Of a stretch of 64,000 nt of DNA, positions 1-64,000 are shown in pieces. The translations under genes were made by a program, and so were the position numbers. The first letter of the stretch is position 1, and each line of letters begins with the position of its first letter. The DNA lies in the NCBI GenBank assembly GCA_009781675.1, contig WQVG01000002.1:1-64000 (forward strand), written 5' to 3'. Under the pieces are notes generated by a model. It saw nothing but the letters and a program-made list of their open reading frames with translations. It was not told the origin of the DNA and ran no database searches. The stretch is from Candidatus Bathycorpusculum acetigenes. GTDB taxonomy: Archaea; Thermoproteota; Bathyarchaeia; Bathyarchaeales; Bathycorpusculaceae.

Positions 1-120
1 ATTACCACCCTGGCTATTACCACCCTGGCTATTACCACCCTGGCTATTACCACCCTGGCTATTACCACCCTGGCTATTACCACCCTGGCTATTACCACCC
101 TGGCTATTACCACCCTGGCT
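1..120. repeat. Perfect 15-bp tandem repeat, 8 copies, running off the left edge
   Basis: Eight identical head-to-tail copies of attaccaccctggct fill positions 1-120, followed by a partial copy (att) before the sequence becomes unique. On the minus strand each unit is AGC CAG GGT GGT AAT, coding Ser-Gln-Gly-Gly-Asn in frame with the metallophosphoesterase gene that contains it. No base differs between copies, which points to recent expansion or homogenisation. The array continues outside the window, so its true copy number is unknown. Confidence 0.97.
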
Positions 121-3093
121 ATTGCTGTTTTGATTGGTTTTTTCAAAGTGGGCGTCAAGGGTTCTATTTGTTGATGCGTTAAAACTGTAAACGGCATTTG
201 TACCAGAGAGTTTTATTCCATTTTCATACCAACCGACGAATGTGTAGTCTTTTTTGGGTGCTGCAGTCAGTGTAACTGTCATACCGTCTTTGAATGTGCC
301 GCCGCCTGATACTGTGCCGCCTGTTCCTGCGGTTGTTTTTATTGTATAAGAGTTGAGAATCCAATCGGCATATAGTGTAATGTTGCATGTCACTTTATCT
401 GTTGTGAAGTTCCAAGTAGTTTTGCAGCTCGCGTCTTTGAACCAGCCCACGAAAGTGTATCGGGGGCGAGTTGGAGTATTGGGTTCAATTGCTATGCGGT
501 AGTGTTCGATGGCTTGCGGGGGTAGCTCATACCCGCCCATAGTGTCAAATGTGATGGTGTGGGTAGCTATTGCGACTGAAAAAGAGAATTGATTCCAGTC
601 TCGGAACAAAGCGTTCATTTTTGTGCTGTACCAGTTAATGGCAACATCGTGCCCGTTATTGCTAAAGGTTAGCAAAGCGACCATGCCTACACCTTCGCGA
701 TATAGATCCATGTCTTGAGCATCCACCAGGAGTTGGGGTATCATGTTACCGTATATGCTTGAATCAGTTCGTATAACCAAATCGTCGTAGTGAATGTGAC
801 CGCATAATACCATGATGATGTTGGGATGTTGGCTTACTAGTTTGTCCCAGATTTCCTTGCCGCTATTGCCGGCAGGATCGTAGGCACTGGAGCTGTCATA
901 ATCGGCGTTATAGGAGAGGTATGCATGGGTTACCACGATTACCTGACAGTCAGAATTATCTGCCACGACTGTGTTGGCCCAATCTATCACTGGATCTCTT
1001 GGAACAATTTCCAGGCACAACATTAGATAGGTTATATCGTCAGTTGTGAAGTAGTAATAGGCATTGTCTAGTTTGTTGTCTTCATATGCGCCGCCGAAGA
1101 TGGATGTTTGGGAATATTTGTTGTATGGAAGGTAGGTGTTAAAGAGCGTGGTATTTCTGTCAAAGGGCATCCCTTCGTAATCGTGATTACCTGGAATAAA
1201 GACATAGGGTACAAAAAAGGGTACGATGCCGTCTAGTTTGGCAAGGTTGTCTTGTACAAGTTCCCATTCCTCTACAGAGTTGGTGTCAGTGAGATCACCG
1301 ACTTGGATCACAAATTGTATATTGCGCTCTATTGCGTTATCTCGTATCCACTCCATTAAGGCAACCAAGTCATCAGGATAGAGTAAGGTTAGATATTGAA
1401 TATCAGGAATGACCACGATGGTGTAATCGCCTTCAGCAAACTCGGGGTCTATCCATTCATACCATACATGCGCATCGTTACCCTGTGCAGAGTTGTCCTT
1501 GTAGACACCGCCTATTTCGTTATCAAGAAGCCAATTTGCTATAAGACCGGCTTCGTTACTGCTGAGGTGTATGTTCATAGCTGTCTGTATTTCTAATTGG
1601 GTGCGCACCTCAGACCAGATACGAATATCTGCAATTTCACCAGGGAAACAGCGTATGTTATCTGCTAGGTAGTCGCCCCCGATTTTTAGAGGACGAATTG
1701 GTATGGTGTCTTCCATGATCGAAAAGATCTGTTCATCAGCTTGGATGCCGTTGATATAGCAGATGAGTTTATGGTTTTCGCTGTCTTGGACGATGGCAAT
1801 ATGAACCCAGTCCCCAAGTTTTACATTGGCATAGGCGATATATTCAGCTACATTTCCACTCATTTCTTTCCAATACAACCAAGGGTTTCCGTCTGCTGTG
1901 ATTCCGAAATTTATAATAGCTAAACCGTTAAAGCCGTCAATTGCTCCGTTACCTGCGATTACTCCGGTTCCTTGGTATTCCAGCGGCATTTTTATCCAAG
2001 CTTCAAAGGTCTTTGGCGATGCGGAGAGTTTTTTTATGGAAACCAGTTCAATATTTCTGGAAGAAAAATCAGTCCCGCGGCCTACAAAGGAGCTGGCATA
2101 GTAGTCATTAATTGTGATATCGAGTTCTTTGCTGTCTTCGCCTTTAGCGTTTTCTGCCTTGATAGTGAAAGTGAAAGTGCCGCTAGCTGTTGGTGTGCCA
2201 GATATGATGCCGTCACTTGATAGGGACAATCCAGCGGGGAGAGTTCCGCTAGTTTGGCTATAGGTGATAAGTTTGTCACCCTCTACTGAGAGTTTCTGTA
2301 TGTAGGGCAAGCCGACTGTACCGTTTAGCAAGGTTTTTGTAAGGATGGAGGGCGGATAGAAGGGTAGTGCAGTGATTTTGATGTTATCATAGGAACCGGT
2401 TCCGCCAAAGCCCATGAACAGACCAAAGGAGCCGCTGCCCCACCGCGGGATCACTGCGTTTGCAACTACCAGATCATCGTTGAAATAGATATCACCGTAT
2501 TCGCCGTAGACTTCAAGTTTTATTTGGACGGCTTGACCATCGGACATATCGTTTGGTGCTGTGCCAAAGGCTACAAAGTTGGGGTAGAAAAATATGGGGT
2601 CTGTGTCGGGTAGATAGGATAGGAAAGTTACGCCCATGCGGGAGGTTTCCCAATAGAAGGCTGTGCCTGTTAGGGGGTCGGGGTCATGCATGTCAAAGCC
2701 TAAACCCATCAGGCTCCAATAATCCAGACTGCTTTCAAACTGGAGGGTTGCTTCGAAACGGAATTTTTCCAAATATGTCAAGTTCTCACCAAAGGTGAGC
2801 ATTGCCGGTTTAAAGTAATCGAAAATAGCTTCGGGTTGGTAGCTCTGGCACAGTTTACCGTCTGATATGCTCCAGTTCCCATAGTGAACGATCCAACCTT
2901 CAGGAAGCTCGGTTAGTCCATCAAAGTTTTGTTCGAGAACGATGGTTTCTTCAGTGATTGCAGGCATGGGGGTTGTTTCGTTGGCGCCTATGGGAAAAAT
3001 CATGCCTGAGAGGATCAATATCACAAACAAAGGTAAGGTAAAAAACACTCTGTGCAGAGGTTTTTTAATCCTATGTGTTTTTTTAAAGTTCAC
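1..3093 (-). CDS. Large secreted metallophosphoesterase with LamG-like, Ig-like and InlB-type repeats (3' end outside window)
   Basis: An uninterrupted frame of 1031 codons reaches the window edge, so the C-terminus is missing. The GTG start at 3093 is preceded by GGGGTGG at good spacing and yields a signal peptide: a basic stretch to about residue 14, a hydrophobic core to about 36. Domains in order: LamG-like jelly roll (about 45-245), putative Ig-like domain (248-325), second LamG-like domain (335-500), and a calcineurin-type metallophosphoesterase (560-830) with DIQ at D564, GDLTD near 600, GNHD at 635-638 and GHIH at 765-768. A Listeria-Bacteroides (InlB) repeat (845-900), a divergent InlB-like repeat (905-985) and eight SQGGN pentapeptides follow. 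All metal-binding blocks of the family are present, so it is probably an active cell-surface phosphohydrolase; the substrate is unknown. The repeat tail resembles a flexible stalk leading to an unseen anchor. Lack of a stop in the window is a boundary effect. Confidence 0.9.
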   Translation of the reverse strand, partial: MNFKKTHRIKKPLHRVFFTLPLFVILILSGMIFPIGANETTPMPAITEETIVLEQNFDGLTELPEGWIVHYGNWSISDGKLCQSYQPEAIFDYFKPAMLTFGENLTYLEKFRFEATLQFESSLDYWSLMGLGFDMHDPDPLTGTAFYWETSRMGVTFLSYLPDTDPIFFYPNFVAFGTAPNDMSDGQAVQIKLEVYGEYGDIYFNDDLVVANAVIPRWGSGSFGLFMGFGGTGSYDNIKITALPFYPPSILTKTLLNGTVGLPYIQKLSVEGDKLITYSQTSGTLPAGLSLSSDGIISGTPTASGTFTFTIKAENAKGEDSKELDITINDYYASSFVGRGTDFSSRNIELVSIKKLSASPKTFEAWIKMPLEYQGTGVIAGNGAIDGFNGLAIINFGITADGNPWLYWKEMSGNVAEYIAYANVKLGDWVHIAIVQDSENHKLICYINGIQADEQIFSIMEDTIPIRPLKIGGDYLADNIRCFPGEIADIRIWSEVRTQLEIQTAMNIHLSSNEAGLIANWLLDNEIGGVYKDNSAQGNDAHVWYEWIDPEFAEGDYTIVVIPDIQYLTLLYPDDLVALMEWIRDNAIERNIQFVIQVGDLTDTNSVEEWELVQDNLAKLDGIVPFFVPYVFIPGNHDYEGMPFDRNTTLFNTYLPYNKYSQTSIFGGAYEDNKLDNAYYYFTTDDITYLMLCLEIVPRDPVIDWANTVVADNSDCQVIVVTHAYLSYNADYDSSSAYDPAGNSGKEIWDKLVSQHPNIIMVLCGHIHYDDLVIRTDSSIYGNMIPQLLVDAQDMDLYREGVGMVALLTFSNNGHDVAINWYSTKMNALFRDWNQFSFSVAIATHTITFDTMGGYELPPQAIEHYRIAIEPNTPTRPRYTFVGWFKDASCKTTWNFTTDKVTCNITLYADWILNSYTIKTTAGTGGTVSGGGTFKDGMTVTLTAAPKKDYTFVGWYENGIKLSGTNAVYSFNASTNRTLDAHFEKTNQNSNSQGGNSQGGNSQGGNSQGGNSQGGNSQGGNSQGGNSQGGN

Positions 3094-3623
3094 TAATTGC
3101 CACCCCGATTTAGGTGATAAAATAGTAATTTTCTACATAAGGTAAAGTTTAATTCGTATTTCCGATTCATTTCATCACGTCCGGATATTGGGGAGTTAAC
3201 GTTTAGCCGGTGTATCCAAACAAATTATTTAAAACTATATTTAACTTAAATTAATCTCAAGTTGAACAACTTCAGATAAATAAACAAACGAACACAAACC
3301 ATAAACACAAAAACATTTCAGCCTAAAACACAGCTACAACCAATTGCCAACTAAGGGCACCACACACCGTTAACACAGCTACGCAGGCACGCGTGACAAA
3401 GCCGCCAGATCTCAGACAACAACACTGAACCCAAAGGCAACTACGCATAAAACACAAACAGCCAAACCCGACCCGCAACAACATCAACAACAGAAACAAA
3501 ACCCGACCTCAAATGCCACCAACCAGATAAACAACACACAAACCAAATACACAAATAATCAAAACAAACAAACCAACACTGATAGATGCAAAGAGAAAGG
3601 TTAATAGCCACACAACGCACCTA
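3094..3623. other. Gene-free, A/C-rich intergenic stretch
   Basis: About 530 bases lie between two divergent genes. From about 3230 the plus strand becomes very rich in A and C, with short CAAC, AAAC and ACAA runs and few T or G. I see no credible ORF, tRNA or strong hairpin. Positions 3130-3260 contain ordinary AT-rich sequence that could hold the promoter of the minus-strand metallophosphoesterase. Similar A/C-rich gaps occur near 16.2, 45.0, 57.1 and 63.2 kb. Confidence 0.6.
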
Positions 3624-3640
3624 ATCCCCTCATGGGGGAT
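3624..3640. promoter_or_regulatory. Candidate CsoR operator
   Basis: ATCCCC-TCATG-GGGGAT is a near-perfect palindrome with two G/C tracts flanked by AT, ending 5 bases before the csoR start codon. CsoR-family operators in bacteria (copZA-type sites) have this architecture, so autoregulation of csoR and the downstream ATPase is likely. It overlaps the ribosome-binding region, so bound protein would block initiation of transcription or early elongation. Confidence 0.7.
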
Positions 3641-3645
3641 AGGAT

Positions 3646-3915
3646 ATGCACGCTCAACATAAAAAAAGAAAAGAAGTATCAGACCGACTAGCCAGAATCG
3701 AAGGTCACGTCCGCGGTCTCAAAAAAATGGTTGAAGAAGACAAAGCCTGCCCAGAAATTCTTCTACAATTCATCGCCATACGAGCGGCACTAAACAAAGC
3801 AGCCCGCATAGTACTTGAAGACCATGTAGAAACCTGCCTAAAACAAGCAGCCACCTCAGGCGAAACAGAACAAACCCTCCAAGAACTAAAAGATGCCCTA
3901 GCCAAACTCATCTAA
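3646..3915 (+). CDS. csoR: CsoR/RcnR-family metal-sensing repressor
   Basis: An 89-residue all-helical protein of the usual family length. The metal ligands expected for the copper-sensing branch are visible: Cys35 (in ACPEIL), His60 and Cys64 (in DHVETC), the C-H-C pattern of Cu(I)-binding CsoR rather than the H-C-H-H pattern of RcnR. Family members are tetramers that leave the DNA when the metal binds. The gene lies 16 bases upstream of a P1B metal ATPase, forming a two-gene detoxification operon, and a palindromic G-tract site sits right before its ATG. Copper is the most likely effector by ligand set, but the partner ATPase has atypical specificity residues, so another soft metal is possible. 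Confidence 0.9.
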   Translation: MHAQHKKRKEVSDRLARIEGHVRGLKKMVEEDKACPEILLQFIAIRAALNKAARIVLEDHVETCLKQAATSGETEQTLQELKDALAKLI

Positions 3916-3931
3916 CCAAAAAGGGAACCCA

Positions 3932-5764
3932 ATGACGCCAAAACAAGTGCTGTTAACTATTTTTACAGTGCTTGGTTTAGCAGGCTGGTTAGCAGCAGTT
4001 TTTGAAATCTTACCCGTACCAATAGTTTTTTACATGCAGATTACCTCGGCAGTTATGGCCTTATGCACCATTGGATATGGCGCCGCTAAGTCACTTCGCA
4101 GTCGAGTTTTTAGCATGGATGCCTTGGCAACCATAGCTATACTGGCCTCAATTATCAGCGGAGAATATTTCCCAGCAACCATGGTGGCACTTATGCTCCT
4201 AGGCGGAGAAATGATCGAAGACTACGCCCAAGGGCAAAGCTCCAAAGCCATACAAAAACTCCTCGAAGGTCAACCACAAACAGCCACAGTCCTAAGGGAA
4301 GGACAAGAGATTCAAGTTAAACCTGAAGAGGTACAAATTGGAGAAATAGTCCTAGTTAAGCCAGGTGCAAAAATCCCTGTCGACGGCATCATCGAGAAAG
4401 GATATGCATCTATCAATCAAGCCTCAGTAACAGGTGAATCAGTACCTGCTGAAAAAGCAAAAGGCGCAGAGGTCTACAGTGGAACTATAGTTCAGCAGGG
4501 AGCCATATACATAGCGGCAACGGCGATTGGAGAAAAAAGCACCTATGGCAAAATAATCAGATTAGTTAAAGAAGCAGAAGAAAATAAAGCCCCAATAGAG
4601 CGGACAGCAGATAAATACGCAAAATACTTCACACCGACCATACTGGGGATAGGACTGATTGTTTTTGTATTAACCCAAGACCTCTTACGAACAGCAACAA
4701 TCTTTGTAATAGCCTGCCCATGTGCACTAATTCTATCAACACCCGCCGCGGTTGTGGCAAGCATTGGAAACGCCGCAAAAAAAGGAATCCTCATACGCAA
4801 TGGAGAAACCTTGGAGAAAATGTCTAAGGTCAAAGTATTGGTGGTAGATAAAACAGGAACAATCACCAAGGGCAAACTCGAAGTCACAAACATAAAAAGC
4901 TTCAGTCAATACACATCTGACCAAATTTTACAGTTTGCCGCCGCATCAGAAAAATGCTCTGAACACCCCTTTGCTAAAGCCATCTTAGAACAAGCACTAA
5001 AAAAAGGAATAGATGTTTCACATCCCGAATACTTTGAGCATCACCCAGGTTTAGGGGTATGCATCACCAACAACGGGTCATGCATAGTCACCGGAAATAA
5101 ACAACTCATGCAGAAATATTCCATACAGCTAACTCATGACATACAAAACTACATGATAAACCAAGATAGATCAACTGTTGTCCTTGTTGCAAAAGAAAAA
5201 GATCTGATAGGTGCAATAACTTTGGCAGATCAACCCAGAGAAAACATCAAAGAGATACTATCCGAAGTGAAACAAACCGGAATAAAACAGATCATAATGT
5301 TAACAGGGGATAACGAAAGCGTCGCCCAGGCAGTTGCAGAAAACTGTGCAATAGATGAAGCATCATCTGATTTGATGCCGGCTGATAAAGCCAACAAAAT
5401 TAGAAACCTCAGAGATCAAGGATTGGCGGTTGCTATGGTGGGAGATGGAATTAACGATGCCCCTGCTCTCGCTGAAGCTGATGTTGGTGTTGCCATGGGG
5501 TTAGCTGGAACCGAAGTATCTATCGAAACAGCCGGCATAGTACTAACCTCAGATGATTTGTCAAAGCTACCACAGATGTTTAAGATAGGGAAAACAACAA
5601 TGGCGGTGATCAAACAAAACATCGTATTTGCACTAGCAGTAAACATTGTCGGCATAGTCCTATCCAGCCAAGGGCTAATAACGCCATTGACAGCGGCCAT
5701 AATTCATGAAAGCAACGCATTGATCGTCATGGCTAATTCACTTAGGCTCCTTAGAGTAAAATAA
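3932..5764 (+). CDS. Heavy-metal P1B-type ATPase
   Basis: A 610-residue metal efflux pump of the inner membrane. Seen in order: N-terminal membrane helices without any HMA (CxxC) metal-binding domain, the actuator TGES at 167-170, the transport-site CPC at 262-264, phosphorylation site DKTGT with D306, the nucleotide-binding His-Pro pair at 345-346, GDGINDAP near 505, and two C-terminal helices ending with HESN at 592-595. CPC is typical of Cu and Zn/Cd pumps, while a His-Glu in the last helix recalls the P1B-4 group, so the substrate cannot be named safely. The csoR gene just upstream and a GGGA ribosome site before the ATG support a metal-induced operon. The stop codon is only 5 bases from the convergent cbiO stop. 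Confidence 0.9.
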   Translation: MTPKQVLLTIFTVLGLAGWLAAVFEILPVPIVFYMQITSAVMALCTIGYGAAKSLRSRVFSMDALATIAILASIISGEYFPATMVALMLLGGEMIEDYAQGQSSKAIQKLLEGQPQTATVLREGQEIQVKPEEVQIGEIVLVKPGAKIPVDGIIEKGYASINQASVTGESVPAEKAKGAEVYSGTIVQQGAIYIAATAIGEKSTYGKIIRLVKEAEENKAPIERTADKYAKYFTPTILGIGLIVFVLTQDLLRTATIFVIACPCALILSTPAAVVASIGNAAKKGILIRNGETLEKMSKVKVLVVDKTGTITKGKLEVTNIKSFSQYTSDQILQFAAASEKCSEHPFAKAILEQALKKGIDVSHPEYFEHHPGLGVCITNNGSCIVTGNKQLMQKYSIQLTHDIQNYMINQDRSTVVLVAKEKDLIGAITLADQPRENIKEILSEVKQTGIKQIIMLTGDNESVAQAVAENCAIDEASSDLMPADKANKIRNLRDQGLAVAMVGDGINDAPALAEADVGVAMGLAGTEVSIETAGIVLTSDDLSKLPQMFKIGKTTMAVIKQNIVFALAVNIVGIVLSSQGLITPLTAAIIHESNALIVMANSLRLLRVK

Positions 5765-5769
5765 AAAAG

Positions 5770-6639
5770 TCAGTTAGAGGTTTTTTTGGTCTCTTTGACT
5801 GCTTGGTCTATTAGGCGCAATATTTCCCGCCTGGCCTCGCTAATGGTAAGCGGAAGTTCATCAGCTATGGGCAAATTGTTTTCTTTCTTTAGGACTTCAA
5901 AGAGGTGAGCTATGCGAGGAGAGCGCAGATTTACTTTGCGGATTAACTCGGTATTTGAGAAGCTTGTTTTGGGAGTACCCTCAGAAACTATTTTGCCTTT
6001 GTTTAAGATGTAGAGTTTATCGGCAAATAAAGGAACCAGGTCTACATCATGGGTAGCCAATAGTAAGGTAATGCCCTTTTCTTTGTTAAGCTTGAGCAAC
6101 AAATGCAGGATGTCACTTGTGGCGATGGGGTCAAGGCTTGAGGTGGGCTCATCCATGATGATAACTTCAGGTTGCATTGCAAGTACACCTGCTAGTGCAA
6201 CGCGTTTTTTCTGACCACCACTAAGAAAATGTGGGGGTTTGTCTGTGAACTCGCTCATTCCAACAGTTGTAAGTGCATCATCTACCAACTGCTTGACATG
6301 CTCAGAGGTATAGCCTAGATTTAGAGGCCCAAAAGCTACATCTTGTTTTACTGAAGAGGCAAAAAGTTGGTCATTTGGATCTTGAAAGACAAAGCCCACT
6401 CTTTTTCGCAGATTTAACAGAGATTTAGCATCATATGACAGGGGTTTGTCTTCAAAGTATATGTTGCCAGAAGTAGGTTTTAGAATACCATTTAAATGGT
6501 TAAGCAGAGTAGTTTTTCCAGAACCATTGGTACCTAAAAAAGCAACACGTTCACCTTGGGCAAAGTTCAAAGATATCTCATCTAGAGCCAATGTTCCATC
6601 TGAGTAACGGTGTGATAATTTTTCTAAGCTAAATAGCAT
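5770..6639 (-). CDS. cbiO: ECF transporter ATPase CbiO (cobalt-type)
   Basis: A 289-residue ABC ATPase that would power uptake of Co2+ (or Ni2+) through the CbiQ scaffold. Visible motifs: Walker A GTNGSGKT at 36-43, Q-loop Q86 in FVFQDP, signature LSGGQ at 139-143, Walker B VIIMDEP at 159-165 and the switch histidine in LLATHD. The C-terminal extension of about 60 residues is usual for ECF ATPases. It is the last gene of the minus-strand cbiM-cbiN-cbiQ-cbiO order, starting immediately after the cbiQ stop codon without a gap, so translation is probably coupled. Confidence 0.93.
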   Translation of the reverse strand: MLFSLEKLSHRYSDGTLALDEISLNFAQGERVAFLGTNGSGKTTLLNHLNGILKPTSGNIYFEDKPLSYDAKSLLNLRKRVGFVFQDPNDQLFASSVKQDVAFGPLNLGYTSEHVKQLVDDALTTVGMSEFTDKPPHFLSGGQKKRVALAGVLAMQPEVIIMDEPTSSLDPIATSDILHLLLKLNKEKGITLLLATHDVDLVPLFADKLYILNKGKIVSEGTPKTSFSNTELIRKVNLRSPRIAHLFEVLKKENNLPIADELPLTISEARREILRLIDQAVKETKKTSN

Positions 6640-7437
6640 TTATATAACTCCTATGTTTAGTGTCAAAAACAGTAAGATGACAAGTAAGACATCAAAGATT
6701 ACTATGCCCAAGAGCACCAGTTTTTTTGGAGAGGCAAAGTCTTCAAGAATACGAATATCGCCATCGTACCCTCGGGCGTTCATAGCGGCAAGAGTTCTCT
6801 CACCCTGATCTAGTGTTCGTATGAAAAGGCTTCCAATAAGCATAGATAGCGCGCGAATGCGATTTAGCCAACCTGAACGTCGGAGTCTGAGTGTTTGGGC
6901 AAGGCTCATCTGTTCAGAGATTTCTAAAAATACAAAGATGTAGCGGTATATCATCATAGATAGTTCAACCATAACCTGGGGCATGTGAATACGGCGGAGA
7001 AGAACGCAAAGATCAGTTATTGAGGTCGTGAGTACAAGGAAGAAAAGACAAGAAAGTGCACCCTCGACTCTGAGAAAAGTTGTTATACTCATAATGAGTC
7101 CGCTTTTAAATATCGACCACGTAAACCAAGGCAAGGAAATTTCTATCAAATTTGCTCCGGATCCAAAGAATAAGGCTAAAAAGATACAACTAAGCGCAAG
7201 CATATAGGTGGGATAAACAAACAAATTAAAGTAAAGACGGGCTCTAACCTTTGCAAGCCCTAAGATCAAAATTGTACAGATTATAAACACTACAACAGGA
7301 ACAATAAAGGTTTGTACAGAAACGCATATTATAAGTGCTGATAAGGCAAAGAAAGTTTTAGTTATTGGACTGCTTTTTGATAATGCGTTAGTATAGGCAG
7401 ACCTATCTATTTCAACATAAAGTTCGGAATGGCTCAA
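6640..7437 (-). CDS. cbiQ: ECF transporter transmembrane component CbiQ
   Basis: A 265-residue integral membrane protein, the T component that couples the ATPase to the substrate-capture subunit CbiM. Five to six hydrophobic segments are visible, and the cytoplasmic coupling helices carry the family's Ala-Arg-Gly motif (NARGYDG near residue 220), which docks on CbiO. The start is a TTG with GAGAGG about 13 bases upstream; no in-frame ATG gives a full-length protein. A 162-base gap separates it from cbiN, so it may also be read from its own promoter. Confidence 0.9.
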   Translation of the reverse strand: MSHSELYVEIDRSAYTNALSKSSPITKTFFALSALIICVSVQTFIVPVVVFIICTILILGLAKVRARLYFNLFVYPTYMLALSCIFLALFFGSGANLIEISLPWFTWSIFKSGLIMSITTFLRVEGALSCLFFLVLTTSITDLCVLLRRIHMPQVMVELSMMIYRYIFVFLEISEQMSLAQTLRLRRSGWLNRIRALSMLIGSLFIRTLDQGERTLAAMNARGYDGDIRILEDFASPKKLVLLGIVIFDVLLVILLFLTLNIGVI

Positions 7438-7599
7438 TAGGTACGTCGCCTCTCTTCCAGCAAGTTAAAGTTCGCTACTCCATTTCCGATTTGACTACAG
7501 ACAAACATACTTTGTATGCTGTATCTATACTTTACCTATATACTCGAAGGTACCTTCCAAAAAAGAGAAGGAAAGTTTAGGGGTTAGTTTATGCTGGTT

Positions 7600-8109
7600 T
7601 TAATCGGGTTTTGCCCGCATATATCCAACAAAGTAACCTAGTATTGATGCACCGATGCCTACCTGTAATGAGAATAAGATACGCTCACCTAACTCATCAG
7701 GCACATATCCCACGGGATCAAACCATGGTTCGTAACCACTTGAGGCAATTACGTCAGGACCTTGTCCATCAGTTCCACTGAAATCGCCGGCGTTAATCAC
7801 GAAGGGCACTATGAATATAGCTAGCAAAATCCCAATGAGTAGTATATACATATACTTCATCTTAATTGGTTGTTTTCCAGCAATCGCTTTGCCGGTAACA
7901 CGAATGGATTTTAGACCCTTTTTAGTTCCAATGAAGTGACCTAGTGTAGCAGCCATTATGCCTGCTTGAACGGAGAACAGCAATGTCACAGTTTCATCTG
8001 GAAGCGAAATAAGAGCTTCAGACAGCGGAGTATATCCTAGAGCCACTATGTAGGCAAATAGTGCGAGCGGTGTCACTATGGCTAAGGCTATGTAATACTT
8101 ATACTGCAT
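7600..8109 (-). CDS. cbiN: CbiN-like ECF component with internal duplication
   Basis: CbiN is the small membrane subunit that assists CbiM in Co2+ capture and is normally about 100 residues with two membrane helices and an external loop. This protein has 169 residues. The C-terminal part (83-165) is a standard CbiN, with the loop reading TDGQGPDVI...YEPWF followed by PDELGERILFSLQ. Residues 1-64 repeat the same plan: a helix starting QYKYY versus KMKYMY, then LPDETVTLLFSVQAG versus VPDELGERILFSLQVG, but lacking the loop with the GTDGQ and EPWF blocks. So it is a tandem duplication whose first unit is simplified. The start overlaps cbiM by 11 bases, and GAGGTGA lies 10 bases before the ATG. 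Confidence 0.87.
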   Translation of the reverse strand: MQYKYYIALAIVTPLALFAYIVALGYTPLSEALISLPDETVTLLFSVQAGIMAATLGHFIGTKKGLKSIRVTGKAIAGKQPIKMKYMYILLIGILLAIFIVPFVINAGDFSGTDGQGPDVIASSGYEPWFDPVGYVPDELGERILFSLQVGIGASILGYFVGYMRAKPD

Positions 8110-8803
8110 TTTGTGAGTTCACCTCATTTTTTGTGGTTGTGAGAGGGATTTTTAGTACCCCTAATTTTTGCAGAATGCTACCTTTATATTTTGATAAGAA
8201 GCTAAAGAGCAAAACAGCAAGAAGTCCCTCAGCTATGGCTAGTGGGATTTGTGTGATAGCATATATGCTAAAGAAGGTAACAAAGGAAGCAAAGACGCTA
8301 CCATCGGTTGGGAATGCAAGACCGAGTTGGACAGCTGTAGTGACATAGGTCATCAAGTCGGCAACTGTAACTGCAACAAAAACACCTATTGACGGGTTAA
8401 GCCGAGTTTTTTTAAACACCCACCATATGGCAAAGCCTATTGCGGGCCCAACAATACCCATGGAGAAAATGTTAGCGCCAAGGGTTGTTATACCGCCGTG
8501 AGCCAGTAATAAGGCTTGAAATGTCAGAACTATCACTGAAATAGCACTTGTTATTGCCGGCCCGAAAAGAATGGCAGAAAACCCAGTGCCTGTTGGGTGT
8601 GAGCTGCTTCCGGTGACTGAGGGAAGCTTGAGGGCAGAGATTACAAAGACAAATGCCCCAACTAGCGCCAAAAGCGGTTTGATTTCAGGCATTTTTTTTG
8701 TTAACTTGGCAACCTTATAGACGCCGTAGATCACAATAGGCAGAGATATTGCCCACCATATTTGCCACCAGGGAGATGGTAGAAAACCTTCCATTATGTG
8801 CAT
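8099..8803 (-). CDS. cbiM: ECF transporter substrate-capture component CbiM (cobalt-type)
   Basis: A 234-residue membrane protein that binds the metal ion. In the CbiM/NikM family the N-terminal amine, His2 and nearby residues are the metal ligands, so the start must be the ATG at 8803 giving Met-His-Ile-Met-Glu-Gly-Phe; a 13-codon upstream extension to 8842 would bury this site. GAGAGGA sits 9-10 bases before the chosen ATG. Six to seven hydrophobic segments follow, with the family's conserved His-Pro-Thr-Gly turn (SSHPTGTGFSA) near residue 65. First gene of the ECF operon and divergent from a winged-helix regulator. Co2+ is favoured because a CbiN is present, although Ni2+ cannot be excluded. 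Confidence 0.92.
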   Translation of the reverse strand: MHIMEGFLPSPWWQIWWAISLPIVIYGVYKVAKLTKKMPEIKPLLALVGAFVFVISALKLPSVTGSSSHPTGTGFSAILFGPAITSAISVIVLTFQALLLAHGGITTLGANIFSMGIVGPAIGFAIWWVFKKTRLNPSIGVFVAVTVADLMTYVTTAVQLGLAFPTDGSVFASFVTFFSIYAITQIPLAIAEGLLAVLLFSFLSKYKGSILQKLGVLKIPLTTTKNEVNSQNAV

Positions 8804-8822
8804 AGTACGTAATTTCCTCTCT

Positions 8823-8896
8823 TTGGATGGATGGTTATCCAACCAACCCGAAAACTTATAAACTTTCGTTTAACCTAAGTTCAATAGCAGGTTGAA
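8823..8896. promoter_or_regulatory. Divergent promoter region with two inverted repeats
   Basis: The gap between cbiM and the plus-strand regulator contains a TATA-like core, CTTATAAAC at about 8856-8864, that could serve both directions. TTGGAT-N8-ATCCAA at 8823-8842 lies about where cbiM transcription should begin, and TTCAA-N7-TTGAA at 8880-8896 lies where the regulator transcript should begin. This is the layout expected for a repressor controlling both itself and cbiM. The arrangement is seen; the regulatory role is inference. Confidence 0.45.
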
Positions 8897-8901
8897 TTGA
8901 T

Positions 8902-9741
8902 ATGGCAAAACAAGCACCCAACACTCGTCTGCTCCAAAACAAAGGAGAATTCACCAAATTCCAAATCCTTCTCGAAATAATGCGCAATCAACCCCACATC
9001 AAACAAAAAGACATAAGCGACAAACTAGGCATAACCATCCAAGCCATCAGCAAATACTTCAAAAAACTCAGCAAAGAAGGGCTCCTTGAGTCAGGCAGCG
9101 AACGTGCCGATTACCGCCTAACCCCCAAAGGAGTAACTAAACTACGCGAAGACATGCAAGGCTTAGAAAACTATGTTAAAGAAATCAAACAGGAACTAAA
9201 AATTGAACATGCCTGGCCAGCCATAGCCACCCAACCAGTCAAAGCTGGAGAGGAAGTGGGCTTAATCATGAAAGAAGGCGTTATGTACACCTCACCCCTC
9301 AACAACCCACAAACCCAAGCCAAAGGCATAGCCCTCGCCAATGCACAAATAGGCGAAGATTTGGGCCTAAAAGATCTCCATGGCAAACTCCACGTTAACC
9401 AAGGAAAAATTCTCATCGTCAAACTGCCCAGTATTCGCAGAGGCGGCTCCAGTGTAGCAGACATGACAAAAGTACAAACATACTACGATGAGTTCAAGCC
9501 CGACAGAATAGGTGTCATGGGAGCAGTCGGCAGAGCTGTTCTCAATAAACTTGGATATAAAGCAGACATCGAATTTGGAATTAGCCGCTCGGCAGCCATC
9601 GCGGCATCAAGAGGCTTAAACGTCTTTGTACTAGTAGTGGGCAGGATGGTCAACCGCATGATCCAAGAAATCGACCAAATCAACATGAAATCCGGCGGCA
9701 ACATAATCTACGAAGTCAAAGACGCACAACAACTAACCTAA
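8902..9741 (+). CDS. Winged-helix DNA-binding regulator with conserved C-terminal domain
   Basis: A 279-residue protein. Residues 17-80 form a MarR/ArsR-like winged helix (ILLEIMRNQPHIKQKDISDKLGI, then TIQAISKYFKKL as recognition helix and RLTPKG as wing). Residues 100-279 are a soluble alpha/beta domain of unknown function with a Gly-rich block (VMGAVGRAVLNKLG) that could bind a small ligand; similar proteins occur in methanogens and other archaea. It is divergent from cbiM with inverted repeats between them, so it may sense metal or a corrinoid and control uptake. That role is inference. A strong hairpin terminator lies 60 bases after the stop. Confidence 0.8.
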   Translation: MAKQAPNTRLLQNKGEFTKFQILLEIMRNQPHIKQKDISDKLGITIQAISKYFKKLSKEGLLESGSERADYRLTPKGVTKLREDMQGLENYVKEIKQELKIEHAWPAIATQPVKAGEEVGLIMKEGVMYTSPLNNPQTQAKGIALANAQIGEDLGLKDLHGKLHVNQGKILIVKLPSIRRGGSSVADMTKVQTYYDEFKPDRIGVMGAVGRAVLNKLGYKADIEFGISRSAAIAASRGLNVFVLVVGRMVNRMIQEIDQINMKSGGNIIYEVKDAQQLT

Positions 9742-9800
9742 CAACAAATAACACATCAATTCACCAATTAGACTCACAAAAACATTTAATTTTGAGAGCT

Positions 9801-9820
9801 AAAAACCATTTTTGGTTTTT
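9801..9820 (+). terminator. Hairpin terminator of the winged-helix regulator gene
   Basis: AAAAACCA-TTTT-TGGTTTTT makes a perfect 8-bp stem with a 4-base loop and ends in a T run, 60 bases after the stop codon of the plus-strand regulator. The outer bases GCTA and TAGC could extend the stem. Confidence 0.65.
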
Positions 9821-9943
9821 TAATAGCATAATCATCATTATTTTTCCAATTTTTTTATTAACAGCAAATTTGTGTAAAAATTTACAACAATATCGTGTAA
9901 TAAGCTTAACTTGATCCACAATTTTAGGGAATAAAATGTATTT

Positions 9944-10240
9944 TTAGGTTAGTTCATTGATCTTTTTACGAGTAGTTTTGAGTTTTTCTCTAAAGGAATA
10001 TGCACCATACGCGCACAACAAACCCGCAATTCCAAAAAAGAGCAGAATCCATGGATTTATTATTTCTACCCTAGAATTGATTGACACTATTTGGAGCACA
10101 ATAACTATAGAACCTAGCGTGCCAATAAAATAACCGAGAAATCCTGCGATGTTGATCCGAAGTTCAGCCTCAAGTTTGACTATTTTAAGTTGTGTTATTC
10201 GATCCATTATTTCGCTTGATCTTTGCTCTTGTTCTTCCAT
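9944..10240 (-). CDS. Small two-helix membrane protein, function unknown
   Basis: Not recognised. The 98-residue product has a charged N-terminal amphipathic helix (about 1-28), two hydrophobic segments (about 30-52 and 62-82) separated by a short INPW turn, and a basic C-terminal tail (REKLKTTRKK). It resembles small archaeal membrane proteins that pair by coiled-coil contacts. It stands alone between a terminator and a surface-protein gene in the same orientation, 227 bases apart, so no operon partner suggests a job. Confidence 0.6.
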   Translation of the reverse strand: MEEQEQRSSEIMDRITQLKIVKLEAELRINIAGFLGYFIGTLGSIVIVLQIVSINSRVEIINPWILLFFGIAGLLCAYGAYSFREKLKTTRKKINELT

Positions 10241-10467
10241 GACTCACAGCTCAATAGGCTACAGGGCAGACTTTTAGTTTTTGTATCCATGTACTCTGCA
10301 ATTTTAACAACTTAACCCTTTCCTTTTTAACCATCCCAACTGGTCATCGCTAATTCTGTGGGTCAAGTTAAGCGTAAGAAGCCTTTGTGTAATTCACAAA
10401 ATAAACAATTAGTTTTGTATCTAAATGTAAACAAAAAAAGGAAAGGTTGAGTTGAATTCAGAGTTGT

Positions 10468-10983
10468 TTAACTAGTTGCAAAAAATGAATCTTCAAAAGT
10501 TGGATTCACGTTGATGTTTGAGATAACGTATTCAATGCCATCTGCAGTGTAGCTATAGGTTGCGGATGTTCCATCCCAGTTATCCTGGAGTTCAGTTACA
10601 AAATCATGCACCATTACTATGTACACTGAATCTTCAGTAAAGTTGGATTTCTTCCAAGTAGCACCGGCATCTGTACTCATATAGGATGTGGAATCATCTA
10701 GGTTCAAGATGTAACTGTAGACTGTACCAGACATATCTGCGTCAATTCTGACGATTTCGTCATTTGCATTGAGGTCTTTAACTGCACAAGCATAGGTTAT
10801 CTCATTAGTGTTATCGGTAGCAGTGAACTTTAGAGAGTCCCCATCGGTAATAGACACCGGTTCAGGGGTTGGAGTTGGCGTATCGGATGTTTCGCTGTTG
10901 TTCATCAAAAGGGCTGCTGCGGCTACGGCGACGATTATTACTACTAAAATTGCAACAATGATGTAGATAGTTTTTTTATTCAC
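10468..10983 (-). CDS. Membrane-anchored secreted protein, function unknown
   Basis: Not recognised as a family. The 171-residue product starts with a short basic stretch (NKKT) and a single hydrophobic helix (about 5-28), then a Thr/Pro linker (TPTPTPEP) and a 125-residue outer domain rich in Asp, Thr, Ser and Tyr, lacking Cys. This is the build of archaeal surface proteins held by an N-terminal helix; a class III (pilin-like) signal is possible but no clear cleavage site precedes the helix. The start chosen is GTG at 10983 because GGTGTGA lies 5 bases upstream; a GTG at 10992 lacks such a site. Confidence 0.65.
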   Translation of the reverse strand: MNKKTIYIIVAILVVIIVAVAAAALLMNNSETSDTPTPTPEPVSITDGDSLKFTATDNTNEITYACAVKDLNANDEIVRIDADMSGTVYSYILNLDDSTSYMSTDAGATWKKSNFTEDSVYIVMVHDFVTELQDNWDGTSATYSYTADGIEYVISNINVNPTFEDSFFATS

Positions 10984-11170
10984 TTGAATCACACCATTTT
11001 TATGGCTTTCTCTTTGTCAAAAAGTAATATAAGCTTTTCCAAACGCTGGCTCACCTGAGAAGCAAAAGAGAAAAAAAATGCATGGAAATAGCTGCAAAAA
11101 GGCACCCGTATAGACATCACAAACTATAGACTACAAAAATAAGAGATAAAATCAAGATGCAGACATTTTT

Positions 11171-13270
11171 TTAGCGTTCGATGGATAGTTTGCTTACGTT
11201 TGCTTCTTTTTCCAGAACAATTACATGGTCAGCGGTTGTTGCAAATGCTTCGCTGTGGGTGACAGCGATTATCTGTTCTATTGCTTTGAATTTGCTGATG
11301 GCTTCCGCTAGTCGTTCGATGCTGCCGTCTTCGCTACCCAAGTTTTCGGTGGGTTCATCGAGCACAAGCATGCTCAAGCCATATCCGGTGCGAGATTGCA
11401 TAATTAGTTGTCCTATGCCCATGCGGTAAGCAAACGCTAAAAGTGTGCGTTCGCCACCTGAAAGATTGTTAACTTCGCGGCTTATGCCTGCCTCGCTTTT
11501 TACGTAGGGGGTGTAGGTTTCGTCGATAGCAATGTTGAGCATAGGGGTTTCGCCGCCCACTAAGCTGTCTAGTACCTGCTGGACAAAGTTGTGCAGAACT
11601 TTGACGAATTCGCTTCGGAGTTTGGGCTGGATGCTACGGTAGGCGTCGCGGATAGCACTGAGAAGCTCGATGATTTGACTGATTTTTTCTATCCGATAAA
11701 GTTTTTGTTGTGCCAGATCGATACGGTCTTGAATATCTTTTAGGTGGAGGTTTAAATCGGCTTTGCGGTTTGTTTTTGTGCGTAAATCTAATTCGACGGC
11801 GTAGTATTGTTTTAGGGTTTGGTCTTTTTGGTCTTTAGCAGCCTGTAGCTCCGATAAGTCGAATTGAGCGATTTCAGCTTGGCATGTTTGGAGTTCTGTG
11901 TGCTGTGCGGTTTGGAGGTGTTGCTGAGTTTCAAGTTCAGCAATTATGTTTTTCAAGTTTGTCTCTTCTTCGATGATTCGAGCCTCCAAATCAGTTTTTC
12001 TTGTCAGGCAAGTCTGTAGGTCGCTGTAAGCTTGGGATGCAGCAGTTTTGTTTTTTTGTAGATATGCCACTTCAGTGCGCATATGGTTGAGGGTTTTTTC
12101 GCGTTCGGTGTTTTGCTGGTTTATGTTTTGGAGTAAGTCCGTTTTGTAGGTGCCCATTAGGGGTTGGCTACAGACGGGGCATTTGCTATCGTGGGATGCT
12201 TCGTTTAGTGTTGCAACCCTTTTTTGGTCTTGGAGGAGGCTTTGTGATGTGGCTTCCTGCTTGGCTCTTAGCTGGGAGAGGTTATCATCAAATGCCGAGA
12301 GGCAAGCGTGTAGTTGATCAAGGGGTTGATTGCTGGGCACCCCTGCCTGCTCTAATAAGTTCTGGCAGAGGTTTATTTGGCTGTTAAGGGAATTTTGGCG
12401 CTGGATCAGGTTGTCAAGTATGGTTTTTTTTCCTTTGAGACGTTCAGTTAGCGATGTGGAGGTTTTGGCCATGTTGGTGAGGTTTGCACTTAAGCGGGCT
12501 TCATTGCGTTTGAGTTCTTCGATGGCAAGTTTTTTTTCTTCAGAGCGTTTGAGGCGCAGATCAGTTTCGTCGAGTGCTCTTTTTGCGTTGGCAAGTCTCT
12601 GGGTAGACTGCTCCAGGGCCATCACAAGTGAGGTGAAGTCTTCGCTAGCGCGGTTGTATTCGGCGCTGAGTTTTTCTAAACCACAGACATCGGGGTCTTT
12701 TTCGTAGATGTTTTTTTCGGTTTCGTAGTCGCGTTGGTAGTGGGCTATGTTGCTCCATGCAGTCTCATAATCAGATAGGCCAAAAAGTTCATCAAGACGG
12801 GTTTGTCTATCGCGGGGTTTAGCATCTAAGAGTTCTTTTAGGTGTTCTTGGCGGAACCAGGAGATTTCGCGGTAGAGATCCCGATCTAGTCCGGTTATGG
12901 TTTTAATTTGTTCTGTAACGGCATCGTTTTTCATCGATGCAACGAGTTTTTCGTTTTCGTAGAGTTTTAGTTGTTCGCTGTCTTGGTTTAAAGCTTTACC
13001 TTTACGTTTTAAGCCGCGGATCAGCTTGTAGATGCGGCCGTTTTGGCTAAATTGTAGTGTTACTCTGCAAAAATCAGAGCCTTCACGCATGAGATATTCG
13101 AAGCTTTTACGGCCAATCGTGTCGCCAAATAGTGCAAAATCTATGGCGTAGAGTACGCTGGATTTGCCACACCCTACCCCGCCGACGATGCAGTTAAAGC
13201 CGCGGGTGAAGGGCACGGTGGATTTGGTGTGGCTTCGGATGTTTTCTAGCTGGACGATGTCGATTTTCAT
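11171..13270 (-). CDS. rad50: DNA double-strand-break repair ATPase Rad50
   Basis: A 699-residue SMC-like ATPase that partners Mre11 in sensing and trimming DNA ends. Walker A GGVGCGKSS is at 30-38, a long coiled coil runs from about 170 to 560 and is broken by the zinc hook CPVC (in SKCPVCSQPL), and the C-terminal half carries the signature NNLSGGERT and Walker B SMLVLDEPT with the D-loop after it. At 699 residues it is shorter than many archaeal Rad50 proteins (about 850-900), mainly in the coiled coil. The start ATG overlaps the mre11 stop by 4 bases (ATGA), so translation is coupled. Confidence 0.95.
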   Translation of the reverse strand: MKIDIVQLENIRSHTKSTVPFTRGFNCIVGGVGCGKSSVLYAIDFALFGDTIGRKSFEYLMREGSDFCRVTLQFSQNGRIYKLIRGLKRKGKALNQDSEQLKLYENEKLVASMKNDAVTEQIKTITGLDRDLYREISWFRQEHLKELLDAKPRDRQTRLDELFGLSDYETAWSNIAHYQRDYETEKNIYEKDPDVCGLEKLSAEYNRASEDFTSLVMALEQSTQRLANAKRALDETDLRLKRSEEKKLAIEELKRNEARLSANLTNMAKTSTSLTERLKGKKTILDNLIQRQNSLNSQINLCQNLLEQAGVPSNQPLDQLHACLSAFDDNLSQLRAKQEATSQSLLQDQKRVATLNEASHDSKCPVCSQPLMGTYKTDLLQNINQQNTEREKTLNHMRTEVAYLQKNKTAASQAYSDLQTCLTRKTDLEARIIEEETNLKNIIAELETQQHLQTAQHTELQTCQAEIAQFDLSELQAAKDQKDQTLKQYYAVELDLRTKTNRKADLNLHLKDIQDRIDLAQQKLYRIEKISQIIELLSAIRDAYRSIQPKLRSEFVKVLHNFVQQVLDSLVGGETPMLNIAIDETYTPYVKSEAGISREVNNLSGGERTLLAFAYRMGIGQLIMQSRTGYGLSMLVLDEPTENLGSEDGSIERLAEAISKFKAIEQIIAVTHSEAFATTADHVIVLEKEANVSKLSIER

Positions 13271-14472
13271 TTGGTGAGTTCCTCGATTGCTTGTTTGACT
13301 TTGGCGTCTTGTTTGTGTGCCAGGGGCTCAATTAAATTTAGAGCGTTGTGTGCAATGCGTTTAGCATCGTCTTTGCCGTATCGGTCAGAGAAAATTTGTA
13401 GGAAATAGTCAAAGGCCTTGGTTTTTAAGTCTTTGAATTCGTCCTCAAAGATAGAGCGCACCACCTCATCAGAGAGCGCGGTTTCTTTGAGTTGCACAAT
13501 TGGATGTACAAGGAGAGCCTTAGGGGCTGCACCGCGGATTTTAGGCACGTCTAATTCGGTGCGACTGGTCTCTGCGGGCAGGGTACCGCTTAGGATGGGA
13601 ACAATTATGACGCCGGTTTCATCTGCTTCTTTGACCATCTGCACCGCCATATCGGTGATTTTAGCGGGTGACATGCCGGTGTAGTCATATTCTAGAAGGA
13701 TAAAATGGCGCGGCGAGGATAATACGATCAACTCAGGATTTATCTGGCCTTGCTGGTTGACTTGTACGTGGTAGAAGCCTTTGTCGATTTTGCCTTCGTC
13801 ATATCCGACGGATTCTGTGCAACCGCTATATACTAAAAGTCCGCTTTTAAAGCGGCCTATGTAGCGGTCGTGGATGTGTCCTGCGGCATAGTAGCAAAAA
13901 CCATTCGGTAAAAGCTCGGGGGGGATTTCAGCTTCGAGATAGGATGGTGTAAGGTTGGGTAAATCTAGGGCACCATGAAATACAAAGATGTTAGCGACAT
14001 CGGGTTGAGGAGTTGGAGGGTTTTCTTCTATAAAGTGAGGAAGGGCCTCGAGTGTTTTGGGGCGATTGTGGTAACTGGGAATGCCATACACATAGCAACA
14101 TCCGGGTTTGTTCCAGCATGATCCGCGGTGTCTTGGCAAATGAAATATAAGACCGGCACTGTCAAGAGGGTAGAGAATGGTGCTGGTTATGGTGTTTGGT
14201 GCAGAGTCGTGACTGCCATCTACGGTTAAAACGGGGATACCTGCATCTTTTAGACGTTTAAAACTACGTACTGTGTTCTCTAGCGTGTGATTGCTGGGAC
14301 GAGCTTGATGAAAAAGGTCTCCGGCAATAATCATAAAATCGGGTTTGAGCTCAAGAGTTTTATCCACAACCTCACTAAAAGCGCTATCAAAATCTTGCCT
14401 TCGAATCTCTAAGCCATATTGTGCGTAACCCAAGTGCAGATCAGATACATGAACAAAGCTAAATGGCTTCAA
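13267..14472 (-). CDS. mre11: DNA repair nuclease Mre11
   Basis: A 401-residue metallophosphoesterase-fold nuclease acting with Rad50. Catalytic blocks are visible in order: DLHLG, GDLFH, a GSHD in place of the usual GNHD, and the late GHIH (AAGHIHDRY). The C-terminal region is the Rad50-binding and capping part. I start it at TTG 14472, giving a protein beginning just before the first beta strand (KPFSFVHVSDLHLG) with GAAGGG 10 bases upstream. A GTG at 14553 would add 27 residues with no homology and no ribosome site. Replacement of Asn by Ser in the third phosphoesterase block deserves a note, because that Asn is a metal ligand in most Mre11 proteins. Confidence 0.93.
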   Translation of the reverse strand: MKPFSFVHVSDLHLGYAQYGLEIRRQDFDSAFSEVVDKTLELKPDFMIIAGDLFHQARPSNHTLENTVRSFKRLKDAGIPVLTVDGSHDSAPNTITSTILYPLDSAGLIFHLPRHRGSCWNKPGCCYVYGIPSYHNRPKTLEALPHFIEENPPTPQPDVANIFVFHGALDLPNLTPSYLEAEIPPELLPNGFCYYAAGHIHDRYIGRFKSGLLVYSGCTESVGYDEGKIDKGFYHVQVNQQGQINPELIVLSSPRHFILLEYDYTGMSPAKITDMAVQMVKEADETGVIIVPILSGTLPAETSRTELDVPKIRGAAPKALLVHPIVQLKETALSDEVVRSIFEDEFKDLKTKAFDYFLQIFSDRYGKDDAKRIAHNALNLIEPLAHKQDAKVKQAIEELTK

Positions 14473-14656
14473 GCAACAGTTACCCTTCTTGCTTTTGATT
14501 AGTACGTTGCCTATAAGCGTTTTTTGGAAATATAACGGTTTTATCTTCAGCACGAACTATGCTTGTTTGGTGGGATGTGTCTACGGATTAGTATCAGTTT
14601 TTGGCGTATAAATATAAGAAACCATGGCGTTATCAATGCAAAAGGCGTCAAATATC

Positions 14657-15487
14657 ATGCAATGCCAAAAGTGCGGTTCAGAAACCATGATGCCGTTCCG
14701 CTGTCCTTTCTGCGGTGGGCAATTCTGCAGTCAACACAGATTGCCAGAAAACCACAACTGTATAGGAATCAGTAATGCCCGGGCCCAAACACAACAACGC
14801 GTTATAACACAGCAAAGTGATGGCTCCTACAATTACAGCTATGTATACAGCCAAAATCTCTACAAACGGCAACAACGCATACGCTGGAGCAAAAAAGAGG
14901 CAAAACACTTAGGCATTGCAATAGCACTTGTCATCGGCATCGGCTTATCGATGGGCATATACAATTTTGCTCCATGGACATTACGAGGGTGGACATGGGA
15001 AGCGATAGGTGCTTTTGCTGTTGTTATGACAGTGTCTTTTCTTGTACATGAAATTGCCCACAAGGTTATGGCGCAAAAATCAGGTATGTGGGCTGAGTTT
15101 AGACTAATTACTTGGAGTGCCGTTTTAACGCTTGTCTCAGTATTTCTACCGTTTAAAATGATCGCCCCAGGCGCCATGATGATTGGAGGCAACCCACCCT
15201 CAGCCAAGAACATGATAAAGATCGCCATTGCAGGAGTCATAACCAACATGATTTTTGCTGTGACATTTCTGGGGTTAGCGTTTGGATTACCATCTAACGC
15301 CTATACTGGAATGTTGCTCTTCTCGGCCTACATTAACTCGTTTATGGCTGTCTTTAACTTGTTTCCCTTTGGAGTCTTAGATGGTTATAAAATATATATG
15401 CTAAACAAAAAAGTGTGGGTGTTAGCGTTTACCCCCGCTGTGAGCCTAATAGTGGTTTCTGGGTTGAGCTTTTTCGTCTACCTTTAA
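14657..15487 (+). CDS. AN1-type zinc finger fused to a site-2 (M50) membrane protease
   Basis: The N-terminal 38 residues form an AN1-type zinc finger (CQKC, FRCPFCGGQFC, HRLPENHNC). After a linker of about 45 residues come five to six membrane helices holding the M50 metalloprotease motifs: HEIAHK (zinc ligands and catalytic Glu) and the distal NLFPFGVLDGYK with the third ligand Asp. Such proteases cut transmembrane substrates, for example anchored regulators, and AN1 fingers mediate protein binding. The ATG at 14657 puts the finger at the very N-terminus, as usual, with AAAGGC upstream; in-frame ATGs at 14624 and 14636 also exist, and a TATA-like TATAAATA at 14606-14613 would allow a leaderless start at 14636. 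Confidence 0.88.
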   Translation: MQCQKCGSETMMPFRCPFCGGQFCSQHRLPENHNCIGISNARAQTQQRVITQQSDGSYNYSYVYSQNLYKRQQRIRWSKKEAKHLGIAIALVIGIGLSMGIYNFAPWTLRGWTWEAIGAFAVVMTVSFLVHEIAHKVMAQKSGMWAEFRLITWSAVLTLVSVFLPFKMIAPGAMMIGGNPPSAKNMIKIAIAGVITNMIFAVTFLGLAFGLPSNAYTGMLLFSAYINSFMAVFNLFPFGVLDGYKIYMLNKKVWVLAFTPAVSLIVVSGLSFFVYL

Positions 15488-15495
15488 GAGAGGAG

Positions 15496-15663
15496 CTACT
15501 CGCCTCTGATAAATAGTAGATAATGGTTTACGGTGTAGTTCCATGTGCCGCCCATTCCGGCAGTGCTGTAGGTATGTAGCCGCCAGCCTTGGGCTTCCCA
15601 ATCGGCGATTGTTTTGCCGACGTTGTTATGGTGTCCTACAACTATACATTGCCATTCCTTCAA
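15496..15663 (-). CDS. DUF4177-like microprotein, 55 residues
   Basis: A short gene with TTG start, GAGGT eight bases upstream, and a plausible protein: KEWQCIVVG at the start, then an acidic/aromatic helix (TIADWEAQGWRLHTY) and a final strand (YLLFIRGE). The pattern of a Trp-containing first strand, a helix with xLNxxxxGWxL character and a last strand resembles the small DUF4177 family, whose function is unknown. Codon content and ribosome site suggest it is real. It lies between a plus-strand protease gene (9 bases from its stop, convergent) and rps10. Confidence 0.6.
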   Translation of the reverse strand: MKEWQCIVVGHHNNVGKTIADWEAQGWRLHTYSTAGMGGTWNYTVNHYLLFIRGE

Positions 15664-15749
15664 GTTTTTTTACCTCTAAAGTTTGAGGGCTACCAACAGA
15701 ATTTAAGATATGTGCTAAAGAAGGAGAAATTTGAAGACAAGGTAGAGGT

Positions 15750-16058
15750 TTAGATAAGTTCGATTGTTACGTGTACTTCTTCAGGTACGCGGATACGCAT
15801 AATGCGGCGCATAACGCGTTCTTCAGAGTCGATGTCGATGAGACGTTTATGGATACGCATTTCCCATCTGTCCCATGTTGCGGTACCTTCACCTGAGGGC
15901 CCTTTGAGGACGGGCACACGGAGGCGTTTTGTTGGCAACGGTACTGGACCGTTCATTTTTACGCCTGTCTTATGAGCGATGCTACGTAATTCTCCGCAAA
16001 CCTCTTCAAGTTTCACGTAATCAGTGCTTGTGAGGCGTATTCGTGCTTTTCTTACCAT
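15750..16058 (-). CDS. rps10: Small-subunit ribosomal protein S10 (archaeal uS10)
   Basis: A 102-residue protein of the normal archaeal length, with [18 protein letters not shown] at the start, the [14 protein letters not shown] loop and the terminal [14 protein letters not shown]. It sits on the 30S head and binds the 3' major domain of 16S rRNA. In many archaea it follows the EF-1-alpha gene; here no EF-1-alpha precedes it within 1.7 kb, so it has its own promoter: a TATATTAA box about 30 bases before the ATG. GATGG lies close before the start. Confidence 0.96.
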
Positions 16059-16086
16059 CTTGGTCCATCAATCCATTGTTTACCGT

Positions 16087-16094
16087 TTAATATA
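16087..16094 (-). promoter_or_regulatory. TATA box for rps10
   Basis: On the minus strand the sequence reads TATATTAA, centred about 32 bases before the rps10 ATG. With the archaeal spacing of about 26 bases the transcript would begin only a few bases upstream of the start codon, giving a very short leader. Confidence 0.55.
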
Positions 16095-16353
16095 CGTTGA
16101 GTGCACCTATGAGATTTAGCGGGCACATAAAAACCTTGCGACGACCAAGGAACAAAGCAGTTAACAAAGGAATCCAGCACAACATCAAAACTTACGATAA
16201 TCAGACAAACAACCATATTGTCAACAAACCCAACAAACACTTACCAAAAACGACAAGCACAAACCAACATACCACATAAAAACCATACAGCTAACAAGGC
16301 CAAAATAGAAAAAAGGGCCTTCATGCAACATTCACCAGGTTGGATAGAGATTA

Positions 16354-17835
16354 TTATGGTTGTTTAGTTTGTATACCGTTGATGCTGAGGGTTATTTTGG
16401 AGTTAGAAAGCGCTTCTTCGATGTTTTTGCCTTCGCTGACTTTTATTCCGTGCGTGTATGCGTAGCTACGCGCATTTGGTGTTAAACAGGGAATAGCAAA
16501 GAGGATAAAGTCGCAGTCTATGTCGATGGTTTTGCCAAAAATTCGTGTTAGCTCCTCAGCTTCGATGGGTTGAGTAGAAAGTAACACTTCAACTAAAGTA
16601 TTACCGGTTATGCTTTTAGTCGAAATTTTAACATCATTCTTGGGGGGTTCTGCCCAGCTGACCCTATCCAATATGAGCAGATCAAAGAGGTGTTGTATAC
16701 CGGATCTGCCGCTGATAAACGCAGGTACAACTATGGTGTAGCCCAAAGCTTTGAAAAATCGAACACATGTATCTAGGGGTTTTATGTGTTGAAATTCATG
16801 CAGAGGCATTTTCATGTTAACAGTATATTTACAGAGCAAAATTTCGGGTTCATCATCTATGTCTGCAACTGTGGTGCAGTCGTCGCATTTGACGATAAAC
16901 TTGGGCGTCTGGTTTATAGTATTACAACTCAAGCATCGGTAACTATGAGACAAAATACGATAATCTGCACCAGAATCTAGTTTAATTTTACATTTAGGGC
17001 AGACCAAATCACCGGTTGGGGTTTCAAATGTGTTTTCCTGTTCCATTGCACCACAGGAAAAATGCTCAATAAGCTCTTCTTTTTGCAACAAAAAAGAACC
17101 ACATTCAGGACATGTTTTTGCGACTCTAACGTTACCCAAGCCGCAGGTTTGGCAGACGATGACTTTGTCAACTAATTCAGCGTTTAGGTATCCTTTCCGG
17201 ACAAGTGCATCCAGTACCTGCCGGGAATGCTTAGTGTCCCAGTCTAGCTGAGGAATGCCATCGTAGAGGTAGCCCTCAGGGGTACCAGGGGCGATTTTGG
17301 GCACGATTTCACAGACCTTACCGTAGAGAAAAAGTTCCATTACACTTTGCTCATCCCGTCGCAGATTCTGATCTATAGTTTCCGCATAATTTTTTGTGAT
17401 AACAAGGTTTGCTAAATTAACTGCTTCAGCAACGGGTCCAATATTGGCTTCTTCGAAGACCAATCCGTTTTTCGGGTATCTACCAGTCCCTACATAGGTA
17501 ACGCCGAAACCTAAACCTAAACCTATTTCGCCCGCAACTATTATAACAACAGCAGCAACCATAGGCGCATTATGCTTTATAATAGACACATCCATACCCT
17601 CGAAAAGAACCGCAAAATTTTGGAACCAGTCAAAAGAATTTAGAGAAGTGTAAAAAATGCTATGGAATAAGAATATGAAAATTAAACCTGAAATACCTGT
17701 AACTATAGCAAAAACAATCAATGGAAGAGGCTTATGCCGCTTGGATCTAATTGGAACAAAATTAAAGCACACTCCAACGACTAATGCAAGGGCAAACGCA
17801 ACGATTGGAAGAAGTAACGATGATGCTACATCCAT
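16354..17835 (-). CDS. Membrane-anchored TackOD1-like zinc protein with restriction-endonuclease-like C-terminus
   Basis: A 493-residue protein. Three hydrophobic helices lie in the first 115 residues. A winged-helix-like part follows (about 150-225, ending VRKGYLNAELVDKV), then a zinc region with paired cysteines: CQTC and CPEC, then FSCG, LVCPKC, YRCLSC and VKCDDC. The SCG-x-LVCPKC-x-LDSGADY arrangement resembles the TackOD1 output domain of TACK archaea. The last 140 residues (FFKALGYTIVVPAFISGRSGIQHLFDLLIL, then ILFAIPCLTPNA and GIKVSEG) follow the Mrr/Holliday-like nuclease fold, but with Gln replacing the expected second catalytic acid region unclear. Possibly a membrane sensor acting on nucleic acid; the function is unknown. 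ATG 17835 is chosen because GGGTGG lies 6 bases upstream. Confidence 0.75.
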   Translation of the reverse strand: MDVASSLLLPIVAFALALVVGVCFNFVPIRSKRHKPLPLIVFAIVTGISGLIFIFLFHSIFYTSLNSFDWFQNFAVLFEGMDVSIIKHNAPMVAAVVIIVAGEIGLGLGFGVTYVGTGRYPKNGLVFEEANIGPVAEAVNLANLVITKNYAETIDQNLRRDEQSVMELFLYGKVCEIVPKIAPGTPEGYLYDGIPQLDWDTKHSRQVLDALVRKGYLNAELVDKVIVCQTCGLGNVRVAKTCPECGSFLLQKEELIEHFSCGAMEQENTFETPTGDLVCPKCKIKLDSGADYRILSHSYRCLSCNTINQTPKFIVKCDDCTTVADIDDEPEILLCKYTVNMKMPLHEFQHIKPLDTCVRFFKALGYTIVVPAFISGRSGIQHLFDLLILDRVSWAEPPKNDVKISTKSITGNTLVEVLLSTQPIEAEELTRIFGKTIDIDCDFILFAIPCLTPNARSYAYTHGIKVSEGKNIEEALSNSKITLSINGIQTKQP

Positions 17836-17976
17836 TATATCCACCCATTTTCTTTTAGTTTAGAGGTTTCTTTATCATGCTAACAGAGAAATAGCCAAAG
17901 CACCCCGCTATATCTCTACCAGCCATATGAGGGCTTACTTATGGGAATTAAGCATTTTGGAAAAATAGAGATATAG

Positions 17977-17988
17977 TTTTAATAAATT
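17977..17988 (+). promoter_or_regulatory. TATA box for leaderless MetE-core transcript
   Basis: TTTTAATAAATT lies about 26 bases before the ATG at 18009, which would place the transcription start at or next to the start codon. No Shine-Dalgarno sequence is present, in line with a leaderless message. Confidence 0.5.
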
Positions 17989-18008
17989 CCTATAGTGATA
18001 TACCCCTT

Positions 18009-19031
18009 ATGGATACATTAATCGATGACATAGGCAGTTTCCCTTTGCCGGAAGGAATTAAACGAGAGGAATACGCTAAAGCCTATGAGCTTGCCCGAGA
18101 AGCTATATTAGGTGGACAAAATCCATGCGATGATCTTTTTGTAGAGAAAACCTTCTGCTCAGTAGTGGTTGAGTCGTTTAGAAAAAAGTTAGCAACAGGT
18201 TTGGATGTGGCTAATTATCCACAGATCTACAGTGGCATGCGACAGATTAGCGATGCCATCCATGAAGCTATGGCAGATGGATCCTTTGTTGTTCCCAAAG
18301 AAAGAGCAATTCTGCCCGAGGTTTATGTGCTAAATCAGCATGCTAAACGTTTAAGTGAAGAAATTGGCAGAAAAATCCGGTTGCGTGTTTCGATGTTTGG
18401 TCCCATCGCACACTATCTAGCTGAAGTAGGCGCAACAGCCTATCCTGATGTGCTGGAGGGGTTTGCTCAAACTATAAATCACTTTGCTAAAAATAGCATC
18501 CTAAACAGCAAATATATCGAAACAACAGTTATCTCCATCGATGAACCCAGCCTTGGGCATTCGCCCTTTACTGGTTCAGCGGAGTTGGTCAGGGAAACTT
18601 TGGAGAAAGCCTATGATTTCTCGGGGCCGACAAAGCAGATTCATCTGCACTTTGCCTCAAGCATTCATAATCTCCTAGCTGTAAAGGGACTTGATGTTTT
18701 ATCCTTTGAATATGGCGGTTCTCCACACAACATTAACGAGGTTCCAAAAAACATATTGGATCAGGCAGATAAACAGATCCGTGTGGGCATCACTCGAACA
18801 GACATCGACACTATTTGGGCAGAACTCTATGAAAAAGGAATAACTCAGCCAACAGCTGAACAACTAGTGGAATCCATTGAAACCATCCAGAAACGGTATA
18901 GGTTTGCTAAAGCAAAATACGGAGAACATATGACCTTTACAGGTCCAGATTGTGGTATGGGAAGCTGGCCCAGTCAAGATGCAGCCGAGTTGTTACTTAG
19001 ACGTACAGTTGAAGCAGTAAAAACTGCCTAA
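18009..19031 (+). CDS. MetE-core cobalamin-independent methionine synthase-like methyltransferase
   Basis: A 340-residue protein matching the C-terminal catalytic half of MetE, the form used by archaea without the N-terminal domain. It should transfer a methyl group to homocysteine (or a related thiol), the donor in archaea often being a methyl-corrinoid protein. The zinc ligands are His212, His214, Glu234 (SFEYGG) and Cys315 (GPDCGMG). The position of His214 is normally Cys (HxC), so one ligand is changed to His, which could still bind zinc. The gene stands alone with a leaderless-type promoter. Alternative: a related methyltransferase with another acceptor. Confidence 0.8.
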   Translation: MDTLIDDIGSFPLPEGIKREEYAKAYELAREAILGGQNPCDDLFVEKTFCSVVVESFRKKLATGLDVANYPQIYSGMRQISDAIHEAMADGSFVVPKERAILPEVYVLNQHAKRLSEEIGRKIRLRVSMFGPIAHYLAEVGATAYPDVLEGFAQTINHFAKNSILNSKYIETTVISIDEPSLGHSPFTGSAELVRETLEKAYDFSGPTKQIHLHFASSIHNLLAVKGLDVLSFEYGGSPHNINEVPKNILDQADKQIRVGITRTDIDTIWAELYEKGITQPTAEQLVESIETIQKRYRFAKAKYGEHMTFTGPDCGMGSWPSQDAAELLLRRTVEAVKTA

Positions 19032-19294
19032 TCATTTATAGTAAAAATTGGGTACTGCCCAGCATCTTCACCAGCCAAATCCATCCAATAGATTTGAGTC
19101 TAGACTTTTAAGAAAAGAGAAAAGGGTAAAGCAATGCAGATATTGCTTTTAGTTCCAGCGTTCGTCTATAAATAAACGACGCGATGGATCAGTATGTGAT
19201 GCCGTGCTGAATTGCGGCGAAATAGAAGGCCGTTTGCGCAGGGGTGGGGAAGGAAACGGAGAGGGGGGTTCAAGTTCTATTGGCAGTTTCTCTA

Positions 19295-20227
19295 TCAATA
19301 TTGTTCGTCTCTATGTGTCGTGGGAATTAGAGTTGTTTCGAGTAGCGCTTCTCTGCGAATTATAATGGCCTTTGTTTCTTTGCCTATTACGTCTTCTGTG
19401 AGCAATCGTGGAAGATCATAGAAATCGGTAACGGGTTTGCCGTTGAATTTGATAAGAACATCACCCATGGCTAAACCTGCTTGGCGGGCGGGGGAACCGG
19501 CTTCAACACTAAATATCATAACGCCTGTGTCTTGTTCAAGACCGACTTGTTCGGTGATATCTTTGGGAAGGGTAACGGTGTTAGCGATGATTCCTATATA
19601 ACCGCGTTGTGCAGTTTTGCCGGTCATGAGACGATCGGTGATGGTTTTAACCTTGTTTACGGGAATGGCAATGCCTCTTTGCCAGACGTACGCGGTGTTT
19701 ATGCCGATGAGTTTACCTTCGGCGTCTACAAGGGGTCCACCGCTAAAGCCAGGGTTGAGCTGTGCATCGGTTGCGATGACGTTCTCCATTGCTGTCATAC
19801 CGCGCCAGCCGCGGATGGTACTGTTTACACTGGTTACCATGCCTGAGGTTGCAGTGGGCTGATTTCTGTTGAACGGATTAGCCAATGCCAAAACATATTG
19901 GCCTACGTTTAGTTTTTCGCTGTCCCCTATGGTTATGGGAATATATTCCCCGGGTTCTGCTTTGAGCAAGGCTATGTCGTTGTATGAGTCGGTACCCACA
20001 ATTTTTGCATTAACGGTTTTTTCACCCAAACCGATTTTAACGGTGCTACATCCTTGGAGGACATGGTTACAGGTGACTATATAACCATCTTGGGTGATGA
20101 TGACACCTGTACCCCTAGACATCTGTGCTTTAACGGCAACGACTGATTCGGAGGTTTTTTTGATGAGCGTACTGGTTGCGTCTGAAACGGATTTAAGGAC
20201 TTCAAGCGGATTAACTATTTGTGTCAT
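19295..20227 (-). CDS. HtrA/DegP-family serine protease with PDZ domain
   Basis: A 310-residue trypsin-like protease of the S1C family. The catalytic triad is His55 (CNHVLQG), Asp84 (NDIALL) and Ser162 (NPGFSGGPL). A single PDZ domain covers about 205-300 (GVMIFSVEAGSPARQAGL, GDVLIKFNG). No signal peptide or membrane helix is visible with the start at 20227, so it probably acts in the cytoplasm in protein quality control. That ATG is chosen because GTGA precedes it by 9 bases; extending to 20311 adds 28 unconserved residues. It is monocistronic. Confidence 0.9.
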   Translation of the reverse strand: MTQIVNPLEVLKSVSDATSTLIKKTSESVVAVKAQMSRGTGVIITQDGYIVTCNHVLQGCSTVKIGLGEKTVNAKIVGTDSYNDIALLKAEPGEYIPITIGDSEKLNVGQYVLALANPFNRNQPTATSGMVTSVNSTIRGWRGMTAMENVIATDAQLNPGFSGGPLVDAEGKLIGINTAYVWQRGIAIPVNKVKTITDRLMTGKTAQRGYIGIIANTVTLPKDITEQVGLEQDTGVMIFSVEAGSPARQAGLAMGDVLIKFNGKPVTDFYDLPRLLTEDVIGKETKAIIIRREALLETTLIPTTHRDEQY

Positions 20228-20350
20228 TTTATTTTTCACTAAAGATGAATGGACAAGAGAGTATTTGTTGACTAAGGAACACGCAAACCTAGTCACACCT
20301 GAGAAAATCAAGGTTAACTAAAACGCACAACGTCATAGATGTCTGATGTC

Positions 20351-20980
20351 TTAGGCCGATGTGTAGAATCGAAAATAACCTGCTGTTTGAGCTGTGACTT
20401 GATTTGTTGAACGGGAGCTTGTGGCAAATTTGCCGATAAGTGACATTAACTGGTAGGAAGCTTTGAGGGCCAAGTCAAGGTTGCTACTGGTTAGGAACTT
20501 GGCCTCAATATTGAGAGCGGTACCTTCTATGTTTGCGGCGATTTGGATCGCGCCGTCCTCTGTTATCCACTTTAAAGTTATACCCTGATGAGTTTCAGAT
20601 ATGCCTAGCCAACGAAGCATGCCAAACCATTTGCCCCTGAGCTGGAGGATGAGGTGATGAGTCATAAGATCTGAGGGCAAAAAAGTCTGTATAAGCGGAG
20701 TCGTTGGTGTTTTGGTGTGTGACTGAGTGAGTTTGAGCTCGGTAATTTTGGGAGTTACGCGGTAGCCATCATGTTCTTTTTTGATGATACCTTCTGCTTC
20801 GAGCCGTCCTAGTATACGTGAGAGAGTTTCTGAATGCAGACCTGTTCTGCGTTTAAGCCCATCAAACGTGAAGGTGATTAAGTCTTCGGTTTCAATCAAC
20901 GAAAGTACGTCTACGTCACGATCAGTTGGGGAGTAATCTGCAGGCGAGCTTTGCCAATTAGGGGTTAAAACAGGCACCAT
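20351..20980 (-). CDS. Winged-helix transcriptional regulator
   Basis: A 209-residue protein. Residues 20-80 make a winged helix (VDVLSLIETEDLITFTFDGLKRRTGLHSETLSRILGRLEAEGIIKKEHDGYRVTP). The rest (100-209) is a soluble beta-rich domain with two aromatic stretches (WFGMLRWLG, TLKWITEDGAIQIAANIEG) of unknown ligand. The ATG overlaps the left arm of a perfect inverted repeat, TTGAAAA-N6-TTTTCAA, so autoregulation is likely. No ribosome site is visible, suggesting a leaderless or very short leader. Confidence 0.75.
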   Translation of the reverse strand: MVPVLTPNWQSSPADYSPTDRDVDVLSLIETEDLITFTFDGLKRRTGLHSETLSRILGRLEAEGIIKKEHDGYRVTPKITELKLTQSHTKTPTTPLIQTFLPSDLMTHHLILQLRGKWFGMLRWLGISETHQGITLKWITEDGAIQIAANIEGTALNIEAKFLTSSNLDLALKASYQLMSLIGKFATSSRSTNQVTAQTAGYFRFYTSA

Positions 20981-20999
20981 TGAAAATTGGAGTTTTCAA
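20980..20999. promoter_or_regulatory. Inverted repeat at start of winged-helix gene, candidate operator
   Basis: TTGAAAA-TTGGAG-TTTTCAA has perfect 7-bp arms and touches the start codon at 20980. A second TTTTGAA follows at 21008-21014. The site is placed for autorepression by the winged-helix protein it precedes. Confidence 0.5.
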
Positions 21000-21075
21000 A
21001 GGTTCTTTTGAAGGTTACTGTGTTTTTTGGCTAAATACAGGGAGAAAAACAGGTTTATGCACTATGATACCGATC

Positions 21076-21090
21076 TACCTATAAAAGGTA
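21076..21090. promoter_or_regulatory. TATA box inside a palindrome
   Basis: TACCT-ATAAA-AGGTA is a perfect palindrome of 5-bp arms holding a TATA box (CTATAAAAGG). Read on the plus strand it would start transcription near 21110, ahead of the structured element at 21187-21268; read on the minus strand it would serve the winged-helix gene at 20980. Confidence 0.4.
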
Positions 21091-21186
21091 CATAATTATT
21101 TACTGAATGGTTATTTAAGCAAGCAGAAAACGATACTACAAAAATTTGCAAGTTGTTGTTAAGCTGATTGGATAGATAAAACTGAT

Positions 21187-21296
21187 TGCACAGCGAATCG
21201 AACACCAGCTTTTAGACAGGGAACTAAACTGTGAGTGGTGTGATCGCCGAAGTTGGATCCGCTGTGCATACCGTTTCTATCGGCTTCGCATTTTTT
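21187..21296 (+). ncRNA. Candidate structured non-coding RNA
   Basis: No ORF is present, but nested perfect stems are. TGCACAGCG at 21187-21195 pairs with CGCTGTGCA at 21260-21268 (9 bp). Inside, ACACCA (21202-21207) pairs with TGGTGT (21236-21241), and TTTAG (21211-21215) pairs with CTAAA (21224-21228) around an ACAGGGAA loop. A short CCG/CGG hairpin (21271-21283) and a run of six T (21291-21296) follow, like a terminator. I do not recognise the RNA; it lacks tRNA arms, and no clear H/ACA or C/D boxes were found. The strand is favoured as plus because of the T run. Confidence 0.4.
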
Positions 21297-21338
21297 GGTC
21301 AAGCTATAGAGGGCTATTATTGCTCTTAAGAGTTGCAC

Positions 21339-21370
21339 AAATAGTCTATATATAAAAAAATAAACTATTT
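21339..21370. promoter_or_regulatory. Inverted repeat flanking a strong TATA sequence
   Basis: AAATAGT (21339-21345) and ACTATTT (21364-21370) are perfect 7-bp arms around CTATATATAAAAAAATAA. A TATA box enclosed by an operator-like palindrome is seen, but no protein gene starts within 1 kb on the plus strand; on the minus strand the next gene start is 20980. Confidence 0.4.
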
Positions 21371-21405
21371 ATTATCCAGATTTTGCTGAGCATTTTTTTG
21401 GGCAT

Positions 21406-21447
21406 ATCCGGCACTAAATTGAGCAAAGCATAGAAAAATAGCCGGAT
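21406..21447. terminator. Hairpin after the winged-helix/orc1 operon
   Basis: ATCCGGC (21406-21412) pairs with GCCGGAT (21441-21447), 7 bp with a 28-base loop. It lies 15 bases after the stop of the minus-strand winged-helix gene. The minus-strand loop contains CTATTTTTCTATG, giving a T-rich stretch near the stem, so it may end the orc1-HTH transcript. Confidence 0.4.
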
Positions 21448-21461
21448 TTTGGGAGGTTGAA

Positions 21462-21728
21462 TTATTGCGACTGGTTTTCCCAAGCCTCGATCAAACCTGC
21501 AACTGCTTGGGCTTTTTTGGAGCCGCTAAATCGGTACATACGTACGCGCCCATAAGTACGGAGTTCCAATATACCTTCGGACTCCAAAATTTTGATATGC
21601 CCCGTGGTGGAGGTATAATTTATGTTAATTCTTCGCCCTATATCAGAAACGTTTAGTTGTCCTAGGGTGTAGATGAGTTTTAGGATTTTAAGACGGGGTT
21701 TAGAGGAGAAAACTTGTTCGATTTCCAT
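21462..21728 (-). CDS. ArsR-like winged-helix protein coupled to orc1/cdc6
   Basis: An 88-residue winged-helix protein (KPRLKILKLIYTLGQLNVSDIGRRININYTSTTGHIKILESEGILELRTYGRVRMYRF). It starts immediately after the orc1/cdc6 stop with no gap, and AAGGGTGA inside the end of orc1 is its ribosome site, so the two are translated together. The partner suggests a role in replication-gene control or origin binding, which is inference. No cysteines are present for metal sensing. Confidence 0.8.
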   Translation of the reverse strand: MEIEQVFSSKPRLKILKLIYTLGQLNVSDIGRRININYTSTTGHIKILESEGILELRTYGRVRMYRFSGSKKAQAVAGLIEAWENQSQ

Positions 21729-22922
21729 TTAGAGTTCACCCTTCGCCTCTTGAAGACTGATTTGCATTGTCTGCTCGAGCTCAACTGCGGGAATTGATGG
21801 GAGAGAAATTCGGTTTGCTCTACCACGCGTTTCAGTACTAACAACCTCTGCTTTTAAGGCACCTATTTTTGAGAGGTATTGCACATAAAGCCAAACTTGT
21901 GTGTGGCTCTTGGGCAATTCAGCGTATTCTTCGCAGACGATCCCGTAGGCTTTTTCGGCTTCACTTATTGGGACGTATGCTTCTTCTTTGTTTTCTTTAA
22001 AGTAACGGGCAATTGCTAGCAGGAATAGTTTTTCATGAAATCCTAAGGAGACAAGTTCGCTTCTGCGCAAGGTGGGAAGGACAGCAGAGATTGCATTTCG
22101 GATACATTCAGCACGAACATGGCTTAACTCGGAGGCATCAGCGTATTTTCCTGCTCGCCACAGAAGCTCAATACCGAAGCGTGCGTTACCGGTCTCTGAA
22201 TGTGCCAGTTCTGCAACTAAATCCACCACATCTTCCGCCACAGCGCCTATTGTAAAAGCCAAATTGATACGATCATTTAAGATATCGATAAGCTGAGATT
22301 TACCGTAACGGTCTAGACGGATTATGTTTCGCTGAAGTGTACTCTTTGCACTGTCGTCGAGTTGTTCGATAGCTTTTAGGTCCCGCATAATAAAGATAAA
22401 GGAGAGGCGTTGGGGTTTGCCTTGTCGGGTTTCATGTATGCGGGTGAGTTTGTAGACGGCATCTGAGCCTTCTTTTTCAATAAGGCTATCAAATTCATCT
22501 AGGGTTATTATCAGGGTGGTTTCTTCTTCATCGAGCACCTGCAGTAATGTGGAGAGAATTTCGTCAGCGGCATACCCTCGGGCGGGATAGTTGGCGCGAA
22601 ATGCGGTAACGGTTTGATGGAGAATCGGTTGTAGACTGCCTCGGAATTCGCGACAGTTGATATGAATATAGCGGAATTTGAGGGTTTTCCTTTTGGTTTG
22701 ATTTGCGAGTTCTGTGCCAAAGGTCTGGGCAAGCGCGGTCTTACCGGTACCTACATCACCGGTTAGGATGACACGCTGGGACATCCGTCCAGGATACTGC
22801 AAAAGGAAGCTGAAGAATTCAGCTAATAGACGTTGCTCTCTTTCGCGGTGTGGCAGCTTCGCTGGAATATAGTTTATATCCAGTTTGGATTCGTCTCTAA
22901 ATACGCTATGTGATGAGGTCAT
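21729..22922 (-). CDS. cdc6: Orc1/Cdc6-family replication initiator ATPase
   Basis: A 397-residue AAA+ ATPase. Walker A GDVGTGKT at 55-62, Walker [10 protein letters not shown] near 138-146, the sensor region with FIMRD, and an arginine in the sensor 2 segment ([17 protein letters not shown]) are seen. A winged helix fills about 305-385 ([15 protein letters not shown] ... [17 protein letters not shown]). In archaea these proteins bind origin recognition boxes, often beside their own gene, and load the MCM helicase. It is divergent from the arginine decarboxylase gene and co-translated with an 88-residue winged-helix protein. Confidence 0.9.
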
Positions 22923-23017
22923 CTGTTGCCCAGTGTATGTTCTTTTGGGGTAGTATTAATTCTTTAAACAAAAGCCTAATAAATGCATTCTGCAATCCAT
23001 ATTTTCCGATACATAAG

Positions 23018-23578
23018 ATGATACCAAAATATTTCTTTTTTACAAAGGGAGTCGGCAAACACAAAGAGCAACTTCAGTCGTTTGAATTAGCGCTCCGAGA
23101 CGCAGGTATACAAATGTGTAACCTAGTTAGCGTATCCAGTATCGTTCCACCTGGATGTGAACTGATTACACGTGAAAAAGGCCTCAAAATGATTCATCCC
23201 GGAGAGATCACCTTTGTCGTCATCGCCCGCAATGCAACCAATGAACCACACCGGCTTGTCGCCTCATCAGTAGGCGTTGCCATTCCTTCAGGAAAAAACC
23301 AATACGGCTACCTATCTGAACACCACAGCTTTGGTCAGACCGATGAAACAGCAGGCGACTACGCTGAAGACCTCGCAGCCACCATGCTCGCAACCACCAT
23401 GGGCATCCAGTTTGACCCTGAAACTGCATGGGATGAACGTAAGCAACTCTTCAAAACCACCGGCTTAATCATAAAAACAGCCAACACCACCCAATCAGCA
23501 GCAGGCGACAAAAACGGCTTATGGACCACAACCGTTGCAGCGGCAGTTTTAGTTCCGGCAGAAAACAAGAAAGAATAA
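23018..23578 (+). CDS. pdaD: Pyruvoyl-dependent arginine decarboxylase
   Basis: A 186-residue proenzyme that cuts itself between Ser40 and Ser41 (VSVSSIVPP) to make the pyruvoyl group, then decarboxylates arginine to agmatine for polyamine and agmatidine synthesis. Family blocks seen are the SSI-x-PP cleavage site, [16 protein letters not shown] and the glycine-serine strand [10 protein letters not shown]. The C-terminal [12 protein letters not shown] matches the alpha-subunit core. The ATG at 23018 is used because the protein then begins [11 protein letters not shown] as in relatives; an upstream extension to 22910 would run into orc1. No ribosome site is visible, so it may be leaderless. 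Confidence 0.92.
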
Positions 23579-23683
23579 ACACTATAGGATAACTAGGAAT
23601 TATCCGATTTTTTCATTTTCATCATGCATAGGTTTACTTAGGCAAGAGTTCTAATCAACACCTATCCCTCAAAACCAGTCGTT

Positions 23684-24160
23684 CTATCTACACTTTGGTA
23701 ACGGCAACATTAGGGAGCTAAGCTTAGTTTTTTTATGCACTATCTCGTCAAAGCGTTGGCCTAGTTGTTCCCAGTCAGCTTCTGAAAAATAATCCAGTCC
23801 AAAGGGTGTTAAATTTTCTTCTTCTTTGAGCCAATGAGTGTGCATGATATCGTATATGGGTATAAGTTTGTATTTCCAAATTTCTGTATCGGCGCGTTCT
23901 GTTTTTAGGGTTTCAAAGAGCCGTTTCATGTCAACATGTTCCACTTCAAGTTCAAACGCCAGTCCCCGCAACTCAGTTATCTGCATCATCTTGGGGAAAA
24001 TCGTCAGCTCCTCTGCCTCATGATGTGCATAGATGTTTTGCATAACCTCTTTGAGAGCCTCTTCTCGCATCAGTCCATCATTTAGGGTCGTTTTTGAGAT
24101 CTTAGCAAAAAATCGTCGGTACACATCATGATCACGTTTGATAGATTCACTAATACCCAA
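23684..24160 (-). CDS. Hemerythrin-like (HHE) domain protein
   Basis: A 158-residue four-helix bundle. The di-iron ligands follow the HHE pattern: His11 in KRDHDVY, His46-His47-Glu48 in YAHHEAEE, His75 in VEHVDMKR, and a late His with Glu in HTHWLKEEENL. Such proteins bind O2 or NO, or store iron in the cytoplasm. The start is TTG at 24160 with AAGGTGA seven bases upstream. It is monocistronic, and its neighbours do not indicate a partner. Confidence 0.85.
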   Translation of the reverse strand: MGISESIKRDHDVYRRFFAKISKTTLNDGLMREEALKEVMQNIYAHHEAEELTIFPKMMQITELRGLAFELEVEHVDMKRLFETLKTERADTEIWKYKLIPIYDIMHTHWLKEEENLTPFGLDYFSEADWEQLGQRFDEIVHKKTKLSSLMLPLPKCR

Positions 24161-24227
24161 AACAAGTCACCTTCAAAAACAAGTACACTAAAAGAAGAAA
24201 CTTGGGGGTATTTATACGTAAGCAAAA

Positions 24228-24533
24228 TCAGGGAATAGGCGACTCGGGTTCAGCTTTGCGCTTTCTAAACAGGATAAACACATGGCCTCTAACTTCGACC
24301 AAAGCAGCCTCAGTTTCTTTTGCGGCTTTATTGGCAATTTCTTCAGCAGTAGTCAATTCTTTGAGCGCCGCCGGCAAAATCCGCACCTTAACCATCTTGT
24401 TTCTCTGCAGTTGCTTCTCAATTTCGCTTATCGACTGCGCCGATAAACCGTCCTTACCCACCCATATGGTGGGATTCTCATCTTTTAGAACGTGTCTAAC
24501 ATGGCGCTTCATCTTTGTCGTTATCTTACTCAA
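24228..24533 (-). CDS. CRS1-YhbY-domain RNA-binding protein
   Basis: A 101-residue protein with the CRS1-YhbY (CRM) fold: RHVLKDENPTIWVGKDGLS, the helix AQSISEIEKQLQRNKMVKVRI, and an incomplete GxxG-type loop before the last strand (VFILFRKRK). In bacteria YhbY binds pre-50S particles; archaeal versions are presumed to help ribosome assembly or RNA processing. The TTG start lies inside the end of the RNase P protein gene (8-base overlap), so the two are co-translated and probably work in RNA metabolism. Confidence 0.9.
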   Translation of the reverse strand: MSKITTKMKRHVRHVLKDENPTIWVGKDGLSAQSISEIEKQLQRNKMVKVRILPAALKELTTAEEIANKAAKETEAALVEVRGHVFILFRKRKAEPESPIP

Positions 24534-24855
24534 TTACATTGCGCACCTTTTTTCTTAACATATAACGTGTGTGATTCTCGCAGTTTAAACATGTTACTAC
24601 CACGTGAGGCTCCCTTTTTTGTTTTATCCTAACTCTACAATTAACTCCATGTATAAACAAGACGTTGCACTCTTTGCAGGTTTCACGCCGAAACTCTATC
24701 GGCAAACGGATTCGGGCAGCCATCGCAATCCGCCGTGCAGACTCAACATACACAGTAGCTAACTTGGGATTTGAGTGAGCAAAAATTTTAGCCTGCCAAA
24801 ACAGTATTTCAATACGTTGCCTTGCGATCTGCTTGATGCTTGATTGTTTCATCAT
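24526..24855 (-). CDS. rnp4: Ribonuclease P protein component 4 (Rpp21/Rpr2)
   Basis: A 109-residue subunit of archaeal RNase P, which trims tRNA 5' leaders. N-terminal helices (IKQIARQRIEILFWQAKIF) bind Rpp29, and the zinc ribbon is formed by CKEC near residue 61 and CLNC near residue 94 with the basic strand KQKREPHVVVTC between. Length and spacing match the family. It overlaps the YhbY-like gene by 8 bases. Confidence 0.94.
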   Translation of the reverse strand: MMKQSSIKQIARQRIEILFWQAKIFAHSNPKLATVYVESARRIAMAARIRLPIEFRRETCKECNVLFIHGVNCRVRIKQKREPHVVVTCLNCENHTRYMLRKKVRNVIE

Positions 24856-24906
24856 TCTAACATGGAAAAGCGCAGTTTACTACATAACAGTTACGCTACC
24901 TAAAAA

Positions 24907-25791
24907 CTATCTTTGGGTCAACTCTGTTTTTAGTTGTGCAAGAGCGGCCTTCAGAGGCATCGGTTTACATTTAAGAACACGCTGGGCCAAAGACGTATCA
25001 AGCGAAGAATCTACCGGACGCTTAGCAATCCATGAGAACTGGGAAGAAGAAACCTTATCAATCAACCCCTTGTCTAAACCAAAAACATCAGCAATCGCTT
25101 GTGCAAACTCTAAACGGCTGACTCTTGTGGCACCACACATATTGTAGAGTCCAACCAAACGACGCTCAGTAGCTTCTAGAATCATCTCGGCAAGATTAGT
25201 GTTGAGTGTAGGAGTGTTCCATTGATCTTTGACAATTTTGACACGTTCTCCTCGGCCAAGAGCCTCAAGGAGCCAAAGCGCAAAATTTGCTTTTCCCGCT
25301 GCCGGAGTAGCACCATAGATTACGCTGGGACGTGCGATAAAAAATTCAGGAAGAGTTTGAACGATCTCCTCAGCAATCAATTTAGTCAAACCATAGTAGT
25401 TTTGAGGATCCGCCGCATCTGATTCTACATAAGAACCCTTTTCACCGCTTAGTACATAATCGGTGGATAAGTAAACCAAAAAAGCCTCTTCGCGCTCAGC
25501 GGCCTCCCGTATGTGCATTGTTCCATCCACGTTAACCTTCCAAGCAAAGCCCTTGTTGAGTTCACACTTATCCACATCAGTTATCGCAGCCGCATGAACC
25601 ACTGCATCGGGCTTTATGCGCTGAAAAACAGCATCCACTTGCACTTTGTCTGAAACATCGAGTCTAAGAGGAGTACCATAAGCCGACTGGGCCTCAAGGT
25701 CAGATGAATAAACCTCAAATCCTCTCTCAAGGGCCATCTGGGCCAGTTTTGAACCAAAAAGCCCATTTGCACCAGTGATTAAGAGTTTCAA
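24907..25791 (-). CDS. rmlD: dTDP-4-dehydrorhamnose reductase
   Basis: A 294-residue Rossmann enzyme making dTDP-L-rhamnose, the last step of the pathway. The nucleotide loop GANGLFGSKLAQ is at the N-terminus, YLSTDYVLSG carries the Tyr-proximal Ser/Thr and the catalytic YGLTKLIAE follows, with ARPSVIYG later. The TTG start at 25791 overlaps the rmlB stop (TTGA), and GGGTGG lies just upstream, so it is coupled; a start at 25812 is possible but adds seven unconserved residues. Last gene in the rmlA-C-B-D order. Confidence 0.92.
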   Translation of the reverse strand: MKLLITGANGLFGSKLAQMALERGFEVYSSDLEAQSAYGTPLRLDVSDKVQVDAVFQRIKPDAVVHAAAITDVDKCELNKGFAWKVNVDGTMHIREAAEREEAFLVYLSTDYVLSGEKGSYVESDAADPQNYYGLTKLIAEEIVQTLPEFFIARPSVIYGATPAAGKANFALWLLEALGRGERVKIVKDQWNTPTLNTNLAEMILEATERRLVGLYNMCGATRVSRLEFAQAIADVFGLDKGLIDKVSSSQFSWIAKRPVDSSLDTSLAQRVLKCKPMPLKAALAQLKTELTQR

Positions 25792-26795
25792 CGTAGACCA
25801 CCCATCTTCCAAGGAGTAGGATGTAAAATCACATCAGTTGCAAAGGGAGTCCACCAGGACTCATTGCTAAGATACCACTCCACCGTTGAAGCCAAAGCAT
25901 CTTCGAAGATTTCGGCAGGTTTCCAACCCAATTCATCACGGATTTTTTTAGAATCTAAACTGTAGCGGACATCATGTCCCGGCCGGTCTTCTACAAAGGT
26001 TAGAAGACTTTCAGGTTTTTTGAGGCAGATAAGAATTTTTTTAACTATCGCCAGGTTAGTGACTTCGTTGCCTGCAGATATGTTATAGATTTCGCCAGGT
26101 TTACCCCTCTCAAGCACCATACCAACGGCTTTACAATGATCATTGACATGTATCCAATCGCGAACGTTAGTACCTTTGCCATAAATGGGAATTGGCAAAT
26201 CACGCAATACTCGTATGATGGTTTTAGGTATGAGCTTTTCTGGAAGCTGGTAGGGACCAAAATTATTAGTGCAACGGGTGATGGAGACGTTTAAACCATA
26301 GGTCCTATGGTAAGACAGCACAAACATATCAGCTGCCGCCTTGGAAGCGGAGTAGGGATTAGACGGTTTAGGGGGGGTATTTTCTGTAAAAGAACCCTCC
26401 AAGGCTTCGCCATAAACTTCATCAGTAGATACCTGCACAAACCGGGCTTTGTGATTATGTCTTCGTATCGCTTCAAGAACCGTAAAAGTTCCCACTGTAT
26501 TATTTTGTAAAAACACATTAGGATCAGAGATGCTTCTATCAACATGGGTTTCAGCAGCGATGTTTACAACAGTGTCAACTTGATGAATCACCCGGGTTAG
26601 TAGTTGTGAGTTACAGATATCGCCTTTGATGAAGGTGTAACGTCTATCATGTTCTAGACCCTGAAGGTTTGCAGGGTTTGCACCTATGCCGACTTTGTCC
26701 ACATTTATCAATTCACATTCCGGATATGTGGCAAGCATGTAGCGGCAGAAACTGCTTCCGATAAAGCCTAAACCACCAGTCACTAATACTTTCAT
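25788..26795 (-). CDS. rmlB: dTDP-glucose 4,6-dehydratase
   Basis: A 335-residue short-chain dehydrogenase. NAD loop GGLGFIGSSF, STDEVYGEA, and the catalytic PYSASKAAADM (Tyr and Lys) are seen, and the C-terminal RPGHDVRYSLD and LGWKPAE blocks are those of RmlB. It converts dTDP-glucose to the 4-keto-6-deoxy intermediate. The ATG at 26795 is chosen because AGGTGAT lies seven bases upstream and the protein then begins MKVLVTGG; other in-frame starts reach 26807. It overlaps rmlD at its end. Confidence 0.95.
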   Translation of the reverse strand: MKVLVTGGLGFIGSSFCRYMLATYPECELINVDKVGIGANPANLQGLEHDRRYTFIKGDICNSQLLTRVIHQVDTVVNIAAETHVDRSISDPNVFLQNNTVGTFTVLEAIRRHNHKARFVQVSTDEVYGEALEGSFTENTPPKPSNPYSASKAAADMFVLSYHRTYGLNVSITRCTNNFGPYQLPEKLIPKTIIRVLRDLPIPIYGKGTNVRDWIHVNDHCKAVGMVLERGKPGEIYNISAGNEVTNLAIVKKILICLKKPESLLTFVEDRPGHDVRYSLDSKKIRDELGWKPAEIFEDALASTVEWYLSNESWWTPFATDVILHPTPWKMGGLR

Positions 26796-26803
26796 ACTCA
26801 TCA

Positions 26804-27307
26804 TCACCTATGAGGGACAAAATTCCAATCCCAGCTTTTACCAACACGAAGATCGGATTGTTTTCCGTTTATACTTTGAGGAATAAGTGTTGGATCATTC
26901 CAAGCCCGACGCTCTTCGTCAGGATCAACAGAATCATAGAGCTTTGTGGTATAATACACAAGCATCACTGGTTCAGTGCCAACAGCTTTAAACCCATGCC
27001 AGTAATGCCCCGGCACTCTAACCACCTGTAACTCTGTGCCGCTGGAAACTATTTCTGTGAGTGCGGAGGTTTGTTCATCAAATGCACAGAGCTTAATCGA
27101 ACCGCTCAAAACCAAAAAATAATCCACCTGGCCACGAAGGTGTCGATGCCAAGCTCGAATAACGTTAGGATAAGTAAAGGAATGATTTATCTGCACAACC
27201 ACATCATCTCCAAAAAAATCAGCCCAGTCACTACGCATAGCTTCGCTAAAGAAACCACGTTCATCGACCAAACGCACAATAGGCTTAATTCTTATCCCCG
27301 CTAACAT
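26804..27307 (-). CDS. rmlC: dTDP-4-dehydrorhamnose 3,5-epimerase-like protein
   Basis: A 167-residue cupin that inverts C3 and C5 of the keto sugar. Seen: ERGFFSEAMRSDW at the start, RAWHRHLRGQVDYFLVLSG (active-site His in the RGLH-like block, here RAWH), YWHGFKAVG, and the late tyrosine block VYYTTKLYDSVDPDEER. The start at 27307 has TAGGTG six bases upstream and fits the family length; the longer reading to 27358 adds 17 residues. Placed between rmlA and rmlB. Confidence 0.9.
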   Translation of the reverse strand: MLAGIRIKPIVRLVDERGFFSEAMRSDWADFFGDDVVVQINHSFTYPNVIRAWHRHLRGQVDYFLVLSGSIKLCAFDEQTSALTEIVSSGTELQVVRVPGHYWHGFKAVGTEPVMLVYYTTKLYDSVDPDEERRAWNDPTLIPQSINGKQSDLRVGKSWDWNFVPHR

Positions 27308-27366
27308 CGACGCACCTACGTCAACATAGCGGCGAAGAGTACTTATAACACTTCCCATTAAACCCG

Positions 27367-28425
27367 CTATACTTCGAGTTCAGAATAGTCACCCACATGC
27401 AACTTTAAGGTTCTGCCACGCGTGTTGCGGATTACTTTAGCATTTTTTCCAATTAAACTGTCCTCAAGCCGCTCCACATCGCGCACCGTAACCCCATTCT
27501 GAACCACACAGTACTCAAGACTAGAATTACAGATCTTTGAATCATCACCAATACTTGTGTAGGGTCCGATAAAAGAATTCTCAACCAAAACATTCCGACC
27601 AATCACGCAGGGACCACGAACAATACTGTTTATGATTTGAGCATCTACCTCAACCTTTACACGCCCAACAATATTACTGTTGACAACACTACCCTTAACA
27701 TCAAACTGGACATACTCATCTAAAATTATAGCATTAGCAGATAATATATCGTCCTTTTTGCCTGTATCAAGCCACCAAGAATCAAGGATTTCAGCCTTCA
27801 CCGCAAAACCCATGTTAATCATCTCTTGAATCGCATCGGTAATCTCGAGTTCCCCACGCCACGACGGCCCAATCCGCTCAATAGCATCATGAACTCTGTT
27901 TGAAAACAAATAGGTACCAATGATGGCAAGATTACCCATAGGGGTCTTGGGTTTCTCTACAAGCCGAACAATATTGCCCTCTTTATCCAGCTGAGCGATA
28001 CCAAAACTAGAGGGAACATCCACTTCCTTGAGAATAATTAACGCATCTAAATGTTCGGCATTAAATTTTTTGATAAAACCCTCTAAACCCTGCCCTGTCA
28101 CATTATCACCTAGACACATAACAAAAGAATCTTGCCCCAAAAACCCTCTAGCAGTCTTTACTGCATGCGCCAAACCCAGCGGCTGCTGTGGAACATAACA
28201 TACAGTAAGGCCCCAGGCTGAACCATCAGCAACATACGCCTCAACAAAGTGACCTGTTTCAGGTGCCGTGATAATTCCCACCTCTTTTATAGAGGTTGCC
28301 GCAACCTGATCAAGAACATACCCCAAGATAGGTTTGTTTGCTACAGGGATAAGCTGTTTAGCACAGGTAAAGGTTAGAGGGCGCAATCGAGTTCCTTTGC
28401 CGCCACTAAGCACAAGAGCCTTCAT
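27367..28425 (-). CDS. rmlA: Glucose-1-phosphate thymidylyltransferase, long archaeal form
   Basis: A 352-residue nucleotidyltransferase. The N-terminal catalytic domain has LSGGKGTRLRPLT, the CLGDN block and the EKPK signature; the C-terminal 110 residues form a left-handed beta helix (hexapeptide-like INSIVRGPCVIGRN, ENSFIGPYTSIGDD). It makes dTDP-glucose from glucose-1-phosphate and dTTP and is first in the rmlACBD operon. The start at 28425 gives MKALVLSGG with GAGA upstream; the longer frame to 28455 adds ten unconserved residues. Confidence 0.93.
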   Translation of the reverse strand: MKALVLSGGKGTRLRPLTFTCAKQLIPVANKPILGYVLDQVAATSIKEVGIITAPETGHFVEAYVADGSAWGLTVCYVPQQPLGLAHAVKTARGFLGQDSFVMCLGDNVTGQGLEGFIKKFNAEHLDALIILKEVDVPSSFGIAQLDKEGNIVRLVEKPKTPMGNLAIIGTYLFSNRVHDAIERIGPSWRGELEITDAIQEMINMGFAVKAEILDSWWLDTGKKDDILSANAIILDEYVQFDVKGSVVNSNIVGRVKVEVDAQIINSIVRGPCVIGRNVLVENSFIGPYTSIGDDSKICNSSLEYCVVQNGVTVRDVERLEDSLIGKNAKVIRNTRGRTLKLHVGDYSELEV

Positions 28426-28582
28426 ATCAATCTCAAATTTTAAGAGGAAAACCAAGTATTATAGCTTACTTAACAAAAACAATATGGAAATTAATCTGAT
28501 TAATATAACCAAACGCCGACAATACTCGATTTTTAAGGCATGAACCTGAAACGACAACAAATTACTGCCGTAAATTGTATAG

Positions 28583-30169
28583 TTATTTTGGATGTGGTTG
28601 AGATTTAGGCATAAGTTTGCCTAATATAGTAAGTACAAGGTGCAGGGGTTTACGTAATGGACCCAATCCTGCTACAATCGTCTGGATGTTTTCCAAGTCC
28701 GCCCGAGTTATGGTTCGAGTTGAAACCGCAATCAGCACAAAAACAACCACAAACACAACTACACCCAGAATCAACCGTATTGGGCTACTAAACGGCAACC
28801 AAGTGACCAAAAGATAAGTTAAAACACCAGTAACTCCAGACGATAACAGAATCTTAACAGATGACCCCCAATCCACTGAAACACCATAACGTTTCTTTAT
28901 AAAACCCAAACTCAAAAACAATCCTGGAAGAACAACGACAAGAGAACTAATAATCAAACCGATAATACCAAATTGGGAAATCAATACAAACCCCAAGGGA
29001 AACCCAATAGCCGCCTGGAGAATCGACAATTTAAGGGTATATTTTGTGTCTCCTTGACTGTTTATAAGGTTACCAGCACTCAGATTACCAAGGGCCGTAA
29101 ACAAATAAGATATCGACAATAACATAAGGAAAAAAGGCGCCTGCGAATAACCCTCAGGAAACAACGTATGGATAGCAGGCTCAGCAAGAGACATAACCAA
29201 AAAAGTAACCGGTACAACTAGGAGTGCAGCATACCGTACGGAATATTGGAAAACATTCTTTAGGTCAAACTGATTTTTCCGGTAATCAAGTTTTGAGAAA
29301 GCAGGAAAAAGCATAGTTGTCACCGGTGTAGCAAAGAAAACGATCAAAACAACAAAAGTTTGCGCAAGTGCATAGTTACCGATTACACTATTATCGGTAA
29401 CAAAGATTGGCATAATAAGAGTATAGAAAAGGCCAAGAAAACTAACTAAAATCGTGCCTATAGAAATCGGCAAACCATACTTGAGCAGGGTCTTTATCGT
29501 TTCACCTATAGCCAATTTACCATCGGAAGGTTTAGGCAAAGATGAGTACATCACAAACATAAGCAGAACACCAGTTATGCCTGCAACTAGAACCGCCACA
29601 GAAAAACCAACTATCGCACCTAGAGTACCCAAACCCAAAATCACAAGAGCAATTATCAAACCAGTTTTAACTATTGACTGAACAATCAACATGATACTGT
29701 TAAGATGTAATCGTTCCATCCCAGTAAAGGCCGCAGTTGCCGCAGTCATCATTGCCCCACTCAGAACAAATAATGAGGCAATTTGAATTAATTGAACTAT
29801 TTCTGGACGTTGATAGACGTCCGCTAGAAAACCCGAAATCACAATAGATACAATCGAAAGCACCAAACCTAAAATGAGCTCAAAAGCAAGCCCTGCAACA
29901 AAAATATTGCGTATCTTAGAAACCCCATTTTCACTATTGTACTGGGCTGTATATCGAATCATCGCAACGTTTACACCCCAGTCCCTAAAGGTTGCAATCA
30001 TAGTAGGAGCAGCAATAGCGATTGTGTATAGACCCCAATTATCTGCACCCAACAACCTAACGATGATAATAGTACCAACAGATGAAATAACTGTGGATAG
30101 AACAAGACCCCAGAGCATATGAAAACCACCTTTAGCCGAAACCTTTGCCATATCAGCAGCCTTGCTCAT
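28583..30169 (-). CDS. Polysaccharide flippase (Wzx/MATE-like)
   Basis: A 528-residue membrane protein with 12 to 14 hydrophobic segments, beginning with the oligosaccharide flippase pattern (GGFHMLWGLVLSTVISSVGTIIIVRLLGADNWGLY). Such proteins move lipid-linked glycan units across the membrane before assembly. It is the first gene of the island, 128 bases upstream of rmlA in the same direction, and divergent from a DUF3131 surface protein, which fits a role in exporting the rhamnose- or xylose-containing units made nearby. Confidence 0.9.
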   Translation of the reverse strand: MSKAADMAKVSAKGGFHMLWGLVLSTVISSVGTIIIVRLLGADNWGLYTIAIAAPTMIATFRDWGVNVAMIRYTAQYNSENGVSKIRNIFVAGLAFELILGLVLSIVSIVISGFLADVYQRPEIVQLIQIASLFVLSGAMMTAATAAFTGMERLHLNSIMLIVQSIVKTGLIIALVILGLGTLGAIVGFSVAVLVAGITGVLLMFVMYSSLPKPSDGKLAIGETIKTLLKYGLPISIGTILVSFLGLFYTLIMPIFVTDNSVIGNYALAQTFVVLIVFFATPVTTMLFPAFSKLDYRKNQFDLKNVFQYSVRYAALLVVPVTFLVMSLAEPAIHTLFPEGYSQAPFFLMLLSISYLFTALGNLSAGNLINSQGDTKYTLKLSILQAAIGFPLGFVLISQFGIIGLIISSLVVVLPGLFLSLGFIKKRYGVSVDWGSSVKILLSSGVTGVLTYLLVTWLPFSSPIRLILGVVVFVVVFVLIAVSTRTITRADLENIQTIVAGLGPLRKPLHLVLTILGKLMPKSQPHPK

Positions 30170-30642
30170 TTTCTCTCATCCCCCGTACAGTTTTAATTTT
30201 ATGTTGGTGTTGAGGTAATGTTTATCGCTTTTGGTTTTCAGGGATCAAAATCAGGGAATCACATCTAGTGGCATCTACAACAGTGACAAGTAGTTGGACC
30301 ATTTCTTGTATTAGTCTGCTCGAAATTAATGCAGTTTTCATGTATTCATAAACCATGTTTCTGCGAGAATAACGCGTACAATCCCCCCAGATCCACTAAA
30401 AACGTAAAAAATGTCACACCCGCTCAGAACAGTTTTTGCACCGTAGAAATATAACAGGTTGTAACAATTTTTATATGAAAAGCTTCCGTGTACTGCAAAT
30501 CAGTGGGCTAAATTGTATATTAAGAGTGTTCTATTCAATAGCTTAATAAAAAACAAGAACATACACTAAACATAGTTAGGCTATTTCCGGCTAAAAAAGA
30601 CAGGATTGCGCCAGAGCAAGCCCGTGAAGGAGGACACTATGA
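30170..30642. other. Divergent intergenic region without a visible gene
   Basis: About 470 bases separate the flippase and the DUF3131 gene. No ORF or RNA gene is supported. AT-rich segments with TATA-like sequences occur near 30470-30476 (TTTATATGA) and 30513-30522 (TTGTATATTA). A GAAGGAGG ribosome site at 30626-30633 precedes the DUF3131 start. Confidence 0.5.
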
Positions 30643-32127
30643 ATGGTTAACTTCCAAAAAATCTGCGTACTTCACCGCATTGCTAGACCAATAAAGCACA
30701 ACAAAGGAGTAGACGATACAAGCAACAAAGGGTTCAATCGCCTTCATGCCGGAGGCTTCAGCAAAAGAACAAAAATTTTTATGACATCTGGAATTATCAT
30801 TACTGTTGCGATATTGGCTTTTTTTATTTTCCTACCAAGAGATAACCAAAGCCCCCCGATGGAAGCACCGGTCAATGGAACAAATCCAACTCAACCACCC
30901 AACGACAATCAAAAGGATCTATTTGAAGGCATAAAGGACGTTCTAGATAACATCAAAGGGGTGATTAGTGAAGGATCCACTACTAAAAAGATCGGGGTCA
31001 TAGAATCCGCACACGAAATAGACGATAAAACCTGGCAAACAATAGCCACATTTGCGTGGCGCTATTATGAGCCGGGTGTAGGTGTTGATGGAAACACGGG
31101 GATTCCTTGGTCAGGAACAGGTTCACCCTGCATCACAGATTGGGACTTAGGGGTTTACATCCAAGCAACTATTGACGCGGAAAACTTGGGATTGATTAAC
31201 CGCACTGGGACATGGGGATTTAACGAAAGAATAAACAAGGTTTTAGACTGGTTAGAAACTCGTGAACTAAACAATGCCGGCTATCCGTACTGGTTCTATC
31301 GATCAGATACCGGAGAGAATTGGCATGAAAACTCAGACAAGGTCCCAGATGACTATGTTGACATCGCAGATACCGGTCGTTTGTTTGTCGCATTAAACAA
31401 TCTAAGAGAATATCCGGAATACACCTCGAGGATAAATAATATAGTCCTTCACGGTCAATATTACAACCGAACTAATTATGCCAATATAGTTCCCACACTA
31501 AAGGACCAAGCAGAAACAGATACAAACATATATGCATACTACATAATTAGTGGCTTTGCAGCTTTTTGGCCAGAACTTAAGACTGCATCTACAAAAATAC
31601 TAGATAATATATTTTCATCAGAATATATTACAGTAAGCGGCGATGTTACATTGCCTAAAACAAGAATTTCAGGTGAACCTTTGCTTTGCGCATTTTTTGA
31701 AATAAAAAACAATGATCCCAGAATAGCAACCTTGGTAAATATGACATACTCAGCACATGAAGCTTACTATAACATAAGTGGTAAATTCCGTGCATTTGGT
31801 GAAGGCCCAACCGATACGACAGGCGATTGGCAATGGGAATGGGTGGTGTTACCTGATGGTCGAACCTGGACAACGCTAAACAGCGCCCAAGAAACAACAA
31901 ACCTGCCGCCGATGATTTATACAAAAATTGCCTTCGGTTTCTTAGCCATTTACAACACTAACTACACTAGAAACATGTGCATCTACCTAGAACAAAACAC
32001 ACAAGACCCCGTCTACGGATTTGATCACGGAGTTGATGAAGCAGGGAAAGCCCTACAAGGACAAGGTATCCTTACAAACGGATTAATCTTAAGCGCAGCA
32101 CGGTACTATCTAGAAAACCATCCCTAA
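30643..32127 (+). CDS. Membrane-anchored DUF3131-type alpha/alpha-barrel protein
   Basis: A 494-residue protein. After about 46 residues with basic character there is one membrane helix (47-65), a Pro/Asn/Thr linker (to about 90), then a DUF3131-type domain (about 125-490): WQTIATFAWRYYEPGVG, GIPWSGTGSPCITDWDLGVYIQA, and DIADTGRLFVALNNL. DUF3131 proteins share the fold of glycoside hydrolases that act on beta-glucans, with TDWD as the conserved block. So it is probably a cell-surface carbohydrate enzyme related to the glycan island. AAGGAGG precedes the ATG by 9 bases. Confidence 0.8.
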   Translation: MVNFQKICVLHRIARPIKHNKGVDDTSNKGFNRLHAGGFSKRTKIFMTSGIIITVAILAFFIFLPRDNQSPPMEAPVNGTNPTQPPNDNQKDLFEGIKDVLDNIKGVISEGSTTKKIGVIESAHEIDDKTWQTIATFAWRYYEPGVGVDGNTGIPWSGTGSPCITDWDLGVYIQATIDAENLGLINRTGTWGFNERINKVLDWLETRELNNAGYPYWFYRSDTGENWHENSDKVPDDYVDIADTGRLFVALNNLREYPEYTSRINNIVLHGQYYNRTNYANIVPTLKDQAETDTNIYAYYIISGFAAFWPELKTASTKILDNIFSSEYITVSGDVTLPKTRISGEPLLCAFFEIKNNDPRIATLVNMTYSAHEAYYNISGKFRAFGEGPTDTTGDWQWEWVVLPDGRTWTTLNSAQETTNLPPMIYTKIAFGFLAIYNTNYTRNMCIYLEQNTQDPVYGFDHGVDEAGKALQGQGILTNGLILSAARYYLENHP

Positions 32128-32185
32128 GTATTACAGTTCACAATCAGAAAAAAGACCTAACCTACCGGTGTACATGCATCTTTTG

Positions 32186-33529
32186 TTATTGCCCTAAACC
32201 GATAGCAGAAAATTTTAATTTTTTGCGGAACTTTTGGGGGTCATAAATGCGTCGACCATCAATAAGTATAGGTTGTTTCATATTAGCGTTAAAGAAGTCG
32301 GGGGTTAATTTTTTAAATTCAGGCCACTCGGTCACAAGAATACAGCAATCGGCATCCTTGAGGCACCCCGCTATAGAGTTTGCATAACATATGGAATCTT
32401 TAAAAATAGCCTTAGCCGTCAGAAGCGCAACCGGATCATAAGCAACAACACAGGCACCCGCCTCCAACAGTTGGTTAATGATGGGGATAGCCCGGGCTTC
32501 TCTCATGTCATCCGTATTAGGCTTAAATGCCAAGCCCAAAATAGCGATTTGCTTACCTTTAAGCGTACCAAGCTGTTGTCTGCAAAGATTCACGACTTTA
32601 ATCGGCAGTTTTTTGTTAACATTTTCAGTTGCATCCAAAAGTTCAGGCGTATAGCCAAACGCTTCTGAACAGGCAATCAATGCTTTCACATCCTTAGGAA
32701 AACAGGAACCGCCATATCCCAAACCTGCATCTAAAAACTGTGAACCGATCCGCTTATCTAAACCCATTGCTTCCGCTACAACTTGCACATCAGCACCGGG
32801 AATTTTTTCGCATATATTGGCAATGGTGTTTATGAAACTGATTTTTGTAGCTAACATGGCGTTGCTAGCATACTTGATAAGTTCAGCAGTTGAGAGGGTA
32901 GTTTGAATTATAGGAGGCACCTGGGGACTATAAAATTCGCAGTATAGCGCTTCAACTCTGCGACCTGCCTGCGTGTCATGCGAACCAATGACTATTCGGT
33001 CAGCATTTAGGGTATCTTGGAAAGCGGAACCTTGACGCAAAAACTCAGGGTTCATGCATAACCCAAAGTCTACATCACATTTCTTGCCTGATTCTCTTTC
33101 AATAATGGGTAATACAACGCTTTGGGTTGTTCCCGGCACAACTGTACTTTTGATTATTGCTATGTGATAATCGGTTTTTTGTTTTAGTGCTTTTCCTATG
33201 TTGACAGCGGCAGATTTTATGTATGTGAGATCTATACTGCCGTCGGAATTACTTGGGGTTCCCACAGCTACGTAAGTAAAATCTGTTTCCATTACAGCCC
33301 TATCAGTTTCGCCAACTAACCCTTTCAACGTACCCTTTTGTACGCTCTCAGAGAGTTTTTCTTGAATGCCAGGCTCAAAGAAAGGAGGGATACCACGATT
33401 TATTTTATTGATTTTTTCTACATCAATATCACAGGCAACAACACTATACCCTCTGCTTGCCAGACCCACCGCAGTACATAAACCAACATAACCAACACCG
33501 ATAACAGAAATTTTTGGTCGTTTACTCAA
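32186..33529 (-). CDS. ugd: UDP-glucose 6-dehydrogenase
   Basis: A 447-residue enzyme oxidising UDP-glucose to UDP-glucuronate with two NAD+. N-terminal GVGYVGLCTAVGLA nucleotide loop, the conserved EFLRQG, and the catalytic cysteine in GYGGSCFPKD are seen, with the C-terminal LGLAFKPNTDDMREA block. It starts at TTG 33529 with GAGGGT eight bases upstream. It is divergent from galU-uxs, making a compact module from glucose-1-phosphate to UDP-xylose. GDP-mannose dehydrogenase is the alternative reading, less likely given those neighbours. Confidence 0.9.
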   Translation of the reverse strand: MSKRPKISVIGVGYVGLCTAVGLASRGYSVVACDIDVEKINKINRGIPPFFEPGIQEKLSESVQKGTLKGLVGETDRAVMETDFTYVAVGTPSNSDGSIDLTYIKSAAVNIGKALKQKTDYHIAIIKSTVVPGTTQSVVLPIIERESGKKCDVDFGLCMNPEFLRQGSAFQDTLNADRIVIGSHDTQAGRRVEALYCEFYSPQVPPIIQTTLSTAELIKYASNAMLATKISFINTIANICEKIPGADVQVVAEAMGLDKRIGSQFLDAGLGYGGSCFPKDVKALIACSEAFGYTPELLDATENVNKKLPIKVVNLCRQQLGTLKGKQIAILGLAFKPNTDDMREARAIPIINQLLEAGACVVAYDPVALLTAKAIFKDSICYANSIAGCLKDADCCILVTEWPEFKKLTPDFFNANMKQPILIDGRRIYDPQKFRKKLKFSAIGLGQ

Positions 33530-33623
33530 ACGCGATACCCTCAGAGTTCAACAATAGTTTGGATGAGTTATCGTACTAAATATATATAGGTTAACACAAC
33601 ACAAGAGAACAAAAGGGAAACTC

Positions 33624-34493
33624 ATGGTTCAGAAGGTAATCATTCCAGCAGCTGGTCTAGGAACCAGGTTGTTCCCAGCCACCAAAGAACAACCAAAAGA
33701 GATGCTCCCAATTTTCTCCAAGACATCACACGGCGACATGATGGTTAAACCGGTGGTACAATTGGTCTTTGAGCAACTACATGAAGCAGGGCTCAAAGAG
33801 TTCTGTTTTGTGGTCGGCAGAGGCAAACGCAGTATAGAAGACCACTTCACCCCTGACACCGACTGCATACAAACACTTGAAGAAGCGGGTAAAAACGGGC
33901 AAGCTGCAGACCTAGAAAGCTTCTATGCTAGACTCGATACTTCAACTATCATGTGGGTAAACCAGCCTGAACCCAAAGGCTTTGGAAACGCGGTTTTGAT
34001 GGCTCAACCGTTTATCCAAAACGAAAGTTGTCTTGTCCATGCCGGCGACAGTTGCATCATATCAAAAAACATGGATTATGCAAAAAAACTGCTCGATAGT
34101 TTCCAGCGATTTAACGCAGATGCAACATTCCTTGTCATAGAAATAGATAATCCTAAACAATACGGCATCGTTGAAGGAGAAGAAGTAGAACCGGGAATCC
34201 TAAAAGTAAAAAAGGTTGTGGAAAAACCGGAGAATCCTAAAACAAACCTGGCAATAATGGCTATGTACGTTTTTCACCCCGTCATTTTTAAGGCCCTAGA
34301 AGCCCTTCAACCTGGAAAAAACGGTGAAATACAACTAACCGATGCTATCCAAAAGCTTGTCGAATGGAACCTAAGAGTATACGCCGTGAAACTAGATGAC
34401 AACTATAAACATTTAGACATAGGCAGTCCAGAAAGATATTGGGAAGCATTAGAGTTATCGTATAAACAATTCTGCAGGAAACAAACAATGTGA
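33624..34493 (+). CDS. galU: UTP-glucose-1-phosphate uridylyltransferase
   Basis: A 289-residue nucleotidyltransferase: IPAAGLGTRLFPATKEQPKEMLPI at the start, HAGDSC in place of the usual GDD, VVEKPENP and the late EIQLTDAI. It supplies UDP-glucose for the divergent ugd. AAAGGGA precedes the ATG. Its stop codon overlaps the ATG of the next gene (TGATG), so both are made together. Confidence 0.92.
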   Translation: MVQKVIIPAAGLGTRLFPATKEQPKEMLPIFSKTSHGDMMVKPVVQLVFEQLHEAGLKEFCFVVGRGKRSIEDHFTPDTDCIQTLEEAGKNGQAADLESFYARLDTSTIMWVNQPEPKGFGNAVLMAQPFIQNESCLVHAGDSCIISKNMDYAKKLLDSFQRFNADATFLVIEIDNPKQYGIVEGEEVEPGILKVKKVVEKPENPKTNLAIMAMYVFHPVIFKALEALQPGKNGEIQLTDAIQKLVEWNLRVYAVKLDDNYKHLDIGSPERYWEALELSYKQFCRKQTM

Positions 34494-35494
34494 TGGACGA
34501 TATTATCCGCAAAGATCTTGAAGATATAAAGGAAATTGTAAAAGGGGATATATTCACAAACAAGAAAGTGCTCGTTACCGGCGGTGCCGGTTTTATAGGC
34601 AGCTGGATATGTGATTGCATCATCGATTTCGGTGCCCAAGTAACGGTTGTTGATGACTTATCAACAGGTAAAATAAAAAACATAGAACAGCGCATTAAAC
34701 AAGTTCAAGTAAGGTTCGTTCAAGCTGATATTTGCACTTTTAAAAGTGACGAAAAATTTGATTTCATTATTCACCTAGCAGGGCATGCATCACCAGACGA
34801 GTACCAAGCGCACCCAATCGAAACACTGCAAACCAGTGCCGTGGGTACGTTTATCATGGCTGAACTTGCCAGGAAAAATGATGCACCCATTCTCTTTTCC
34901 TCGACTTCTGAAACCTATGGTGACACAGAAATAATTCCTACACCTGAAACTTATTGGGGGAATGTTAACCCGATTGGTCCACGATCCTGTTATGATGAAG
35001 GAAAACGGTTTGCGGAAGCGATGCTTATGGCTTATAGGAAACAATATGGATTGGATGTTAGGGTTCCAAGAATTTTTAACTCATATGGACCACGTTTACG
35101 CGAGGACGGATTATACGGCCGGGCTCTATCACGGTTCATTAACCAAGCATTAACAAAACAGAACATAACGGTCTATGGAGATGGAAAGCAAACGCGATCA
35201 TTCTGCTATATTTCAGATACTGTGACAGGGCTTCTTTTGCTAGCAACAAAGGCGGAGGCTATCGGAGAAGTTGTGAACGTCGGTAACACCCAAGAAGTCA
35301 CTATACTTGAGTTAGCACAAAAAATTAAAGAAATAACAAAAACAGAATCCGACATTGTGTTCTATCCGTTGCCTAAAGATGATCCAAAACGGCGTTGTCC
35401 CGATACGACAAAACTGGAAAAAATTGTTGCTTGGAAGCCTAAAATTGAATTAGATGAAGGGCTCAAAAAAACAATCAAGTGGTTCGCAGAATAG
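34493..35494 (+). CDS. uxs: UDP-glucuronate decarboxylase (UDP-xylose synthase)-like
   Basis: A 333-residue short-chain dehydrogenase. After a helical lead the NAD loop GGAGFIGSW appears, then HLAGHASPDEYQAHPIET, SSTSETYGD and GPRSCYDEGKR with the catalytic Tyr and Lys. The GPRxCYDEGKR signature is that of UDP-xylose synthase. With ugd and galU it completes the route from glucose-1-phosphate to UDP-xylose. ATG 34493 overlaps the galU stop; a GTG at 34490 is the alternative. Confidence 0.88.
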   Translation: MDDIIRKDLEDIKEIVKGDIFTNKKVLVTGGAGFIGSWICDCIIDFGAQVTVVDDLSTGKIKNIEQRIKQVQVRFVQADICTFKSDEKFDFIIHLAGHASPDEYQAHPIETLQTSAVGTFIMAELARKNDAPILFSSTSETYGDTEIIPTPETYWGNVNPIGPRSCYDEGKRFAEAMLMAYRKQYGLDVRVPRIFNSYGPRLREDGLYGRALSRFINQALTKQNITVYGDGKQTRSFCYISDTVTGLLLLATKAEAIGEVVNVGNTQEVTILELAQKIKEITKTESDIVFYPLPKDDPKRRCPDTTKLEKIVAWKPKIELDEGLKKTIKWFAE

Positions 35495-35646
35495 CAACTT
35501 AGCATCGCACAGATTTTTCTTTTTCCGGTAATTATAAACAGTCTAGCTTAATGTACAGCAACATTTGAACACTTATTATTTTTTTAAAATATATATTTAT
35601 GAATATAAGGAGTGAAAAGATTTTTGTGGAAGCCCTTGGATTTCAG

Positions 35647-35676
35647 TTCCGAATGAACGCTGGTCACAGTTCGGAA
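35647..35676. repeat. Perfect 7-bp inverted repeat in a convergent gap
   Basis: TTCCGAA-N16-TTCGGAA lies between the stops of uxs and the minus-strand glycosyltransferase. It could end one of the transcripts, but no T run follows directly on either strand. Confidence 0.4.
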
Positions 35677-35718
35677 ATGAAGAGCTAATCGCTTCGTATA
35701 TGTACTTTTAAACGAGTG

Positions 35719-36732
35719 CTATGTTCCTATGCGGGACCAAAGTTCGGTTATATTTATCTTAAACATGTGACGGCTGATTTCTTTATCAGAGACTTTTCGC
35801 ACGCAATATTTTATTTTGAGATGTTGATGCCACATGTGTTTGAAATGTTTAATATCCCATATTAATGCCTGAACAATCGACTGAAAAGACGAGTAGTTAT
35901 TAGTTAAAGAATATACCAATAATTGTGACAAATCAAATGCAAATATAAATGGTAAGAAACGTAACTGATAATACAGGCCATAATTTTTAATTGTGATCAT
36001 TATCCTATTTTTTTCACGATGAAAAAGTACCCTGCTCAAGTTACGAGGGGTACCCGAAACTCTATGGTAGGTAATACATTTTGAAACACAAACCACCTCA
36101 TGACCGCTCAACCATATGCGCCAGCACAAATCAACATCATCAAATCCAAAATGATACATGGGATCAAGTAGGCCAATTTTTTTTAACAACACGGATCTTA
36201 TGAACAAAGCAGTCGTTCCAGAGGCAAAAATCGGAATAATTTCACGGTCATATTGACCAAAATCAATTTGATTTTCTCCTATTTGATGATTAAATCCACA
36301 ACAGTCAATAAACGAACCAATACCTTGAAGTCGTTTACGTTCATTCATAAAATATTGTTTTGAACCCGCAGCACCAATTTGCGGGTTGTTTTCCATGACC
36401 TTAACCATGCTAGATAGCCAGTTAGGACCAAGTTCAGTATCGTTATTTAAAAGAAAGATATAGGAAGCACTTGGATTTGCATTCCGGATACCGATATTAT
36501 TCCCTTCAACAGCACCAGAGTTATAATCATTTTGTATTATCTTAATTCGAGAATCATATCCAAATTTGGTTTTGATGTATTCTACACTGCCATCGGTTGA
36601 GGCATTATCAACAAAAAGTATTTCGAAATTAGTAAAATCTTGATCAAGAATCGAGGATATACACATGTCAAGAAATCGTTTACCATTAAAGTTCAAAATT
36701 ATTATTGAGACTACCGGTGAGCAAATGAGCAT
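35719..36732 (-). CDS. Family 2 glycosyltransferase (rhamnosyltransferase-like)
   Basis: A 337-residue GT-A enzyme. VSIIILNFNGKRFLDMC, FVDNASTDGS, and the metal-binding FLLNNDTEL (DxD-like NNDTE) are seen, with FGFDDVDLCWRIWLSGHEV as the catalytic-base block. The FDDVDLCWR form is typical of rhamnosyl- and related transferases of cell-surface glycans. A hydrophobic stretch near the C-terminus may hold it at the membrane. It is the last gene of a run of minus-strand glycan genes. Confidence 0.9.
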   Translation of the reverse strand: MLICSPVVSIIILNFNGKRFLDMCISSILDQDFTNFEILFVDNASTDGSVEYIKTKFGYDSRIKIIQNDYNSGAVEGNNIGIRNANPSASYIFLLNNDTELGPNWLSSMVKVMENNPQIGAAGSKQYFMNERKRLQGIGSFIDCCGFNHQIGENQIDFGQYDREIIPIFASGTTALFIRSVLLKKIGLLDPMYHFGFDDVDLCWRIWLSGHEVVCVSKCITYHRVSGTPRNLSRVLFHREKNRIMITIKNYGLYYQLRFLPFIFAFDLSQLLVYSLTNNYSSFQSIVQALIWDIKHFKHMWHQHLKIKYCVRKVSDKEISRHMFKINITELWSRIGT

Positions 36733-36749
36733 ATTACCACAAGGAAATG

Positions 36750-38831
36750 CTAAGCAGGCTTTAAAGCATTATTTAACTTAGGGGTAGGACGATTTCTTAG
36801 TTTGTTTAAACTTACTATGACTACGTAAATAGAAAGAGTTATAATCGTTATTAGTGACAGCGCAAAACTGATCACATAAACTGTTTGGGGTTCATAATAA
36901 ATTTCAATCGGCACATTTCCAGTATAATTAACATACCAACAGTTGAATCCGTTTATGTCTGTATGATCCAATATTTTAGCCCCGTTTATTGAGGCAACCC
37001 AACCGGAGGAATAAGCTTGATTAAATATTATGTAAAATGGATCAGAAGAGGTCGCGTTTATTTTATAGGATGTCGGGTCATGATATATAATATCAATCAA
37101 GGTATTCGTGCTGTTAGTATAAACAATGGGTTGTGCAAAAGAATTCTGATACACTACAACATTGGGATATTCTTTCACTTTTTCCATACCTTGCTGAGCA
37201 GATAGGCGATTGAGAATTTCAGCGGTGTCATAAGGAGCCTCAACATTTGTATAAACAACAATGTATTTTATACTTTGATTTCCCCAATACTCAGCAACTT
37301 GGGTATCCCCTTCAAATAACTGATCAAGAAACATAGACGCATTTGTAGGCCAAACATAAGGTAAATCGTTAACCTGAGTAAAAATCACACCATTGACTCC
37401 TTCAAAGGGTAATGAAAAACCCGGCGAATCGATAATCTGGGGATGACTTAAGGATGGAGGAATGTAGAATACAAAATAATCAGTACTGGCCGCGATATCT
37501 CGTGACCAATCGATATATTCAGAAGGGACTTCGTATAGATTCAGCTTAGTTGGAATTCCAGAAGCCGCAGGTCCTGAAGCCGCACCCATCCACCAAGGAG
37601 CACCAGCAACAATTAATAAAACAAAAATAATCATGAAACTCGCTATTTTAACAAAATACTTTGAGAAATTTACACGTAAACCAACCAATTTTGACAACGT
37701 ACTGTTTGAAAATCCGATTAATATCGCCAAGCCAAGGCTTGCGGGAGCGAGAAAAATACTTGGCGCCTCAAAAATATGTCCATAAGGTAAATTAAAAACA
37801 AGATAATGGAAGTTGGAATATATGAAATAAGGCAAAAAAGATGACAGATAACACAATAGAGAAAAAAGAACATATCGATTATTGAGTTTTAATAACGAAA
37901 ACGAAATTCCCAGAAGAATTGGCAAAAAAGAAAAGAAAACAAGTTCTACCGGAAAATATGTTTCAAATTGAAAATTAAATGTACTACCCCACAGCCTAAT
38001 TGGATTTATCAAAATCGAAAAATTTTCAAATTGAGTAAACGTAGGGAGAAAAAATTCACCTTGATAAAACGAAGTGATACCAGCATGATTCGGAGCAGTA
38101 AAGAAAGTCAAGGTGGTCAAAAACCAAACAGACAAACAAGCCACAATAAAAACAACACCCCTACGAATTATGTGCAAACAACCTCTAGATTCAAAAATTA
38201 TAAAAATTAAACTAAACAAAGGAAAAACTAGAATAAATGTGGGTTGAATTGTCGATAATGACAATATTAAACCACCAATTATCAAATAACGAGAGTCACT
38301 TGTTTCCAAATATTTCTTCACAACTAGAATCATTAGCGGAAGGAGATTATAGGCGAGCAAGTAAAACATCCATCCAAATACAAGCCAATCAAATACAACC
38401 GCAGTTGTCATAAAAAACAGGCCTGCCAAGAACGAAGATAAAAGGCCTAAACGAAAAGAACGAGCTAGAGCATACGTAGTAACCCCACCTAAGGAAACAA
38501 GAAAAACCGCCAACAACTTTAGTTCAATCCCACCGACAAACCCAAGAGGAGCTAAAACACCATTTATAAGAGGGAAAAAAGGAAAACCCCACCGTCCAAC
38601 ATAATGGCCACCAAACCCTGTACGAACCCACACATGGAAAAAAGAACTAGCATAGTTAACAGCAGCATCGGACGTAATAGGTACTGCCCAGTCCTGTTGT
38701 GCAACATCTCCACGACTCATTAATAAACCAAATAGGAAAAAAACAGAAAGCACAAGATAACCGGATACAGCTAAGAAAGAATCGCGAACTTTATCAGTAT
38801 GCAAAAAGTTGACAAAACCTTGAATATTCAT
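36750..38831 (-). CDS. Large polytopic membrane protein, GT-C-like
   Basis: A 693-residue protein with about 12 hydrophobic segments in the first 430 residues, an outer soluble domain of about 220 residues and a final membrane helix (near 655-675) with a basic tail. The topology and the early acidic external loop (RGDVAQQDWAVPIT) recall GT-C glycosyltransferases and YfhO-type proteins that use lipid-linked sugars. The outer part has YWGNQSIKYIVVY and WVASINGAKI, as in arabinofuranosyltransferase-like proteins. The donor is unknown. In the middle of the glycan cluster, 17 bases upstream of the GT2 gene. Confidence 0.75.
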   Translation of the reverse strand: MNIQGFVNFLHTDKVRDSFLAVSGYLVLSVFFLFGLLMSRGDVAQQDWAVPITSDAAVNYASSFFHVWVRTGFGGHYVGRWGFPFFPLINGVLAPLGFVGGIELKLLAVFLVSLGGVTTYALARSFRLGLLSSFLAGLFFMTTAVVFDWLVFGWMFYLLAYNLLPLMILVVKKYLETSDSRYLIIGGLILSLSTIQPTFILVFPLFSLIFIIFESRGCLHIIRRGVVFIVACLSVWFLTTLTFFTAPNHAGITSFYQGEFFLPTFTQFENFSILINPIRLWGSTFNFQFETYFPVELVFFSFLPILLGISFSLLKLNNRYVLFSLLCYLSSFLPYFIYSNFHYLVFNLPYGHIFEAPSIFLAPASLGLAILIGFSNSTLSKLVGLRVNFSKYFVKIASFMIIFVLLIVAGAPWWMGAASGPAASGIPTKLNLYEVPSEYIDWSRDIAASTDYFVFYIPPSLSHPQIIDSPGFSLPFEGVNGVIFTQVNDLPYVWPTNASMFLDQLFEGDTQVAEYWGNQSIKYIVVYTNVEAPYDTAEILNRLSAQQGMEKVKEYPNVVVYQNSFAQPIVYTNSTNTLIDIIYHDPTSYKINATSSDPFYIIFNQAYSSGWVASINGAKILDHTDINGFNCWYVNYTGNVPIEIYYEPQTVYVISFALSLITIITLSIYVVIVSLNKLRNRPTPKLNNALKPA

Positions 38832-38894
38832 TTAGACTTACACCACAACAGGTCAGAGAGAAAAATTATTTTGAACACAACGAAACAAAAAAAG

Positions 38895-40109
38895 TTATTG
38901 TAAACAACAATTATTGAGAACACCTTTCAGAAGAATTAACTCGTGATTTGCGACAATATTCCAATCATATTTTGAAACAACACACGATGCCTCTTTACCG
39001 ATCTTAGAACATAATTCAGCGTTTTCAAGCAGTTTAATAATTTCTTGAGAAAAAACACTAACATCGCCCAATGGAACTTTTATCATCCCCTGAGGAAAAA
39101 TTTTCTCATAAACAGGCAAATTCCACGCGATGACAGGCAAACCACAAGCCATAGCCTCAGCAGCAACGATACCCCAACTTTCATAAGTACTTGGAAATAT
39201 AAGCATTTTACTGGAATGTAACACGTTTATTTTGCCGGCCTCATTTAATGCACCCAATATTTTGATGTTACCAACCATTCTTTTGGCTAATATAGCCTTC
39301 TCAAGTTCAGAACGCAATTTTTCTGGACCACCACCCACTATAGCCAGCTTCGCGGCAGGTTTTTCCTTACAGACCATTGACCAAATATTCACTAGATCAA
39401 AAAGTCCCTTTTGCATATGAAACCTACCTACAAAACACGCATCAAATGTATGATGATTTTCAGAAAACTCCGCAATATTGAATTTTTCTACATCAATACC
39501 ATTATTTACCAAAACAATTTTTTCTTGTTTTATTCCAAAATTAAGCAAATAATTTCTAATATCAGAATTTACAACAAAAATTACATCGGCCCACCATTTC
39601 ATCATAATAATTGAAACTATTTGAGCCATTTTATAAAAGAGGGCATTTTTGGACAACTTTATTGCCACTTTTTCGCCAGACCCATTCAATTGGAAAAACG
39701 GATTAGGCGCTATCAAATGTATCATTGAAACCCATTTACATTTTTTATTCTTAAATTTTTGAAAAAAACCAGGAAAGACATCAGGAAGAAAATCAGAAGA
39801 AGAATACAAAACAGTGTTTTTATCTACGGGATAAATAAGACGAAATACTGACAATAATCGACGAACATACAATAAAATAACATCACCAAATACAACATTA
39901 GATTCAGAAGTAGTCACAATAGTTTTGGAATTTAGACCCCTATCCCTACAAAAATCCTTTCCCAGTTTAGAAGTTACAACAGTAATTTCCAAACAACGGT
40001 CCTCATTTAACCGCTTCATTACTTCAACGAATCTAACATCAGCACCACTCACTCCGGAAGTGTAAGTGTTTAAAAAACCAATTATTTTTGTTTTTTTAGC
40101 TTCAGACAT
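38895..40109 (-). CDS. Family 4 glycosyltransferase
   Basis: A 404-residue GT-B enzyme. The N-terminal Rossmann part begins TYTSGVSGADVRFVEVMKRL, the C-terminal domain has VGRFHMQKGLFDLVNIW, GGGPEK, and the donor-binding E-x7-E block PSTYESWGIVAAEAMACGLPVIA. It probably adds a hexose to a lipid-linked glycan on the cytoplasmic side. Preceded by the GT2 gene at 40127 by 17 bases in the same direction. Confidence 0.92.
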   Translation of the reverse strand: MSEAKKTKIIGFLNTYTSGVSGADVRFVEVMKRLNEDRCLEITVVTSKLGKDFCRDRGLNSKTIVTTSESNVVFGDVILLYVRRLLSVFRLIYPVDKNTVLYSSSDFLPDVFPGFFQKFKNKKCKWVSMIHLIAPNPFFQLNGSGEKVAIKLSKNALFYKMAQIVSIIMMKWWADVIFVVNSDIRNYLLNFGIKQEKIVLVNNGIDVEKFNIAEFSENHHTFDACFVGRFHMQKGLFDLVNIWSMVCKEKPAAKLAIVGGGPEKLRSELEKAILAKRMVGNIKILGALNEAGKINVLHSSKMLIFPSTYESWGIVAAEAMACGLPVIAWNLPVYEKIFPQGMIKVPLGDVSVFSQEIIKLLENAELCSKIGKEASCVVSKYDWNIVANHELILLKGVLNNCCLQ

Positions 40110-40126
40110 TCCACATCAGACAAAAA

Positions 40127-40996
40127 TTAATCAAATTTTTTTATTAAAATCCCAAAAACAAACGAACAACTTTGAACTCCCTTCATCAACAAAATACCGA
40201 TAAAATGAGAGGGATCTACAAAAAAATAGCCTTTATGTCTGAAAAAAGACGGTCGAAATATCGAAATTTGTTTTAACCCACTAGATCCATGTTTTTTTGT
40301 GAATAAACCAAGCGAACCAGTTTTTCCATATTTAACCATTCTCCGAACAATTTCGCTTAAAGATGACGCCTCACCAAGATGCCAAAGTGCAGAAGTTTTT
40401 AAAGAGACCGTTTGAACCCCAGAGCTGATTAACCGGTTATGAAGGTCATAATCTTCCCAAGCAACAATACGCTCATCATATCCATTTACGGCCAAAAAAA
40501 TTTGTTTGAAAATGAACCTTGGAGCTACATTAACCATATCATCGATTAACATCTTTTGTTCTAGCATCCTACAAGAAACCCAAAAATTTTGTGGACCATG
40601 CAAATGTGGGAGAACCGGAATTATAACCGCTTGGGCCCCATCAAAACATAGTGAAAGACACTTTTGAATAAGATCAGTATCTAAAATCATATCTGAATCG
40701 ACACGAAGAAGATATATTCCTGAAGCACATTGAGCACCATAATTCATTTGTGCCGATCGTTCAGGACCTTTTATTAACGTTTTTGCACCAAGACTTTCGG
40801 CAACAGCTCTTGTTCCATCAGTACTATGGTTATCGATAACTATAATCTCCACGTTTTGATAAGTTTGAGCCTTTACCGAATTGATACAGGCAGCGATCGT
40901 AAACACGGAGTTATAAGTCGGAATAAGAACAGAAACTAAAGGCTGGTTTTGACTTAAAGAAGAAGAGACTCTTTCACGATTATTTATCTTTGCCAA
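40127..40996 (-). CDS. Family 2 glycosyltransferase
   Basis: A 289-residue GT-A enzyme: VSVLIPTYNSVFTIAACINSV, VIDNHSTDGTRAVAESLGA, and the metal site RVDSDM. The motif WEDYDLHNRL marks the catalytic region. It starts with TTG at 40996 inside the end of the radical SAM gene (17-base overlap), showing operon coupling. Confidence 0.9.
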   Translation of the reverse strand: MAKINNRERVSSSLSQNQPLVSVLIPTYNSVFTIAACINSVKAQTYQNVEIIVIDNHSTDGTRAVAESLGAKTLIKGPERSAQMNYGAQCASGIYLLRVDSDMILDTDLIQKCLSLCFDGAQAVIIPVLPHLHGPQNFWVSCRMLEQKMLIDDMVNVAPRFIFKQIFLAVNGYDERIVAWEDYDLHNRLISSGVQTVSLKTSALWHLGEASSLSEIVRRMVKYGKTGSLGLFTKKHGSSGLKQISIFRPSFFRHKGYFFVDPSHFIGILLMKGVQSCSFVFGILIKKFD

Positions 40997-42452
40997 AGTC
41001 TTTCACATGACCTAGAACCTTTGATAGACCTTTAATGGAGTATTTGATATCTCTTACAGAACGTATTCTAACAAGCTGTCTTAGCATATATTGAGGCGTT
41101 AAGAACACCTTGTATATTTCATCACAAAGTTTCATAACCTCTTCAGGCGTCATGTCAGGAGTCGTCATTACGGGCTCTTTCATATCAAAGCGTTCATAAT
41201 CTGTTAGATCGAATCTAAACCATCCATTTTTTTGTGCTTCTGCATATAGCTTGCTTCCCGGATAGGGAATAACGACAGTAGATTGTAATGTTACTGCCCA
41301 GCCTTTCTGCATCATCGTTTTTGCGGCGCTGAGGGTATTTTGCGCATCTTGCCGGGTCTCCCACGGATAACCCACCATGATAGTTATGTGTGGTTCAAGC
41401 CCTTCTTCTCGAGGTATCCTGCATTCGTTTATTATACCATCAATTGTGGTCCCTTTGTTTAAGCGATCAAGTGTAGCTTGACTTCCTGATTCTACGCCAA
41501 ACAGCAACATCCTAAAGCCCGCTTTCTTCATCAACTGATAATCTTCGCGTTTCAAAGCGCCAAAGCGCATGTTACAACTAAATTGGATTTTTTTGTTGTA
41601 ACCCCGCTCAATCATCAAATTAGCGAATTGTCTGAGCCATTGCCCTGCTGGAAAACAGCCTGTGTCGTCAAACACTGTCTTAACGCCATAGCGTTCAATG
41701 AGTAAACCTATTTCGTCAGCTAACCGTTCAGGCTTCATTGCACGGAAAGTTGGATAGAGGGTAGGCCATGAGCAGAAGGTACAACCGCCGTCTTTTCGCC
41801 ACCAGCAATCACGCCCCACCATGGTGTAGACGCCAGGGACCACTTTAAAGTTACCGTTCCGTTCGTTGTAGAGTTGCCACTTGGTTAACTCTCGGTTAAT
41901 GAACGGTAATTCATCTAAATTATGATCTAATTGGAATTTCCCTGTATTTTTGATGATAGAATTTTCACGGAACCATATGCCAGGTTCAAGCTTGGGGGTT
42001 TTTTCACTTAGGAAATCTACCAAGTTTAATGATAGAAAATCATAATCTCCGCCGGTTAAAATAAAATCTGCTTTGCTTTGTTCCATGGACTCTAAGGGAA
42101 GAGCGGTAACATGATCACCAACTAAAACGACCTTTGAGGAGGGAAGAACATCTTTCAGGTCATTAATAATGGCCCAATGCTTTTTAACTACCGGCGTTTT
42201 TGTTTCAAGAATAATTACATCAGGGGTAATACACTCTAAGTTAGTAAGCCATTGACTGTATGTTTTCTCTTCTGCAATCCCGTCATCCCAAATAACCTCG
42301 TGACCGGCATTTGCTAACAGTGTTGCAGCATATGCGGGGACAACGGGATAGATGTAGGTTGGCGAGTTGAAATATTGGAATTGTCTATTTTGCGATAGCA
42401 GAGGAACACCTTTTTCAGAATGGATAGGGGGGTATGAAAGAGCAATTTTCAT
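40980..42452 (-). CDS. B12-binding radical SAM protein with Cx7Cx2C motif
   Basis: A 490-residue enzyme. The N-terminal 150 residues form a cobalamin-binding Rossmann domain (VVPAYAATLLANAGHEVIWDD, LETKTPVVKKHW, VLVGDHVTALP), without the DxHxxG ligand motif. The radical SAM domain has Cys216, Cys224 and Cys227 (Cys-x7-Cys-x2-Cys) rather than the usual Cx3Cx2C; relatives in glycan loci carry CWWxxCxFC-type motifs, and here three extra residues (KDG) lie between. The rest shows FGVESGSQATLDRLNKG and a hydrophobic end. It sits between two GT2 genes with an ATGA overlap upstream, so it probably modifies a sugar or lipid of the glycan, for example by methylation or epimerisation. Confidence 0.85.
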   Translation of the reverse strand: MKIALSYPPIHSEKGVPLLSQNRQFQYFNSPTYIYPVVPAYAATLLANAGHEVIWDDGIAEEKTYSQWLTNLECITPDVIILETKTPVVKKHWAIINDLKDVLPSSKVVLVGDHVTALPLESMEQSKADFILTGGDYDFLSLNLVDFLSEKTPKLEPGIWFRENSIIKNTGKFQLDHNLDELPFINRELTKWQLYNERNGNFKVVPGVYTMVGRDCWWRKDGGCTFCSWPTLYPTFRAMKPERLADEIGLLIERYGVKTVFDDTGCFPAGQWLRQFANLMIERGYNKKIQFSCNMRFGALKREDYQLMKKAGFRMLLFGVESGSQATLDRLNKGTTIDGIINECRIPREEGLEPHITIMVGYPWETRQDAQNTLSAAKTMMQKGWAVTLQSTVVIPYPGSKLYAEAQKNGWFRFDLTDYERFDMKEPVMTTPDMTPEEVMKLCDEIYKVFLTPQYMLRQLVRIRSVRDIKYSIKGLSKVLGHVKDFGKDK

Positions 42453-43408
42453 CGTTTTAAGTCACGCTTTAAGAGTCCTGAGAGAAAGAATAGCCCATAC
42501 ACTATATGGGTCACTATTATACCTAACCATACGGTGAATAGCAATTTGGAACGTTTAACTTGCAATACCGCAGCAATAAAGCTTGCAATGAGATATGCAG
42601 TTAAACCAAATAGGAAAATGCTAAGGAAAAACGGGTTGAACAATGAAAACAGTAGGCCAGCAAAGAATAAAGAGACTATCAATGAAGGAACAAAATAGGT
42701 AACCTTTACAGAGTTTTCGGGGAATTTTTTTACGAATAACCCTCGGTGCTGTCCGAAGCGTGAAACCTGTTTAAGATGTGATTTGAAGAGCGCGCGTCTA
42801 TGATGATAGACTACCACCTCAGAAGAGTCTATGAGTTTTTTACCGGTTTTTTTTATGGCTAGACACATAAGGGTATCTTCGCCGGGCCAGTATTTTTCAT
42901 TCCAGCCACCCGCTATGATTAGAACGGATCTGCGGGCGATAAAGTTGCAGGAATGGATGTCGTCTGATTCAACGCTATTTGTTGTCTTATACCGGTTTGA
43001 TAGACAGCCAACCATAAAAGAAGAAAGAACATAACCGCCGGCTTTTTGTCGTAAATTATCTTCGGGCGGGGTTAATCCAGGCCCTCCAACACCACCAACT
43101 AAAGGGTCAGATAGTATTTTTAATGCGTTTATTAGCCAATCGCGCCGGGGATAGGCATCATTATCAATGAACGCACAGAATTCACCAGTTGAATGCTCTA
43201 TACCTGAATTTCTTTTTACACCGGGAGACACGGCACCAGTAGGGATTAATTTGATACCTTCAAGAGCGTCTGATTGGAAGTCAGGTAACACTATGATCTC
43301 AAAGTTTTCATAATCTAGTTGTTTACATCCTGCGATGGATTCTTTTGTATATTCATCAATCTCTTTACATGGGATGATTATCGATACAAGCGGTTTCACT
43401 GACATCAT
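42449..43408 (-). CDS. Family 2 glycosyltransferase with C-terminal membrane helices
   Basis: A 319-residue protein. GT-A part: LVSIIIPCKEIDEYTKE, GVKRNSGIEHSTGEFCAFIDNDA (metal site DND) and WNEKYWPGEDTLMCLAIKKTG. The last 80 residues hold two or three membrane helices. It overlaps the radical SAM gene by 4 bases (ATGA), so the two are made together and probably act on the same lipid-linked intermediate. Confidence 0.9.
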   Translation of the reverse strand: MMSVKPLVSIIIPCKEIDEYTKESIAGCKQLDYENFEIIVLPDFQSDALEGIKLIPTGAVSPGVKRNSGIEHSTGEFCAFIDNDAYPRRDWLINALKILSDPLVGGVGGPGLTPPEDNLRQKAGGYVLSSFMVGCLSNRYKTTNSVESDDIHSCNFIARRSVLIIAGGWNEKYWPGEDTLMCLAIKKTGKKLIDSSEVVVYHHRRALFKSHLKQVSRFGQHRGLFVKKFPENSVKVTYFVPSLIVSLFFAGLLFSLFNPFFLSIFLFGLTAYLIASFIAAVLQVKRSKLLFTVWLGIIVTHIVYGLFFLSGLLKRDLKR

Positions 43409-43411
43409 CAG

Positions 43412-44176
43412 TCACGGATAGATGGAAACATGTTTCTTAAAACCATTCTTTGTCTGAACCGGGCGTTGATACCAATGGATGATTCTGAGCCTGTATGCGA
43501 TACCCAGTAAATCCATAAACATATGCCACATCTCGGTCGGTTTAAACTTAGCCTCTAATTTAATGTCTACCGGCATTTCAACGACTTTTAAACCGTAGAG
43601 ATTAGCCACAGCCAGTAATTCCACATCAAAGGCATAACGTTTAACGGCTAAACGGGGAATGATATTGATAAAAGCGCTCTTTTTCATTGCTTTGAGTCCT
43701 GATTGAGTATCCTTCAAGGGTACACCTGTAAAAATACGGACAAGCGCATTAAAGCATTCACTTAGGATTCTTCTAGATAGGGGTACTTCGACATATGATT
43801 GTTTGTGTTTTTTGGATGCGATTACTATGTCAGCTTTTTTTAGGGCGTTAACGTAGTCATGTATTTTTTCCAAATCGATTTCCATATCACTGTCTGTGAA
43901 AAAAACAACGTTTCCTTTGGTGTTCATAAAACCGGTTTTGACTGCATGTCCTTTGCCCAAGTTTTTGCTGTAGCTTATAATTTTAACATGATTATTTTTG
44001 ACAGCATATTTTCTTGCGTTTACTAAAGTTTTATCGGCACTGCCATCGTTTACTACAACTATTTCGTATGAAGAACATTTTTTCATTGCAACAGTATCGA
44101 TTGTTCCCAGAGTGCCTTCTATGAAGTTCTCTTCGTTGTATGCAGGAACAACAAATGAAAGTTCAACTTGACTCAT
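43412..44176 (-). CDS. Dolichyl-phosphate sugar synthase-like glycosyltransferase
   Basis: A 254-residue GT2 enzyme: LSFVVPAYNEENFIEGTL, NDGSADKT, the GKGHAVKTGFMN block, FFTDSDMEI (metal site) and DTQSGLKAMKKSA. This pattern is that of dolichyl-phosphate glucose/mannose synthases, which charge the lipid carrier used by GT-C enzymes; two GT-C-like proteins lie in this cluster. The ATG at 44176 overlaps the stop of the upstream small membrane protein. Confidence 0.92.
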   Translation of the reverse strand: MSQVELSFVVPAYNEENFIEGTLGTIDTVAMKKCSSYEIVVVNDGSADKTLVNARKYAVKNNHVKIISYSKNLGKGHAVKTGFMNTKGNVVFFTDSDMEIDLEKIHDYVNALKKADIVIASKKHKQSYVEVPLSRRILSECFNALVRIFTGVPLKDTQSGLKAMKKSAFINIIPRLAVKRYAFDVELLAVANLYGLKVVEMPVDIKLEAKFKPTEMWHMFMDLLGIAYRLRIIHWYQRPVQTKNGFKKHVSIYP

Positions 44177-44427
44177 CAATCAGCCTCCGTTTCATTGGTT
44201 TTTTTGTATTTTAAAAAGGAAACAAGTTGTAATGCTACACCGATAATTAAAGCGTAAAATGCATAGACCGTAATGGAATTTGCCATGTATGATAATCCGG
44301 TTGATATGAAAACAGATGCACCCATCAAGAGTATTAGAAATACAAGTAAGAAGGGTAAGCCATAGTTTCTTTTGATATACCCCTTGATTTTAAGCGATAT
44401 TTTGCTTGAGACAATTTGGTGTATCAT
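44176..44427 (-). CDS. Small two-helix membrane protein of the glycan operon
   Basis: Not recognised. The 83-residue product has a basic N-terminus (KIKGYIKRNYG), two hydrophobic helices (about 23-45 and 49-72) and a charged end. Its stop overlaps the start of the dolichyl-phosphate sugar synthase gene (TGATG), so it is co-translated and may be an accessory anchor for that enzyme. Confidence 0.7.
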   Translation of the reverse strand: MIHQIVSSKISLKIKGYIKRNYGLPFLLVFLILLMGASVFISTGLSYMANSITVYAFYALIIGVALQLVSFLKYKKTNETEAD

Positions 44428-44502
44428 ACAATATACACTGTTTATTTACTAATTAGAGGCGTTACACGTACCATAACTACCATCAATATTGGAATAGCCA
44501 GA

Positions 44503-44880
44503 TTATAAAGTGAATGTTTTGTCAGCATTAACTTGTAAAACACCCAAGAATTTTATGAATGAAGAATCATACGCCCAACCGCTAGCGGAGAGATTCCCGA
44601 GCTTTTGACACATTATACTTATCTTCTGCGCCAAGGGCATACCGACCTCATAGAAACGACTTGAAGGGTCTTTAATCGCATTTTCAAGCTTCCCCAAAAT
44701 CTCCGTCACACTTTTTGCCAATTTTGCACTGCGAACGTTATCTATCACTTTTATTGTTAAATCAAGAAGTGCTCTATCGATTCTTTTCAGTACTCTAAAC
44801 CAAGCACCAGATCGCATCGCTTTAGTTTTCATAACCAACAATTGTTTTTTGTTAGGGGAAGAGGTAATAGCCACGTACAT
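44503..44880 (-). CDS. Hypothetical helical protein
   Basis: Not recognised. The 125-residue product is basic and mostly helical (MKTKAMRSGAWFRVLKRIDRALLDLTIKVIDNVRSAKLAKSV region), ending with a short strand-like part (FLGVLQVNADKTFTL). No signal peptide or membrane helix. AAAAGGCG lies right before the ATG, supporting a real gene. It sits alone between two glycan gene groups. Confidence 0.6.
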   Translation of the reverse strand: MYVAITSSPNKKQLLVMKTKAMRSGAWFRVLKRIDRALLDLTIKVIDNVRSAKLAKSVTEILGKLENAIKDPSSRFYEVGMPLAQKISIMCQKLGNLSASGWAYDSSFIKFLGVLQVNADKTFTL

Positions 44881-44955
44881 CGCCTTTTCCAGAGGTCCAC
44901 CCCTTTAATCAGATAGAAATATTTATTTATTATGTCTCTAAAAGAAAGACTTACC

Positions 44956-44983
44956 AGTTGTCAGTTATCAGTTATCAGTTATG
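44956..44983. repeat. 7-bp tandem repeat, four units
   Basis: CAGTTGT followed by three perfect CAGTTAT copies, in a 217-base gap between genes. Similar short tandem heptamers expand by slippage. From about 44990 the plus strand is A/C-rich with no ORF. Confidence 0.85.
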
Positions 44984-45097
44984 ACAACCCACAAATAACA
45001 AAGATTACAAACAGCGCCTAAACCCAATACAACAAACCACACATTTACCATCACGTCAACCAAAAAACGCAACCTCAAAAAACAACCGAAGCAACAC

Positions 45098-46603
45098 CTA
45101 GTCATAAAAGTAAATTGCAATTCTTTCACTTCTATAAATCTCCTGAAACACAGAAGGCAATGATGATTGGGCGTACCAACCCTCCCCATCTATCCACCAA
45201 ACCAAAAAGATTTGCGCATACCCGTCCTGTTTAGCTATCGATGCCGCCTCAACCGGATCACCAAAATCATAATTTACAACCGCAACATCATTAAGGGTAA
45301 GTAACGCCCAGCTATAAAACACAGTATGTGTCAACAAAAGATCACCAGGTTTTTTGTTTTCCTCAAACCATCGCAACGCATTGATTGTACCCTGAAAATC
45401 AGCGACAGAAATTGTGTTCTGTTGCATCGAAGTTGGAATTTGATAAGAATAAGAGTTGATACATTGAGGCGAAAAGTAGAAAAAGGGCCGCTCGGGAGGA
45501 CTAAAAAGATATCCGAAACTAAAAATAACAGTAGATAGAACCAAGTAAAATATTGCAATTTTTTGTGCAGTAATTTTAAAACGCTTCCATCTTATTACTC
45601 TAAGACCGCTCACAGCATCAACTACAAAAAATGCAAACGGATAAACCAGAAGTAACAACCACCGATAAGGACTTACAAAAGCAAAAGGAAGCAACAATAA
45701 AAATAAACTCAACACAAGCCAACACCTTAGCTGAAAATCACAAAGGCGTTTAAAACCAAACACCACCAAGGGCAACAGTGGAAGAAAACAGAACAAGAAA
45801 AAACCAACTTCACTTAGTAACATATCAGGATAAGAAGAAAAACCAAGCCAACCACCCAAAAGCAATTCAGTACTTGTTGTATAATCTTGAAAACCAACAG
45901 ACACCGCAGCAAAAAAATAAACAACTAAAGCAAAAACAGCCGCAGGAAAAGTTGTAACAAGCAGAATAACAGATTTGCGGAAGTCTTTATAAAACAGGTC
46001 ATGGACTACTGTAAAAACAACGACTCCAAGCATTATCACAGCAACAAGTTGATGCGATAGAACAACTGCTACCATCGCCAGAGACAGGACAACGCACCGT
46101 TTCCATGAACCACCCTTAATTTGAGTGAGCAACGTTAGGACAATAAACAAAAATATGAGACCCAACTCAGTTCTCAACATATCCCAAGAAATCCTCAGTG
46201 CCACAAAATAGATGGTCCCTAAAAGAGCAGGCGCCAAACTTTTGAGTGACGACCACCCCAAGCCTTTATGAGCATAACAATAAATTGATAAACCCAATAA
46301 ACCAAGAAGTAACGGCGAGAGCACTTTAAGAGCGACAATAACAGACATACCAGCACTAACTAGCGACATAAGAAAGGCATAGAATAATGGCGCAACCGCA
46401 AGATAACGCCAAAAATCGATACCACCATACAACCATTCAAGAGTATTTGGAGCATAAAAACCCATAGTATCAAAACCAACAATATAGGGACCCACCAACA
46501 CCTCAGGTATGATTCTAACAATGAGAGGCAAAAGAAAAGCCAACAAGGGAATAAGATACCATTTTTTAGTTATGAACATAAACAGAGAATTGTCAGCAGT
46601 CAC
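45098..46603 (-). CDS. Polytopic membrane protein, GT-C-like glycosyltransferase
   Basis: A 501-residue protein with about 11 hydrophobic segments and an outer C-terminal domain of about 120 residues. An acidic pair early on (VGPYIVGFDTMGFYAP, first external loop) and a final block with FEENKKPGDLLLTHTVFYSWALL match GT-C enzymes and related archaeal proteins working with lipid-linked sugars. I start it at GTG 46603 because GGAGA lies six bases upstream; the longest frame begins at 46624, and an ATG at 46579 is also possible. Confidence 0.75.
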   Translation of the reverse strand: MTADNSLFMFITKKWYLIPLLAFLLPLIVRIIPEVLVGPYIVGFDTMGFYAPNTLEWLYGGIDFWRYLAVAPLFYAFLMSLVSAGMSVIVALKVLSPLLLGLLGLSIYCYAHKGLGWSSLKSLAPALLGTIYFVALRISWDMLRTELGLIFLFIVLTLLTQIKGGSWKRCVVLSLAMVAVVLSHQLVAVIMLGVVVFTVVHDLFYKDFRKSVILLVTTFPAAVFALVVYFFAAVSVGFQDYTTSTELLLGGWLGFSSYPDMLLSEVGFFLFCFLPLLPLVVFGFKRLCDFQLRCWLVLSLFLLLLPFAFVSPYRWLLLLVYPFAFFVVDAVSGLRVIRWKRFKITAQKIAIFYLVLSTVIFSFGYLFSPPERPFFYFSPQCINSYSYQIPTSMQQNTISVADFQGTINALRWFEENKKPGDLLLTHTVFYSWALLTLNDVAVVNYDFGDPVEAASIAKQDGYAQIFLVWWIDGEGWYAQSSLPSVFQEIYRSERIAIYFYD

Positions 46604-47111
46604 GATAAGTCTCCAATCAAACAACTATGCAGTATAATAACTTAACCTCAAACCCTAAATGCCTTACGCCCAAAACCCCGCACGCATATACTACAGCAAG
46701 ACTTAACCCACAACCTAACCCTTGACTTTTTGATTAATCAGCAGATAACCATCATAACTGCACTATCGATTATGACATGATTTAATTATTAATTTATTTT
46801 TAGATATTTCATAATAGATCGCGTAATCTTGTATCATAGCGTCAAAGATTTTCTTTGGGGAACAACTAAAGCATTTGGTCATCTCCAAAAACGGCACTTC
46901 AACGCGCCGTTTATTTGCTACTCGCGTGTATTTTCAAGCGGCAAGCGATTATCATTTGAATCTATACAGTTATACCGGGCAACACAGACAACACTAAACG
47001 GTATGCCCCAATAAATATTAGACAATATAGACACTCTTTGGCCCGCACAAAAGTCAACGCGTCATAAAAGTTTATTAGGACTCATAGAAGATTGAGTGGG
47101 CAGATAAGTTA
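46604..47111. other. Divergent intergenic region without a visible gene
   Basis: About 500 bases between the GT-C-like protein and the FkbM gene. The left 130 bases are A/C-rich; 46770-46815 is very AT-rich (ATTTAATTATTAATTTATTT) and suits promoters in either direction. A plus-strand frame at 46829-47014 has no ribosome site and unlikely composition, so I leave it out. Confidence 0.5.
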
Positions 47112-48134
47112 ATGATAAACCTGTTTATGAAAAAGTTATTTTACAAATTTGTTCCTTTTCCAATAAGGATGGAAATTGAGCAATTTATATTGCGTTATGA
47201 GACAAAGTCTTCAAAAAGGTACATCGAACGTCAGGAAGCATATTTTAAATATCATATAGATGAGTTTAGGTTTAATGACGAAAGAAAGGCAGACATATTG
47301 AGGATTTTTTCATTTTTAAAGAAAAATGGCGCCACTACGTTTCCCGATATGGCTGATTCAATCCGTAAAAAATATTTTACCAGGAAACTTGAAATTAAGA
47401 AGGATCTGACCTCAGGTTTATTTTATGTTTTGATTGATAACAATAAAAAGCTTTTTTATAAAAGAGATAATAATGAAAAATCAGTGTATCGCGCATTTAA
47501 TTCTGTATCGCTTGAACAGGATTATGCTTCGCCACACAGATATTTAACAAACGACCAATATTTTGTCGGCGTCACAACTCCAGAGACTAACCAAGTTGGT
47601 CGCAGAGAAGACAGCTTTGGCGTGACTAATGGAGGCATTGTTATTGATGCGGGGGCCGCTGAGGGTAATTTCGCGTTAAGCGTTATTGAGAAGGCAAGCA
47701 AAATATACATCATAGAAAGCGATGCTGGATGGTGTGAAGCATTAAAACACACGTTTTCACCCTATAGAGAAAAAATCATCATAATACAAAAACACTTATC
47801 CGATGTTAGCGATAAGGATAATATCACATTAAACGATTTAATTGAAAAGTATCAGATAAACAAAATAGATCTTTTAAAAATGGACATAGAAGGATTTGAG
47901 AAGCAAGCACTACAGGGTGGAACAACAAAAAATAAAGCATTTTTTGCAGATATCAACAAACTGGCCATATGTACATACCATAATCCCGAAGATGAATTTG
48001 AAATTTCAAAATTCGCAACACAATACGGTTATAAAAGTCATTTAACCCAAGGCTACATATTTTTCCCAGATGCCAACCCCACCCCAATTAGAAAAGCAGT
48101 TCTAAGAGCATACAGAGAAAATAAGGGACACTAA
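47112..48134 (+). CDS. FkbM-family methyltransferase
   Basis: A 340-residue protein. The last 180 residues are an FkbM-type SAM-dependent methyltransferase: GGIVIDAGAAEGNFALSV (SAM loop), KIYIIESDAGWCEAL, and IDLLKMDIEGFEKQALQG, the family's signature. FkbM enzymes O-methylate sugars or lipids, so it probably caps surface glycan. The N-terminal 150 residues are helical and unassigned. It is the right-hand end of the glycan island, monocistronic on the plus strand. Confidence 0.9.
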   Translation: MINLFMKKLFYKFVPFPIRMEIEQFILRYETKSSKRYIERQEAYFKYHIDEFRFNDERKADILRIFSFLKKNGATTFPDMADSIRKKYFTRKLEIKKDLTSGLFYVLIDNNKKLFYKRDNNEKSVYRAFNSVSLEQDYASPHRYLTNDQYFVGVTTPETNQVGRREDSFGVTNGGIVIDAGAAEGNFALSVIEKASKIYIIESDAGWCEALKHTFSPYREKIIIIQKHLSDVSDKDNITLNDLIEKYQINKIDLLKMDIEGFEKQALQGGTTKNKAFFADINKLAICTYHNPEDEFEISKFATQYGYKSHLTQGYIFFPDANPTPIRKAVLRAYRENKGH

Positions 48135-48295
48135 ACCACTCGCCTACATAGAATAGGTTAGTAGATGTAGCATAGGTGTTTGTTTTAGGATTCATTAATT
48201 CCTTTGAGTAATTCAGCCGCTCAGCGTTTGTACATACTACCTCATCAAGCATAACATTATGTTGGCAATCCAAAGCAGAAAGTTTAATCAAAAAA

Positions 48296-48306
48296 CTTAA
48301 AGTATA
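48296..48306 (+). promoter_or_regulatory. TATA box for tRNA-Leu
   Basis: CTTAAAGTATA is centred about 30 bases before the first base of the tRNA, the normal archaeal box A distance. Confidence 0.5.
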
Positions 48307-48331
48307 CATTGCTAAATGTATCGGTACTGGT

Positions 48332-48453
48332 GGCGGGGTATCCGAGCCAGGTCTAAATAGGGCCAGATTAAACTATTGCCCCTAAGATATGGAGGAGGAC
48401 TTAAGATCCTCTGGCGCAGGCCTTCGTGGGTTCAAGTCCCACCCCCGCCACCA
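48332..48453 (+). tRNA. tRNA-Leu(UAA) with enlarged D-loop, probable intron
   Basis: Perfect acceptor stem GGCGGGG/CCCCGCC (48332-48338, 48443-48449), discriminator A and encoded CCA (48451-48453). T-arm GTGGG-TTCAAGT-CCCAC. Anticodon arm GAGGA-CTTAAGA-TCCTC with anticodon TAA at 48402-48404. The long variable arm TGGCGCAGGCCTTC is typical of Leu. The D-stem is TCC/GGA (48341-48343 with 48391-48393), but the loop between is 47 bases, instead of about 11-14. After the GG of the D-loop (48350-48351) an extra segment of about 33-36 bases includes GGGC/GCCC (48360-48363 with 48378-48381), so an archaeal D-loop intron spliced by the endonuclease is likely. The exact splice sites cannot be fixed by eye. 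Confidence 0.9.
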
Positions 48454-48694
48454 TTTATAATATAAAATGCAAGAATTTTGTAAATAGCGATAATCGCGGT
48501 TTTTGGTAAGTTTGATTGCTTAGATACCGCTCTTTTTCTGAACAGTTTATGTCCATCAAAGGCACATACAAATTCAAAACCTGCCTCAATACAAGTAACA
48601 AGCTTCGGCTTCAGTTTGCAATATTGGAGGGTGAGATAATTTTGGGAAAAAGCATGTTAATAATCAAAATTTTTTTGAACCTCCAAAAAGGCTC

Positions 48695-49216
48695 TTGACA
48701 AAAGTTATTATGGTAAAATACCCATATGTTAACAAAAGCGTGGTTAACAAAATTATGGACTACCGGCAACTTGCCAAAGAACATTTAGCAAACATGCAAT
48801 TACCGGGCAAAAGGTGGCAAACAGATTTCAGCAGGATACCCAGCAACGATTTTATTTTGCTCTATATCGAGCTACGACAGGAAGTGCTTCCTAAGGATAT
48901 AAGCAATGCAATGAGCGTTAGTACGGCGAGGATTGCAGTAGCGTTAAATGAGCTTGCTGAAAAAGGGCTTATCACTCGTGAAATAGATGATAACGACAGG
49001 CGGCGCATAATAGTTAAATTGACGCCCAAAGGAAGAGAATTTTCAGCGGAGCAAAAACAAAAATTTATTGATGATATAGCCTGCTTTCTCATAAAGTTGG
49101 GCGAACACGACGCGAAAGAATTTGTGCGGATAATGGGTAGAATCGCAGAAATAGTGAGAAGAGACAAACCACAAGTCAAGAACAAACAGATCAGAAATGA
49201 TTACAAAAACATTTAA
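48695..49216 (+). CDS. MarR-family transcriptional regulator
   Basis: A 173-residue winged-helix protein: FILLYIELRQEVLPKDISNAMSVSTARIAVALNELAEKGLITREIDDNDRRRIIVKLTPKG, the full MarR fold with the DxRxxxxxLT wing. It precedes two ABC exporter genes on the same strand by 97 bases, and an inverted repeat lies in that gap, so it probably represses the exporter until a drug or metabolite binds. Start is uncertain: TTG 48695 has AAAAAGG just upstream; ATG at 48710 or 48755 are alternatives. Confidence 0.88.
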   Translation: MTKVIMVKYPYVNKSVVNKIMDYRQLAKEHLANMQLPGKRWQTDFSRIPSNDFILLYIELRQEVLPKDISNAMSVSTARIAVALNELAEKGLITREIDDNDRRRIIVKLTPKGREFSAEQKQKFIDDIACFLIKLGEHDAKEFVRIMGRIAEIVRRDKPQVKNKQIRNDYKNI

Positions 49217-49253
49217 ATCGCTAATCATAATAGTAACTAACTAAATTAACAAA

Positions 49254-49268
49254 ATTGCTAACTGCAAT
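49254..49268. promoter_or_regulatory. Candidate MarR operator
   Basis: ATTGC-TAACT-GCAAT is a perfect 5-bp inverted repeat with a 5-base spacer, 45 bases before the first ABC exporter start and directly after the marR gene. MarR sites commonly have such a layout. The binding claim is inference. Confidence 0.4.
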
Positions 49269-49313
49269 AGTAAATAACCAAATTTACAAGAGGGGTAAAG
49301 GGCAGGGTAAAGG

Positions 49314-51074
49314 ATGTTTAAAATTTTCAAATATCTAAAAACAAAAGAATGGCTAATGATATGCATTAGCCTTGTTTTTATCGTGGCAAGCGTCTGGCTC
49401 GATTTGAGGTTGCCCGAATTTATGGCCGTGATAACAAAACTCATTCAAACTGAGGGAAGCGCAATGAGCGAAATATGGCTAAACGGCGGCTATATGCTTT
49501 TGTGCGCACTCGGAAGCCTCGCCATGGTTATTGCGGTAGGTTTTCTTGCCGCCAAAATCGGCGCATCCTTTTCCCAACGACTTAGAAGCGAACTGTACAA
49601 CAAAGTAGACACATTTTCTATGGGCGATATAAACAAGTTCTCAACGGCAAGCCTCATCACCCGCTCAACAAACGACATATCACAAATACAACTAGTTGTA
49701 ACAATGGGTTTGCAAATGGTGGTAAAAGCCCCCATTCTTGCCGTCTGGGCGATACTAAAAATAGCTGGAAAAGGCTTTGAGTGGACCCTTGCTACCGGAG
49801 TGGCAGTTACAAGTGTAGTTTTAACATTTAGCTTGATAATAATTTTGGTAACACCAAAATTTAAGAAAATGCAAACACTAACCGACAATATAAACAGAGT
49901 AACAAGGGAAAACTTGACCGGCTTACCCGTTGTTCGCGCATACAACGCCGAAGCGTACCAAGAAGCAAAATTTGAAAAAGTTAACAACGAACTGACAAAC
50001 ACAGCATTATACACCTCACGTGCTATGGCTATACTGCTACCCGTTATAGGATTGGTAATAAACGTCATGTCGCTTGTGATATATTGGATAGGCGCAATAC
50101 TGATTAACAACGCAGGCGCGGCGGTAAGACTTGATCTATTTTCAAATATGGTCGTTTTTTCGTCCTATGCCTTGCAGATACTTCTGGCGTTTATGATGAT
50201 GACCATACTTTTCATACTGTTACCCCGAGCACAAGTTTCCGCAAAGCGTATTAACGAAGTACTCGATACCGAGCCAACGATAAAAGACGGTACAATAAGT
50301 GAAGGAGCGGCTGGCCAACAAGGTGAAGTGGAATTTAGAAACGTCAGTTTTAAGTACCCCGGTGCGGCGGCCTACGTTTTGCAGGACGTTAGTTTTTCGG
50401 CACATAAAGGCGAAACCATAGCGATCATAGGCTCGACAGGAAGCGGTAAGAGTACCTTGATGAATCTCATACCGCGCTTCTACGACACAACCGAGGGAAC
50501 GGTTTTAATAGACGGCGTAGACGTAAAAGATTACAAATTAGCATCATTGTACAACAAAATTGGACATATACCACAAAAAGCGATAATGTTCAGCGGCACG
50601 GTTACTTCAAATGTGGCTTTTGACGAAAACGGGACAGATGACGCGCGTGAGGACGACGTTAAAAACGCTGTGAGGATCGCACAAGGCACAGACTTTGTAG
50701 AAAAAATGGACGACACATATAACGCTCCAATAACGCGAAGCGGCACAAATGTTTCGGGTGGTCAAAAACAGCGGCTTTCGATTGCGCGAGCGGTTTGTAA
50801 AAAACCTGAAATCTATATTTTCGATGACAGCTTTTCGGCGCTTGATTATAAGACGGATCGAATGTTGCGAACCACGCTTAAAAGAGAAGCTCAAGGCGTT
50901 ACAAGTCTGATAGTTGCGCAACGGATCGGCACGATAATGGATGCGGATAAAATCATCGTTTTAGACGAGGGCAAAGTCGTTGGAGTCGGAAAGCACAAAG
51001 AGCTTCTGAAAACGTGTAGCGTGTATAGAGAAATTGCAATGTCCCAATTAAGCGAGGAGGAATTAGTGGTATGA
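49314..51074 (+). CDS. ABC exporter half-transporter with degenerate catalytic site
   Basis: A 586-residue half-size exporter with six membrane helices followed by an ATPase. Walker A GSTGSGKST, signature VSGGQKQRLSIAR and Walker B EIYIFDDSFSALD are seen. The residue after the Walker B Asp is Asp rather than the catalytic Glu, the mark of the degenerate partner in heterodimeric exporters such as LmrC/BmrC. The next gene has a normal site. The pair would export drugs or lipid-like compounds. AGGGTAAAGG precedes the ATG. Its style resembles Clostridia proteins, and transfer from bacteria is likely. Confidence 0.93.
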   Translation: MFKIFKYLKTKEWLMICISLVFIVASVWLDLRLPEFMAVITKLIQTEGSAMSEIWLNGGYMLLCALGSLAMVIAVGFLAAKIGASFSQRLRSELYNKVDTFSMGDINKFSTASLITRSTNDISQIQLVVTMGLQMVVKAPILAVWAILKIAGKGFEWTLATGVAVTSVVLTFSLIIILVTPKFKKMQTLTDNINRVTRENLTGLPVVRAYNAEAYQEAKFEKVNNELTNTALYTSRAMAILLPVIGLVINVMSLVIYWIGAILINNAGAAVRLDLFSNMVVFSSYALQILLAFMMMTILFILLPRAQVSAKRINEVLDTEPTIKDGTISEGAAGQQGEVEFRNVSFKYPGAAAYVLQDVSFSAHKGETIAIIGSTGSGKSTLMNLIPRFYDTTEGTVLIDGVDVKDYKLASLYNKIGHIPQKAIMFSGTVTSNVAFDENGTDDAREDDVKNAVRIAQGTDFVEKMDDTYNAPITRSGTNVSGGQKQRLSIARAVCKKPEIYIFDDSFSALDYKTDRMLRTTLKREAQGVTSLIVAQRIGTIMDADKIIVLDEGKVVGVGKHKELLKTCSVYREIAMSQLSEEELVV

Positions 51075-52900
51075 GCGGAAATAAAAATCAAAACAATAGA
51101 GGCATGCCTTTTGGCGGCGGTGGTTTGGGAAAAGGCGGCGAAAAGTCAAAGGATTTCAAAAACACTATTGTAAAGTTGGCAAGGTATTGCAAAGCGTTTT
51201 TGCCTGTAATAATAATTGCTTTGATAGCGGCGGCGATCGGTACGGTTTTTCAGATTATCGGACCCGACTATATCAAAAATTTAACCGATGAAATAACCAA
51301 AGGGTTGCCACCTATTGGTGTGATAGATATGAATGTGATATCAAGTATAGCCTTGATACTTATTTGTTTCTACGTAGGTGCTCTACTTTTGAGCCTTCTT
51401 GGAAACTATATAATGGCTACGACGACACAGAAAATATCTAAGAGAATGCGGTCAGATATATCGGGCAAGATAAATCGGTTGCCCTTTGGATATTTCCACA
51501 ATGTAAGCTATGGCGATGTTTTGAGCCGTGTAACAAATGACGTGGATACGATCGGGCAGACATTGAATCAAAGTTTAGGGATGCTTATAACGGCGGTTAC
51601 TATGTTTGTCGGTTCAATAATAATGATGTTTGTCATGAATTGGATTATGGCTTTGACAGCAATTGGTGCAAGTATGTTTGGTTTTGTAATAATGACGGTA
51701 ATTATGGCGAAATCGCAAAAGTTTTTCAAGGCGCAACAAAGGCATCTGGGCGGAATAAATGGGCATGTAGAGGAAACTTATACGGGACATAATGTCGTAA
51801 GGGCATGCAATGCAAGCAAGCAGTTTAAAAAGACCTTTGAGGAAACAAATGATAAGCTGTATGAAAGCAGTTGGAAAGCACAGTTTCTTTCGGGGTTGAT
51901 GATGCCGCTAATGAGTTTTATTGGTAACTTTGGTTACGTTGCGGTTTGTGTTGTGGGTGCGGTACTTGCATTTAACGGGACAATTTCCTTTGGAGTAATA
52001 GTTGCGTTTATGCTTTATGTTCGTTTATTTACTCAACCGTTGACGCAGTTTGCGCAGGCGATGGGCAATCTGCAAATGACTGCGGCTGCAGGTGAAAGAG
52101 TTTTCGAGTTTTTGGAGGAAAAAGAGCTTGAGGATGAGCGCCAAAAAATGGTACGGCTTCCCGTTGTTAAAGGCAATATTGAGTTCAAAAACGTGAAATT
52201 TGGATATACACCCGGTAAACTGGTTATAAATGATTTTTCGGCAAGCGTAAAAGCGGGGCAGAAAATAGCAATAGTTGGACCCACAGGTGCGGGCAAAACT
52301 ACGATGGTCAATCTGTTAATGCGTTTTTACGAAATAAACGGCGGCGAAATTTTGATTGACGGCATACCGATAAATACAGTGCGTCGCGAGGATATACATA
52401 ACCAGTTCGATATGGTTTTACAGGATACTTGGTTGTTTGAGGGAACTATAAAGGAAAATATAATTTATGCAAAGTCAGGCGTTACCGATGATGACGTTGT
52501 CACCGCTTGTAAGACAGTGGGATTACACCACTTTATACAAACCCTACCAGACGGTTACGATACCGTGCTTAATGATAAGGCGAGTTTATCTGAGGGGCAA
52601 AAACAGCTGCTAACAATAGCCCGTGCAATCATAAAAAATTCACCGCTTCTGATTTTGGATGAGGCAACAAGCTCAGTTGATACACGCACAGAGCGCATAG
52701 TTCAAGAGGCTATGGATAACTTAACGGAGGTCCGAACTTCGTTTGTTATAGCACATAGATTATCAACTATAAAGAACGCAGATTTGATTTTAGTCATGAA
52801 AGACGGCGACATAATTGAAAGCGGTAACCATAAAGAATTGCTTGCAAAGGGCGGCTTCTATGCTGAGCTTTACAACAGCCAATTTGAAACGGCAGTATAA
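51071..52900 (+). CDS. ABC exporter half-transporter with canonical ATPase
   Basis: A 609-residue half-size exporter. A Gly-rich N-terminal lead (GMPFGGGGLGKGG) is followed by six membrane helices and an ATPase with Walker A GPTGAGKTT, signature LSEGQKQLLTIAR and Walker B LLILDEATSSVD (catalytic Glu present). The start overlaps the upstream gene's stop by 4 bases with AGGAGG before it, so the heterodimer subunits are made together. The N-terminal Gly-rich lead is common in Firmicutes homologues. Confidence 0.93.
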   Translation: MSGNKNQNNRGMPFGGGGLGKGGEKSKDFKNTIVKLARYCKAFLPVIIIALIAAAIGTVFQIIGPDYIKNLTDEITKGLPPIGVIDMNVISSIALILICFYVGALLLSLLGNYIMATTTQKISKRMRSDISGKINRLPFGYFHNVSYGDVLSRVTNDVDTIGQTLNQSLGMLITAVTMFVGSIIMMFVMNWIMALTAIGASMFGFVIMTVIMAKSQKFFKAQQRHLGGINGHVEETYTGHNVVRACNASKQFKKTFEETNDKLYESSWKAQFLSGLMMPLMSFIGNFGYVAVCVVGAVLAFNGTISFGVIVAFMLYVRLFTQPLTQFAQAMGNLQMTAAAGERVFEFLEEKELEDERQKMVRLPVVKGNIEFKNVKFGYTPGKLVINDFSASVKAGQKIAIVGPTGAGKTTMVNLLMRFYEINGGEILIDGIPINTVRREDIHNQFDMVLQDTWLFEGTIKENIIYAKSGVTDDDVVTACKTVGLHHFIQTLPDGYDTVLNDKASLSEGQKQLLTIARAIIKNSPLLILDEATSSVDTRTERIVQEAMDNLTEVRTSFVIAHRLSTIKNADLILVMKDGDIIESGNHKELLAKGGFYAELYNSQFETAV

Positions 52901-53096
52901 GGAAGAAAGATAAAATTGATGACAAAAAAGGTAAAATCATAGAAAAACGAGCAATGAAGTTTCTTTCAATGAATTTGTTAAACTCTTCAACTGAGAGATC
53001 GATGCTATGAATACTTTAAGATTAACCTGTTAGCATGTAAATGTTACTCTCTAATACCCCTGAGTGCACAAAAAGGTGGATAATGAAAAATAGAGG

Positions 53097-53990
53097 TTAG
53101 ATACCGTCGTTTTTGGGTTCAAGTTTTCTTGAATCCATAGTGTCAACGGCTTTTCTTTGTAAAAGACCGTTCAGGGCATCAGTGAGAGTTTCACAGGCAA
53201 ACCAACGCTCCTCTAATGAGCAGTCAATTTCTGCCGCCTGTACTTTCTTTTGGAAAATCTGCATCTGTTTCTGTATTGGCTCTCGTTTATGTTCAAATTG
53301 TTCCCGAAGCGTCTTTTGTTGCTCTTTGAAATTAAGCACAACCAACTCCAGCTCTGTCTGTTTCTCGTTTAATGCATCTATCACTACCAACTCTTTTTGC
53401 TCCCGTTCTTTTTTGGAGATGCCGCGCCAAAAACCTGTTTTTATGCGGATGATTTTGTCTTGGTCGTTCTTTAGTTGATCTATGATGCTGTTGAGGCGTT
53501 TTATTTCATTTTTTTTCTGAGTTTTGAGAGCGTTTATGGCTACGGCATATTCTATGTTAATTTGTTTTAGTAAGTTTCTGCAGTAATGAAGGTTTTTTGT
53601 TTCCTGTTCAGCGATGGCTTCTTTTTGGCGTCTCTCTTCGAGCTGTGACCGCACAATATTTAGCGCTTCTACGCATTCACCTCTGAACTGTTCATCCACA
53701 CATACCGAATAATAAACCTCGAACTCGTCCAGAACTACCTCGACGTTGGCTATCCAACGGTTAAAGTGCTCACTAAAAGGAGAAGAACCAAATTTTTGGG
53801 CGCCCAAGGTGTGCAGACGCTTGAGCGTAATCTCCGCAAATTCAGCCGCCGTAACAATGGGTTTTGCATCTGCGTCTTGCCTGCTATATCGTCTATGACT
53901 ACCTCTTTTAGTTTTATCTTTTTCCCGGAGATATTTCTTGTGTTGACGAATAGTGTTTCTTGGCGATTTAATTCGAGGCTGGTAACCCAT
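53097..53990 (-). CDS. Coiled-coil protein, function unknown
   Basis: Not recognised. The 297-residue product is basic at the N-terminus (SPRNTIRQHKKYLREKDKTKRG), has a middle helical part with several Cys/Trp/Tyr, and a coiled coil from about 120 to 260 rich in Lys, Glu and Gln with heptad hydrophobics. No membrane helix with the chosen start (ATG 53990). TAATATT lies about 28 bases before that ATG, allowing a leaderless message. The longer frame to 54062 adds 24 hydrophobic residues, which is less likely but possible. Confidence 0.65.
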   Translation of the reverse strand: MGYQPRIKSPRNTIRQHKKYLREKDKTKRGSHRRYSRQDADAKPIVTAAEFAEITLKRLHTLGAQKFGSSPFSEHFNRWIANVEVVLDEFEVYYSVCVDEQFRGECVEALNIVRSQLEERRQKEAIAEQETKNLHYCRNLLKQINIEYAVAINALKTQKKNEIKRLNSIIDQLKNDQDKIIRIKTGFWRGISKKEREQKELVVIDALNEKQTELELVVLNFKEQQKTLREQFEHKREPIQKQMQIFQKKVQAAEIDCSLEERWFACETLTDALNGLLQRKAVDTMDSRKLEPKNDGI

Positions 53991-54311
53991 AAAAAACAGT
54001 AAGGGTTCTACAATATTAGCTTGTTCCCAAGCAACACTAACCAGAAAGTTAACCAAACACAATGGCTACACTAAACAATCACTGCAAAACAAAATTGGTT
54101 GTAAAATAAGTACCGGTTGAGCCTAAACCCCACTGCAATCATCGATTGAACTTGGTACTAACCATAACCGTTTCGTTGAAGTTATCTCCGAATCGATCTG
54201 GAATAGTTTCCATATATCAAATCTGCATGTTGCGGTGAAGCGTGTTCCTCAACCGGCAAAATATGGTACTTTTCACTAAATATAATGATTTGTGAGTATC
54301 TTAAGCTAGCA

Positions 54312-55148
54312 TCACAGAGTAGTTTTTAGGATTTTTATGAGTTCTTCTTTGCCTTCTTCAAGTGTGAGGGGGACTTTTTTGATTAAGCCTTGGTTTTTAA
54401 GTTCGGTGAATAGGTTTACGATGGTCGGCGGCTCTAAACCCGACTGCTCTAGCAGGTCTTTATTCTGTAGTACTTCACTTGTTTTACCTTCGCCAAGTTT
54501 TAAGCCATGACTGATTACAACTATGCGGTCAGCCAACTCGGGGATGGCTTCAGCATCGTGTGTAGAGACAATAATCGTTGTGCCTGCTCGGCTGAGTTCG
54601 TTTAGGGTATCGATTAGGTTACGGCGTGAAACCAGATCAAGGTTTGCGGTTGGTTCATCAAGGATTAAGAGTTCGGGCTTTAGGACCAAAGCAGTTGCCA
54701 GAGATACCTTCTTTTTTTCACCAAAACTCAACCGGTGCGGTGGTCGGTTCTTTAGGTGTGTAATACCCATCTTTTCTAGTATTTGTGCACTTTGGATTTT
54801 GATATCGGTATCGGGTAGTTTGAGGTTTTTAGGTCCGTATTCGACGTCTTCGATTACGCTTGGGGTGAAGAGTTGGTCGTCGGGGTCTTGGAAGACGATA
54901 CCTATGCGACTGCGTAATCTCTGGAAATTTTTTGAATTTGTTTTTTCGCCAAAAACTCTGATATCCCCTGAAGTTGGTATCAGAAGACCGGCTATTAGTA
55001 GAATCAGGGTGGATTTACCTGAACCGTTTGGACCAAGCAACGCCACTCTTTCACCCTGTGCGACCTCAAAAGTCAGGCCTTTTAGTGCGGCAATTCCTGC
55101 AGGATAATTAAATTTGACATCATGAATGGAAATGATGGAGTCGACCAT
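54312..55148 (-). CDS. nikO: ECF transporter ATPase (nickel-type, NikO/CbiO)
   Basis: A 278-residue ABC ATPase: Walker A GPNGSGKST, Q-loop FQDPDDQLF, signature LSFGEKKKV (LSFGE replaces LSGGQ), Walker B LLILDEPT and VSTHDAEA. The LSFGE-type signature is common in ECF ATPases. It is the last gene of an M-N-Q-O order and would drive Ni2+ uptake for the adjacent lar genes. The start at 55148 is chosen for GTGAG just upstream and the usual length; the frame extends to 55187 over cbiQ. Confidence 0.9.
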   Translation of the reverse strand: MVDSIISIHDVKFNYPAGIAALKGLTFEVAQGERVALLGPNGSGKSTLILLIAGLLIPTSGDIRVFGEKTNSKNFQRLRSRIGIVFQDPDDQLFTPSVIEDVEYGPKNLKLPDTDIKIQSAQILEKMGITHLKNRPPHRLSFGEKKKVSLATALVLKPELLILDEPTANLDLVSRRNLIDTLNELSRAGTTIIVSTHDAEAIPELADRIVVISHGLKLGEGKTSEVLQNKDLLEQSGLEPPTIVNLFTELKNQGLIKKVPLTLEEGKEELIKILKTTL

Positions 55149-55158
55149 TATGGGAATC

Positions 55159-55971
55159 TCACAGCAGTGCAAGATATGTAAATGCAATTATTATTGATAC
55201 CGTAAACACGACATCGTATACATGGAGCGTTTGTATTTGGGGTTTGTTGGTTTTGCTGATTTCAAACCCTCGGGCTTTCATGGCTAAGTAAACCCGCTCG
55301 GATCGCTCATAGGTGCGGATAAAGAGGGATGACAGAATGGCGCCTAAGTCTTTTAGGGATTGGAGGTTTAGGGTTCGTTTGTTTATGTATGTTCGAGCCT
55401 CTTTGGCAATTAAGATGCTCTGTGCTTCATGGATGGAGACAAAAAAGTACCGGTAGGTTAAGCTGAAGAGTTGAATGATTAGGGGTGGAACGTGAATGGC
55501 AGAGAGAATTTTTAGGGTTTTATCAAATCCTGTTGAGAGTATTAAAAGACTAAGTGAAGCCACACAGAACCAAACCCGTAGGGTAAATATCAAAAACTGT
55601 GTTACCCCCGGAGCTGTTATTGCCAAGGTTACGTTGCCGATGTTTACGGTCCATAGGGGATTGCCGGTAGTTAAGAACAGGGTTGGTAGAGAAATTAAGG
55701 CCATAAACAAGGGAATAAACAGAGTGCGAGTGAAGAGCTGTTTTAGGGGGATGTGGGAGGCTAGGGCAAAAATTACGGGAATAGTGCAGATGGCCAGCAA
55801 ATATGAAAGTTTACTGAGAAACAGAGCAGATATGATCATGGAGGCTATGGCAACTAACTTTGCTATGGGGTTTATGGACTGCATGAAGCCTTTTTTACCG
55901 CTTAAGTCTTCAATGTAGACTAGCGTTTCAGCACCTTCTAGGAGATCTCGTAATGATTGGGGAACTTTCAT
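55159..55971 (-). CDS. nikQ: ECF transporter transmembrane component (nickel-type, NikQ/CbiQ)
   Basis: A 270-residue membrane protein with five to six hydrophobic segments and the coupling motif MKARGF near residue 240. It links the ATPase to the M component. It overlaps the upstream small N component by 4 bases (ATGA) and is followed 10 bases later by the ATPase gene. Confidence 0.9.
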   Translation of the reverse strand: MKVPQSLRDLLEGAETLVYIEDLSGKKGFMQSINPIAKLVAIASMIISALFLSKLSYLLAICTIPVIFALASHIPLKQLFTRTLFIPLFMALISLPTLFLTTGNPLWTVNIGNVTLAITAPGVTQFLIFTLRVWFCVASLSLLILSTGFDKTLKILSAIHVPPLIIQLFSLTYRYFFVSIHEAQSILIAKEARTYINKRTLNLQSLKDLGAILSSLFIRTYERSERVYLAMKARGFEISKTNKPQIQTLHVYDVVFTVSIIIAFTYLALL

Positions 55972-56267
55972 CTACCGTTCTTCCTTTTGCTTAGCAATTT
56001 AGCAACCCCAAAGGCTACCACAAACAACAGAAGCACAGAGACCACACCGATTAATAGGGCTCCCCACTGGTTATCTAAGCCTATGAGGTTGTAGTCAGGG
56101 AAGGGGGGTTCATAGATCGGTTGTGCCTCAAGTCCCAGTTCTTCGGCTGTTAAGTCAAGGGTTTCTAGCGCATAGGAAAAGTAGAAAACTCCCAGAGCAA
56201 CAAAGAGAAAGGCAATTGCTAAACCAGCTATGATTGTTTTTTGGTTTGATTTTTTATGCTTTGGCAT
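55968..56267 (-). CDS. nikN: ECF small component (NikN/PDGLE-like)
   Basis: A 99-residue protein with two membrane helices (about 12-33 and 67-90) and an outer loop with TLDLTAEELGLEAQPIYEPPFPDYNLIGL. The loop ending PFPDY is like PDGLE-domain and NikN subunits, with DLTAEELG in place of PDGLE. It would assist the M subunit in Ni2+ capture. It overlaps the M gene by 14 bases and NikQ by 4. Confidence 0.8.
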   Translation of the reverse strand: MPKHKKSNQKTIIAGLAIAFLFVALGVFYFSYALETLDLTAEELGLEAQPIYEPPFPDYNLIGLDNQWGALLIGVVSVLLLFVVAFGVAKLLSKRKNGR

Positions 56268-56961
56268 TTGTGTTTTCCGGGTTTTGGGGTTTATTTTGGA
56301 ACAGAGATAATTTACCCAATATTGGGCTTTTTTCTAGCACATCTGGACGCAGTTTTAGAAGAGACCCTATTAGGATCACTGTAACGATACCTTCGGCAAC
56401 TCCAATTATGGAATGGTTTAGGGCCATAGCAGGCACTGCAACACTAAGACCATACCAGGGTGATAATGGAGATAATCCAACTGCTGTTCCTGCGGCTATG
56501 GCAGCCAACAGGTCGCCAAAGAACGCAGAAATAAAAATTGTACCATACAAACCGATGCCTATTTTGGGTTTAAACAGCTTATTTAGGGCTATAAAGATTA
56601 GACAGGGGATAAATACACCAATTACACCTATGTTTAAAGTGTTGACGCCAAGCACTATGAGTCCGCCGTCACCAAACAGAAGGGCCTGTAAAACCAAGAT
56701 TATGGTCATAGAGATTAATCCTGCAAAGGGTCCTAAAATAAGCCCTATGACGGCTCCGCCTATAAGATGTGCAGTGGTTGGGCCCAACAGGGGGAAATTT
56801 ATCATCATGGCCGCAAAGAAGAGTGCGGTGAGCAGACCCATCATCGGAACTTGTTGCTCGGAAAGTCTAACTTTTTTGAAGGAGATTGCCCAGAACACGA
56901 TTGTTATTATGAAAGCAGGGATTGCGATTGTTAGCGAGATTAACCCGTCGGGCAGATGTAT
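56254..56961 (-). CDS. nikM: ECF substrate-capture component NikM/CbiM with apparent AUA start
   Basis: A 235-residue membrane protein. The family requires Met1-His2 at the N-terminus because the amine and His2 bind the metal. Here the frame reads ATA CAT CTG CCC GAC GGG, i.e. (Met/Ile)-His-Leu-Pro-Asp-Gly-Leu-Ile, and GGAGGA lies 8 bases before the ATA. An in-frame TAG sits 15 bases upstream of the ATA, and no ATG, GTG or TTG occurs before position 56898, which would delete the binding site and first helix. So AUA is the likely start, or a base error hides an ATG. Six membrane segments, and the TTAHLIGGA and LNHSIIGVAEG blocks, follow. Nickel is inferred from the neighbouring lar genes. Confidence 0.85.
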   Translation of the reverse strand: MHLPDGLISLTIAIPAFIITIVFWAISFKKVRLSEQQVPMMGLLTALFFAAMMINFPLLGPTTAHLIGGAVIGLILGPFAGLISMTIILVLQALLFGDGGLIVLGVNTLNIGVIGVFIPCLIFIALNKLFKPKIGIGLYGTIFISAFFGDLLAAIAAGTAVGLSPLSPWYGLSVAVPAMALNHSIIGVAEGIVTVILIGSLLKLRPDVLEKSPILGKLSLFQNKPQNPENTNAKA

Positions 56962-56975
56962 ATGTCTAATCCTCC
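56959..56975 (-). promoter_or_regulatory. Shine-Dalgarno plus AUA start of nikM
   Basis: GGAGGA (minus strand, 56975-56970), then eight bases, then ATA (56961-56959). It decides the start: this strong ribosome site has no ATG, GTG or TTG within reach in the nikM frame. Confidence 0.75.
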
Positions 56976-57242
56976 ACTAGTAACACGATTATTAAAAAAG
57001 GTATTACTCAAATATAAGTATTACCAAAAAATAAAACAGTAACAACAAACTAATCATCAACCATACAAAACCAACCAAAACCCCATCTAAAACACAAACA
57101 AACCCTAACCATCAAACAAAACTGCACAAACCTACATCCAAAAACAGTAATTACACGTAATTATACGACAAGTATGATAAACTAAATTATTATTTAACCT
57201 GAATAGCACCATTTTATATTTTGTTTTACAGTTAGAAGCAAC

Positions 57243-58031
57243 CTATTTTCGAAACCTATCCGCTCGGTTTGCAATCAAAGCCGCAACGGCCCCCGCAGCC
57301 ACACCACCATCGATGTTAACCACCGCCAAACCCAACGAACAAGATTGGAGCATCGCCATCAAAGCGCCAACACCCTTCGCGCCAAAACCGTAACTATTAG
57401 AAGTGGGTACCCCAATCACAGGCACATCCACAAGACCCGCCACCACAGAACCCAAAGCACCCTCACGTCCCGCAACAACAACCACCACATCCACATCATA
57501 CTCAATAAACCGCTTTAGGGGTTCAAGCAGACGATGGATACCAGCAACACCAACATCATAGCAAGAAAACACCGAACACCCCATTTCTTCAGCGATAACT
57601 CTAGCCTCTTCTGCGACCGGTATGTCACTAGTTCCAGCTGTCAAAATTCCAACCCGTCCTCTGCCATCACCTGCATCAGAAACCCGCTCTTTAATCACAA
57701 CCATCTTTGCCTGTTCATTAACCAACACCACAAAAGTCTCATCTAAAGCAGTAAGAGACTTAATCGCCTCCAAATGCTCTAAACTACATCGACTCACAAT
57801 AACATTACCCTTATTTGCCAACATCACCCCACAGATTTGCGCCACATCTAAAGGCGTTTTGCCCTCTGCCAAAATAATCTCAGGGACACCTTTACGCAAC
57901 TCGCGCTTACCATCCAGCTTTGCTAAACAGCCCAGCTCATCCACAGCAAACAACTTAAGCATTTTTTCTGCCTCGACAGGCGAAAGTTCTCCGCGAAAAA
58001 CCCTGTCTAGGATTTCTTTTAACGATTGCAT
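57243..58031 (-). CDS. larB: Nickel-pincer cofactor biosynthesis protein LarB
   Basis: A 262-residue protein related to PurE. LarB carboxylates and hydrolyses nicotinate adenine dinucleotide to start the cofactor. N-terminal helix LKEILDRVFRGELSPVEAEKML, and a C-terminal PurE-like fold with GILTAGTSDIPVAEEA, GVAGIHR, VVAGREGALGSVVAGL and IGVPTSNSYG. The start at 58031 gives MQSLKEILD. It is divergent from larC by 81 bases and upstream of the nickel ECF genes by a 280-base A/C-rich gap. Confidence 0.93.
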   Translation of the reverse strand: MQSLKEILDRVFRGELSPVEAEKMLKLFAVDELGCLAKLDGKRELRKGVPEIILAEGKTPLDVAQICGVMLANKGNVIVSRCSLEHLEAIKSLTALDETFVVLVNEQAKMVVIKERVSDAGDGRGRVGILTAGTSDIPVAEEARVIAEEMGCSVFSCYDVGVAGIHRLLEPLKRFIEYDVDVVVVVAGREGALGSVVAGLVDVPVIGVPTSNSYGFGAKGVGALMAMLQSCSLGLAVVNIDGGVAAGAVAALIANRADRFRK

Positions 58032-58112
58032 AGAACAACAAATACCTAAAAAACCACAAATCATATATCTTTTATGCCTGCTTGGTAAACTAGGCTTTTG
58101 GGATCGATCCAG

Positions 58113-59363
58113 ATGAGTGAAAATAGAAAAATTCTCGTTATCGACTCTGCAACATCGGGCATTGCAGGAGACATGCTCTTGGGTGCATTGATAGATTTAG
58201 GTGCCAACACTAAACGGATCATCACTGCGATAAAAACGCTGGAAAACCCCGCATATGGCTACAATCATATCGACATAGCAATCAACGAGGTTATGCGAGG
58301 CCCGTTCCGCGCCACTCAAATCAACGTTACCTCTACAAGCGCAGAAAAACGACAAGGCAAAGAACTCATCGAAATTGTAGAAAAAGCCGCCGCAACCATC
58401 ACCATGTCAACAAAAGCACGAGAATTCGCCTCTAGAGTCATCCGTACCCTCATCAACACAGAAGCAAAACTCCACAAAACCAGCTTTGATAATACCCACC
58501 TCCATGAGATAGCACTTGTGGATACATCCGCAGAAATCTTGGGTTGCGCAACTGCACTCGATGACTTGGCGCTCTTTGAGAGCCAAATCTATGCAACCCC
58601 CATAGCAGTCGGCGGCGGAGTCATAGAGTTTTCACACGGCATTGTTCCGGTTCCTGCACCCGCGGTACTGGCGATTTTACAGGCCAAAAACTTTCCCCTT
58701 CACGGGGGACCCATCGAGCACGAATTAGCCACCCCCACAGGGGTTTCATTACTGGTGAATTTAGCAACTCAACCCACCCGCTTCTACCCTGCGTTGACAC
58801 CGCTAAAAATTGGATATGGCGCCGGCACCAAGGAATACCCCCAGATGCCCACAGTTCTAAGACTCACTCTAGGCATATCCTCCGTCCAAGAGAGAACACA
58901 TAACGAAATTGCGGTTTTAGAAACAAACCTCGACGACATTTCAGGTGAGGTCATAGGCTACACCATAGAACGACTAATAGAAGAAGGCGCCAAAGACGTT
59001 AGCGTAATCCCAACAATAACAAAAAAGAACCGCCCAGGGTACCTAATCAAAATCGTTGCCGAAAAAAAAGACGTTACCCACCTCTCAAATATAACCATAG
59101 CTGAAACCGGCACCTTGGGAGTGAGAATCTACTACTGCCAGCGCCACATAATCAGTCGCGAAGTGCGCATGATGGATTTAACGATTTTAGGCAACAAAGA
59201 AACCATCAAAGTTAAAATCTCCAAAAACGCTCAGGGTGAAATCATACGCATAAAACCCGAATATGAAGACCTCAAACGGCTCGCAGAAAAAACCAAACAA
59301 CCGCTACGGGAACTTTTAGATTTGACAGTTTCCCAAATACAAAATTTCCAAAAGAACCAATAG
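58113..59363 (+). CDS. larC: Nickel-pincer cofactor biosynthesis protein LarC (nickel insertase)
   Basis: A 416-residue protein. LarC inserts nickel into the pincer in a CTP-dependent step. Blocks seen: DSATSGIAGDMLLGALIDLG, HLHEIALVDTSAEILG, the GPIEHELATPTG turn, and ETNLDDISGEVIGY in the C-terminal domain. Some LarC genes need a ribosomal frameshift; here one frame covers the whole protein. The ATG at 58113 is chosen as it gives MSENRKILVIDS; larE follows after 8 bases. Confidence 0.93.
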   Translation: MSENRKILVIDSATSGIAGDMLLGALIDLGANTKRIITAIKTLENPAYGYNHIDIAINEVMRGPFRATQINVTSTSAEKRQGKELIEIVEKAAATITMSTKAREFASRVIRTLINTEAKLHKTSFDNTHLHEIALVDTSAEILGCATALDDLALFESQIYATPIAVGGGVIEFSHGIVPVPAPAVLAILQAKNFPLHGGPIEHELATPTGVSLLVNLATQPTRFYPALTPLKIGYGAGTKEYPQMPTVLRLTLGISSVQERTHNEIAVLETNLDDISGEVIGYTIERLIEEGAKDVSVIPTITKKNRPGYLIKIVAEKKDVTHLSNITIAETGTLGVRIYYCQRHIISREVRMMDLTILGNKETIKVKISKNAQGEIIRIKPEYEDLKRLAEKTKQPLRELLDLTVSQIQNFQKNQ

Positions 59364-59371
59364 GCGATTGT

Positions 59372-60205
59372 ATGGAACAGCCCAATAACAAAAAGTTAGA
59401 GGCACTAAAAAGATACATAGCAGACAAAGGCAGAAACGGTGCAGTCATCGCCTTTTCTGGAGGCGTTGATAGTACAACCCTAGCCGCGCTTGCCCGCCAA
59501 GTTTTAGAAGAAAAAACTGTTGCCGTTATCGCTCAATCCGCCACCTACACAACAGAAGAACTCCAAGACGCAAAAAAATCCGCTCAAGACATTGGCATAC
59601 CACTCCACATCATTCAAACCGATGAACTCAAAAACCAAAACTTTCAAAAAAACCCCCCAAACCGTTGCTACTACTGCAAAAAAGAACTCATTCAAAAACT
59701 TCTCATCTTCGCCCACTCATATGGGTTTAGAGCGGTGTTTGAAGGAACAAACTATAGTGATTTACATGACCACCGACCCGGCTTTCAAGCGGTACAAGAA
59801 ACTCAAGACGTTTATAGTCCATGGGCTACATGCCAGTTCACAAAGACAGAAATCCGCAAAACCGCCAAAGCCTTGGGGCTAAGCATTCATGCCAAGCCTT
59901 CCCGATCATGTCTAGCGACACGGATACCTTTTAATCAGCTAATCACCGTAGAGAAACTCAACCGCATCAATCAAGCAGAACGAGCCATTAGAGCTATAGT
60001 GCCTATACAACAACTTCGGGTCAGAGATCATAACGGCTTAGCACGCATCGAAGTTGACATACAAGAGCGGCATCTATTTTTTGATGTATCCGTGTTAGAT
60101 GAGGTGGCTTTGGTGCTCAAACGACTGGGTTTTTTATATGTTACCCTTGATTTAGAGGGCTATCAAACAGGAAACATGTTAAGAGCACTCGAAACTATAC
60201 CTTGA
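59372..60205 (+). CDS. larE: Nickel-pincer cofactor sulfur transferase LarE, probable [4Fe-4S] type
   Basis: A 277-residue PP-loop ATPase that turns the two carboxylates of the precursor into thiocarboxylates. PP-loop FSGGVDST is at 28-35. Cys180 (RSCLATR) aligns with the sacrificial Cys of the Lactobacillus enzyme, and Cys99 and Cys102 (RCYYCKK) add two more. Three cysteines in these places are the hallmark of LarE proteins that bind a [4Fe-4S] cluster, as in Thermotoga maritima and Methanococcus maripaludis, which work catalytically instead of losing their own sulfur. With larC it forms a plus-strand operon. Confidence 0.93.
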   Translation: MEQPNNKKLEALKRYIADKGRNGAVIAFSGGVDSTTLAALARQVLEEKTVAVIAQSATYTTEELQDAKKSAQDIGIPLHIIQTDELKNQNFQKNPPNRCYYCKKELIQKLLIFAHSYGFRAVFEGTNYSDLHDHRPGFQAVQETQDVYSPWATCQFTKTEIRKTAKALGLSIHAKPSRSCLATRIPFNQLITVEKLNRINQAERAIRAIVPIQQLRVRDHNGLARIEVDIQERHLFFDVSVLDEVALVLKRLGFLYVTLDLEGYQTGNMLRALETIP

Positions 60206-60380
60206 TGCAGAGGTTATTTTATAACACTGCGCATACGTAAGCGTTTTGCAAACCGATGCAAGGACACAGCAGTCTTTGCGTTTGTATTTGTGTGACAAAC
60301 TATTTCTGTGGTTTTCTTCAGAGATAATCAATAATGGCGATAAACCCGACGGCACCAGTCGCTGAAACGTTAGTAGGCAC

Positions 60381-61661
60381 TTAGGAAAAAAGGCCCCGCT
60401 TTGATGGATTGCCGGGAGAAGCAACACCGGTCTTTGTGGTTCTGGTCCAGTCTCTTTTGCTTCTAAACACTAATTTCAGAAATGCCCAGCCCGCAATAAC
60501 CATCTGAACAAGCCAGTAAACATAGACACAAGGTATCCAGAGAATATTCTGAGGTTTGATGGGCTTCTCGGAGGTAGTTAAACCGATTCCAACACTGACC
60601 AAAGAAACTGCCGTTAGTGCGATAACTAAGCCAGTGAAGTTTAAAACAGGTGTACTCTGAGAGAAAAATATAGCAACCAAAGCCCAGTTGATATAGCTTA
60701 TTAGCGAGATAACCATCATAAATGGTCCCGCCAGAGAGATTTCTGCATCTACGGTTCGTTTGTTAATATGGTTAAGGAGGCGCCCATATTTTAGGGCTGT
60801 TTCCATGTATCCGCGGTACCATCGAACCCTCTGCTTAACAAGGCTTTTGAGGGCAGATGGAGTTTCTTGCCCTGAGCAGACATCAGGAGCGTATTTGATG
60901 AGATGGTTTTTTTCTACAAGTCGAAGGGCCAATTCAACATCTTCGGTGAGAGAATTTTCGTCCCAGCCGCCCATCTCGGTTAGTACGTTGCGTCTAATGA
61001 ATTGGCAACTTCCATTTAGGGGGACAAACAGATGCATTTTTTCTCGTCCGCTCATGAGCATCTGAAACCATGCTTTTTCTTCTGTAGAGATAACCCTTGT
61101 GAGAATGTTGTTTCTCTCGTTAATCGAGTTTGTCATACCCTGAATAGCGGTGATTTGCTTATCGTTAAAGTAGGAGGAAACTTTGGATAGAACGTTTATT
61201 TCGGGCAGACTGTCAGCATCAAAAACACCCACTATATCACCGTTGGCATATGTTAACGCGAGGTTGAGAGCCGCAGGTTTTCCAGTGGTAATTTGTTCAC
61301 GAATAACCCTAATACTGCTTGGATATTGTAGCCTAACTTCTTCACATATATTAAAGGTATTATCCACTGAGTGGCCATCAACTACGATAACCTGCATTTT
61401 GTCTTTGGGGTAGTCGATGTTCATAATGCCTAGTAGACAACGCCGGATTACAGATTCCTCGTTTTTTGTAGGAACGATTATTGAAAAAGTTGGAAGTTCC
61501 TGGACTGAGCTACTTGGGGCAGGGGTAGATTGGATTTTCCGCTTATTCCGTATACCCACATAGATGATGGACCCATTGTATACTGACCAGAAGAGCAGAA
61601 CAGACAACAACACTATAGATATTATTTCAAAAAACATCAACATAGGTAATCCGAAGTCCAT
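60381..61661 (-). CDS. Processive family 2 glycosyltransferase, membrane bound
   Basis: A 426-residue enzyme. One N-terminal membrane helix, then TFSIIVPTKNEESVIRRCL, VVDGHSVDNT, the metal site GVFDADS, SLTEDVELAL and the processivity motif QRVRW, followed by three to four membrane helices. This is the layout of hyaluronan/cellulose synthase-like enzymes that polymerise and export sugar chains. It lies 176 bases from larE, convergent, and outside the main glycan island. Confidence 0.9.
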   Translation of the reverse strand: MDFGLPMLMFFEIISIVLLSVLLFWSVYNGSIIYVGIRNKRKIQSTPAPSSSVQELPTFSIIVPTKNEESVIRRCLLGIMNIDYPKDKMQVIVVDGHSVDNTFNICEEVRLQYPSSIRVIREQITTGKPAALNLALTYANGDIVGVFDADSLPEINVLSKVSSYFNDKQITAIQGMTNSINERNNILTRVISTEEKAWFQMLMSGREKMHLFVPLNGSCQFIRRNVLTEMGGWDENSLTEDVELALRLVEKNHLIKYAPDVCSGQETPSALKSLVKQRVRWYRGYMETALKYGRLLNHINKRTVDAEISLAGPFMMVISLISYINWALVAIFFSQSTPVLNFTGLVIALTAVSLVSVGIGLTTSEKPIKPQNILWIPCVYVYWLVQMVIAGWAFLKLVFRSKRDWTRTTKTGVASPGNPSKRGLFS

Positions 61662-62162
61662 TTTCTGCGCTACTAAACGGTATAGTGCTCGCAGGATGAC
61701 CGATTTTTGGTGATGAAAACTTAGCCTTGGGGCTCATAAATCGAGTTTGCCCTAGATAGATAAAGCAGGTTTTCATTACATCCTTCATTACCAATTAAGC
61801 CTTTTTAAGTTTTATTTTCCACCTGCCTCTCACAGATGAACTACTAAATCCAACTCACTGGCGCATAAAAAAGTATCCCAAGCAATCGATATACCGAATG
61901 GCGCAACGACAGGAAAGTTTCAACTGTACTCGCAGAGAGGCGCACTTTTGCAAGTATTGCAATCAAATTTTGCTTACAAGTAAACCTACAAACCAAGTCC
62001 ATTTCCTTACAGGGATTTTATGGCTATATCTATACACGTTACGTTGCTTTTAAGCATTTTTTGGCAGGTAACAGCAGATACTCTTGAAATGGCGGTCACC
62101 TCTATAGTATATAACACATCCATTGCCGGGGATACAGCGAAACGGTAAATATCCAACAATAG
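61662..62162. other. Gene-free intergenic region
   Basis: About 500 bases between two minus-strand genes. No ORF, tRNA or strong inverted repeat is visible. TATA-like ATTTATGAGCC (minus strand, 61732-61742) and AT-rich 61800-61820 may serve the GT2 gene. Confidence 0.5.
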
Positions 62163-62780
62163 CTATGGCTGACTCATGAAATCAAGGAAATCTTTAAGAG
62201 TACGGGGTTGGAGGACATAGTTTGTTTTCCGCTCGTTGCCAATAGTTGAAAGAGGCTTAGTGCCGTAATCATGTCCAGGGTAAACTTCCACGTTATCATC
62301 CAGTTTCATGAGCTTATTGAAAAGACTATCATAGAGGCTCTTTGCATTACCGCCAGGTAAATCCGTTCTGCCACATTCACCCACAAACAGAGTGTCACCT
62401 GTCAAAAGTTTTTGGTTGTCTACTAAGAGGCATATGCCATCAGGTGTATGCCCTGGGGTGTAGAGCACAGTTATAGGTATTTTGCCGACGTATAATGTTT
62501 CACCGTCTTCGAGTTGGATATCATACTCAGTTTTGGATGGCTTATGGACGACTATTTTTGCGCCAAAGATAGAGTGAAGTTCCGTGTTACCAGCAGTGTG
62601 ATCAGAGTGTCCATGTGTGTTGATTATATATTTGAGGATGAAAAATTTGGCTTTAACGGTTTTTATTATGGCGTCAGCGTTGTAGCTTGGATCAATTACC
62701 GCCGCTTCTTTGGTTTCCTCATCAGCCACAAGATAGGAAAAATTATCGCCATGTTGCTGAATCTGCATAAAAAACATCAT
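62163..62780 (-). CDS. MBL-fold metallo-hydrolase (glyoxalase II-like)
   Basis: A 205-residue metallo-beta-lactamase-fold enzyme. Metal-binding HGHSDHTAG (HxHxDH), LYTPGHTPDG (second His), LLTGDTLFVGECGRTD (bridging Asp) and VYPGHDYG (last His) are present. This set is shared by glyoxalase II and persulfide dioxygenases; GRTD leans to the persulfide or hydroxyacylglutathione hydrolase-like group. The substrate is open. AAGGTGA sits just before two overlapping ATGs (62780, 62777); a third ATG at 62768 gives MQIQQHG, the usual start. Confidence 0.9.
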   Translation of the reverse strand: MMFFMQIQQHGDNFSYLVADEETKEAAVIDPSYNADAIIKTVKAKFFILKYIINTHGHSDHTAGNTELHSIFGAKIVVHKPSKTEYDIQLEDGETLYVGKIPITVLYTPGHTPDGICLLVDNQKLLTGDTLFVGECGRTDLPGGNAKSLYDSLFNKLMKLDDNVEVYPGHDYGTKPLSTIGNERKTNYVLQPRTLKDFLDFMSQP

Positions 62781-63478
62781 TATTCACCTTTTTTCTGCTC
62801 AGCATCTCCTTAGCCAACTTCTTTCTCCATGCAGATTAGTGTTATGGTTTTGTCCAATCCAACTGTTTGCACAGCATTGTTGCAGGGCATTTTTGGATGT
62901 AGCAGAATAGCATAACATTAGGAGCCACACTTGTTAAATAACAGACGATTATGCTACAAAAGTTGTTTGTCTCCGTACGTAGATGGTATTTACCGGCTTT
63001 GACTTTAAGTATTAGACATCAGAACCGCAATTAGTGTCTATATTCAGTGCTTATTCCGAATCCGGAATATTAGTTTATATTGTGTTATACGAAACAATAC
63101 ATAAGGGGAAAAATATGGATCACTTCAGAAGAACACAAAAACCAACAATGTGCACCAACACACAGAGCCTATTCCATAAAGCCTACTGCACTAAACTATG
63201 CAAACACTATGGGCGTTGCATATCTACGACAAAAACACAAAACAATACACCAACAGCCCCTTCATACCGAAAGCCAGACACACACGGATACATCTACTAA
63301 CAGGCGAACAATGGAAGTTGGTGAACACCTAATCCAAAAAGATACGTACTACGCACCGTCTAAATACACACCTACACACAGAAACCTACAAACTGTTTTC
63401 CTCCATATAGCGGAAATATAATGGGTGCCTTCAACAAAGTCGGTTATCTACCATGTGCTTCTATCTATGGTTATAGTC
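62781..63478. other. Intergenic region, A/C-rich on the right, no credible gene
   Basis: About 700 bases. The left half is of mixed composition with TTCCGAATCCGGAA at 63055-63068, a perfect 14-bp palindrome with no spacer. From 63120 to 63420 the plus strand is A/C-rich, and the open frames there lack ribosome sites and any domain. I see no RNA gene. Confidence 0.5.
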
Positions 63479-63961
63479 TCAAACGAGTTTCTCGGTATCT
63501 CTGCTTTTGAGAAGCAACCAGTTTTTTTGGTTTTCAGATTTTTTGAGGCGTACCAATACATAGATTCCATGTAGTCGTTTCCCTTCCAGTTTGACCTCGA
63601 TTTTATCGTTTGCCCATACTTTAGGTGTATAGTGACCTCTATCCCAGATTTTGACGAGCCCTGCACCGTATTGTCCTTGAGGGATAGTGCCTTCAAAGTT
63701 TCCGTAATCATAGGGGTGGTCCTCGGTTTCGATAGCTAAGTGACGGATTTTGGGGGTTTCCGGGACACCTTTGGGAACCGCCCAGCTTTTGAGCACCCCA
63801 TCCTTCTCTAAGCGTAAATCCCAGTGAAGCCTGCTAGCATGATGCTCGTGAATGACAAATAGGAGAGGGCCTGTCTTTTTTTCGCCGCTTTTAGGTTCAG
63901 GGGTTTTTTCAAAATTCCGTTTTGAGGTATACTCGAAGAGTTGATTGGTTTGTATGCTCAT
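63479..63961 (-). CDS. Stand-alone LigD-type DNA 3'-phosphoesterase
   Basis: A 160-residue protein equal to the phosphoesterase domain of bacterial LigD, which cleans 3' ends in non-homologous end joining. Signature HEHHASRLHWDLRLEKDGVLKSWAVPKG contains the catalytic His and Asp; EDHPYDYGNFEGTIPQGQYG holds the second His. It has no ligase or polymerase domain, as in other archaeal versions. GAGGA eight bases upstream supports the ATG at 63961. A partner ligase or Ku gene may lie beyond the right edge. Confidence 0.92.
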   Translation of the reverse strand: MSIQTNQLFEYTSKRNFEKTPEPKSGEKKTGPLLFVIHEHHASRLHWDLRLEKDGVLKSWAVPKGVPETPKIRHLAIETEDHPYDYGNFEGTIPQGQYGAGLVKIWDRGHYTPKVWANDKIEVKLEGKRLHGIYVLVRLKKSENQKNWLLLKSRDTEKLV

Positions 63962-64000
63962 GATTTTTCCTCAATTAATTGGTCGACTGTACATTCGACT

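Follow-up and report, generated by a model that had tools for sequence, protein, structure and literature searches.

The nickel importer gene nikM of Candidatus Bathycorpusculum acetigenes probably starts at an AUA codon behind a strong Shine-Dalgarno sequence

The stretch of DNA analyzed here (the window; 64,000 nucleotides, contig WQVG01000002.1, positions 1 to 64,000) carries an operon in the order nikM-nikN-cbiQ-cbiO, with nikM as its first gene and with larB, larC, and larE adjoining (Table 1). Profile matches identify S, N, and T components and an ATPase, which together are the gene set of a NikMNQO importer. The nikM product matches PF01891 with 178.3 bits (cutoff 23.1) over positions 1 to 204 of 205 and aligns with the CbiM/NikM2 protein of PDB entry 4m58 from residue 1 of both. 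Within the N-terminal motif Met-His-x-P-[DE]-G, His2 and PDG are encoded, while Met1 is present only if AUA initiates. The window gene thus resembles the NikM/CbiM ECF S components (4m58, 5x3x) in its alignment from residue 1 and in the MHxP[DE]G motif, and differs from them solely in the start codon. Structural work on NikM2 reportedly found Ni(II) held by the N-terminal amine and His2. The window also contains a second CbiM-type gene (approximately 8132-8802, minus strand; MHIMEGFLPSPWW) with an ATG start.

Table 1. Features of the nikM locus, in window coordinates
Feature	Position	Strand	Basis and remarks
nikM, ECF nickel/cobalt S component	56254..56961	-	235 codons plus stop, read from AUA; PF01891 and PDB 4m58 alignment
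AUA start codon of nikM (proposed)	56959..56961	-	Aligned with ATG in 15 relatives, ATA in G020, and CTG in G012
Shine-Dalgarno GGAGGA of nikM	56970..56975	-	SD:anti-SD duplex at -9.3 kcal/mol; ranks joint second in strength among 30 CbiM loci
In-frame TAG, closes nikM frame upstream	56977..56979	-	Sequence
GTG, codon 22, first canonical start downstream of ATA	56896..56898	-	Inside helix 1; too late for Met1-His2 or an entire helix 1
nikN (PDGLE/CbiN-like)	55968..56267	-	ATG start; 14-nt overlap with nikM; PDGLE 25.4 of 27 bits, just under cutoff
cbiQ/nikQ, T component	55159..55971	-	PF02361, TIGR02454 above cutoff
cbiO/nikO, ATPase	54312..55187	-	PF00005; true start may be a few codons further in
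larB, nickel-pincer cofactor synthesis	57243..58064	-	NF033503 above cutoff
larC	58098..59363	+	TIGR00299, NF052512
larE	59372..60205	+	TIGR00268
Operator half-site GTGTTAC, NikR-like (putative)	56980..56986	-	21 nt downstream of other half-site, kept in most relatives
Operator half-site GTAATAC, NikR-like (putative)	57001..57007	-	Conserved in most relatives
Third half-site-like GTAATAC	57018..57024	-	Clade-specific
TATA-like TTATAT	57012..57017	-	Between half-sites; sequence

The initial annotation had proposed that nikM starts at ATA, the only codon that offers Met-His, with the end of GGAGGA 8 nt and an in-frame TAG 15 nt upstream, and all of these coordinates are confirmed on the minus strand, where the frame reads TAG TGG AGG ATT AGA CAT ATA CAT CTG CCC GAC GGG. 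No ATG, GTG, or TTG in the gene yields Met-His; the next canonical codon, which had been placed at 56898, is indeed a GTG. An antisense open frame of 248 codons (56234-56980, plus strand) spans all of nikM, is longer than the sense frame read from a canonical start, and could mislead gene callers.

Orthologous nikM starts were aligned, as had been suggested in the initial annotation, in 17 relatives (15 of the same genus and 2 of the same family), and the orthologs start at exactly the codon occupied by ATA, which supports the AUA start: 15 have ATG at this position, one has ATA (G020), and one has CTG (G012). A longer conserved N terminus with an ATG elsewhere, which would have spoken against AUA, is not what the relatives have, and in many of them an in-frame stop lies a few codons upstream. 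Because the starts align in 17 relatives, the start site is fixed by homology, and this agreement argues that the ATA position is more than a product of chance. In G020 (TAA AAC ATA CAC) and G012 (TAA CCT CTG CAC), an in-frame TAA precedes the start by 1 to 2 codons, and the first 40 codons include no canonical start. In G020, NikM, NikN, and CbiQ are fused in a 600-codon frame read from ATA (L007/L057, G020:C74:5023-6825); the inner start codons are gone, so that ATA would be the sole start codon of the frame. The G012 ortholog (L008, G012:C3:77711, minus strand) has its TAA two codons before CTG and the Shine-Dalgarno (SD) sequence AAAGGAGA.

These comparisons bear on two other accounts of the ATA codon. 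A sequencing or assembly error at 56959, where the true codon would be ATG, involves only a single-base G/A difference in a metagenome-assembled genome (MAG). However, ATA at the same codon of G020, a different species of the same genus in a different assembly (WQSY01000074), together with CTG in G012, makes a base-calling error peculiar to the window MAG unlikely, and SD strength tracks the odd codons (see below); we find such an error hardly credible. Initiation at another codon is very improbable as well. ATT at 56970-56968 (N terminus M-R-H-I-H) is the sole other near-cognate codon in the short frame upstream of ATA, and ATT is known as a rare start, but here it overlaps the SD of the ATA start, is not preceded by an SD itself, and lacks a counterpart in G020, while the relatives use the ATA position. 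GTG at 56898 is canonical, but a protein started there would lack His2 and most of helix 1, both of which are under purifying selection, and neither G020 nor G012 has such a GTG.

In both protein and DNA trees, the window gene groups with the ATG-starting genes of G014 and G028 and not with G020, and a topology that unites the two ATA genes is rejected (AU test, P = 0.009 for DNA and P = 0.031 for protein). Parsimony requires 3 changes, namely two gains of ATA and one gain of CTG. As the ATA genes of the window and of G020 do not form a sister pair, ATA probably arose twice, and the codon of G020 probably represents a separate arrival at the same state. A history in which ATA was ancestral and several lineages later lost it would cost only slightly more in parsimony.

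We measured SD strength as the energy of the SD:anti-SD duplex (in kcal/mol) at 30 CbiM loci. The three genes with odd starts rank high: G020 has -10.5, the window gene has -9.3, and G012 has -8.0 (fifth of 30), with the window gene tied with an ATG gene (G008) whose SD is more distant. In the same clade of 10 species, the eight ATG genes range from -5.6 to -6.4. In a test that uses three odd-start genes and a simple duplex energy, odd starts are significantly associated with a strong SD (5/4060 = 0.0012 by exact rank), also when the window's gene is left out (4/406 = 0.0099). A bacterial lineage provides a third case of ATA with a stronger SD. In Dehalococcoidales CSMAG_1145, an intact CbiM gene (L033, 5508-6143, plus strand) has an ATA start behind GAGGAGGT (-12.6), whereas its same-genus relative L193 has ATG at the same site with GAGGAGAT (-8.3) and a frame broken after approximately 26 codons; given that the search pattern itself demanded GGAG, only the extra SD strength of L033 counts.

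The odd starts could be a property of the organisms or of the gene. As a control, we aligned the starts of 43 families, drawn from approximately 20 genomes (stretches of at most 20 kb that surround nikM, rpoB, and cdhC) and from further stretches of the window's own genome. In these families, 382 starts are ATG, GTG, or TTG, and the CTG of G012 nikM is the only ATA, ATT, ATC, or CTG start without a canonical codon nearby; the remaining odd starts either lie within 1 to 12 codons of a canonical one or belong to the fused gene of G020. The nikM genes of the window and of G020 fell outside this pipeline, the former probably because it lies behind the longer antisense frame and the latter because it was placed in the cbiQ family. 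Odd starts are significantly more frequent in nikM (3/18 versus 0/382, Fisher's test, P = 8e-5; 2/17 without the window's gene, P = 0.0017), and the inclusion of some canonical nikM starts among the 382 matters little. This difference points to a bias toward a family whose N terminus cannot shift, while other genes shift to a start close by. Among the second CbiM-type genes found in the genus and in two members of the family, there are 32 starts: approximately 26 ATG, 5 TTG, and 1 CTG (G015; L176, G015:C1:232650-234150, LHIMEGFL).

Across 257 genomes of the class, the exact motif follows ATG, GTG, or TTG in 54 cases, CTG in 1, and ATA in 4; further ATH matches are due to chance or are explained by an upstream ATG. 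Two of the four ATA cases are CbiM remnants (L120 and L125) in G168 (Chersky_322, of a sister genus), one with TAA at codon 38 and the other truncated, and as pseudogenes they were rejected as AUA-start genes. Two matches (L121 and L122, from G047 and G051) were set aside because of an ATG CAY two codons upstream; their CbiM N terminus, MHIHIPDG, is longer by two residues and has a second His. A scan of 85,000 genomes for GGAG, ATA, and the CbiM motif, with the window's own record left out, returned only two other intact genes. Nearly all remaining ATA matches are chance frames, and a match from Actinomycetes (L050) was not accepted because its frame is broken.

The region upstream of nikM has the layout GTAATAC-N14-GTGTTAC, and the genome of the window organism encodes two NikR_C proteins. 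Given these proteins and the conservation of the half-sites, nikM transcription is probably controlled by nickel. The TATA-like element suggests a 5′ untranslated region of about 25 to 30 nt. We found no mRNA structure that would hide the start, as the fold is no better than that of shuffled sequences (z = 0.4 to 0.6). A special decoding tRNA for AUA was likewise rejected: the tRNA genes found form an ordinary set with three CAU anticodons (one initiator-like and one with an intron) and no UAU. One CAU-anticodon tRNA gene (L155, G000:C66:8528-8632) is split by an intron of approximately 30 nt.

The nikM frame is under purifying selection. Pairwise dN/dS values are 0.067 to 0.099 between the window gene and its relatives, 0.086 to 0.139 for G020, and 0.058 to 0.169 among ATG pairs, with one more pair saturated. 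In codons 2 to 21, which precede any canonical start, changes between the window gene and G020 affect 10.5 of 16 synonymous sites and 4.5 of 44 nonsynonymous sites. This pattern indicates that codons 2 to 21 have been translated for most of their history, although dN/dS does not date the ATA, and the selection seen on these codons could be older than a recent loss of the start. Under such a start-codon loss, ATA would be a first mutation toward inactivation, or an allele carried by a minority and captured in the MAG; full-length NikM would be made in small amounts or not at all, and the operon would be decaying. Both ATA copies of CbiM in G168 are broken, and these dead copies show that ATA can also mark decay; the window organism, moreover, retains the second CbiM with ATG. 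On the other hand, the whole operon is open, the dN/dS of nikM is low, G020 retains its 600-codon frame without inner starts, the SD is stronger instead of decayed, and the operator is retained. We consider start-codon loss unlikely, but it keeps real weight.

Instead, we think it probable that nikM is initiated at AUA by initiator Met-tRNA at reduced efficiency, with compensation by the SD and with the start pinned by Met1-His2. The ordinary initiator tRNA-Met (CAU) would read AUA with the third base mispaired, and the near-perfect GGAGGA at good spacing would keep the 30S subunit at the site and recover part of the loss. Since the metal is held by the Met1 amine and by His2, the start would be unable to slide to a neighboring ATG, GTG, or TTG, and a start-codon mutation would therefore be kept and compensated in the SD. 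Because the SD would make up only part of the AUA loss, importer output would be reduced. The position of the ATA, the conserved frame and start site, the two separate ATA and one CTG, the SD excess, and the purifying selection are observed; from them we infer initiation at AUA, Met as residue 1, the lowered output, and the order of mutations.

Natural AUA starts are known in Staphylococcus aureus, where ribosome profiling and reporters demonstrated them for infC, ccpN, and citZ; the infC, ccpN, and (AUU) cvfC1 sites have an extended, strong SD, and the AUU and AUA sites tested reach approximately 10% of AUG, with ccpN up to 30% (PMC13009471). The lowered NikM expression proposed here would fit this range of approximately 10 to 30% for AUA. 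Common to both systems are the AUA start and the strong SD, but the S. aureus genes are bacterial and subject to IF3 discrimination, and their starts, unlike that of nikM, are not fixed in place by metal-binding residues. Belinky et al. (2017; PMC5622118) found that weaker start codons go with stronger SDs, a similar compensation that concerned GUG and UUG there and AUA and CUG here; of 61,358 ancestral AUG starts, 363 changed to GUG, 113 to UUG, 2 to CUG, and 1 to AUU, with no AUA listed. The GTC start of Streptomyces sigR (PMC5472188) is also a natural non-canonical start that limits output, as we propose for nikM, but it differs in codon, in its bacterial host, and in that IF3-mediated regulation was demonstrated. 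Our search of an open-access library found no archaeal AUA start. While AUA starts with a strong SD are already known from Staphylococcus, an archaeal case pinned by metal ligands would, as far as this search shows, be new.

Sequence data alone can hardly prove that translation begins at AUA, since the start of most proteins can move without harm. The start of NikM/CbiM cannot shift, and the family can therefore be used like a ruler to compare start codons between genomes; in archaea, this comparison reveals candidate starts at AUA and CUG that are separate from each other and compensated by the SD. Gene callers limited to ATG, GTG, and TTG would truncate such genes at a GTG or ATG, and the metal ligands would be lost. 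A tentative and rather unlikely extension is that structurally pinned CbiM/NikM starts in Bathycorpusculaceae change to AUA or CUG time and again and are then maintained through SD compensation, and that AUA acts as a built-in brake that limits nickel uptake at the level of translation, below the control by the NikR-like operator, possibly because archaeal start selection is lax here. We suggest that nikM could serve to test how start codons are discriminated where bacterial IF3 is absent.
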